A stretch of DNA of 35,210 bases from Planctomycetaceae bacterium (GTDB lineage: Bacteria; Planctomycetota; Planctomycetia; Planctomycetales; Planctomycetaceae): assembly GCA_021732415.1 (NCBI GenBank), contig JAKFVC010000201.1, forward strand, positions 1 through 35,210. Direction: 5' to 3'. Both the position numbers and the translations under genes were made by a program. Positions 1 to 35,210 of this stretch are shown piece by piece; the stretch's first letter is position 1, and each line of letters starts with the position of its first letter. The notes under the pieces are model-generated. The model worked only from the letters and a program-made list of their open reading frames with translations. It was not told the origin of the DNA and searched no databases.

Positions 1-26
1 GGACTCCACGTCGCTGGTTGATCGTG

Positions 27-72
27 CCCCTCACCCCCAGCCCCTCTCCCCGGGGTACCAGGGCGAGGGGAG
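27..72. repeat. C/G-rich imperfect inverted repeat ahead of the deacetylase gene
   Basis: A C-rich run containing two CCCCTC blocks is followed within about 15 bases by GGGCGAGGGGAG, so the strand can fold into an imperfect hairpin. It ends about 30 bases before the first possible start of the next gene. It could be the tail of an upstream terminator or one of the dispersed repeats seen throughout this window. No gene is visible in bases 1-102. Confidence 0.4.
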
Positions 73-102
73 CCAATTCACCGTAAAACAACTTGCCAGC
101 CT

Positions 103-867
103 TTGATTACGCCAAACAAACCCAACAACGTCGGCCACGAGGCGCGACCTCAATTGAAAGACACCACATTGGAATCTCAATTAGACATTCTCGTGGTCGC
201 TCCCCACCCCGACGACGCGGAAATCGGTACGGGCGGGATGTTGCTGACTTCGCAACGAGCCGGACTCAAGGTGGGAGTCATTGAACTGACCAACGGCGAA
301 CCGACACCTCACGGCAGTCCCGAAATACGAGCCCGCGAAACAGCCGCCTCGACCGCGATTCTGAAACTCGATTATCGCGAGAATCTCGGCCTGCCCAATC
401 GCAGCCTGGAGGCCAACCTGGAGGCTCGGCGGGCCCTGGCGGAGGTCTTCCGGCTGACCCGTCCGAAAACGGTCTTCGCCCCCTATTGGGAAGACGTGCA
501 TCCGGACCACGTTGCGGCCAGCCAACTGATCGATGCCGCACGGTTTTGGAGCAAGCTGACCAAGACCGACATGGCCGGCGCCCCGTATTGGCCGCCGCGG
601 ATGCTCTATTACTGGAGCATCCACCTGCGGATTCATCCCAAACCGGCATTTGTGCTCGATATCAGCGACGTCATCGAGGACAAAATGGCCTCGATCAAAG
701 CCTACGAAAGCCAGATGATCACCGGCCGGCCAACCGCCTTTCCCACGGTCTTGGACGACATCCGCGATCGGGCTCGCTACTGGGGCTGGACCATTGGGAA
801 GGCTTACGGCGAGCCCTTCGGTTCACGCGAAGACATCGGTCTGTCGAGCATCAGTTCGCTGGTTTGA
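103..867 (+). CDS. bshB1: PIG-L family N-acetylglucosaminyl deacetylase, BshB1-like
   Basis: Predicted zinc-dependent LmbE/PIG-L deacetylase. The BshB1 branch removes the acetyl group from N-acetylglucosaminyl-malate in bacillithiol synthesis, in the cytoplasm. The Rossmann-like start 'LDILVVAPHPDDAEIGTGG' (about residues 27-45) carries the metal-binding HPDD motif. 'RARETAAS' (about 76) is typical of the BshB1 branch, and 'HPDH' (about 131) supplies the second metal histidine region. The length of about 230-254 aa fits the family. The frame is open upstream to base 22 but has no ATG: the first start is TTG at 103, and TTG codons at 154 and 169 are alternatives, the last placing the start close to the conserved core. 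The gene stands alone and converges on the next one. Other bsh genes are not in the window, so the bacillithiol role rests on family resemblance. Confidence 0.85.
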   Translation: MITPNKPNNVGHEARPQLKDTTLESQLDILVVAPHPDDAEIGTGGMLLTSQRAGLKVGVIELTNGEPTPHGSPEIRARETAASTAILKLDYRENLGLPNRSLEANLEARRALAEVFRLTRPKTVFAPYWEDVHPDHVAASQLIDAARFWSKLTKTDMAGAPYWPPRMLYYWSIHLRIHPKPAFVLDISDVIEDKMASIKAYESQMITGRPTAFPTVLDDIRDRARYWGWTIGKAYGEPFGSREDIGLSSISSLV

Positions 868-900
868 ACGGATAACGATCACGCCACAAGTCCGGACTGA

Positions 901-1061
901 GTTCCGTTGGGTCACAAAGCACCGCGACTTCTTTGAACTCTTTGATTTCTTTGAATTCTTCACCCACCAGAAATCAGGCCACGACTCCGACATGGCGTTC
1001 CGCTGAATCACGAACCACCGCGACTTCTTTGAACTCTTCGACTTCTTTGATTTCTTCACCC
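901..1061. repeat. Two-copy direct repeat, 96-bp spacing, overlapping the ATPase 3' end
   Basis: Two similar copies of about 65 bases (901-965 and 997-1061) are exactly 96 bases apart. Each contains a TTCCG start, ACCGCGACTTCTTTGAACTC, and a TTC/TTT-rich tail ending TTCTTCACCC. The second copy lies inside the 3' part of the minus-strand ATPase gene and encodes its Lys/Glu-rich tail. The first copy lies beyond the stop codon. Confidence 0.8.
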
Positions 1062-2473
1062 TTCACCCTTCTCTCTTCACCCTTCAATGCCTCCCAGAAC
1101 CACCGTCCCTGGGGTGCCTGCTCCTTGTAACACCGAATCCCCAGTTCCCGTTTCACGCGTTTCAACTGCCCGCTCGACCAGCCCGCGGCACTGGCCGCTG
1201 CCAGTACGTCATTCGCTGGACAAGGTTCTGCTGCCAGGTATTCGCGTAGCCAGACGGCCTGCTCCTGCAGTTGCCGACATTGCTCGCGCCGCGCCGAAGT
1301 CCCCCGCACGCGATCCTCGGTCGGTGCGCAGGATGGCTGCTGCCAGACCACTCCCTCCTGATTGATCCGGAATGCCAGCCCGGCGGGCAGCGCGCCCCAG
1401 TTGTACCTCACCGGCACCCAGCAACGCACGGTCGGATCCAGGACCTGACAGTCCACCCGCCAGACATTCTTGACCGGCAGATCGCACTTGGTCGCCGCCG
1501 AAATCACCACGATCGCCACGCCACAGTCAGCCCCCAGTTTCGCCAACTCGGCCATCAACTCACGCAGCTGCCTCCGGTTCGCTCCCGCCTTACCGCAGTG
1601 CGCTTCCAGCGGATCGATAATCACCAGCCGCACATTCGCCAGGGTTTCCACCCGCTGCCGCAACACCGGCAGGTCGCGCCCCAGATCGAACCCGCGCCCC
1701 GCAGCTCCAGCCGACCCCACTGGCTTGGCCGGCGACTGCATCCCGGCAATGACCGTGATATTCTGTATGTTGGCTCCGCGACTCTTCAACCGCGGGCAGA
1801 TCGAGTCCTGCAAATGGTCCTCACTGTTGACGATCAGGACCCGCCCCGCCTCCGGAGCCCCAGACTCATCCGGCCAACTAGTTCCCGCTGACACCCGCGC
1901 CGCCAGGTCGAGGGCCAGCGTAGTCTTACCGATCCCCGCCTCGCCATAAACCACCGTCACCTTCCCGAGCGGAATCTTCCCCGGCCACAACCACCGCACC
2001 GGCTCAGGAGTCACCTCAGCCAGCGAAAACTCCAGCAATTGGTCCGGCTCAGAGGGATGGTTCTCCGCCTGCTGTTTCGCAGCAGCGTCCGCAGCCTCGG
2101 CTGCCGCTTCCGCCTCCCACACGGCATCCCAGGCCGAATCGATAATCCCCTGCAGAGCGACCACCGAAATGGGGGGCCAATGCTGGCTTTTCGCGTACTG
2201 TTCCAGTGCGGTCTGAACCTCGGCTTCCGACAATTCCCGTTCCAATAAACTCTGCCCCAGAGTCACCAGTTTTCCGCGCTGCTCCGGCCGCAACTTGCCC
2301 TGCGCCAGATCTCCGACACCGGCCGCGCGATTGTTCTTGTTCCCATCCGTTTTCGGACCAGTCGGCGCAGGCTTTCCCGGCTTCATTGGCGGAGTGACGC
2401 GTTGTTCCGCTTGCGCGTCCAGAAGTCCCATGTCACGCGCGTATTCACCCAGATTGACAATCTCAAGCTCCAT
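974..2473 (-). CDS. AAA family ATPase of RepA/AAA_25 (RecA-fold) type
   Basis: A RecA-fold ATPase resembling plasmid RepA-type helicases and phage/plasmid AAA_25 proteins. Walker A 'GEAGIGKTT' is at about residues 178-186 and Walker B 'LVIIDPLEAH' at about 283-292. The N-terminal 170 residues are Ala/Glu-rich and low in complexity. After the ATPase core, a region of about residues 400-460 looks like a small winged-helix domain ('PANDVLAAASAAGWSSGQLKR'). The ATG at 2473 is preferred over a GTG at 2482 because GGTGG lies just upstream. The last 30 or so residues (EEIKEVEEFKEV...) are encoded by the 96-bp-spaced direct repeat, so the C-terminus appears to have read into repeat DNA. Such ATPases are common in planctomycete chromosomes with no known role. 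No replication or integration partner is adjacent. Confidence 0.75.
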   Translation of the reverse strand: MELEIVNLGEYARDMGLLDAQAEQRVTPPMKPGKPAPTGPKTDGNKNNRAAGVGDLAQGKLRPEQRGKLVTLGQSLLERELSEAEVQTALEQYAKSQHWPPISVVALQGIIDSAWDAVWEAEAAAEAADAAAKQQAENHPSEPDQLLEFSLAEVTPEPVRWLWPGKIPLGKVTVVYGEAGIGKTTLALDLAARVSAGTSWPDESGAPEAGRVLIVNSEDHLQDSICPRLKSRGANIQNITVIAGMQSPAKPVGSAGAAGRGFDLGRDLPVLRQRVETLANVRLVIIDPLEAHCGKAGANRRQLRELMAELAKLGADCGVAIVVISAATKCDLPVKNVWRVDCQVLDPTVRCWVPVRYNWGALPAGLAFRINQEGVVWQQPSCAPTEDRVRGTSARREQCRQLQEQAVWLREYLAAEPCPANDVLAAASAAGWSSGQLKRVKRELGIRCYKEQAPQGRWFWEALKGEERRVKGEEIKEVEEFKEVAVVRDSAERHVGVVA

Positions 2474-2808
2474 GATGCCCACCGTTTCGCAAAACCAGCC
2501 AGCATCATCCCGCGGTCATTCCACAGAAACCTGACGCTGCCAGTCTTGTTTTACTACAACCCGGCACCCGGCAGCGAATTGCGAAACCCACGAAACTCCA
2601 GCGTATTCCCGTCATCTGCAGCATTCCCATCCAGCAGATTTCCACGCGGAGAGCAATTCCAGAATAATTCGAATGCGGTGTGCGCCCTCGAACTCAGCGC
2701 ATGTTTGAAAAGCCGACTTGCGGTCGTCTTAGGCTTCCAAGGAACTTCTTTTAAAGTAGAGCAGGTTGCCTTTTGATTCGCGACGTATTTGGTAGTTTCA
2801 AGAAGATT

Positions 2809-2884
2809 GATCTCACGCAAAGGCGCCAAGGCGCAAAGAAAGAAGAAAAGTATTCTTTGCGCCTTGGCGCCTTTGCGTGAGATC
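2809..2884. repeat. Perfect 32-bp inverted repeat with 12-bp loop
   Basis: Arms 2809-2840 and 2853-2884 are perfectly complementary, beginning GATCTCACGCAAAGGCGCC, around a purine-rich 12-base loop. It lies in the 641-bp gap between the divergent ATPase and methyltransferase genes. The gap has no convincing gene: the open frames there run through this repeat and the next one. Confidence 0.95.
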
Positions 2885-2910
2885 TTGTTCCTCTTCCATC
2901 GCGCACTTTG

Positions 2911-3000
2911 CGATCGGCAAATATGAATACCGGCGATCGGCAAATATGAATACCGGCGATCGGCGAATATGAATACCGGCAACAGGCAAATAAGAACGCT
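2911..3000. repeat. 23-bp tandem repeat, three good copies plus one degenerate
   Basis: Unit 1 (2911-2933) and unit 2 (2934-2956) are identical, starting CGATCGGCAAATATGAATAC. Unit 3 (2957-2979) differs by one base. A fourth, degenerate unit (2980 to about 3000) keeps GGCAAATA. The 23-bp period is not a multiple of three and there are no spacers, so it is neither coding nor CRISPR. Confidence 0.95.
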
Positions 3001-3114
3001 CGGCAGGGTGCTCTCTGGGGCCCCCGCCTCCGGATTCCCTCCGTCTTCTTGGAATCCAACTCCAATGTTGTCAAAATGCGATTTCGACAGCGCGCCTGGT
3101 CTGTCGGCTGATGC

Positions 3115-4107
3115 ATGATTGAAGCCGTATCGATACGAAAGAAGTCTCCCTTGGCCGCTCCACAGAATCCCATCAATACGATCTTAAACGTCGATTGCGT
3201 TGCCGCCCTGGCCGGCTTGCAGGCCGAATCGGTGGACCTGGTGTTTGCCGATCCGCCGTTCAACATTGGCTACGACTACGACGTCTACGATGACGCGCAG
3301 GATCAGGACACCTATTTGAATTGGTCCGAACAATGGATCGCCGGAGTTCATCGCGCGTTAAAGCCGGACGGAACATTCTGGCTGGCCATCGGTGACGAGT
3401 ATGCCGCCGAGCTGAAAGTCATGAGCCGTAAGATCGGTTTCACCTGCCGCAGTTGGGTGATCTGGTACTACACCTTCGGTGTGAACTGCAAAAAGAAATT
3501 CAGCCGCTCACACGCGCATTTGTTTCACTTCGTCAAGGATCCCCAGAAGTTCACATTTAACGACGATGCGATCCGCGTCCCCTCGGCGCGGCAGCTCGTC
3601 TATAACGACAAGCGAGCGAACTCCAAGGGACGCCTGCCCGACGATACCTGGATCTTGCGGCCCCAAGACCTGCCGACGGGCTTTCAACCGACCGACGATA
3701 CGTGGTACTTCCCCCGCGTCGCCGGAACATTCAAAGAGCGAGCCGGATTCCACGGGTGCCAGATGCCGGAACAATTGCTGGGACGGATCATTCGCAGTTG
3801 CTCCAACGAGGGTGAATTGGTTCTTGATCCCTTCTCGGGAAGTGCGACGACACTGGTCGTGGCGAAGAAACTCGGACGTAAATTCCTGGGATTTGATCTG
3901 TCGGAAGAATACGTCGAACAAGGCCGGACTCGTCTTGAAAAGGTGAAAGCCGGCTCCAAGCTGGAAGGCGCGGCAGAGCCCTTGGTGAGCGCGCCGGCAA
4001 CGCCTCCCAGCGTGGTCCCGGCGCCTACACGGACCCGTCGCAAGAAGGCGGTGTCTTCCGAGCCGACGCTGCCATTTGATGCCGATGAAGCCGTTCAGGC
4101 AAGGTAG
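3115..4107 (+). CDS. Site-specific DNA methyltransferase, beta class (N4/N6 amino group), orphan
   Basis: Transfers a methyl group from S-adenosylmethionine to an exocyclic amino group of A or C in DNA. Motif IV 'DPPFN' is near the N-terminus (residues 46-50). The SAM-binding motif I, 'DPFSGSATT', is near the C-terminus (about 238-246). This permuted order defines the beta class (CcrM, RsrI, MboII types). The core ends around residue 275 and is followed by a Pro/Ala/Lys-rich tail ending at 330 aa. No restriction endonuclease or specificity subunit is nearby, so it looks like a solitary methyltransferase. The recognition site cannot be read from sequence. The ATG at 3115 lacks a clear Shine-Dalgarno sequence. 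The TAG stop lies inside the left end of the large inverted repeat that follows, so the natural C-terminus may have been altered. Confidence 0.88.
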
Positions 4108-4500
4108 CCTTCACGCTCCGCGTGAAGATAGCCGGGCGCGCGGACAAACGTCTAAGAACCGCTAACAAAACTGGTCGATCAGGCCCCCGTCGGGCTTGTC
4201 CCGGCGGAGCCCTGACTGGCTAGCTACCAGAGCGAACGTGCTTGCCCCTCAACGCGTAGTCTCCGCTGCCCCCTGCCGCCTTCCAGTCTCTGCTTTGACA
4301 ATGTTCACTCACGGCGGCAGGGGGCAGCGGAGACGTAAAGGTTGAGAATTCGGCAAGACTCTCGAGTGGGTAGCTGGCCAGTCAGCGCTCCGTCGGGGCA
4401 AGCCCGACGGGGGCGATTCCTAATCGGTATTGTTAGACGTTCTACGACATTCATCGTCAACTGCGCGCTCGGCTTACTTCACGCGGAGCGTGAAGGCTAC
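4104..4500. repeat. Large 397-bp imperfect inverted repeat (nested palindrome)
   Basis: It begins GTAGCCTTCACGCTCCGCGT and ends with the exact complement at 4477-4500. Inner matching blocks include the pair around 4188-4227 and 4372-4410 (CCCCCGTCGGGCTTG; CTGACTGGC) and a perfect 20-bp pair at 4261-4280 and 4313-4332 (CTCCGCTGCCCCCTGCCGCC). Both arms are about 180-190 bp, around a loop of about 32 bp. It fills nearly the whole gap between the converging methyltransferase and ABC permease genes and supplies the methyltransferase stop codon. It could act as a two-way terminator, or be a non-autonomous palindromic element. No gene is visible inside. Confidence 0.92.
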
Positions 4501-4526
4501 TATCGGTGTATACTAATCGCGATGGC

Positions 4527-5747
4527 TCAAAGCTCAATAAACTCTTTGCGAGCCTGGGCAAACACGATGCGGTGCTTACCGACCAGCCGCCACCGCTTTA
4601 AGCCTGGACCAATCAGAAAGAGCGCCAGGAGCATCAAGGTCATCGCCAGGGGAATCAGATTCATCTCCCAACTCTCCAGACCGCTGCGAGGATCAATTGA
4701 TGTCATCGAATGACTGAAGAAAAGCCCAGAAAAGCCCAGTCCAGCCGCTACGGCTTCCCAATACAGCGGGATAACAACCAGCCATGCCACGAGACTGGCC
4801 ACCCAGATCGAGTCATACCGGGGGATAATCAGACGTCCGGTGCGGATTCGTCCCCACAGATCGATCGGGCTGCGATAGCCCTGCACATAAAGCCCGATCC
4901 GAAACATGGGGGCCAGCACGAACAACATTTTCGGCAACAGCAGCAACGGAAGTCGAGCGTCACGATCAGATCCCCAGAGAACCGCCAGGTACCACCAGCC
5001 GATCAAACAGGCCAGGCAGATCGCATCGTGACGGCAGATCACATCGCTCGGTGGTGTCGGAGCCAGGGCGTCGTAGGGCCACCCCAGGGAGTTTAGGGCC
5101 GGCCTGCTATTGAGTGTCTCCTTAAGATTGCTCTTGAGTTGTTCATATTCCTGGGATTTTTCCCACGGAAATCGTCGCAGACTGCGCTCGACGGCAAACC
5201 AGGTCAAGGGGTAACAAGCCGCACCGATAGCTAGCTGTAGCTCTGGTTGCCGAAAGAAGAAACACTGAGCACCAAGGCCAAATCCAACTCCATAGGCCAA
5301 GGCCCATTCATCTAGCTCCCAGTTGATGAACGCGAGTGTTGCCTGATAGCTGGTCAAGAAGATGACCGGAATATACAGAGCTTTGAGCGAGAAATCCTGA
5401 CTGAGGCCCAAGAGCAGCAGTATCACTACCAGATCTTGTAGAACCAGAGTGATCGGGCCGGCTGGCAGTGGCAATCTCGATGTCCAGGGAGTGCTCTCGA
5501 GCCAGCGGCGGTAATCTTCATTGGCGTTGGGATGGAACCCCACCGCTCGAAAGACCCCATAACTGAGTGCCGCAATAAAGTGAATGGCAAAGCGCACTCG
5601 GGCGAACCAGCTTTCGTCCACACTCCCATAGCCGAGTAACAAAGCGAGGCGCAGAGCTTCGACACTCAAGACGACCATCCCAAACACCACGGCGTAATCG
5701 AACCGCGGCAGCACTAATCGCATCCAGGCAATCGGCTTGGAAATCAT
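4527..5747 (-). CDS. Multi-pass membrane protein, probable ABC transporter permease partner
   Basis: About 406 aa with at least eight hydrophobic segments, for example 'FDYAVVFGMVVLSVEALRLA', 'LVLQDLVVILLLLGL', 'AICLACLIGWWYLAVLWG', 'SLVAWLVVIPLYWEAVAAGL' and 'LIPLAMTLMLLALFLIGPGL'. The start ATG (5747-5745) overlaps the TGA of the ATPase gene as ATGA, indicating translational coupling, so it is taken as the membrane half of the same transporter. The longer frame upstream lies inside the ATPase gene and is ignored. No known permease family signature was recognised and the substrate is unknown. The C-terminus ends in a basic, cytoplasmic-looking tail. Confidence 0.7.
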   Translation of the reverse strand: MISKPIAWMRLVLPRFDYAVVFGMVVLSVEALRLALLLGYGSVDESWFARVRFAIHFIAALSYGVFRAVGFHPNANEDYRRWLESTPWTSRLPLPAGPITLVLQDLVVILLLLGLSQDFSLKALYIPVIFLTSYQATLAFINWELDEWALAYGVGFGLGAQCFFFRQPELQLAIGAACYPLTWFAVERSLRRFPWEKSQEYEQLKSNLKETLNSRPALNSLGWPYDALAPTPPSDVICRHDAICLACLIGWWYLAVLWGSDRDARLPLLLLPKMLFVLAPMFRIGLYVQGYRSPIDLWGRIRTGRLIIPRYDSIWVASLVAWLVVIPLYWEAVAAGLGFSGLFFSHSMTSIDPRSGLESWEMNLIPLAMTLMLLALFLIGPGLKRWRLVGKHRIVFAQARKEFIEL

Positions 5748-6523
5748 AGCGCACTCCCGCCAAAATAGTGCTGTAAGTTTTCCATGGTCCGCGGATGAAC
5801 CAGCCGGGCGATGACCTCGTCCAGAGGCCCGTCGCATCCGCTCAACTTGCGTAACTGATCTGGAGACTCGAACGCGATGATTTCGCCGTGTCGCATCACG
5901 ACAATCCGGTGCGCGAGTTCTTCCAACAATTCCGGCACCGGTGTGCTCATGACGATCGTGGCGTGTTCCTCAGCCACACGGTGCTTCAAGATATGTTTTA
6001 AGGCCAAGATTCCGGACGGATCAAGTCCGCCTGAAAATGGCTCATCCAGCAGCATGATCGGTGCCCGCGTCACTAATGCGGAGGAGAGGGCAATCTTTTT
6101 CTGCTGCCCGGCCGAGTAACTGCGGATTGGCCAGTCGCCTTCTTTTTGAAGTTCGAAGACCTGGAGCAAGCGCTCGATATGGTCCAGCAAATCATCGTCG
6201 GAAATATTGTAGAGCCGCCCCACGCCGATCAGGAATTCACGGCCCGTTCGATTCTTGGGGAGCCACGGCTTGTCAGGCAAGTAGACCGTCCGCTCGCGGA
6301 TGGTCAGTTCCTGCTCCACCGTCGATTTTCGTTCCATGCCGTCGATGAGCACGGTTCCGTGTTGAGGACTCAACACGCCCGCCATCACCGACAGCAGCGT
6401 CGATTTTCCCATGCCATTGGGACCGATCACCGCCACCAGTTCACCGGTCTCGATGGTCAAGCTGACGCGGCGCAAGACAGGTCTCACGCCATAATGCTGG
6501 GTGACCTCTTGCAGTTGAATCAT
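5744..6523 (-). CDS. ABC transporter ATP-binding protein with atypical Q- and H-loops
   Basis: A 259-residue nucleotide-binding domain. Walker A 'GPNGMGKST' is at 34-42, the ABC signature 'YSAGQQ' at 136-141, and Walker B 'IMLLDEPF' at about 156-163, followed by D-loop 'SGGLDP'. The usual Q-loop glutamine is replaced ('YLPDKPW', about 81-87). The switch histidine expected after 'VMST' is a proline ('MSTPVPE', about 192-198). The C-terminal 30 residues form a short extension. It sits directly before and overlaps the membrane-protein gene, so the pair is presumably one transporter of the simple ATPase-plus-permease kind. The substrate is unknown. The catalytic Glu after Walker B is kept, so hydrolysis may be slow rather than absent. 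Confidence 0.9.
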   Translation of the reverse strand: MIQLQEVTQHYGVRPVLRRVSLTIETGELVAVIGPNGMGKSTLLSVMAGVLSPQHGTVLIDGMERKSTVEQELTIRERTVYLPDKPWLPKNRTGREFLIGVGRLYNISDDDLLDHIERLLQVFELQKEGDWPIRSYSAGQQKKIALSSALVTRAPIMLLDEPFSGGLDPSGILALKHILKHRVAEEHATIVMSTPVPELLEELAHRIVVMRHGEIIAFESPDQLRKLSGCDGPLDEVIARLVHPRTMENLQHYFGGSAL

Positions 6524-6821
6524 AGATGCTCCTGCACCTCGGAGGCTGAACGGGAATTGACGATCGATAACATCGTAACAGGTCGTCCCTTGTGATCTAC
6601 GCGAATGCCAATGATTCCCACGAACTCGCTAGAGTCACAGGAGCGGACGGCCGCACGATTCGTGGTAGTTATTGACCGATAACGCAGCAATTGGCGGAAG
6701 GATCACGCGGATTAGGGAGATTTTATGGGAGTGAGTTCAAAGTCCGAGCAAATCGGATCTGAAGGCAGAGCTGATTTGCGACGCGACACGCAATTCTTCG
6801 ACCCCGGATGGGGTCACAGAA

Positions 6822-6866
6822 AGTAGCCGGTGGTTGAGGAGCGAAGCGACGACACCACCGGCTACT
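6822..6866. repeat. AGTAGCCGGTGGT hairpin with imperfect outer arms
   Basis: Perfect 13-bp arms at 6822-6834 and 6854-6866 flank a 19-base loop. Weaker complementarity continues outward (GACCCCGGATGGGGTC side versus GGCATCCCTCCCGGGATGC side), so the element may span about 6795-6900. It lies in the 447-bp gap between the flippase and the ABC ATPase, both on the minus strand. The rest of the gap (6524-6795, 6900-6970) shows no gene. Confidence 0.8.
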
Positions 6867-6970
6867 CTCTGGCATCCCTCCCGGGATGCGTCGCAGAATC
6901 CGTCAGATGGTGCGACTACCTCGCACCAACAATGCTGCCAGCTTCCCACCATCGGTCTTGAACGGCAATC

Positions 6971-8476
6971 CTACGTCGCCGAAGCCGATCGCACCGTAGT
7001 CAGGCGCTCCAACAAAAGTTGAGCCCCCCAGACAATCCCCAGGACGGCACCGCCGCCACAAGTGATGCCAATCAGCGCGGGCCAACTGTGGTGATCTGGG
7101 TAGTAGGTCGCCAACTGGTCTGAATACACCCACAGGCCCAGCAACGGCAACAGGTAAGGGACAATCCCTTCGCGGAACAAACGGATCAGCGGGATTCCCA
7201 GGTAGCGCATGCCGAGTGGGAGAATGATTCCGAGCTCAAATAAGACGATCGGAATCGAGGTCCCCCAGGCGACTCCGTGGACGCCCATGTATTGAGCCAG
7301 GATCAGACTGAGTACGAGATTGACGACCGCTTCGGCCAGGTAGACCAATGCCGGCAGTCTGGCTTGCCCCAGGCCAAACAGGATGGCTCGCAGGACGCCC
7401 ACGGGCAGCGCGACCACTTGACCAATCATCAAGATTATTAGCAGGTTCGGCGTTTGTTCGTAACCGGGGCCCATCCAAGTTTCTATTAAGGCTTTGCCAA
7501 AGTAGCTTGCACCAATGAAGATTCCCGTTGAGAGCAGGAATGTCACCCCCAACGCTTTACAGAGCAAGTCGCGCAGCTTGGCCGCCTGGACTTGAGACTG
7601 CAACGCTCCAGCCGTGGACATGCAGATGTCACTAATTTTCTCGATCGGTTGCCGCAGGAATTGACACAGCCGCAGTGCGATGAAATACGACGTGATCGCC
7701 GATTCACCGAGAACAACTCCAATCACCACGGTGTCGGTGGCATAGATCAACTGCTGAGCCACGGAGCTCAGGAAGGCAAAGCCGCTGAATGAGCAACACT
7801 CGCGGAAGACGTCCCAATTCAGGTGACTGCGACGGATCTCTAGCTGCGGCAACTGGCGATAAGCCAGCAGCACATATCCCAAGTTTTCGATCAGCGTGAT
7901 GACCCAATAAATGGTCGCAATGACGATCAGACCCCATTCGCGTTGGAGAAACACGACGATTAAGATCAGTCGCGTGACATCGACTGTGAATGATACGCCG
8001 CGTTCCAGATCGAACCGGCGCAATCCCATCAACACGCCGCCGAAGACGCTGCCGACGAGGCCCGTCGCGACATTCAACCCCAGCATCAGAATGACCAGTC
8101 GGATCTCCAGGACGGAGTGCGTCTTCCAGATAGAGAAATAGGGCACGAGCGCCGCGATGATGCAGGCGCCTGTCAGGGCGATTGCTCCGCCTGCAGCATA
8201 GACATAGAAGACCAGCGAGCTGACTTCATTCAGTTTCTTCCAGTCTTGAGCGGCAGAGTACTTTGCCACGTAGCAACTGATCGTCTGACCGAAACCCAGA
8301 TATAACAGACCAGCATAACTGGCCAGGCAATTAATAAAGACCCAGACGCCATACTGTCCGTCTCCGAGTTTATGGATGACGTACGGCATCAAGAAAAAGC
8401 CAATGACCAGGCTGGCCGCGTGGACGAACCAACTGGCGCCCACATTCCACTTCATCGACCGTGCGACCGAAGTCAT
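6971..8476 (-). CDS. Oligosaccharide flippase / polysaccharide biosynthesis membrane protein (Wzx-like)
   Basis: A 501-residue integral membrane protein of the MOP exporter superfamily (RfbX/Wzx/polysaccharide_synt type). The N-terminus 'NVGASWFVHAASLVIGFFLMPYVIHKLGDGQYGVWVF' is characteristic: an amphipathic start, a first helix, then the 'LG..YGvW' loop. About 12-14 hydrophobic segments follow, with a central polar loop around residues 285-305. These proteins move lipid-linked oligosaccharides across the inner membrane. No glycosyltransferase is adjacent here, so its partner pathway lies outside the window. The start ATG at 8476 gives a normal family length. Specificity cannot be inferred. 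Confidence 0.87.
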   Translation of the reverse strand: MTSVARSMKWNVGASWFVHAASLVIGFFLMPYVIHKLGDGQYGVWVFINCLASYAGLLYLGFGQTISCYVAKYSAAQDWKKLNEVSSLVFYVYAAGGAIALTGACIIAALVPYFSIWKTHSVLEIRLVILMLGLNVATGLVGSVFGGVLMGLRRFDLERGVSFTVDVTRLILIVVFLQREWGLIVIATIYWVITLIENLGYVLLAYRQLPQLEIRRSHLNWDVFRECCSFSGFAFLSSVAQQLIYATDTVVIGVVLGESAITSYFIALRLCQFLRQPIEKISDICMSTAGALQSQVQAAKLRDLLCKALGVTFLLSTGIFIGASYFGKALIETWMGPGYEQTPNLLIILMIGQVVALPVGVLRAILFGLGQARLPALVYLAEAVVNLVLSLILAQYMGVHGVAWGTSIPIVLFELGIILPLGMRYLGIPLIRLFREGIVPYLLPLLGLWVYSDQLATYYPDHHSWPALIGITCGGGAVLGIVWGAQLLLERLTTVRSASAT

Positions 8477-8597
8477 GTGTTACTCAACATTTCAAAGAAG
8501 ATTCGGTAACAACACAAAACCGACATTAAGAAATCACACTCGTTGGGGTGCGATTCGATTAATGTCGATTCACCGTGTTACTGCCGTAGTTTGTTTC

Positions 8598-8662
8598 GTA
8601 GCCACGTTCGCCAGAACGTGGGCCCTGTCCCGCGACTCCCACGCTCTGGCGAGCGTGGCTAC
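8598..8662. repeat. 25-bp inverted repeat with GTAGCC ends
   Basis: Arms 8598-8622 (GTAGCCACGTTCGCCAGAAC...) and 8638-8662 (ending GCGAGCGTGGCTAC) match with a few mismatches around a 15-base loop. It lies in the 345-bp gap between the flippase start and the response-regulator stop. Apart from this and the next repeat, the gap holds no gene. Confidence 0.9.
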
Positions 8663-8712
8663 TGCTCATCTTAGAGCGGTTTTACTTAATGTTTATGCAT
8701 TCGAAACGCGTT

Positions 8713-8812
8713 TGGGAGTATGAGGGTGCGAGAGTAACGGAGTAAGAGGGCCGGAATTCGCCTTTTCTCCACTCTCATACCCTCACACACTGGCACTCTC
8801 ATACTTTCAGTC
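8713..8812. repeat. Imperfect inverted repeat of the AGTATGAG family
   Basis: The left side AGTATGAGGGTGCGAGAGTA and the right side ending CACTCTCATACT are imperfect complements rich in GAGTATGAG/CTCATACTC. A related element lies at 30282-30391. It begins just after the stop codon of the minus-strand REC-HATPase gene and could help end its transcript. Confidence 0.7.
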
Positions 8813-8821
8813 GGCTATGAA

Positions 8822-9769
8822 TCATGCTAACTGCAACGCCGCCGGTGTCGCCGCACTGGTCGCCGGTCGGGATTCTGGTTGCTGACTAATGTATTTCACC
8901 AGAGTGATTTCATTACCCTTGGAATTGTGCTCGACTTCGTCCATAAAACTTCGAATCAACAGCATGCCTCGGCCACCGACCCGCATGATATGTTCGTCAT
9001 CGGTCGGATCTGCGACCCGGTGCACATCGTAGCCCGGACCTTCATCACGGACGACATAACGCACCATCTCGCGGCTGGCAGTGGCCTGCACGTACACGCG
9101 GCGTGCGGCATACTCGGGGGCATAACGTCGCTGATCCGCCAGATCATAAAACAGCGTCTCGTCATCTTGTCTTAACGCCGAATCCAACTCCAAGTTGCCG
9201 TGGTAGATCGCATTCGTCAGAGTTTCATGCAGGGCGACACCAATCCGCAGGACCAGGGTGTCGCTACACAATTTCATCGTGACGAGTTGATCCTGGAGCC
9301 ACGTGATCAATGGCGTGATCAGCAACACGTCGTTCTCCAGAACGAAGTGGGCACTTTGCACAGTGAGACTGCTGATGAGTCGGCGGCGGCTGAGTCGCGA
9401 CTGAGACAATGCCAGAACATTACCGACGGTTTCAATGAGACGGTGATCGATGTCCTGCTTCGCGATATAACTGGCCGCACCCGCCTCCAGAGCCCGTACG
9501 GCCGTGGCTTCGCTACCGCATCCAGTTATGACAACGACAGGGACACCGGGACACAGGCTTGCCGCCCGTTCGACGAGTTCCAAGCCGTCCACATTAGGCA
9601 TCTGAAAATCTGTGACGATGCAATCAAACGAGGCTTTGCCAATCTCGTCCAGTGCCTGCTGACCGTCGCTGGCATAGGTGATTTTGACGTCTGCAAGCTG
9701 TCTCGTCAGCAGCGCGCCGACCAGACGACGCTCTACAGGCGAATCGTCGGCAACAAGAATATTTGGCAT
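8822..9769 (-). CDS. Response regulator fused to an RsbW-like HATPase (anti-sigma-factor kinase-like) domain
   Basis: A 315-residue two-domain signalling protein. The N-terminal receiver domain (about 1-120) has the acidic pair 'VADDS', phosphoacceptor Asp54 in 'CIVTDFQMP', and Lys104. The C-terminal half (about 145-295) is an HATPase_c_2 fold of the RsbW/SpoIIAB kind: N-box 'HETLTNAIYHGNLE' (181-194), G1 box 'DEGPGYD' (242-248), and 'GGRGMLLIRSFMDEV' (265-279). The fusion suggests that phosphorylation of the receiver controls an anti-sigma or serine-kinase-like activity, as in general stress response switches. No anti-anti-sigma (STAS) or PP2C gene is next to it. It lies 197 bp downstream of the hybrid kinase on the same strand, so the kinase's HPt domain is the natural phosphodonor candidate. 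Start ATG at 9769 has AGAGGG upstream. Confidence 0.88.
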   Translation of the reverse strand: MPNILVADDSPVERRLVGALLTRQLADVKITYASDGQQALDEIGKASFDCIVTDFQMPNVDGLELVERAASLCPGVPVVVITGCGSEATAVRALEAGAASYIAKQDIDHRLIETVGNVLALSQSRLSRRRLISSLTVQSAHFVLENDVLLITPLITWLQDQLVTMKLCSDTLVLRIGVALHETLTNAIYHGNLELDSALRQDDETLFYDLADQRRYAPEYAARRVYVQATASREMVRYVVRDEGPGYDVHRVADPTDDEHIMRVGGRGMLLIRSFMDEVEHNSKGNEITLVKYISQQPESRPATSAATPAALQLA

Positions 9770-9966
9770 GAGTTTGGCCCTCTACCGCACAAGATCTAGA
9801 AAATCGTACGGTTCCCAAGAGTTGAACGCCGGGGGGCACGTACTAAACAATGAAAAATGAATCGTCACGATGCTGCGTAGAATAAGTATTCGCAAATAGG
9901 CAGGGATGCCTGATATTATTAATAATTAAAATGCCGATCACTCAGATCGGATGTCATGTCGATTCG

Positions 9967-12654
9967 TTAGTCCTGATTGACGATGCATTCCAGTTCGGCA
10001 TCAACTTCTCGCAGTGCCGCTTCCAGCTTGGCCAGAATGTCGGGCGCCTGACTGAAGTCCGATGCCTGGCCGCTGCGTTCCAGATCGCGCGCCGTTGTGA
10101 AGGCTTGAGTAGCAGCCAGACTGCTGACCATGCCCTTCAACTGATGAGCTGCCCGCTGGACCAGTTTGGAATCCTGCCGGGTCACGCCTTCGCGCAATTC
10201 GGCAACCACATCGGGACAACATCCCCGGTATCCCTCGAGCAACTCGCGCAGCAGTTCGCGGTCACCGTCCAGTCGCTTCCAAAGCGTCTTGCGATCAATG
10301 ACCGACGGGGCAGTCGTCTCCCACGTGATCACTGAAGATACCAGCGAGGAATTTGTCTTCGGCATAATGAAAGTCTCTTCGCAATGAGGATCGCGAGTGA
10401 CTGCCGGATGGCCTTTCACGACGACCGGTGTGGGGACACGTTCATCCAGATCAATCGTGTGGGCATCCACCTCAGTCGCAGCGGCGACAACTTCCGCCGG
10501 ACGTTCACTAAGTACGAGGCGTCCCAGGGCGGCAAACAATTCGTTGCGATTCACCGGTTTTGTCAAATAGTCATCCATACCGGATGCGAGGCAACGTTCG
10601 CGGTCTCCCTTCAGTACGCTGGCTGTCAGGGCAATGATCGGAATGTGCCGGCCGGTGTTCTCTTCCTGCTTGCGGATGATGGCAGTGGCTTCGAGGCCGC
10701 TCATACGCGGCATTTGCATATCCATCAGGATGACGTCAAAGGTGGGATCTTTTTCCAGGGCCTCGACGGCTTCGCTGCCATCGCCGGCAACTGCCGTTTC
10801 ATGTCCCTGCTTCTTAAGGAATTTGACGATCAATTGTTGATTGACAGGATTATCCTCAGCAACCAGAACTCGTAGCGGACGCGTCGGCATTGCCGGGGCA
10901 GTGGGAGTCGGCTGTAGAGCTTGTGCTTTTTCTTGCTCAGCTTGCGACGGACGTTTGACCGTTGGATCGGCGATACCCAACTGGACGGTAAAGTGGAATG
11001 TGCTTCCCTCGCCAATCACACTTTCGATCCAGATATTGCCGTGCATCAGTTCCGTGAGCTGGCGAGCGATCGCCAACCCGAGGCCGGTACCGCCATAACG
11101 TCGAGTGATCGATTTGTCGGCCTGTTCGAAGGGAATGAAAATCGCCTGGTGCTTGTCTGTAGGGACTCCAATGCCTGAATCCTGCACCGCAAAATGCAGA
11201 GTGGCGCGTTCAACGCTGGTGCGGGGTACGACGACGCCGGCAGGGGCTCCGGCCACGCTGTCGAGTTCCCAGATCGGGACTTCGACCGTGTCAATCGACT
11301 GCAACTTGACCGAGCAGCGCACGAACCCCTTGTCGGTGAATTTGACCGCATTGCTGACCAGATTGACCAGGATGTGACGTAGCCATTCGGGATCGCCAAT
11401 CAGGCCTTTGGGAATGTTCGCATCGATGAGGCACCGGAAATCCAGGCCCTTCTGACGGCTGCGAAACATCAACGGTTTCAGGCTGTCACGCAGCCATTCA
11501 CCGAGGCCGAATTCGACTCGATCCAGGTTGATCTTGCCCGCCTCGACTTTGGCAAAGTCGAGCAGCTCATTAATGATTGTCAGGAGTGACTCGGCCGATT
11601 CTTTGACCGTCTGCAGGCAATCGCGTTGTTCGCCGTCGACAGCGGTATCCAGCGCGAGTTCGGTCATCCCGATGATGCCGTTCAGCGGAGTCCGCATTTC
11701 ATGGCTCATGTTGGCCAGGAATTCGCTCTTCGTACGATTGGCTGTTTCCGCCTGATTGCGGGCTTCACGAATGACCGTCTCGGCCTGCTTTAACGCGGAG
11801 ATGTCGGAGATCGTTCCCAGGAAACCGGTGATTTCGCCAGTCGTCGAACGCAGGGGCACCACCGATCCGTGGACCCAGGTGATTGCTCCCTTGGTCGTCA
11901 TCCAGCGGCAGTTGATTTGCAGCTCCTGGCCGGCCCGAGTCGCCTTCGTCCACGCTTCCAGCTCACGTTCGCGGTCCTCGGGATGAATCGCCTGTTTCCA
12001 TCCCGAGCCCAGTGCCTGCTGCCGGGTCAAACCCGAGAGCTCACACCATTTTTCATTGACAAAAACGCACCGCCCTTTGGCATCTGTCTCAAAGATGCCC
12101 GCCGGCGAACGAGTAATGAGTGATTCATAGCGGGAATAGAGCTCGCGCTGCTGCGCTTCGAACTGCCGTCGATCGGTAATATCTCGTGTAAAAAAACGGG
12201 TACTGACCAATTCACCGTCACGTCGATGAACATTGGAATCGATCAGCACATGTTTGATGGCCCCGTCTCGGCAGCGCAGACGCGTCTCATAATCATGCAG
12301 CAACTCACCCGCCCGCAGACGGGTCAATACTTCGCTCATCGAAGCGGCGTCGGCATGAAATTCGGTAATGTGATGACCGATATAATCTTGGGGGGAGAAT
12401 CCCAGCAGGGTCAGTTCGGCTTTGTTGGCCCATAGAATGCGCCCATTAGGGGCGACCGAGCACATCCCGATGGCCGCGTTTTCGCAGAAATCAGCGAGCA
12501 GTCGCTCTTGAGGCGTGGGACGTGCCGCGGCGATGTCCGCCTGGCGATTGCGATCCCAACGTGCCAATCGTCCCAGAACCATCGCCAACATCGAGGCGAT
12601 AATTCCATGGCTGGTTAACATCAGACTATCAATAATGCCCAATCCCAACACCAC
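9967..12654 (-). CDS. Hybrid sensor histidine kinase: PAS-PAS-HisKA-HATPase-REC-HPt
   Basis: A multi-domain phosphorelay kinase. Numbering from the upstream TTG at 12780: a hydrophobic segment at about 43-70; PAS 1 about 93-205; PAS 2 about 215-335 with a PAC end 'GFLGTISDIS'; HisKA with His360 in 'MSHEMRTPLNG'; HATPase about 465-600 (N box 'NLVSNAVKF', 'DSGIGVP', 'GGTGLGLAI'); receiver about 636-755 with Asp687 in 'VILMDMQMP'; and a C-terminal HPt domain with His879 in 'AAHQLKG'. All four phosphotransfer residues are present, so it can run a complete His-Asp-His relay. The GTG at 12654 is chosen because GGGAG lies 8 bases upstream and the protein then opens with its hydrophobic segment; residues before it are Arg/Cys-rich and unconvincing. 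ATG at 12621 is an alternative. The probable target is the downstream REC-HATPase protein. Confidence 0.9.
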   Translation of the reverse strand: MVLGLGIIDSLMLTSHGIIASMLAMVLGRLARWDRNRQADIAAARPTPQERLLADFCENAAIGMCSVAPNGRILWANKAELTLLGFSPQDYIGHHITEFHADAASMSEVLTRLRAGELLHDYETRLRCRDGAIKHVLIDSNVHRRDGELVSTRFFTRDITDRRQFEAQQRELYSRYESLITRSPAGIFETDAKGRCVFVNEKWCELSGLTRQQALGSGWKQAIHPEDRERELEAWTKATRAGQELQINCRWMTTKGAITWVHGSVVPLRSTTGEITGFLGTISDISALKQAETVIREARNQAETANRTKSEFLANMSHEMRTPLNGIIGMTELALDTAVDGEQRDCLQTVKESAESLLTIINELLDFAKVEAGKINLDRVEFGLGEWLRDSLKPLMFRSRQKGLDFRCLIDANIPKGLIGDPEWLRHILVNLVSNAVKFTDKGFVRCSVKLQSIDTVEVPIWELDSVAGAPAGVVVPRTSVERATLHFAVQDSGIGVPTDKHQAIFIPFEQADKSITRRYGGTGLGLAIARQLTELMHGNIWIESVIGEGSTFHFTVQLGIADPTVKRPSQAEQEKAQALQPTPTAPAMPTRPLRVLVAEDNPVNQQLIVKFLKKQGHETAVAGDGSEAVEALEKDPTFDVILMDMQMPRMSGLEATAIIRKQEENTGRHIPIIALTASVLKGDRERCLASGMDDYLTKPVNRNELFAALGRLVLSERPAEVVAAATEVDAHTIDLDERVPTPVVVKGHPAVTRDPHCEETFIMPKTNSSLVSSVITWETTAPSVIDRKTLWKRLDGDRELLRELLEGYRGCCPDVVAELREGVTRQDSKLVQRAAHQLKGMVSSLAATQAFTTARDLERSGQASDFSQAPDILAKLEAALREVDAELECIVNQD

Positions 12655-12981
12655 GATTTTCGCTCCCACGGATCCGGCCGTCTTCTTACACTTGCTCCCG
12701 ATGCAGGAGACAGAGTGGCCCAATAGCAAGAAGTCTCGGCGTGGTCTAAAGGAAACGTAGCTCGGAATGCTCCGTGGCAAGGAAGAAACGCCACAGTCGG
12801 AGATGTTTTCCAGCCGGTGAAACCGCTACGACCGGTAAAGTCGGTGGAGGAAGGACTGTTCGCGGTTATAGGCAAGGGGACAAGCCGTTCGGCTGACTCT
12901 TCAGCACCAAAGGTGCGCGCCAAGCCAGCCGGGGGCAACGCCCTGGGTACGGGGCTAAATAGGAGCGCAGAAATAACTTTG

Positions 12982-13078
12982 CAGGTGAGCCGGGTGGCGT
13001 AAGCCCCCGGATTCTTTCTAATTTCGTTGAAACCGAAGGAACGAAGAATCCCGGGGCTTACGCCACCGGGCTCGCCTG
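12982..13078. repeat. 35-bp inverted repeat, 'GGCGTAAGCCCCCGG' family, copy 1
   Basis: Arms 12982-13016 (CAGGTGAGCCGGGTGGCGTA...) and 13044-13078 (ending GGGCTCGCCTG) match closely around a 27-base loop. A second copy with the same arms lies at 22296-22395. Downstream, 13124-13170 keeps pieces (ACAACCATCCG; GCCGGACGCTCGCCT) of the outer arm that surrounds copy 2. The gap 12655-13203 shows no gene. The 12890-12960 part contains further G/C-rich repeat-like text (GCCGGGGGCAACGCCCTGGG). Confidence 0.92.
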
Positions 13079-13203
13079 GGCCGATTCTGACAACGGTCAC
13101 TTGCCAATGACCTGATCTTCGCAAACAACCATCCGCCCCGTAGTTATTTAACGGCGCCGGACGCTCGCCTGGGAACGCTCATCACTTCGTGATGGCGCCA
13201 CGC

Positions 13204-14274
13204 TTAGGACGGCTTTGATTTGCCCGTAATTCGTTCCCACTTCGCTTGGAATGTGGGACGATCAAACACCTCAGGGTTCACCACGCCGCGCGGCTTCTTC
13301 CCTGCCGCCAGATCGAGCAATCCCTGGCACGCGGCACGCCCGATGTCTCGGAAGAGTTCGTCGGTCCACGCGATCGAATGGGGGGCTAACAGGACGTTAT
13401 CGAGCGCTGCCCAACGCGGAGTTCCCGTCAGCGGTTCGCCAACAAAACAATCCAGCGCCGCTCCTGCAATCTTTCCCGACGAGAGTGCCGCGTAAAGTGC
13501 GTCTTCCTCAACGATGCCTCCGCGAGCCGTGTTGATCAAGTAGCCGCTCGGCTTCATCAACGCGAGTTCCCGGGTGGAAATCAAATTGCGAGTCTTGTCA
13601 TTGAGGGGACAATGGAGCGATACGAAATCGGACTGCGCCAAGAGTTCGTCGAGCGATACCGACTTCGCTCCCGCTTCCGCAATGACAGCAGCCGGCACGA
13701 ACGGGTCAAACACGAGCGGCGTTTGCATGCCAAAGCCTGACAGCAATTTGACGACCGCTTTTCCGATGCCACCAAAGCCCACGATGCCGAGCGTTCGCTC
13801 GCGAAGTTCACGGCCCATGTATTTGCTGCGTTCGTCCCAGCGTCCCTCGCGGACGAGTTTGTCTTTGATGCGGACGTGATGCACTAAAGCCAGCATCCAG
13901 CCGACGGTGGCTTCGGCGACGGAATAGTCCACGGCGCCTGTCGTAATGAAGAGGGCCACATCCGCGGCCGTGCAGGCGGCGACATCCACGCTGTCAAAAC
14001 CCACACCGAAGCGGCCGAGTCCCAAGAGGTCCTGACTGGCCGTGAGACTTTTCGCCGTCACACGCGGGGTCAGGACGACGACCCCGTTCACGCCGGACAG
14101 CTGGTCCGGTTCGATTTCTGGTCGATGTTCGGCGAACTTCTGAACGTCAACTCCGGCGGCCGAGGTCAGCAAGTTGAGACCGATGTCGCGGTATTTCAAC
14201 TGGCCGGCGGCATCGTAAAAATCTCCCGTCAGGGCCACGCTAAAGCGTGATTGTGATTGAGATTGAACATTCAT
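13204..14274 (-). CDS. D-isomer-specific 2-hydroxyacid dehydrogenase
   Basis: A NAD(P)-dependent dehydrogenase of about 356 aa that interconverts a 2-keto acid and a D-2-hydroxy acid (SerA/GhrB superfamily). The Rossmann motif 'GIVGFGGIGKAVV' is central. The catalytic set is visible as Arg in 'NTARGG', Glu in 'VGEPLTG', and His in 'LLAPHSIAW'. The ATG at 14274 overlaps the TGA of the preceding aldolase-cupin gene as ATGA. A TTG two codons upstream is less likely. The overlap indicates co-translation, so it probably reduces or oxidises a 2-oxo acid used or made by the aldolase. The exact substrate is unknown, and the 'phosphoglycerate dehydrogenase' label often given to such proteins is not supported by context. 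Confidence 0.88.
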   Translation of the reverse strand: MNVQSQSQSRFSVALTGDFYDAAGQLKYRDIGLNLLTSAAGVDVQKFAEHRPEIEPDQLSGVNGVVVLTPRVTAKSLTASQDLLGLGRFGVGFDSVDVAACTAADVALFITTGAVDYSVAEATVGWMLALVHHVRIKDKLVREGRWDERSKYMGRELRERTLGIVGFGGIGKAVVKLLSGFGMQTPLVFDPFVPAAVIAEAGAKSVSLDELLAQSDFVSLHCPLNDKTRNLISTRELALMKPSGYLINTARGGIVEEDALYAALSSGKIAGAALDCFVGEPLTGTPRWAALDNVLLAPHSIAWTDELFRDIGRAACQGLLDLAAGKKPRGVVNPEVFDRPTFQAKWERITGKSKPS

Positions 14275-15929
14275 TTCCAAGGATTTCCTTCAACAGTTGC
14301 GCAGCGTTCGTCCACAATGATGCGTTCCGGCTTGGGCCCGGCATAGACCCACAACATTTCCATCGTGCTTTGAGTATCGTTGATAAAGTAATGGACGCGA
14401 CCGCGCGGCTCCAGGGCCGTTTCACAGTCGCTCATCAGGTATTTTCTGCCCTCGACGACACAGGTCGCCTGGCCCGAAATGATGCAGATCGATTCATCGA
14501 AATCATGCACGTGAGCCGGCAGCCGGCCGGTCGGATGGAACAAGGCATACCCGCCGCTCATCTCAATGCCGGGGACCAATGTCGAATTAAACTGATCGAC
14601 GAATTCCGTATTCGGTCCCGCCGCGAACCGCTTCACGAGAGCAAACCGGTTGATGCGTTCGGCGCCTGCGACGCCCTGCGAATCTTCAGGCATCGAACGT
14701 CGCGAGAAGAATTTTTCGATCAACGTGCGACTGGGAGTATCTGTTGGCATCGAGACATGCAGGACCGCAGGCTCTGTCGTCGAAGGATTGCGCGCGGAGT
14801 GAGCCAGCCCCGGCGGGATGATGGCATTGTCGCGGTTCTTCAACGTATAGGTCCGACCTTCGACCTCGACAATCAGCGATCCACGCAGCAAGGTGATGGA
14901 CTCGGTGAAGGTGTGCGAGTGATAGGGCAAGACTGCCCCGGGGGCGAACGTCACCAAACCGGTAGTCAGGTTCTTGGCCTGATTGTGCTTGCCCACCATG
15001 CAGTCAAACTTGACTCCACGGCTGATCTCAATCTGCGGGCCCGAGCCCACCTTGTTAATGACTTCCGGGCGATCAGGCCGCATCGATTCCGGCGGTCGCG
15101 TGAGCGGTGCCGGAGCGGCTGCAACCGGCGTGGTTGGTACGAACGAGGACTGCATTGGGCGATCGCGGCCAACCACGGCCATTGACGCCTTCAACGATCG
15201 CAGCAACAAGCCCGAGTCGAGCCCCAACCCGATCATGCGGAAGCCTTGTTTCTGGCGTTCGATCAGATTCTCGTTGTTCGTGGCGATCAGGCCGCAGTTC
15301 TTCCCCGCGCGACGCAATGTGTCTTTGATCTGCAGAATCTGATCCGCGACGCCGGGACCTTCCCACTGTCCCCGGTATCCGGCCGTCGAGGAGAAGTCTG
15401 CGGGGCCAAAGAAGAAGAGCTCTGCGCCTTCGACCTGCGACAGCATCGGCACCTGTCGGATCGCCTTCACCGATTCGATGATCGGGACGACCAGGACGTG
15501 CTCGTTGGCATCGGCGGTGTGTTCGACGAAGCATTGCCCCCAGCACGTCGCTCGCTCGGCACCGATGCCGCGCATTCCCTCTTCGGGATAGCGTGCCCAG
15601 GAGATCGCCTGCCGCAATTGGTCGGCAGACTCGATCCACGGGATCACGACGCCATCGGCACCAATATCCAACGCGCGTTTGATGTCGCCGCCGTTGAGTT
15701 CCGCCAGGCGGACCAGCGCGACGGTGTCGCTGCGGACGGTCGCTCGCAGGTGTTCGACGATCTCTTTCCAGTCGAGGTGTCCATGTTCGGCGTCGATCAC
15801 GACCCAGTCCAGACCCAGCGCGACGGCCATCTCGGTGATGCTGGGGGACTCCAAGGTTACCCAAAGCCCGAAGACGGGAGTGTCGGCCGCCAATTTGCGG
15901 CGGAGATTGCGGATGGCGGAGATTTTCAT
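14271..15929 (-). CDS. HpcH/HpaI aldolase fused to two cupin domains
   Basis: A 552-residue three-domain enzyme. Residues 1-250 are a class II (metal-dependent) HpcH/HpaI aldolase: 'VVIDAEHGHLDW' (about 43-54), 'RYPEEGMRGIG', metal ligands in 'IIES' (Glu152) and 'GPADFS' (Asp178). These enzymes cleave 4-hydroxy-2-oxo acids to pyruvate or a similar keto acid plus an aldehyde. A Pro-rich linker (about 258-295) leads to cupin 1 (His337, His339, Glu343, His377) and cupin 2 (His473, His475, Glu479, His513). Both keep the full three-His-one-Glu metal site, so both may be catalytic. ATG 15929 is preferred because an ATG at 15956 would lie inside the operator palindrome. It overlaps the dehydrogenase gene by 4 bases and is divergent from an FCD-GntR regulator. 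A uronate or sugar-acid pathway is inferred, not shown. Confidence 0.87.
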   Translation of the reverse strand: MKISAIRNLRRKLAADTPVFGLWVTLESPSITEMAVALGLDWVVIDAEHGHLDWKEIVEHLRATVRSDTVALVRLAELNGGDIKRALDIGADGVVIPWIESADQLRQAISWARYPEEGMRGIGAERATCWGQCFVEHTADANEHVLVVPIIESVKAIRQVPMLSQVEGAELFFFGPADFSSTAGYRGQWEGPGVADQILQIKDTLRRAGKNCGLIATNNENLIERQKQGFRMIGLGLDSGLLLRSLKASMAVVGRDRPMQSSFVPTTPVAAAPAPLTRPPESMRPDRPEVINKVGSGPQIEISRGVKFDCMVGKHNQAKNLTTGLVTFAPGAVLPYHSHTFTESITLLRGSLIVEVEGRTYTLKNRDNAIIPPGLAHSARNPSTTEPAVLHVSMPTDTPSRTLIEKFFSRRSMPEDSQGVAGAERINRFALVKRFAAGPNTEFVDQFNSTLVPGIEMSGGYALFHPTGRLPAHVHDFDESICIISGQATCVVEGRKYLMSDCETALEPRGRVHYFINDTQSTMEMLWVYAGPKPERIIVDERCATVEGNPWK

Positions 15930-15954
15930 GAGGTCGCCTTGACGGACAGTCACC

Positions 15955-15981
15955 ATCTGATTATCACAGTGATTATCAGAT
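15955..15981. promoter_or_regulatory. 27-bp near-perfect palindrome, probable GntR-family operator
   Basis: Half-sites ATCTGATTATCAC and GTGATTATCAGAT flank a central A. The halves are complementary at 12 of 13 positions. It lies between the divergent aldolase-cupin gene (start 15929) and the FCD-GntR gene, where a regulator that controls both its target and itself is expected to bind. Binding by the adjacent regulator is inferred. Confidence 0.8.
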
Positions 15982-16020
15982 GGATTGGAGAGGTTTAATC
16001 GGACCGCACACAGGTGTCAA

Positions 16021-16782
16021 GTGACGATATCGGCATCATCTCCCACGGCAGCCCACCAAAGCTTGCCCAGCGTTTGGGATTCCATCTCGACCCTGGTGCA
16101 GGACCGCGGCCTGCAAGTTGGCGATCAACTCCCGTCGATTCGCGAACTTGCGGAACGTTTAGAGGTAAAGCAGAGTTCCGTCCGGGACGCCCTGCTGAAG
16201 GCGGAATCTCTCGGATTTGTGAAGATTCTGCCCCGGTCGGGGGCTTTCTTGCGAGTGCCAGGGCAGACGTTGACCAAGGTCGCAAATCCGGTGGAGACGA
16301 CCCCTGCGGAGACTATTCTGTCGGTTTTGAATTCGGGTGAGCACAACCTGTTTCATTTGCTCGATGCGCGGCGGTTGATTGAAATCGAACTCGCCGGCCG
16401 CACTGCCGAGCGTCGCCGGTTGGAGGATTTGCTCCCCATCCGGCGGGTTCTGGAAGCCATGCTGCAATTGACCGACGCGACGGCTCGCCAGGAGTACGTC
16501 GATTTGGATATCCGGTTTCATCTGGAAATTGCCCGGCTGTCGGGCAACTCTGTCTTGTTCGCCATCCAGCAAACGTTGATGGAACTGCTGCGTCCCCATT
16601 TGAATGAAGTCCCGCGCGACTTGCAGCGAAAATCAATCACCGACCGTTCGCACATTGCCATTTACGAAGGTCTCGTTGCAGGATCTGCCGACCGGGCCCG
16701 TGCGGAAATGCGCGAACACCTGAGTCTGGCCTATGACAGCATGTTGAGGGACATGCAGGAACCGCCCACGATGATGATGTAG
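16021..16782 (+). CDS. GntR family transcriptional regulator, FCD (FadR) subfamily
   Basis: A DNA-binding repressor or activator of about 253 aa. The N-terminal winged helix-turn-helix is seen as 'GDQLPSIRELAERLEVKQSS' followed by 'VRDALLKAESLGFV' (about residues 33-68). The C-terminal all-helical FCD domain contains the metal/ligand set 'DLDIRFHLEIA' plus the two later histidines in 'DRSHIAIYEGLV' and 'MREHL'. FCD regulators usually sense organic acids such as lactate, gluconate or uronate derivatives. There is no ATG start: GTG at 16021 with AGG upstream is preferred, and TTG at 15985, directly beside the operator palindrome, is the alternative. It is divergent from the aldolase-cupin/dehydrogenase pair and almost certainly controls it. 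Its TAG stop is also the left end of the next inverted repeat. Confidence 0.9.
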   Translation: MTISASSPTAAHQSLPSVWDSISTLVQDRGLQVGDQLPSIRELAERLEVKQSSVRDALLKAESLGFVKILPRSGAFLRVPGQTLTKVANPVETTPAETILSVLNSGEHNLFHLLDARRLIEIELAGRTAERRRLEDLLPIRRVLEAMLQLTDATARQEYVDLDIRFHLEIARLSGNSVLFAIQQTLMELLRPHLNEVPRDLQRKSITDRSHIAIYEGLVAGSADRARAEMREHLSLAYDSMLRDMQEPPTMMM

Positions 16783-16912
16783 CCTGACTCTCCAGAGTCG
16801 GGCCCCGTGGCTGACGCTGCTAGCGTCGGCGTCAACACCGACGCTAGCAGCGTCAGCCACGGGAGCACCCCGCAACTAGAAGCATTCGCCCGACTCTGGA
16901 GAGTCAGGCTAC
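16779..16912. repeat. Nested double inverted repeat with GTAGCCTGA ends
   Basis: Outer arms 16779-16802 and 16889-16912 (GTAGCCTGACTCTCCAGAGT...) are perfect over 24 bp. Inner arms 16804-16829 and 16838-16863 (CCCGTGGCTGACGCTGCTAG...) are perfect over 26 bp with an 8-base loop. The outer left end supplies the TAG stop of the GntR gene, and the right end lies 16 bases before the start of the PSCyt1 gene. A lone copy of the inner right arm lies at 27337-27362. Confidence 0.96.
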
Positions 16913-16928
16913 GAGATACGGGTCACCC

Positions 16929-19900
16929 ATGCATCGACTTGCACTACAATTGACTGTTACCTTGATCGCCTGCTGCTGCTCTCACGCTGTCCAAGCCGAC
17001 GACGCCGGTATTGAATTCTTCGAGAAGAAGATCCGCCCAGTCCTCGTCGAACACTGCCAGCAGTGCCACGCGAGCGATTCCAAAAAACTCGGTGGCGGGT
17101 TGTTGCTCGATCACCGCGAGGGGGTCCTTAAAGGAGGGGATTCGGGTGCGGCGATTGAAGCCGGCAAACCCGAAGAAAGTTTGCTGATCAAGGCAATTAA
17201 GTACGACGACGACTCATTGAAGATGCCGCCCAAGGGAAAGCTGCCGCCTGCGGTCATCGCCGACTTCGAAGCGTGGGTGAAGCTGGGTGCTCCTGATCCT
17301 CGAGACAAACCGGCCGCGCCTAAGGCCGGTGATTCCTGGGCGGAAACCATGCGGCAGCGAGCTGACTGGTGGAGTCTCAAAGCGGTCCAGAATCCCGCCG
17401 TTCCCCAACCGAAAGATGCGAACTGGTCCGCGAATCCCATCGATCGGTTCTTGCTGGCTCGTCTGGAAGATGCCAAGCTGGCTCCGGCTGCCTCCGCGGA
17501 TCCGCGAACGCTGGCCCGGCGAGTCAGCCTGGTCCTGACCGGCTTGCCCCCCGCGTCTGAACAAGTCGAATCGTTCGTTCAACAGTGTGCTTTGACCGCG
17601 ACACCGAATCAGCCAGTATCTCCTGCGGCGTTGGAAAAGCTCGTGGACTCGTTGCTCGATTCACCTCATTTCGGTGAACGCTGGGCGCGGCATTGGCTCG
17701 ATATCGTGCATTTCACCGAGACGCACGGCAACGAATGGAACTACGAAGTCCATCACGCCTGGCGCTATCGCGACTATCTGATTCGAGCATTTAACGCCGA
17801 CATCCCCTATGACCAGTTTGTGCGCGAACACATTGCGGGGGACTTGCTGCCTCAACCGCGAGTCAACGCTCAAGAGCATTTCAACGAATCGATTATCGGC
17901 ACGGGCTTCTATCGTTTTGGTGAGGTCAATCACGACGACTGCATCGGCCTGCGGCAGATTGGTTATGACCTCGCCGACAATCAAATTGACACGCTGACAA
18001 AGACGTTTCAAGCGACGACCGTGGCGTGTGCCCGCTGCCACAACCACAAGCTCGACGCCATTTCGATGCATGACTACTACGGACTGCTGGGAGTCATTCG
18101 CAGCTCGCGGCTGGCGAGTCATGCGATCGACACCCCCGATTTGAATGCGACTCAGTTGCAGCGGATGCGAGATCTGAAGACGGAGCTGCGGAAAGAATCT
18201 GCCGCGACGTGGTTGCAGGACATTCCGCTCCTCACAAGATATCTGGAAGCGGCACAGGCCAAGCACGGTAAGCTGCCGACCGCCGAACAACTCGCTGTCG
18301 GCCTGGATCAGGCACGGATTGATAAATGGGTGGTTGTTCTCGCCGATGACAAGTTGCCGTTAGAGCATCCTTTGCACGCATGGCGTAAGTTGACCGTCGC
18401 GGTCACCGAGCCCGCAAAGTTTGCCGAAGAGTGGAAGAAGTTCGCTGAGCAAATCGAGAAGGAAGACCGCGAACGTACGGCTTTCAATCAGCAAAACTAC
18501 GTGACGTTTGCAGACTTCCGCTCGGATCAAGTTCCAGGGTGGCAGATGGGAGGATTGGGGGTCTCCGGAGCTACGAGCCGTAGCGGTGATTTCACCGTGC
18601 AGCCTGACGGTGATTTGCTGGTGCGATCCGTCCTGCCAGCGGGCCGGTTTTCCAATGCCCTCTCTGACAAACTGAACGGTACGCTTCGTTCGCCGGTCCT
18701 GCCGTTGGGAAAGGCTAAGATCAGCTTTCAGGTCATGGGTCAGCGCAGCAGTGCCGTGCGGCTGGTCTCTAACAACTGTCAGCTCAACTATGCCAACTAT
18801 CGGGCCTTGAAAACACCCGAACTGCAATGGGTGACTTTCTCGCCCCCCGCTGATCGCGACAGCCTGAGGACCTATGCCGAACTGATGACGATGTTCGACA
18901 ATCCGAAGTTCCCTGACCAACTGAGTGCCCTGGGTGGCGATGGCGAGAACTATCGTCTGCCGTGGGAAAAAGCGGCTGAGAATCCCCGTTCGTACTTTGG
19001 CGTCACGCGGGTTGTTCTCCACGACGTGGGTGAAGCTCCGAAGGCCGAAGTCAGTCATCTACAACGGTTGATCGCCGGACCGGCTCCCCAATCGTTGGCT
19101 GAATTGTCGACCCGTTACGCTGCCGTTCTCGAAGCCGCGATCCGCATCTGGGGTGAGGACAAAGCGACCGACGACGATGTCCGCTGGATCGATCCGCTGT
19201 TGCGTCGCGAGTTGCTCACCAACAAGGTGACCCAATCCCCGCGCAGTACGGAACTCGCGCAGCAATACCGCCAGGCCGACGCGGAGATCGCGCTGCCGCG
19301 AGTCATCGTCGGGATGTCTGACTGCGGCCCTGGTTTTGAACAACCGGTTTTCATTCGCGGCGATTGCGAGAAGCCCGCAGAAACGGCCGCCCGGCGGTAT
19401 CTGGAAGTCTTGTCCAAGCCCGATTACAGCTTTACGAAAGAGGGGAGCGGGCGCCTCGAACTGGCCGACCGCATTGCCAGTCCGACCAATCCTCTCACCG
19501 CCCGAGTCATGGTGAACCGCCTGTGGCATCATGTGTATGGAACGGGCCTGGTTCGCACGGTGGATGACTTCGGACATGTGGGAGAACTTCCATCCCATCC
19601 CGAGTTGCTGGATTATCTCGCCACGCGCTTCGTCGAAGAGGGCTGGTCGGTTAAACGGATGCTGCGAGCGTTGTTGCTGACGCGAACGTTTCAGATGACC
19701 AATCATCCTTCCAATGAAGCCCTCGAAAATGATCCTCAGAACCGGCTGTTGCAACACTATCCCGCGCGCCGCATGGAAGCTGAAGGGGTGCGAGATTCCA
19801 TCCTCGCCGCGTCAGGTCGCATTGATCACAGCCTGTACGGGATGAGCATCCAGCCGTTTCGAGACAAAGAGTACGCCGACCGTCGGTTGTTTCCTGGACC

Positions 19901-20324
19901 GCTGGATGGGAACGGACGGCGCAGCATCTATGTGAAGAACAATTTGATGGAAGCTCCGAAGTTCCTGGCAGCGTTCAATTTCCCCGGAGGCAAGGTGACT
20001 CAGGGGCGGCGCGACGTCACGAATGTGCCGGCCCAGGCCCTGGCGTTGCTCAACGATCCGTTCGTACTGCAACAGGCCGATTTCTGGGCCCAGAAGCTGA
20101 TCACCCGTGAGAATGACTCCATCAGCGCACGGATCGGGGCCATGTTCCAGACGGCCCTTAACCGAGCGCCGACTCCTGAAGAACAAACGCGATTTGAACA
20201 AACCGTGAAACAGTTTGCCGAACTGCATCAAGTGCCGGCCGAGGGGATCTTGAAGAGTCAGCCAGTGTGGAAGGAAATCTCGCACGTGTTGTTCAATGTG
20301 AATGAGTTCATCTACATTCCGTGA
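16929..20324 (+). CDS. PSCyt1-DUF1549-DUF1553 planctomycete cytochrome-like protein
   Basis: An exported 1131-residue protein of a family expanded in planctomycetes. Residues 1-23 are a signal peptide (...CCCSHAVQA). A PSCyt1 domain follows with a CxxCH haem-binding motif, 'CQQCH' at 43-47. DUF1549 (about 145-390) contains 'ERWARHWLDIVHF' and a second CxxCH, 'CARCH' at 367-371. A middle β-rich stretch (about 525-690, starting 'FADFRSDQVPGW') may be a carbohydrate-binding-type insert. DUF1553 (about 840-1110) contains 'NPLTARVMVNRLWHHVYG'. The function is not established; surface or periplasmic electron transfer linked to polymer breakdown has been suggested for such proteins. Its usual neighbour is a DUF1501 protein, but here a CotH-family gene follows on the same strand. 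Start ATG at 16929 is directly before the signal peptide. Confidence 0.92.
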   Translation: MHRLALQLTVTLIACCCSHAVQADDAGIEFFEKKIRPVLVEHCQQCHASDSKKLGGGLLLDHREGVLKGGDSGAAIEAGKPEESLLIKAIKYDDDSLKMPPKGKLPPAVIADFEAWVKLGAPDPRDKPAAPKAGDSWAETMRQRADWWSLKAVQNPAVPQPKDANWSANPIDRFLLARLEDAKLAPAASADPRTLARRVSLVLTGLPPASEQVESFVQQCALTATPNQPVSPAALEKLVDSLLDSPHFGERWARHWLDIVHFTETHGNEWNYEVHHAWRYRDYLIRAFNADIPYDQFVREHIAGDLLPQPRVNAQEHFNESIIGTGFYRFGEVNHDDCIGLRQIGYDLADNQIDTLTKTFQATTVACARCHNHKLDAISMHDYYGLLGVIRSSRLASHAIDTPDLNATQLQRMRDLKTELRKESAATWLQDIPLLTRYLEAAQAKHGKLPTAEQLAVGLDQARIDKWVVVLADDKLPLEHPLHAWRKLTVAVTEPAKFAEEWKKFAEQIEKEDRERTAFNQQNYVTFADFRSDQVPGWQMGGLGVSGATSRSGDFTVQPDGDLLVRSVLPAGRFSNALSDKLNGTLRSPVLPLGKAKISFQVMGQRSSAVRLVSNNCQLNYANYRALKTPELQWVTFSPPADRDSLRTYAELMTMFDNPKFPDQLSALGGDGENYRLPWEKAAENPRSYFGVTRVVLHDVGEAPKAEVSHLQRLIAGPAPQSLAELSTRYAAVLEAAIRIWGEDKATDDDVRWIDPLLRRELLTNKVTQSPRSTELAQQYRQADAEIALPRVIVGMSDCGPGFEQPVFIRGDCEKPAETAARRYLEVLSKPDYSFTKEGSGRLELADRIASPTNPLTARVMVNRLWHHVYGTGLVRTVDDFGHVGELPSHPELLDYLATRFVEEGWSVKRMLRALLLTRTFQMTNHPSNEALENDPQNRLLQHYPARRMEAEGVRDSILAASGRIDHSLYGMSIQPFRDKEYADRRLFPGPLDGNGRRSIYVKNNLMEAPKFLAAFNFPGGKVTQGRRDVTNVPAQALALLNDPFVLQQADFWAQKLITRENDSISARIGAMFQTALNRAPTPEEQTRFEQTVKQFAELHQVPAEGILKSQPVWKEISHVLFNVNEFIYIP

Positions 20325-20369
20325 GTGGTGCTAATCGGATCAAATTTGAAAGCCCATTGAAGTTCTCCA

Positions 20370-20494
20370 GGTGAGCCCCGTCTCGTTAGGGCGGGGGTAG
20401 GGTTGCGACTCTGCTTACCGATCGATTTCATTCAATGCTGGATTTGAATTGAAAGTCACTACCCTACCCCCGCCCTTACGGGACGGGGCTCACC
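20370..20494. repeat. 34-bp inverted repeat between PSCyt1 and CotH genes
   Basis: Arms 20370-20403 (GGTGAGCCCCGTCTCGTTAG...) and 20461-20494 (ACCCTACCCCCGCCC...CTCACC) match with two mismatches around a 57-base, AT-richer loop. It occupies much of the 240-bp gap, so the two genes may be separate transcripts or coupled through a structured spacer. Confidence 0.92.
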
Positions 20495-20564
20495 AGAGTT
20501 ATTTATTATGTGGACTCGCGTGGTAGAATGTCGCCGTTCGACTAATCGATTCGGAGGCATCGCC

Positions 20565-22196
20565 GTGAAACTCTCTCAAACCTGTCTGCTGGCCTGTGTG
20601 ATTCTGTCACTGGCGGGTCTCGCACATGGTCAAACGAAATCGTCGGTTCGCAATGTCCTGACGAAGCCCAGGCCTGATGCGACGACCCAGTTCTTCACCG
20701 ATCCGCAAGTCTGGAAGCTGAAGATCCAAATCTCGCCGGCGGAGCTGGAAAAACTGCGTGAGGACAATCGCAAGTATGTGCGCTGTGATTTGATCGAGAA
20801 CGGTCAAGTGACTTACAAGAGTGTTGCTATCAAGCTCAAGGGAGCGGCAGGTAGTTTCCGCGAGTTTGATGATCGTCCTGCTCTCACGCTGAACATGGAT
20901 CGCTTTACGAAGGCGCAGACGTTGCATGGGCTGGAGAAATTTCATCTCAACAATTCGGTGCAGGATGAATCGTACTTGAACGAGCTGCTGTGCTCGGAAT
21001 TGTTTCGAGCCGCTGGCCAACCGGCTCCGCGGATCACTCATGCCCGGGTCTGGTTGAATGACCGGGATGTCGGGTTGTATGTGCTGAAGGAAGGCTTCGA
21101 TAAGCGGTTCCTCAAGCGGTACTTCGCGGATGAAACCGGCAATCTGTATGACGGTGGATTCTGCCAGGACATCGATGCCGATCTGGAAAAGGATTCGGGT
21201 AACGGTCCCGACGATCGGTCCGACCTGCAGGCCTTGCGAGACGCCTGTGCCGATCCCGATCGCGAGTCGCGCTGGGCGCGACTCGGCAAGTTAGTGGACA
21301 TTGATAAGTTTATCGAATTCATGGCGCTCGAACTGATGACGTGCCACTGGGATGGTTACACGCAGTCTAAGAACAATTATCGATTGTATTTCGATCCTCA
21401 AACCAAGAAGGCACATTTTCTGGCTCATGGCATGGACCAGATGTTTGGCGATACCGGCTCATCCATTTTGAATCATCCCCCGGCGATGGTGGCCTCGGCG
21501 GTGATGCGCAATCCCGTCTGGCGTGAGAAATACCGCGTGCGGTTGAAATTGTTGCTCCCCTTGTTCGCGCCACCGACGAAACTCATTGCACGGGTGGAGG
21601 CGGTCCACCAACGCCTGCTGCCGGTGTTCAAAGAGATGGGCGATGAGCAAGCCACCGCATTCACCGATCGAGTCAACGAGCTGAAACAGCGATTGATCGA
21701 TCGTGCCGCGAATCTGCAGGAACAAGTCGAATTGCCGGACCCCGGACCACTGGAGTTCAACGAGGAAGGCTTTGCCGAATTGCCGGAGTGGCATCCGGCA
21801 TCCGAATCGGAAGACGCCGTTCACGAACAACCGGAACTCGATGGAGCGCTGGCGACTTATCTCATCCAATGCGGTCCCAGCGGCAGTTGTGCTGCTTCCT
21901 GGCGGCGGACCGTGCTGCTCAATCCCGGGCGGTATCAGCTTGAGGCTAAAGTGAAGACGGAGAACGTCGTCCCTCAAGAAGATGAAAAGGGAAATGGTGT
22001 GGGTCTGAGAATCTCAGGGGGCAATCGGACTAATAAACTGTCCGGGACGGGCGATTGGAAATCTCTCAAGCACGAGTTCGAAGTCGTCGACGAAATGCGC
22101 GAAGTCGAACTGGTGGCAGAACTGCGGGCGACCGGTGGCAAGGTCTGGTTCGACAGCAAGTCAATGCGACTGAAGCGATTGCCACCGGCACCGTAA
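20565..22196 (+). CDS. CotH kinase family protein, exported
   Basis: About 543 aa. GTG at 20565 is the start because GGAGG lies 7 bases upstream and a signal peptide follows at once (KLSQTCLLACVILSLAGLAHGQ); the longer frame from ATG 20508 has neither. The CotH domain (about 40-390) shows 'VAIKLKGAAGSFREFDDRPAL', 'KFHLNNSVQDESYLNELLCS', 'GLYVLKEGFDKRFLKRYF' and 'HFLAHGMDQMFG'. CotH proteins are atypical protein kinases, first known from spore coats, and also occur as surface proteins in bacteria that do not sporulate. At 'HGMDQMFG' one of the two acidic residues typical of classical CotH appears to be Gly. The C-terminal 130 residues look like a β-sandwich carbohydrate-binding-type domain. 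It follows the PSCyt1 gene, suggesting a shared exported function. Confidence 0.87.
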   Translation: MKLSQTCLLACVILSLAGLAHGQTKSSVRNVLTKPRPDATTQFFTDPQVWKLKIQISPAELEKLREDNRKYVRCDLIENGQVTYKSVAIKLKGAAGSFREFDDRPALTLNMDRFTKAQTLHGLEKFHLNNSVQDESYLNELLCSELFRAAGQPAPRITHARVWLNDRDVGLYVLKEGFDKRFLKRYFADETGNLYDGGFCQDIDADLEKDSGNGPDDRSDLQALRDACADPDRESRWARLGKLVDIDKFIEFMALELMTCHWDGYTQSKNNYRLYFDPQTKKAHFLAHGMDQMFGDTGSSILNHPPAMVASAVMRNPVWREKYRVRLKLLLPLFAPPTKLIARVEAVHQRLLPVFKEMGDEQATAFTDRVNELKQRLIDRAANLQEQVELPDPGPLEFNEEGFAELPEWHPASESEDAVHEQPELDGALATYLIQCGPSGSCAASWRRTVLLNPGRYQLEAKVKTENVVPQEDEKGNGVGLRISGGNRTNKLSGTGDWKSLKHEFEVVDEMREVELVAELRATGGKVWFDSKSMRLKRLPPAP

Positions 22197-22212
22197 CCGC
22201 GTTATTGATGGT

Positions 22213-22474
22213 CTTCGTAGGCGAGCGTCCGGCGTGAGCCGGATGGTTTTTGGCGACTCACAAGCAACGAGACAGCGCCATTTCCCACGAATGATCAGGC
22301 GAGCCGGGTGGCGTAAGCCCCCGGATTCTTCTTAATTCACATCATGAAACAGAATGCGCGAAGAATCCCGGGGCTTACGCCGCTGGACTCGCCTGACGCG
22401 GGTTTAGACGGCTGTTTTGACGCTTGTGACTCGCTAACAACCATCCGGCTCACGCCGGACGCTCGCCTACGAAG
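22213..22474. repeat. 262-bp nested inverted repeat, 'GGCGTAAGCCCCCGG' family, copy 2
   Basis: Outer arms 22213-22248 and 22439-22474 (CTTCGTAGGCGAGCGTCCGG...) are perfect over 36 bp. Inner arms 22296-22330 and 22361-22395 are the same 35-bp family as at 12982-13078. Further partial pairing (GCGACTCACAAGC versus GCTTGTGACTCGC) lies between them. It fills the gap between the converging CotH and sensor-kinase genes, where it could end transcripts from both sides. There is no gene inside. Confidence 0.96.
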
Positions 22475-22488
22475 AACGTGGTCCACAT

Positions 22489-23982
22489 TCACGAACCTGT
22501 GCCTACCGCCTTTGGATCCTCCGGTGAATCTGCCACTTTCGGAATCGGTAACAACACGGTGACCGTGGTTCCCACACCCAGTTCCGAAGTCACATCGATC
22601 GTGCCGTGATGGGCGGTTACGATTTCTGAAACGATACTCAAACCCAGTCCCGTCCCCTGGCCTTCTTGATGAGTCCGTGCCTGGTCAGCTCGGAAGAAGC
22701 GTTCAAACAGACGCGGCTGATCGGTAGCCGGAATGCCAATTCCCGTGTCTGAAACCACCAGCGTGGCCTTCGACTCGCGGGCGTGAACGGTCACAAAAAC
22801 TTCACCGTCCGTCCGGTTGTATTGCAGAGCATTCGTCACCAGGTTGGTCACAACTTGCGACAGCCGTCCGGCGTCCCCGGTGATGCGCGTGGTGAGGAGC
22901 TGAGAGGACAACCGCACTTGCTTCTCCTGCGCCAGGGGTTCGAGCATCGCCAGCGACTGTCGCACCACATCGGCCAGATCCAGTGATTCCTGACGGATTT
23001 CGAGGCGTCCCGAATCGGCCCGGGCGAGCAACAGCAGATCATCGACCAACCGCTTCATCCGTCGTGACGCTCGCAGGCACGTGTCTAACGCAGCACAATA
23101 ATCTTCGGGGCTGCGTGGGCGGGACAAGGTGTGTTCCGCTTGTGAGAGGATCACCGCCACTGGTGTTCGCAGTTCGTGCGAGGCATCTGCGGTGAACCGG
23201 ATCTGGCGTTGAAAAGCGTTATGCAAACGATCGAGCATCGTATTGAACACGGTCGAGAGGCGTGTGAGTTCCGACGATGCTCCCACCAGTTCCAGACGCT
23301 GATCCAGGCTCTTCGCGTTGATTTGTTCTGCCGCTTGCGTCATCTGGTCGAGCGGCTTGACGATGCGCCGCGCCAGCAGCCAGGCCCCGATCGCTCCTGC
23401 GCCCAAACTGATCAGGCCAAACAGGGAAACGATTACGGCCAGTTGACCCAGATGATCGAATTCACGGTTCAGAGAGCGGCCGACCATGATCCGCGTGCCA
23501 TCTTTTTCCTTCAGATAGACATCCAGATGAATGCCGTGGGACGTCGAATAAAACGGTCGATCACGGTGATGGGGCGGCTCGGCCGCGGGAAATTGGAGAT
23601 GGGGCGGAAGAGGATCGATGCCCGCAATTTGCCGGTCCTGCGCGTCCCAGACGACAAAGTAAGCATGTTCCCGCGGTGCCGGTCCGAAACGGGGGCGATG
23701 GGCTTGAGTGAGCACCAGATCGGGCTTAGTGACGCCTGACTTGAGCTCACGCGAGATCAGTTGCGCCGAGGCCAGGAGATCCGATTCCGCCTGGTGATAC
23801 ATCCCTTGTCGCACGAGGACATAAATTGAGCCCCCAAAGCCAATCACCACAACTGCCAGCAGCGATAAATAGGAGAGCATCAGTTCGACGCGCAGCGAGC
23901 GGGGGGCTCGCGGCTTGATCGGCTTGTCCGGCGCGGGTGCTGGGGTGTCCGCGGGCTCCGCAGTCTCATTCGCAGATGACAT
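22489..23982 (-). CDS. Two-component sensor histidine kinase (EnvZ/CusS-like architecture)
   Basis: A 497-residue inner-membrane kinase. After a Pro/Ala-rich N-terminus come TM1 (about 33-57), a periplasmic sensor of about 115 residues, TM2 (about 180-204) ending 'GAWLLARRIVKPL', and a HAMP domain. HisKA follows with His269 in 'FTADASHELRTPVAVIL'. The HATPase has 'NLVTNALQYN', 'DTGIGIP' and 'GTGLGLSI'. Its start overlaps the end of the upstream response-regulator gene by 17 bases, so the two form an operon and a cognate pair. The sensed signal is unknown: the periplasmic part has no recognised metal motif apart from a His-rich patch 'EPPHHRDRPF'. Confidence 0.93.
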   Translation of the reverse strand: MSSANETAEPADTPAPAPDKPIKPRAPRSLRVELMLSYLSLLAVVVIGFGGSIYVLVRQGMYHQAESDLLASAQLISRELKSGVTKPDLVLTQAHRPRFGPAPREHAYFVVWDAQDRQIAGIDPLPPHLQFPAAEPPHHRDRPFYSTSHGIHLDVYLKEKDGTRIMVGRSLNREFDHLGQLAVIVSLFGLISLGAGAIGAWLLARRIVKPLDQMTQAAEQINAKSLDQRLELVGASSELTRLSTVFNTMLDRLHNAFQRQIRFTADASHELRTPVAVILSQAEHTLSRPRSPEDYCAALDTCLRASRRMKRLVDDLLLLARADSGRLEIRQESLDLADVVRQSLAMLEPLAQEKQVRLSSQLLTTRITGDAGRLSQVVTNLVTNALQYNRTDGEVFVTVHARESKATLVVSDTGIGIPATDQPRLFERFFRADQARTHQEGQGTGLGLSIVSEIVTAHHGTIDVTSELGVGTTVTVLLPIPKVADSPEDPKAVGTGS

Positions 23983-24619
23983 AGCCTTGCCCTCGCCGTG
24001 TTTCTATCAGGTCCGGACTCAGCTTTTTGCGCAGATTAGAAACATGCACATCGAGCAGATTCGAGAGGCTGCTGTCGGTTTCATCAAACAAATGATCGTA
24101 GAGTTCCGTGCGGCTGACCACCTTGCCGCGATGCAGGGCCAGGTACTCCAGCAAGGCATATTCACGGGCGGTGAGATTGATCGCCTCGTCCCCCAGCCGG
24201 ACGCAACGATCGCTCAGATCAACCGTGAAACCTTGGATTTCAATGGAAGTTTGCGGCTGACCTGCGGCGCGACGAATGAGGGCTCGCAGGCGGGCCAGTA
24301 ATTCCAGACGTTCAAATGGTTTGACGAGATAATCATCGGCTCCGATATCGAGCCCCAGGACGCGATCCGAAAGAGCGTCGCGCGCCGACAGGATCAACAC
24401 GGGAGTGCGATGTGTTTCCCGCAGGGTTTCCAGGACATCCCAGCCATCAATCTTCGGCAGCATCAGGTCGAGCACAATGGCGTCGTAAGTCCACGCACGT
24501 GCCTTGGCGAGGCCGTCTTCGCCATCAGCGGCGGAGTCGACTGCATAGCCCTCTTCTTCGAGGATCTCCGTGAGGAGTCGCCGCAAGTCAGATTCGTCTT
24601 CAACAACCAGCACACGCAT
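23966..24619 (-). CDS. OmpR/PhoB family response regulator
   Basis: About 217 aa. The receiver domain (1-115) has the acidic pair 'VVEDES', Asp51 in 'AIVLDLMLP' and the conserved Lys in 'LVKPFERLE'. The C-terminal winged helix (about 124-217) shows 'INLTAREYALLEYLALHRGK' and 'DVHVSNLRKKL', the recognition region of OmpR-type DNA binders. ATG at 24619 is preferred over a TTG two codons upstream. It is the first gene of a pair with the overlapping sensor kinase downstream. Targets are unknown; the small exported protein gene immediately upstream on the same strand is a candidate. Confidence 0.95.
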   Translation of the reverse strand: MRVLVVEDESDLRRLLTEILEEEGYAVDSAADGEDGLAKARAWTYDAIVLDLMLPKIDGWDVLETLRETHRTPVLILSARDALSDRVLGLDIGADDYLVKPFERLELLARLRALIRRAAGQPQTSIEIQGFTVDLSDRCVRLGDEAINLTAREYALLEYLALHRGKVVSRTELYDHLFDETDSSLSNLLDVHVSNLRKKLSPDLIETRRGQGYVICE

Positions 24620-24642
24620 GAGCAAACCATAGCCCGAGTATC

Positions 24643-24668
24643 GTGGGACGGGTCTCCAGGCCCGTCCG
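24643..24668. repeat. Lone arm of the GTGGGACGGGTCTCC repeat
   Basis: These 26 bases (GTGGGACGGGTCTCCAGGCC...) match an outer arm of the nested repeat at 34532-34756 almost exactly, but no partner arm lies nearby. It sits in the 88-bp gap between the small exported protein gene and the response-regulator gene. Confidence 0.8.
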
Positions 24669-24707
24669 TCCAGCAGCTAAATCAATAGCATGGATTCCAG
24701 ATACCTG

Positions 24708-24974
24708 TTAAGTAAGCAAGTGTATAAAACCGTGCGGAATGGTCGCGAGCTCCGTGATCGTGTCAGAGGCATTTCTGCCAGCCTCAATCTTCTTCGGGCC
24801 GCGCGGACCTTTGGGCCCATAGGGTGGCCGTGGTCGTGAGGTCTCGATTGCCGGACCGGAACGCCATTCTCCTGCCTGGTTGTCGTCGCGCCGCACAGTG
24901 AAACTGCTCAAACATGCCAGCCCAGCAACCAGCGAGGTCACGAGTACTCCGCGTTTCCAATTGATGGATTTCAT
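24708..24974 (-). CDS. Small exported protein with Gly-Pro-Lys-rich segment
   Basis: An 88-residue hypothetical protein. The start is well supported: GAGGAGGAG lies 4-5 bases before the ATG. An N-terminal hydrophobic segment (about 9-26, 'GVLVTSLVAGLACLSSF') preceded by Lys/Arg looks like a signal peptide or anchor. The mature part has a short collagen-like stretch, 'YGPKGPRGPKK' (about 52-62), and otherwise no recognisable domain. It lies 88 bp upstream of an OmpR-type regulator and sensor kinase on the same strand, so it may be the first gene of that operon or a ligand or accessory of the sensor; this is inference. Confidence 0.65.
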   Translation of the reverse strand: MKSINWKRGVLVTSLVAGLACLSSFTVRRDDNQAGEWRSGPAIETSRPRPPYGPKGPRGPKKIEAGRNASDTITELATIPHGFIHLLT

Positions 24975-25172
24975 TGGAACTCCTCCTCAAAGTCAGCAGC
25001 CGAAGTCCGAGCGACGTAGTTCGGGCATCCGCGTTGCTACTCAGCGTGGAGAATTCTATGTGGAGGTACCTTAAGTTCGGATGAAGATTAAGACGGAATG
25101 GAATTGCGAGCATTGCGAGTTTGCTGGTGGAACTCGCCATTCGCGATAAAATCGGAAGTTGAAGTTACTTGC

Positions 25173-26207
25173 TCAAGGGCCCCGCCAATCGTTCAGAACT
25201 AGTCCCGGTATTTTCCAACTCAGTTTGCTCATTCCCGCTTGCGTGACCGAGGTACCAGTCAGCGCAAGAATTTCCAGTTCGCTACAGGGGATCAGATGCA
25301 TCAAGCCGACGTCCGTCACTTGAGTCCGCGCCAGGTCTAATCGTTTCAGGCGCGGCAAGGACGCCAAATGCGCTACGCCAGCATCTGTGATTCTGGTACC
25401 TCTGAGCTTCACAAAACTGAGTCGTGTGAGACCCGTCAGATGGACCAGACTGGCGTCTGTGATCTGCGTTTCATCGAGATCCAAACTCACTAAACCGCTC
25501 ATTTTTTCTATGAGCTTTACTCCGTGATCGTTGACCTTGGTATTTCCTAGGAGCAAAACTCGAATTTTCGGCAGACTCACAATGTCAGCCAGCCCTGCGC
25601 CGCTCACGTTCGCGTTTTCCAATTTCAAACGAAACAGGTTTTTCAGCGACTTAAGATGGGTCAGACCGGCATCAGTAATGAGCGGGCTTTCCAGATCCAG
25701 GAGCTCCAGATTGTGCAGATGCTGGAGATGTACTAAACCCGCATCCGTAATCCGCTGACTATTGATTTGCAAATTTCGCAGTTGTTTCAAACCGCGAAGA
25801 TGCGCCAGTCCGAGATCGGTGACTTGGGAATGCCTGCTCTCCCACTTCAAATCACAGGTGGCTCGACCATCAATGAAGTTGCCATAGGTCAGGGCCATCG
25901 ATTCCGCCACCAACTTCAGATCATCATCGTGATAAGGCCGCCTGATGGGGTCGTTAGTCCAGACGGAAACACTTCCGATTAAGACGCTTCCGAAACTGTA
26001 TTTCAGCCAGCCGGGCGATTTCTCATCGAAGAGCGGAAACACTTGGATGTTATAGCCCCTGGCGCTCAAGTCGCCGAGAACTTGCTGCAGCCGATACGGG
26101 GGGTAGCAGATTCGCAGCAGACATAGGAGGAAGAGGATAATGAAGGCGCCCCCAATCCACCACCGCCTCGTGCGGACTCGTTTATCAGATGGAGGCGCAT
26201 CAGACAT
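25173..26207 (-). CDS. Membrane-anchored leucine-rich repeat protein
   Basis: A 344-residue protein. A cytoplasmic basic N-terminus is followed by one TM helix (about 17-35, 'GGAFIILFLLCLLRI') and an extracytoplasmic part. Residues 40-120 are a non-repeat cap with no match recognised. From about 128 to 335 run about nine LRRs of roughly 24 residues with the pattern 'ITDAGLxHLxxLxxLxxLxL', the bacterial/cysteine-containing-like class common in planctomycetes. Such repeats form a curved binding surface, so a protein-binding role is likely but the partner is unknown. It is transcribed alone. The 198-bp gap downstream (24975-25172) contains no further gene. Confidence 0.88.
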   Translation of the reverse strand: MSDAPPSDKRVRTRRWWIGGAFIILFLLCLLRICYPPYRLQQVLGDLSARGYNIQVFPLFDEKSPGWLKYSFGSVLIGSVSVWTNDPIRRPYHDDDLKLVAESMALTYGNFIDGRATCDLKWESRHSQVTDLGLAHLRGLKQLRNLQINSQRITDAGLVHLQHLHNLELLDLESPLITDAGLTHLKSLKNLFRLKLENANVSGAGLADIVSLPKIRVLLLGNTKVNDHGVKLIEKMSGLVSLDLDETQITDASLVHLTGLTRLSFVKLRGTRITDAGVAHLASLPRLKRLDLARTQVTDVGLMHLIPCSELEILALTGTSVTQAGMSKLSWKIPGLVLNDWRGP

Positions 26208-26282
26208 ACTATGAGCCCATGAGCGGATCTAGGATTCTATGTAGAGGATTCGCTCTAGCTTAGCCGAAGCGGACTCACAACG

Positions 26283-26352
26283 ACAAAGCCCGGTCCCGGC
26301 ACCAACCGTGTCGTAGAGATACGACGAGTGGAGGTGCCCCGACCGGGCTTGT
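26283..26352 (-). terminator. Two-stem hairpin downstream of the Gly/Tyr-rich protein gene
   Basis: Outer arms at about 26283-26303 and 26333-26352 (ACAAAGCCCGGTCCCGGCACC against GGTGCCCCGACCGGGCTTGT) pair with few mismatches. An inner stem TCGTA/TACGA lies around 26310-26325. It starts 28 bases after the minus-strand stop codon, the expected place for a transcription terminator, though no long U tract follows. Confidence 0.65.
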
Positions 26353-26379
26353 CCGTTTCAGATCAAACAACGTGGCGAT

Positions 26380-27270
26380 TTACCAGGGAATATTGGTGTC
26401 GCGGTTGTAGCTCGGGTGTCCGGGGAAGTACCACGGACGGCGATAGCTGTAGTACGGGAATCGGTAGTGCCCCGCTTCCTGTTGGCGATAGAACCCGGGG
26501 CCGAAGTGATAGTAGTACGGATCGCCGGGGAGTTGTCCCGGCATCGCGGCAAAGTTCGGCGAGCCAAACCCTCCCGGTCCGCCACCGTAGCCGTAGCCGC
26601 CAGCCAAAGCAGGTCCATAACCATATCCCGGAGCACCGACTCCGGGGGCCATCATTGCGGGGGCAGGACCAGCACCAGGAGCCATTCCGTAGCCGGGGCC
26701 GTACCCACCACCCAAGCCGGGATCAACGGGGCCTTGGCCACCGACTGCGCCATCATTGATTGGATATCCGCCCGCGGCGGGATAGTTGCCAATTCCGCCA
26801 TAGCCTCCACTGTAACCGAGGCCTCCCATGGGGTGAGCGCCGGGGGCCAAGCCGGGGCCGCCAACGCCCGTTCCGGATGTGTCGGGGCTGGTCGCCGTGT
26901 AGTAATAAGGTTGACCAAACCGGCCGGTGGGTCCGCCAGGGAAGTGGCCGCCACCTGGGGCGGGGGCGTACGGATGAGCGTATGGATGGTGATCCTTGGA
27001 GACGTCCCGAATGCTCCAGACGGGTGGGTGCTTCTTCCACGGATCGGCGTCGTGAATCTTGTGCGGTCGCGGCTGCCGGTTCCGTTTATCGATCGAACGC
27101 TCTTCGAAGTCATCCTGCACAGCGTTCGCCTTTTCTTGAGGCGTGGAGGGCACTTTGGCCGGGGCCTCGGGTTCGGGTTCGCTGGTATCCTGCGCGAGGC
27201 CTGCGGACATCGGCCACAACGCACCCGCTGCCAGCAATGCCAATCCCCACTGGGGCAATCGAATGAGCAT
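26380..27270 (-). CDS. Exported Gly/Pro/Tyr-rich protein
   Basis: About 296 aa. ATG at 27270 is chosen because the signal peptide (MLIRLPQWGLALLAAGALWPMSAGLAQ) then starts at once; in-frame starts at 27309 (GTG) and 27291 (ATG) are possible. A charged linker rich in Glu and Pro (about 28-75) contains 'DPWKKHPPVWSIRD'. The rest (about 95-275) is low-complexity Gly/Tyr/Pro sequence such as 'GYGPGYGMAPGAGPAP'. The end is aromatic ('YYYHFGPGFYRQQEAGHYRF'). No enzyme domain is visible; it is probably a structural envelope or extracellular protein. It is divergent from another Gly/Tyr/Pro-rich exported protein that shares the HPxVWSI motif. Confidence 0.8.
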   Translation of the reverse strand: MLIRLPQWGLALLAAGALWPMSAGLAQDTSEPEPEAPAKVPSTPQEKANAVQDDFEERSIDKRNRQPRPHKIHDADPWKKHPPVWSIRDVSKDHHPYAHPYAPAPGGGHFPGGPTGRFGQPYYYTATSPDTSGTGVGGPGLAPGAHPMGGLGYSGGYGGIGNYPAAGGYPINDGAVGGQGPVDPGLGGGYGPGYGMAPGAGPAPAMMAPGVGAPGYGYGPALAGGYGYGGGPGGFGSPNFAAMPGQLPGDPYYYHFGPGFYRQQEAGHYRFPYYSYRRPWYFPGHPSYNRDTNIPW

Positions 27271-27697
27271 GAAACCACCACTCTTCAACATCAAGAGGCT
27301 GTCGGTCACGAATTTGGGATGACACTGTGCAGGATACCGACGCTAGCAGCGTCAGCCGCGGGCTTTGTTCCGCGCACTCCTCACCGTCTCAGCGAGTCTA
27401 TCCCATGATCGGGACCCTGCTCTGCGGCAGCCCCGGTTCGTGATGCGGAATCTCCACAGTCCGTTGCGGAAGATGCTTAAGATATGCAATACGGCGGTCA
27501 TGGCGGGAATCGAGAATCTGCGGAGAAATGGTATTGTCTGGCCGATACTAAATGTACGGGCTGGAGATTCGCGCAAAGACTGCTGTGAGAATCGTTAAAG
27601 GCCGCACAGCTTGTCTGGTTGATAGAGTCGATAGGCGGGTTTGACACAGATTCCGCGAGCAGCCTCACTGGGACTCTGTCGCCCGAAGGAGATGTTG
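27271..27697. other. Divergent intergenic region with one lone repeat arm
   Basis: This 427-bp gap separates two divergently transcribed exported-protein genes and so must hold both promoters, but no clear promoter boxes can be pointed out. Bases 27337-27362 (CCGACGCTAGCAGCGTCAGC...) match the inner right arm of the repeat at 16838-16863 with one difference and have no partner arm nearby. No credible gene was seen. Confidence 0.6.
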
Positions 27698-28309
27698 ATG
27701 ATGGCTGGCAATTTTGTAGCGATCCTGGTGGCCGCAACCCTCGGACAATTCCCCCCTGCTGGTCCTTATGCGGGCGGCTATGGAGCTCCTTATCAAGGCC
27801 CTCCTCCGGGTGCTTATCAGGGTGCTTATCAAGGCGGCCCGGCGGGTGGTGGTGGACCGGGGTCATCACAATATGGTCCCGGCGCGGTCATGGCGGCTCC
27901 CAATTCGACCCAGGCCTTCAATACGGGTGATCCATTCTATCCGTACGACTACGAACCGAACTGGACCCACGGCTATATTCAGGAGATCCCGGCCTACGGG
28001 GGATACCATTTCTTCCGGCCGTACAACTACAAGAATGTAATGCCGCAATCGCAGGTCTCGGCCGCGTGGGGTAATGCGGCGAACATGCCGTATTCGCACC
28101 AGTACTTTGACAAGGTCAGTGGTCACCCCACGGTCTGGAGCATCCCGCCTGCTTCCAATTTGGCGAAATCGCCCCAAGATCTGAATGCACAAATTGCGAA
28201 CGTGGGAAAAACGCCCATTGCGCGTCGGAAGCCCGCAATCAACCAGGAGCAATTGGTTCAGCGACGATCGGGCCAAAGCGTGATGCCTGCTGGTCACCGT
28301 GAGGAGTAG
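27698..28309 (+). CDS. Exported Gly/Pro/Tyr-rich protein with HPTVWSI motif
   Basis: About 203 aa. GAAGGAG ends 6 bases before ATG 27698; ATG at 27692 and 27701 are alternatives. A hydrophobic N-terminus (MMAGNFVAILVAATLGQFPP) looks like a signal peptide. It is followed by a Gly/Pro/Tyr-rich stretch to about residue 65 with the near repeat 'GPPPGAYQGAYQGGPAGGG'. The second half (about 70-155) is aromatic and ordered-looking ('DPFYPYDYEPNWTHGYIQEI', 'GGYHFFRPYNYKNV'), with 'GHPTVWSIPP' near 147-156. The tail is basic. No family was recognised. Composition and the shared motif suggest a distant relation to the divergent neighbour, or a common structural layer. Confidence 0.78.
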   Translation: MMAGNFVAILVAATLGQFPPAGPYAGGYGAPYQGPPPGAYQGAYQGGPAGGGGPGSSQYGPGAVMAAPNSTQAFNTGDPFYPYDYEPNWTHGYIQEIPAYGGYHFFRPYNYKNVMPQSQVSAAWGNAANMPYSHQYFDKVSGHPTVWSIPPASNLAKSPQDLNAQIANVGKTPIARRKPAINQEQLVQRRSGQSVMPAGHREE

Positions 28310-28359
28310 CTAGCTTTCCCTCCGGCGGCGATTTCCGCGGCATTTCTAAATTGAGAATG

Positions 28360-28426
28360 GCACCACGGAGACACGGAGAACACGGAGATAAAAAAATACT
28401 CCGAGTTCTCCGTGTCTCCGTGGTGC
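28360..28426. repeat. 28-bp inverted repeat (GCACCACGGAGACACGGAG), possible two-way terminator
   Basis: Arms 28360-28387 and 28399-28426 match with one mismatch around an A-rich 11-base loop. It lies between two converging genes, 50 bases after the Gly/Tyr-rich gene and 36 bases after the end of yraN, so it may end both transcripts. Confidence 0.93.
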
Positions 28427-28461
28427 ATTCTTATCACTATGCTAGAAGTCATTGGGTGGCT

Positions 28462-28842
28462 TCAGATATCCGCGGCCGGAAACGCGTGGATATAGTGTTC
28501 GATCTCCGGCGTCTTTACGCCGTCGGGCCACGTCAGCGCGATGACATCAAATCGAGCGCGATGGTCAAGCAATTTGCGTTGCTTCAGCCACACCAACGCC
28601 AGCTTCGTGAGCTGCACTTGTTTGCGGTGAGTGACAGCCTCGGCGGGATGGCCCGCGGCATGGGACGAACGGGTCTTCACCTCGACGAAGACGATCCAGT
28701 CGCCGTCACGGGCGATGATGTCGATCTCGCCCCAGTGGCTGCGGCAATTGCGGGCGAGGATCCGATAGCCCTGCTGGCGCAAATACCGGACGGCGGCGTT
28801 TTCACCGCGATTCCCGAGCAGTTTGGCCAGCCAACCGCGCAT
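28462..28842 (-). CDS. yraN: YraN/UPF0102 family endonuclease-fold protein
   Basis: A 126-residue protein of the UPF0102 family with a restriction-endonuclease-like (PD-(D/E)xK) core. 'NRGENAAVRYLRQQGYRIL' opens the domain. 'GEIDIIARDGDWIVFVEVKT' carries the conserved Glu, Asp and the Glu-x-Lys of the active-site pattern. The biological role is unsettled; a link to Holliday junction processing has been suggested for relatives. It is the last gene of the ffh-rpsP-trmD-rplS cluster, 155 bp after rplS, a position seen in many bacteria. Length and start (ATG 28842) are normal for the family. Confidence 0.92.
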   Translation of the reverse strand: MRGWLAKLLGNRGENAAVRYLRQQGYRILARNCRSHWGEIDIIARDGDWIVFVEVKTRSSHAAGHPAEAVTHRKQVQLTKLALVWLKQRKLLDHRARFDVIALTWPDGVKTPEIEHYIHAFPAADI

Positions 28843-28997
28843 CGCATCACCCGGAATGCCAAAGCAGCCCGGCAGTTTACATAACTACCAGGCTGCTTGA
28901 GATTGTGATCTCAGTAGCGGAACGTCGTAAGACTTCCGACGCTTCAGGGCAAACGCAAGAATTCTCACGAATTCTTCTACAAGAAACGATTCGCCAA

Positions 28998-29369
28998 TTA
29001 CTTGGCGGCTGACTTCTTGGTCGGTCGGCGTTCGACCAGGCGGGTCGACTTACCAATACGATCACGCAGGTAGTACAGCTTGGCGCGGCGAACGGTACCG
29101 TGTCGCACGACTTCCAGCTTCGCGATCTTGGGCGAATTCGTCGGGAAGGTGCGTTCGACACCTTCACCGGCCACGATGCGGCGAACGGTGAATGATTCAC
29201 GCATTCCCGAGCTGCGACGAGCGATGACCACGCCTTGGAAAATCTGGATGCGTTCTTTGTCGCCTTCCAGAATTCGGCTGTGAACGTCAACCGTGTCGCC
29301 AATTTCGAACTGCAACGGTTCTTTGCGAAGGCCTTTGTCTTCGACCGCCTTGATCAGCTTGTTAATCAT
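28998..29369 (-). CDS. rplS: 50S ribosomal protein L19
   Basis: About 123 aa. Conserved L19 features: '[25 protein letters not shown]', '[19 protein letters not shown]', '[20 protein letters not shown]' and '[18 protein letters not shown]'. L19 sits at the interface of the two ribosomal subunits. ATG 29369 matches the family N-terminus ([10 protein letters not shown]), with a GAGAGAAG stretch just upstream; a TTG six codons further upstream is rejected. A short Lys-rich tail (KKSAAK) follows the core. It lies 83 bp after trmD, in the usual order. Confidence 0.98.
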
Positions 29370-29452
29370 CGTCTTCTCTCTTTGCAACCTGCGTTTAGCC
29401 GACGCCCAGCGTGTTCGGTCAGCGTTTTGTGCTACTTGCTGCGAACCCTCGT

Positions 29453-30154
29453 TCAGGTTCGCCCATCCGTATTCTCGTTCGAAGCATCGTCTCGTCGATT
29501 CGCGGTCCGCTCACGGCTTGTTGCTGCACGCCATTTGGCGATTTCAGCATGGTTGCCATTCAGCAAAACGTCAGGCACTGTCATCCCCTGAAACTCGCGT
29601 GGCCGCGTGTACTGAGGATACTCCAACATTCCCGACTCAGCGAACGACTCGTATTTACTGCTGGTTTCATCCCCGAGAACCCCGGGAACCAGCCGAATTA
29701 CCGAATCAATCACGACCATCGCTGGCACTTCTCCACCGTTGCAGATGAAGTCCCCCGCTGAAATCTCCAGCGGTTGTAAGCCCTCGATGATCCGTTGGTC
29801 AAAACCTTCATACCGGCCGCACAACAGCAATAATCGCTGATAGCCTGCCAGCTCTTCCACCACCCGTTGCGTCAGCCGCCGCCCTTGTGGGGTCAAGACG
29901 ACCAGTCGCCCGGGTTCTGCCGCCTCCTGTTGGACCGCAGCCACACAATCGAAGATCGGCTGACACATCAGCAACATTCCGGGACCACCGCCATACGGCT
30001 TGTCGTCCACAGAGCGATGCTTACCGGGCGCCCAATCTCGAAAGTTCCAGCGGTGGATGGCCACCAGCTGGTTGTCCAGGGCCTGCTTGAGAAGTCCCTG
30101 CTGCAAGTAACTGTCGAACAACTCTGGAAAGAGTGTCAACACGTCGAACCGCAT
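29453..30154 (-). CDS. trmD: tRNA (guanine-37-N1)-methyltransferase TrmD
   Basis: Methylates G37 next to the anticodon of certain tRNAs using S-adenosylmethionine, preventing frameshifts. It is a SPOUT-fold enzyme, working as a dimer. Diagnostic segments are '[17 protein letters not shown]', '[13 protein letters not shown]', the knot region '[14 protein letters not shown]', '[20 protein letters not shown]' and the C-terminal '[20 protein letters not shown]'. ATG 30154 gives the family N-terminus, with AGGAA 8 bases upstream; an in-frame TTG at 30172 is rejected. The last 15 residues (Arg/Asp/Asn-rich) are a variable tail. The gene is between rpsP and rplS, with no rimM gene in the cluster. 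Confidence 0.98.
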
Positions 30155-30281
30155 GGCAGAGTTTCCTGACAAGCCCAGAAATCACGAAGGGCGGCCGGCA
30201 AGCGATCTTGCCGCGTCCGCCTTATGATTCCCGAGCTTCAAGCAAGCGACTTTGTGCTGAATCAATGTTCGCGAGTTACGA

Positions 30282-30391
30282 TCAGTATGAGTGTGTGAGG
30301 GATGGAGAGTAAGGGGGTAAGAAGCCAGTTTTAGCCTATTCCCAGTACTCTCGGGATTCTTCAATCCCTCATACTCCGACACACTCATACT
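30282..30391. repeat. Imperfect inverted repeat of the AGTATGAG family, copy 2
   Basis: The ends AGTATGAGTGTGTG (from 30282) and CACACTCATACT (to 30391) pair over about 13 bp, with imperfect pairing further in. The sequence resembles the element at 8713-8812. It lies between rpsP and trmD, in the place where rimM is found in many other bacteria. Confidence 0.75.
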
Positions 30392-30431
30392 CTCAAACTT
30401 CGCGAAATCATATGATCCCGCGTTTGAAAAC

Positions 30432-30794
30432 CTAACCTTCGCTACCTTCGGCAGCCGGAGCAGCTTCCCCTTCGCCTTCCGGAGCAGCCTTGACGGGCAA
30501 GGGCTTCGGAGTTTGCAGAGCAGGAGCTGACTTCGCGGTACCGAAACTGTTCGTTTTGACCTTCTTGATCAAGGCCGCAACGGCTTCCGACGGCTGTGCG
30601 CCGACCGAAATCCAGTATTGGATGCGTTCCAAATTCATTTTCACCCGGGCAGCCTTATCGGCCACCATGGGATCGTACGTGCCGACTTCTTCAATCGGCG
30701 GGGCTTCACGGTGCTTGTGCTGCGGCATCACGCAAATGCGGAAAAACGGGCGATGCTTCCGCCCCAACCGCTTCATTCGAATCCGAACTCCCAC
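30432..30794 (-). CDS. rpsP: 30S ribosomal protein S16 with extended C-terminus
   Basis: The first 80 residues are a standard S16: 'VRIRMKRLGRKHRPFFRICV', 'PPIEEVGTYDP', 'RIQYWISVGAQPSEAVAALI'. S16 helps the small subunit assemble. The start is GTG at 30794, with AAGGAGAG 7 bases upstream. The protein is 120 aa, longer than the usual 80-90, because of a Pro/Ala/Glu-rich tail (about 85-120, 'APEGEGEAAPAAEGSEG') that is probably disordered. It follows ffh after a 412-bp gap containing an inverted repeat. Confidence 0.97.
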   Translation of the reverse strand: MGVRIRMKRLGRKHRPFFRICVMPQHKHREAPPIEEVGTYDPMVADKAARVKMNLERIQYWISVGAQPSEAVAALIKKVKTNSFGTAKSAPALQTPKPLPVKAAPEGEGEAAPAAEGSEG

Positions 30795-31090
30795 GCGACT
30801 CTCTCCTTGTCCAGCGATCTCTCACCAACAGTCAACTTATTTTCAGACGGCCAAATGGAATTATGGCCGTTTACAATACAGCGATCGACCACAGTTTGCC
30901 ATGTTGTGGGAAAAACAACCAGCGTCGGCAGACTGAAGTCAGACGAATTATCGGGATTTCAGGCGATTTCGCTACTCGATCTGTCCGTTTTTCTCTCACT
31001 TTAAGCAGAATCGGCAATTTACTCGCAGGTTTTCTTGGCGAACACAACCACCGTAGACCAATTTCATTCCAAATCACAGTGGCCAAGTCT

Positions 31091-31165
31091 TATTCGTGTC
31101 ATTTGTGTGATTCGTGGTTGATATTTGGAATTTCTTAACCACGAATCACACAAATGACACGAATA
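31091..31165. repeat. Perfect 29-bp inverted repeat between ffh and rpsP
   Basis: Arms 31091-31119 (TATTCGTGTCATTTGTGTGA...) and 31137-31165 are perfect complements around a 17-base loop. It lies 41 bases after the ffh stop codon, so it may reduce read-through from ffh into rpsP. The rest of the 30795-31206 gap is AT-richer and shows no gene; it probably holds the rpsP promoter. Confidence 0.95.
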
Positions 31166-31206
31166 GGAACTAAGTCATTGTGCGAGAACACGTCCTATCA
31201 GAGTTC

Positions 31207-32682
31207 TTAGCGTTTGCGGTTCTTTTTCTTTTGCTTTTCGGCTTCTTTTTTCAACTTCTTTTTCTTGTCGGCATCCATCGGCTTCGGCTTGCTGCGAGTT
31301 TTCCCCGCACCCGGCATCTCGGCACCCGGCTGAAACATTCCCGAGCTGGCCATCATCTGCATCTGCTTGGCCTGGCTCATCTTATCCATCCCGGCCATGC
31401 CCTGCATCATCTTGGCCATGCTGCCGAAGTCTTTCAGCAACCGATTGACCTCGGCGGCTTCGACTCCAGAACCACGGGCGATGCGGCGACGTCGGCTGAT
31501 ATCGATATTCTCAGGATTCTGGCGTTCTTCAGCTGTCATCGAGCTGATAATGCCTTCGATCCGCGTGATGTCCTTGTCGGCACCGGACAGATCGCCCAGT
31601 TGCCCCAGCATTCCGCTCATGCCTGGGATGTACTGCAGAATGCTTTTGAAATTGCCAAGCTTCTTGATCTGCTTCATGGCGTCGAGGAAGGAATTCAGCG
31701 TGAACTTGCCACGCATCAACTCTTCCTGAGCCTTCGCCATCGAGTCCTGGTCGAAGACGCGCTGGGCCTTTTCGGCTAGCGTCTGCATGTCACCGCCACC
31801 GAGAATGCGGCTCGCCATACGTTCGGGGTGGAACGGCTCGAGCTTATCGAGCTGCTCGCCGACACCCATGAACTTGATCGGTACGCCGGTGACTTGCTTG
31901 ACCGACAGGGCCGCCCCGCCGCGGGCGTCGCCGTCGAGCTTCGTCATGATGATGCCGTCGAGCTCCAGAGCTTCATTGAAAGCCCGAGCACTGTTGACGG
32001 CATCCTGGCCCGTCATCGCATCACACACGAACAAAATCTGCTGCGGTTCAACCTTGCGATCGATGTTCCGCAATTCTTCCATCAACTCGGGATCAACGTG
32101 CAAACGGCCGGCCGTGTCGAGAATCACGACATTGGCACCAGCCGCCTTGGCTGCTTTCACCCCGTTCTGACAGACTGTCACCGGATTGCCATTGGGTGCT
32201 TCGGCGTGAACCGGAACTTCAAGCTGCGCACCGATGGTCTTAAGTTGTTCGATCGCCGCGGGACGCTGCAAGTCGGCCGCCACGAGGAACGGCTTTTTGC
32301 CCTGTTCCTTGAGCATGCGGGCCAGTTTGCCGGCGGTGGTCGTCTTTCCGCTGCCCTGCAAGCCGCACAGCATAATGATGGAAATGCCATCACGCCGCAG
32401 CTTGAGTTCGTGGTCTACAGGGCCCATCAGATTGATGAGTTCCTGGTAGACGATACCCAGGATCATTTCCTGCGGGCTGAGCGACTCCAGAACCTTCTGG
32501 CCAATCGCTTCTTCGGTGATTTTGTCGACGAACTCCTGGGCGACGTCGTAATTGACGTCGGCTTCCAGCAGAGCCTGTCGAACTGCCTTCAGCCCTTCAC
32601 GGATGCTGGCCTCGGTCAGTTTTCCGCTTCCGCGAAAAAACGACAAGGCTCCGGTCAGACTAGAAGTAATCCCTTCGAACAT
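31207..32682 (-). CDS. ffh: Signal recognition particle GTPase Ffh (SRP54)
   Basis: The 491-residue protein part of the signal recognition particle, which binds signal peptides on ribosomes and targets them to FtsY at the membrane. The N domain is at 1-85. The G domain has '[15 protein letters not shown]' (about 108-122), 'DTAGRLHVD', '[10 protein letters not shown]' and '[12 protein letters not shown]'. The M domain (about 300-455) is Met-rich and includes the RNA-binding '[11 protein letters not shown]'; '[20 protein letters not shown]' forms part of the signal-peptide groove. The tail is very Lys-rich. ATG 32682 gives the family start 'MFEGITSSL'. It is first in the ffh-rpsP-trmD-rplS-yraN cluster. 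Confidence 0.98.
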
Positions 32683-32956
32683 GATCCAGCCACTCTAGGG
32701 GGCACAAGACCCAAGTGTCAGTCGCAACGCGGAAATACGTCGCAACTTATTAGCTATTAGACATTTGCGTGACATCACTCGCAGTGAAGAAAGCTGTGTC
32801 TGCGCAAGTTCCCAGCCCCGAAAACCGGGGAAACGTGGCATTCTACGAGATCACTGGATGGTACGCAATGATTTTGGGGAGAAAATCGCGTACTTGGGAT
32901 GTGTATTTGTGCGTCACATCATCAGTCCCGTTGGTCTCATGTCGCCCATTCAATGC

Positions 32957-32998
32957 ATGGGACTTATGGGATACATGGGACTGATGGGACCAATGGGA
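32957..32998. repeat. 9-bp tandem repeat ATGGGAnnn
   Basis: Four units of ATGGGA plus three variable bases (CTT, TAC, CTG, CCA) and a final ATGGGA run without gaps. It would read Met-Gly-Leu/Tyr/Pro or Gly-x-x in other frames, but no start or Shine-Dalgarno sequence fits. It lies in the 331-bp gap between ffh and the downstream lipoprotein gene. The same gap has a small imperfect hairpin at about 32861-32893 (GTACGC...GCGTAC). Confidence 0.85.
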
Positions 32999-33013
32999 GA
33001 AGGCAAGTTCCCA

Positions 33014-33466
33014 TTACGTCGCCGGTGCAGACTGCAGCACCACCCGCGCTTCCGCATCAGGAATCCCCAGCGTCAGAAGTTTTTGTACGACGAATTGGCG
33101 TCGTTGCTGATCCAGCTTTTCTGATTTCTCCGGATTGACGGGGACCGTGACAGGCAGGATGGGAGGGCCGTTGGAGGGCTCGATCATGATTTTCGCGGGC
33201 GAAGCCTTCAAACAGCTTGCCAGCCGCACGACTTGATCTTCGCCGTCGGAGTTTAACTCGGCCGAATGCGAAACGAAGCGGTGTTCGCGGATGACCAAAT
33301 CCTGAGCCAACGGGGCCTTAACCGGCTCTTCGGGCTTCTTGGTCGTCTGCCAGGTCAGTCGCGGTGCCGCCGGAGCGCTCAAGTCGGAAACTTGTCGTTC
33401 TGGCGAGGTACAACCGAGGGCGATCAAAGCCAGCAAACTGGCGATCGAGATTCGAAAAAGAGACAT
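33014..33466 (-). CDS. Probable lipoprotein, OmpA-like C-terminal pattern
   Basis: About 150 aa from ATG 33466, chosen because a signal sequence with a lipobox-like end (MSLFRISIASLLALIALGC) follows directly; a longer frame to 33532 adds a charged segment with no signal. 'ALGC' deviates slightly from the consensus, so lipidation of the Cys is probable rather than certain. The mature part has a Pro-rich linker. The C-terminal half is 'IMIEPSNGPP' followed by 'QQRRQFVVQKLLTLGIPDAE' and 'ARVVL', which resembles the last part of OmpA-type peptidoglycan-associated domains but is short. No definite family can be named. Confidence 0.65.
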   Translation of the reverse strand: MSLFRISIASLLALIALGCTSPERQVSDLSAPAAPRLTWQTTKKPEEPVKAPLAQDLVIREHRFVSHSAELNSDGEDQVVRLASCLKASPAKIMIEPSNGPPILPVTVPVNPEKSEKLDQQRRQFVVQKLLTLGIPDAEARVVLQSAPAT

Positions 33467-33751
33467 ACGCGCTACGAACTCCGACCCGGGAAGACTGTTT
33501 CGGGAGTTTTTATCGAGATCAAGATCTCGCACCCGACGCTGCGATCACCGATTTGAGGTTCTCGCACCAGTCCCAATACATCACAACCCAACGAACAAAT
33601 TCGCATGGGTATAGGAGCTATCGGCCAGAGTTTTGGAGTGAAATCAACAGAGGCGTTACCCTCCCCCCAATTTTGCCAATCCTTCGCATCTCAAGGATGT
33701 CTCGCAGAACGCCAGAGTCTGCTGCTTCGCCAATAACCGAATTCAAAATTG

Positions 33752-33827
33752 GTGTAGCGGAATCTCGTAAGAGTTCCGCCGCAGTCTCCACGCTCGCCGG
33801 CGGAACTCTTACGAGATTCCGCTACAC
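33752..33827. repeat. Perfect 30-bp inverted repeat
   Basis: Arms 33752-33781 (GTGTAGCGGAATCTCGTAAG...) and 33798-33827 are perfect complements around a 16-base loop. It begins 26 bases after the stop codon of the minus-strand thioredoxin-like gene and may act as its terminator. The remainder of the 33467-33853 gap shows no gene. Confidence 0.96.
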
Positions 33828-33853
33828 CGTTACTTAAAACGCCACTGAACGCA

Positions 33854-34432
33854 CTATTTCTTTTTTGCCTTCAGCAGTCCATCGACAACCTTATTCACGT
33901 CGGCATAAGTAAAAGCTTCTTCGTTGGTCTTCAGGTTTTCGGCCGATTCGCTGTCGAAGCGTTTGACGAGTTTTCCGTCCCGTCCGTAGACATACACCGC
34001 AGGGATGGAAGAGAGGTCGATTTTCTCGAACAATTCATCCGACGGCACGTTCAACAGGACGTTATCGAAAGTGGCATCTTGCTCCTGCAGGAACTTGAGA
34101 ACTCGTTCTTTGTAGTATTCCGGCGGCTTATTCTTGCTGCCGGCGTAATCGGTCGAGGCCGACATGCAGATGACGTCTTTGCCGTGGGCCTTGTGCAGCT
34201 TGACCAGGTTGGGGAATTCTTTCATGCACGGATCGCAGGAGGTCGACCAGACATCCAATACGACGATCTTGCCCTTGTGTTTCTTGACGATTTCCTGGGT
34301 CTCGTCCCAGTTCAGGATTTTCACCGCCACGGTGCTGGGTTTGGGGTCTTCGGCAGGCAGCGTCCGGGCGACGGCCAGACCCAGCAAACAGATTCCGAAT
34401 CCCGCCCAAAGTGCTGATCGATATCGCAACAT
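33854..34432 (-). CDS. TlpA-like exported thioredoxin-fold protein
   Basis: About 192 aa. ATG 34432 is chosen because AGGAA lies 8 bases upstream and a signal sequence follows (RYRSALWAGFGICLLGLAVA); an ATG at 34474 adds 14 residues without features. The thioredoxin fold (about 45-185) has the redox pair in 'STSCDPCMKEFPNL' (Cys66, Cys69) and the cis-proline region 'SSIPAVYVYGRDGKLV'. TlpA/ResA-type proteins reduce or exchange disulphides outside the cytoplasm, often for cytochrome c maturation. Substrate and partner are unknown; no cytochrome maturation gene is adjacent. Confidence 0.88.
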   Translation of the reverse strand: MLRYRSALWAGFGICLLGLAVARTLPAEDPKPSTVAVKILNWDETQEIVKKHKGKIVVLDVWSTSCDPCMKEFPNLVKLHKAHGKDVICMSASTDYAGSKNKPPEYYKERVLKFLQEQDATFDNVLLNVPSDELFEKIDLSSIPAVYVYGRDGKLVKRFDSESAENLKTNEEAFTYADVNKVVDGLLKAKKK

Positions 34433-34531
34433 GGTTGTGTTCCTGTGGTGACCGGCTGAATAAAAGCTATCCATGCTTGTGGTGTATCAGACCACGATAT
34501 TAAAGAGCAAGCCAAATCGTGGATCGTGCGC

Positions 34532-34756
34532 GTGGGATGGGTCTCCAGTCCCGTCCGAGCCTGTAATCGCTGATGTGGCAGTCCCTTCAGCCCTCGCGAG
34601 CTTCGCGCAGCGCACTGGTTGCTGTTCAAGAAAGAGGTTCGAGAAACTCGTGACCGTTCCCGAGCATTAACCCGTGCGCTGCGCGAAGCTCGCGAGGGAT
34701 TGTTCTGTATCATATCGATTGTTACGGGCTCTGACGGGCCTGGAGACCCGTCCCAC
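34532..34756. repeat. 225-bp nested inverted repeat
   Basis: Outer arms (34532 to about 34561, GTGGGATGGGTCTCCAGTCC...; about 34727-34756, ending GGAGACCCGTCCCAC) are imperfect complements. Inner arms 34591-34615 and 34674-34698 (CCCTCGCGAGCTTCGCGCAG...) are perfect over 25 bp. A lone copy of the outer arm lies at 24643-24668. The element occupies the gap between the divergent thioredoxin-like gene and the last gene; no gene is visible in 34433-34955. Confidence 0.93.
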
Positions 34757-34955
34757 GATGCCTGGCCGCTGCCATCGCTACGATTCTCTCAATCGTTACA
34801 GCGATTTCATCCCCAACTCACCCGGTCAGGCTGCCCCCCGCATTGTCGTTGACTTTGGTCTCGGCGGCTCTGTAACGTGAAAATTGTTGAGAATTGCGGC
34901 AGAATAATTTGCCTCAACGGAAAACGTTATCAAGGCGCAGGGGGAGTTCGTGAAT

Positions 34956-35210
34956 ATGAAACAATCGACACTGACCGGCTGGATGCTGCTGATTGCCACG
35001 GGATGCTGCCTGGGGAATCAGTCATTGCTTGCGGCCGACAAGAATGCCGACAAGAACGGGGTCATTATCGACCCGACCTGGACGATCCTGATTCGGCCGG
35101 CCAAACGTGCTCCGCAAGCTCCCGACTTGGAGACCGCGGCCACTGTCACCCCGGCTGTGAATGAAGAGGAAGCTCCCGTCCCGGAATCAGTCGCGAAGCC
35201 GGCCCCCCCC
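34956..35210 (+). CDS. Exported protein, N-terminal part only (cut by window end)
   Basis: The ATG at 34956 has GGGGGAG about 9 bases upstream. The first 27 residues form a signal peptide (KQSTLTGWMLLIATGCCLGN...LLAA). The 85 visible residues continue with 'NGVIIDPTWTILIRPAKRAP' and then a Pro/Ala/Glu-rich stretch that runs off the window still open. No domain can be recognised from this part. Confidence 0.7.
   Translation, partial: MKQSTLTGWMLLIATGCCLGNQSLLAADKNADKNGVIIDPTWTILIRPAKRAPQAPDLETAATVTPAVNEEEAPVPESVAKPAPP

Follow-up and report, generated by a model that had tools for sequence, protein, structure and literature searches.

What does a polypeptide that joins an aldolase to two cupins do, and on which class of substrate? 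To our knowledge, much of planctomycete sugar metabolism cannot be assigned by homology. The window (the whole stretch of 35,210 nucleotides from a Planctomycetaceae bacterium that was analysed here) carries such a protein in a compact setting. With its own regulator and a predicted operator, the conserved fusion makes a small and concrete target, of two genes and one effector, for new enzyme activity, and its lactonase and 2-hydroxyacid dehydrogenase neighbours indicate the class of substrate. The features of the locus are as follows.

13204–14274, minus strand: D-isomer-specific 2-hydroxyacid dehydrogenase gene, 356 aa from ATG 14274
14271–15929, minus strand: aldolase-bicupin fusion gene, 552 aa from ATG 15929, in a frame open to ATG 15956
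15186–15905, minus strand: HpcH/HpaI aldolase domain, residues 18–257 of the 561-aa ORF
15087–15161, minus strand: linker, residues 266–290, with model confidence below 50 at residues 270–280
14757–14957, minus strand: cupin 1 (Cupin_2 stretch), residues 334–400, ligands H346, H348, E352 and H386
14334–14525, minus strand: cupin 2 (Cupin_2 stretch), residues 478–541, ligands H482, H484, E488 and H522
15958–15978, no strand assigned: operator-like element TGATTATCA-CAG-TGATTATCA in the divergent promoter region
16021–16782, plus strand: divergent gene for an FCD-family GntR regulator, in a frame open to TTG 15985
16929–20324, plus strand: gene for a PSCyt1-PSCyt2-PSD1 protein (Pfam domains) with CxxCH

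Three open reading frames are present, at 13204–14280 and 14271–15956 on the minus strand and at 15985–16782 on the plus strand. For the fusion, the second ATG (15929) is the most likely start; it encodes M10 of the 561-aa ORF, a residue invariant in the 53-row alignment of fusions. The dehydrogenase most likely starts at ATG 14274, which overlaps the stop codon of the fusion gene as ATGA, so that translational coupling from the fusion to the dehydrogenase is plausible. The start of the regulator is less sure: GTG 16021 is likelier than TTG 15985. The domain architecture is not a product of chance, because the Pfam E-values at the locus reach 3.2e-30 and 1.3e-26 and the fused form recurs in 61 of the 73 loci with enough upstream sequence. 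The arrangement described in the sequence-only reading is borne out: Pfam domains and ligand conservation place an HpcH/HpaI aldolase and two cupins with full metal sets in one polypeptide, the dehydrogenase gene adjoins it on the same strand, and a gene with GntR and FCD matches diverges from it on the opposite strand.

The N-terminal domain belongs to the HpcH/HpaI aldolase superfamily. The Pfam HpcH_HpaI match covers residues 29–252, and the fusion scores 105.5 bits with PF03328 against a gathering score of 25. Residues D55, H58, R83, D97, E161 and D187 align with the HpaI structures 2v5j and 7et8 and presumably correspond to the catalytic His/Asp/Arg and the metal-binding Glu/Asp positions of HpaI. 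All six are invariant in 65 aldolase domains, and the catalytic positions do not vary in any of the 53 aligned fusions. A retro-aldol activity releasing pyruvate is predicted.

The C-terminal part belongs to the cupin superfamily, as seen in its two Cupin_2 stretches, in the 3-His/1-Glu set kept in each, and in a structure model (pLDDT 95.0, pTM 0.92) with its fold match. The eight metal ligands are the same in all 53 aligned fusions; among 74 bicupins, six are invariant and two are kept in 73. Cupin 2 is more conserved than cupin 1. These conserved metal sets argue for both cupins being enzymes. Cupins occur in sensors and storage proteins too, and the pair might instead be a non-catalytic sensor or a metal-holding appendage of the aldolase. 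Seed storage globulins indeed rank high in the fold comparison (Z ~23), so that fold alone cannot separate enzymatic from storage cupins, and an Nramp-type transporter gene adjoins the bicupin in three loci (L111, L112 and L113; family search on L111). However, the invariance of both ligand sets, the stronger conservation of cupin 2 and the persistence of the bicupin in 10 of 73 loci where no aldolase adjoins it make a non-catalytic role very unlikely. A grouping with storage or sensor cupins was what the sequence-only reading had named as counting against an enzymatic module; on this point fold cannot decide, and the metal sets speak for enzymes.

If both cupins are enzymes, their nearest structural relative offers one reaction. 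The best fold match of the bicupin is quercetinase YxaG (Z 26.0, rmsd 2.4, 249 aligned residues, 18% identity), which is also the best profile match (E 1.1e-7). An oxygenase like quercetinase or gentisate dioxygenase could cleave a keto-enol, the aldolase taking the fragment. Against this, chains of oxalate decarboxylase, DUF861 and BacB follow at Z 22.6–25.4, so that the YxaG match is a likeness to bicupins in general, and the 25 most frequent of 119 neighbour families include no aromatic-pathway family. We regard the oxygenase as highly improbable and keep to another metal-dependent step on a sugar acid. No NCBIfam cut-off is reached by the window aldolase-bicupin or by the dehydrogenase, and the sequence therefore names no substrate; with its best solved matches at no more than 18% identity, the bicupin stands apart, and its value lies in enzymology and not in a new category of system. 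The full-length model of the fusion has a pTM of 0.54, with linker pLDDT below 50, and at that pTM makes no case for channelling.

The fusion is old and stable. In the main bicupin clade 62 of 69 rows are fused, the fusions belonging to Planctomycetota and some Verrucomicrobiota, and 10 of 59 related genomes carry the aldolase-bicupin. We found no account of an aldolase-cupin fusion in the literature searched. A separate aldolase (49–64% identity) is present in four of six genomes whose bicupin has no adjoining aldolase (G434, G435, G436 and G034, with none at that identity in G437 and G438) and in two of 48 other relatives (G009 and G013; Fisher p 0.0007, for groups unmatched by lineage). This count leaves out four genomes with a distant bicupin (G105, G126, G278 and G347), in which no separate aldolase above 29% identity was found. 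An aldolase acting in trans on behalf of unfused bicupins was set aside, given the lineage mismatch, the distant-bicupin genomes that have none, and the fusion-bearing genome G439, which holds a separate aldolase as well.

The dehydrogenase scores 52.5 bits with PF00389 (2-Hacid_dh; threshold 24.6) and 196.8 bits with PF02826 (2-Hacid_dh_C; threshold 25.1). Residues R253, E282 and H301, which we take to be the catalytic Arg-Glu-His, and G165, G168 and G170, by the same assumption the glycine-rich NAD site, are each kept in at least 97% of 36 sequences. The gene lies directly downstream in 38 of 64 loci and not in the other 26. In two loci of a distant branch (L111 and L112), an Ldh_2 gene, encoding an unrelated 2-hydroxyacid oxidoreductase, adjoins the bicupin, with SGL genes near by (the family search was run on L111, to whose gene that of L112 is 82% identical). 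This suggests 2-oxo and 2-hydroxy acids as the currency common to both branches.

The neighbourhoods agree with the sugar-acid module that had been guessed from the sequence. The gluconolactonase-like SGL family is the commonest Pfam family among same-strand operon neighbours (16 of 98, a raw count), and SDR, MR_MLE, AP_endonuc_2, ALDH and Mannitol_dh genes also occur. Searches for solved relatives gave general matches for the SDR and SGL neighbours and none at E ≤ 0.001 for the AP_endonuc_2 neighbour. One MR_MLE gene, in L109, exceeds the NCBIfam cut-off for galactonate dehydratase (320 against 311), and a second MR_MLE neighbour reaches no dehydratase cut-off. Galactonate is not named as the substrate, because the L109 gene lies about 6.6 kb away from the fusion, on the opposite strand.

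KdgF and KduI are cupins of uronate catabolism, and clusters of a uronate cupin isomerase with a reductase are known (PMC12838403). The bicupin might act on 4-deoxy-5-keto-uronates as they do, with the dehydrogenase replacing KduD and the aldolase splitting KDG; the sequence-only reading had drawn on KdgF as a cupin acting on 4-deoxy uronates, with the aldolase acting on the resulting keto acids. A Mannitol_dh-family gene follows the dehydrogenase in one locus (L091), and a GH88 gene is present in the window's genome. However, KdgF (5fq0) matches the bicupin profile at E 0.0011 and rank 23–24 of 34, an unspecific similarity outranked by quercetinase, BacB, gentisate dioxygenase and others, and with cupin 2 alone it is absent from the matches at E ≤ 1. 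A search of 59 genomes at E ≤ 1e-10 gave no KduI (PF04962) in any of them, and the window's fusion protein has no match to the same KduI/IolB family at E ≤ 0.001. GH88 (PF07470) occurs in 4 of 10 aldolase-bicupin carriers against 19 of 49 other relatives (Fisher p = 1), and neither a polysaccharide lyase nor GH88 is among the 25 commonest of the 119 neighbour families. KdgF and KduI are not among the best 50 fold-comparison rows listed, an absence that excludes nothing. Profile, KduI search and GH88 co-occurrence do not support the uronate version, which we consider distinctly unlikely.

Gene order elsewhere would fit a deoxy sugar. The fusion or bicupin is followed by the dehydrogenase, SDR and AP_endonuc_2 genes in L075, L076/L106, L082, L094 and L107, and L109 has the same order with a PhyH gene in between. 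A GH78 rhamnosidase gene is present in L075, L076/L106 and L107, and RhaT in L075 and L082 (families were searched on representatives, the remainder being assigned by similarity). L076 is a split form, from Paludisphaera soli, a cultured relative. A non-phosphorylative route for L-rhamnose (a 6-deoxyhexose) would start with rhamnose supplied by rhamnosidase and RhaT; the SDR would oxidise it, and bicupin, aldolase and dehydrogenase would yield pyruvate and lactaldehyde-derived products. The case looked strong from these Isosphaeraceae-type loci, but it failed in the window's genome, where none of the three genes (RhaT, GH78 and the neighbouring-type SDR) was found at the thresholds used. At those thresholds RhaT occurs in 2, the SDR in 5 and GH78 in 4 of 59 relatives, against 10 of 59 for the aldolase-bicupin, and two MR_MLE proteins score 65.8 and 132.4 with the L-rhamnonate dehydratase model, below its cut-off of 393. 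A rhamnose route is thus unlikely.

The regulator carries a GntR helix-turn-helix (44.5 against 27 bits) and an FCD domain (74.3 against 24.3 bits); its best scores are with the NanR and LldR models, both below cut-off. The operator-like element consists of TGATNATCA twice, 12 bp apart. The whole 9.87 Mb genome has a single exact copy of the element, which is found again between FCD and fusion genes at related loci; the pair is a predicted operator of the FCD regulator. Each of the seven one-mismatch sites examined in 18 genomes falls within a stop-to-stop frame of 80 codons or more, and therefore no further regulon member was found among them. Two are in the window's genome (C17 and C168), one in a 452-aa frame and the other in overlapping frames of 156 and 190 aa; the 452-aa frame is, judged by eye, a biotin carboxylase. 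Beside the regulator, the window holds the PSD1 and CotH genes; among the window ORFs scanned, none beside the operon was recognised as a gene for a lactonase, a dehydratase or a transporter. PSD1 adjoins the FCD gene in six of seven FCD-divergent loci; the PSCyt1-PSCyt2-PSD1 gene is associated with the module, as a putative member.

From the gene order and domain content and from the conserved catalytic and metal-binding residues, element and neighbours, all read directly from sequence, we infer a substrate, each reaction with its direction, and repression. The locus may encode an inducible unit for the catabolism of a sugar acid (an aldonate or 2-oxo acid), a reading that we hold with middling confidence. 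Sugars would be oxidised outside the cytoplasm to lactones, which neighbouring, apparently exported gluconolactonase-like proteins would hydrolyse in many relatives, and the sugar acid would then enter the cell. The bicupin would isomerise, dehydrate or ring-open the acid or its 2-oxo form in a metal-dependent step; the product, a 4-hydroxy-2-oxo acid, would be split by the fused pyruvate-type aldolase into pyruvate and an aldehyde. The dehydrogenase, using NAD(H), would interconvert a 2-oxo and a 2-hydroxy acid. Repression of the operon by the FCD regulator at the two TGATNATCA boxes would be lifted when an acid is bound. An "all-in-one" route, as first guessed, goes too far: a complete sugar-acid route needs more than three functions, and the bicupin is also found where no aldolase adjoins it. 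Judging by close relatives in many planctomycetes and in some verrucomicrobia, sugar acids may be broken down here in a way not yet described. Rather doubtful is the more specific proposal of a bifunctional pairing in PVC bacteria, in which a two-metal bicupin of an undescribed family, with a dehydration or isomerisation of a sugar acid or 2-oxo sugar acid that is new to cupins, would feed the fused pyruvate aldolase and replace the usual enolase-superfamily dehydratase step in a short route.

Among known systems, a fungal member of the D-isomer-specific 2-hydroxyacid dehydrogenase family acts on a 2-keto sugar acid, as stated in PMC4870679; it shares its family with the window dehydrogenase, the two being likened by description only. 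KdgF and KduI are cupins like the window bicupin, with the weak KdgF similarity noted above and no KduI match in the profile tables. Among solved structures, those of HpaI/HpcH (4-hydroxy-2-oxoheptanedioate aldolase; 2v5j, 4b5s and 7et8) match the N-terminal domain best (E 2.3e-37 to 1.3e-36), whereas the window aldolase is fused to a bicupin; the fusion scores 159.4 with the HpaI equivalog TIGR02311 against a cut-off of 368.8, and the 25 commonest of 119 neighbour families include no homoprotocatechuate-pathway family. The 2-keto-3-deoxy sugar-acid aldolases GarL and RhmA/YfaU are of the same superfamily and have a sugar-acid setting; the fusion's scores with the NCBIfam equivalogs of GarL (141.7 against 406.75) and RhmA (117 against 441) are somewhat under its HpaI score and far short of the cut-offs. 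The bicupins YxaG, oxalate decarboxylase, DUF861 (of the (S)-ureidoglycine aminohydrolase type) and BacB have the two-cupin fold in common with the window bicupin (Z 22.6–26.0), but are only 10–18% identical to it.

An ORF check of the window recovered the three reading frames described in the sequence-only reading. In Pfam, the 561-residue fusion matches HpcH_HpaI at residues 29–252 (3.2e-30) and Cupin_2 over two stretches (1.3e-26), the frame downstream of it carries both 2-hydroxyacid dehydrogenase domains, and the divergent frame combines GntR with FCD. These genes and their surroundings in the window are:

6971–12780, far side of the dehydrogenase: a Polysacc_synt_3 (polysaccharide-flippase-like) protein and PAS/histidine-kinase/receiver/Hpt signalling genes
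13204–14274, minus strand: D-isomer-specific 2-hydroxyacid dehydrogenase
14271–15929, minus strand: aldolase-bicupin fusion
15958–15978: paired palindrome, the predicted operator
ending at 16782, plus strand: FCD-GntR regulator
16929–22196, downstream of the regulator: a PSCyt1-PSCyt2-PSD1 protein with CxxCH, then a CotH kinase-like gene

Position 15929 is the probable start of the fusion, since all 53 aligned fusions keep M10. The dehydrogenase ATG lies at 14274 and shares its final TG with the fusion stop codon TGA; such ATGA overlaps are often associated with translational coupling.

The aldolase aligns with the HpaI structures 2v5j and 7et8 and retains the positions that we take to be catalytic and metal-binding; D55, H58, R83, D97, E161 and D187 do not vary across 65 aldolase domains. 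The full metal-binding sets proposed for both cupins are likewise borne out: the eight ligands are invariant in 53 fusions, and in 74 bicupins, including distant ones, six are invariant while the Glu and one His of cupin 1 are retained in 73. Conservation is higher in cupin 2, with 10 invariant columns before residue 131 versus 42 after it in a 48-row alignment. In the dehydrogenase, R253, E282 and H301 are retained at 97% or more (36 sequences, each longer than 250 residues).

The peptide-pattern scan, which reaches close relatives only, yielded 63 loci from 84,980 species (one genome per species); the record titles of all 63 name Planctomycetota or Verrucomicrobiota organisms, and some assembled-genome titles may be wrong. 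The full aldolase-bicupin stretch is present in 10 of 59 relatives, two of them broken by one in-frame TAG, and a bicupin at E<=1e-20 in 8 of 392 genomes spread across the phylum, four in open frames of 556–594 residues and four, distant, in frames of 292–334. A set of 75 loci includes near-duplicates (window/L032, L081/L097); among the 73 with at least 900 bp upstream, 61 are fused, two are split into adjacent genes and 10 have no adjoining aldolase. The bicupin tree, midpoint-rooted and weak at 22 of its 70 inner branches, holds 74 of the 75 loci (the omitted row is the bicupin L116, with a stop in the translation of its matched stretch), and its main clade contains 62 fused, five aldolase-less and two split rows. 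Because the split pair and its aldolase-less neighbour nest inside this clade, the fusion looks ancestral there, and fission and loss would have come later. At the split loci (L076/L106, L107), the aldolase and bicupin genes are in frame with each other, separated by 3 bp and divided by a single TAG; nested as they are among fused relatives, they are probably the product of fission. The aldolase-less bicupin at L048:6835–8816 overlaps the end of a Zn-alcohol-dehydrogenase gene by 4 bp, although L039 and L040, the relatives nearest to it, have the fusion.

The comparison of intergenic regions took in seven loci with a divergent FCD gene (the window, L032, L103, L052, L063, L091 and L109). The 9-bp palindrome TGATNATCA is paired, 12 bp apart, in the window, L032, L052, L063 and L091 (twice in the last), and occurs as single or degenerate copies in L103 and L109; the pair is conserved at related FCD/fusion loci. 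In the window it reads TGATTATCA-CAG-TGATTATCA (15958–15978), with no other exact copy in the 9.87 Mb genome. A search for the 21-bp pattern, one mismatch allowed, covered 18 genomes chosen for carrying or neighbouring the fusion; the window's genome has this one exact site and two one-mismatch sites, and the other exact sites, in genomes G002, G003, G435, G441 (twice) and G442, all lie by coordinates within ~125 bp upstream of a fusion or bicupin start. The pattern had no match in 10 of the 18, including G004 and G014, whose copies are degenerate, and several that have no divergent FCD gene, and the reversed pattern had none in any of the 18. Since the exact site is single in its genome and the one-mismatch sites fall inside open frames, the FCD regulator, which would bind the predicted operator, seems to serve this operon alone.

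Of the 64 loci whose downstream sequence extends for 1.3 kb or more, 38 have the dehydrogenase as the next gene: 34 of the 53 fused loci, both split loci and 2 of the 9 that lack the aldolase. On the distant branch, the L111 bicupin adjoins a gene of Ldh_2, an NAD(P) 2-hydroxyacid dehydrogenase family unrelated to the D-isomer-specific one. NHL and SGL genes come next, and an Nramp-type gene flanks the bicupin on its opposite side; L112 keeps this arrangement (genes 82–85% identical), and the distant L113 bicupin has an Nramp-type neighbour on one side. The neighbour survey drew 98 same-strand genes from 63 loci (no gap above 200 bp, at least 180 residues; fusion and dehydrogenase clusters excluded), called with a custom ORF chooser that misses or wrongly extends some. 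Among the 25 commonest of 119 families, SGL/gluconolactonase leads (16 of 98, a raw count uncorrected for background frequency), and several SGL proteins carry, as judged by eye, a signal-peptide-like N-terminal stretch. Others include esterase/peptidase-type hydrolase families (6 each), PSCyt1 (6), NHL (6), SDR (5), DUF1501, PSD1, DUF7133 and AP_endonuc_2 (4 each) and MR_MLE (3). The PSD1 gene is conserved beside the FCD gene; PSD1 and DUF1501 are reportedly abundant in planctomycetes, so their presence alone means little. Single loci vary further: L066 has, on the opposite strand (~11050–13000) and right after its fusion, dehydrogenase and SGL genes, another aldolase (28%), unfused, paired with another dehydrogenase (37%); in four Schlesneria-titled assemblies (L036, L043, L047, L067) a TPR protein gene follows the fusion, then Bac_export_1 on the other strand, with no dehydrogenase there; and L109 has a PhyH gene between dehydrogenase and SDR.

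Pyruvate aldolases, lactonases and 2-hydroxyacid dehydrogenases (Ldh_2 included) meet in one class of compound, sugar acids and their 2-oxo forms, and a sugar-acid unit is therefore the best explanation. A galactonate dehydratase match gives a further hint of sugar acids: the MR_MLE protein at L109:18290–19624, encoded on the strand opposite to the fusion and ~6.6 kb away, passes the NCBIfam cut-off (320 vs 311), and the L039 MR_MLE protein stays below the dehydratase cut-offs. The uronate route with KdgF-like cupins, as first proposed, was not upheld: sequence profiles do not single out KdgF among cupins, KduI was not found in the 59 relatives, and GH88 has no association with the fusion. A rhamnose route draws on several Isosphaeraceae-type loci, where rhamnosidase and RhaT are tied to the module; in the window's genome, RhaT, GH78 and SDR were searched for and not found, which speaks against this route.

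The fusion is a real, conserved union of two known superfamilies, in what is plausibly a sugar-acid operon with a predicted operator. Its parts are ordinary and their combination is new; none of the papers listed by our literature searches describes an aldolase-cupin fusion. The modelled bicupin matches the folds of quercetinase YxaG (Z 26.0), oxalate decarboxylase (Z up to 25.4), DUF861 proteins (Z up to 24.4), seed globulins (Z ~23) and BacB (Z 22.6). On these fold matches and on the sequence profile comparisons, which agree, the resemblance is a general bicupin one that points to no one function.
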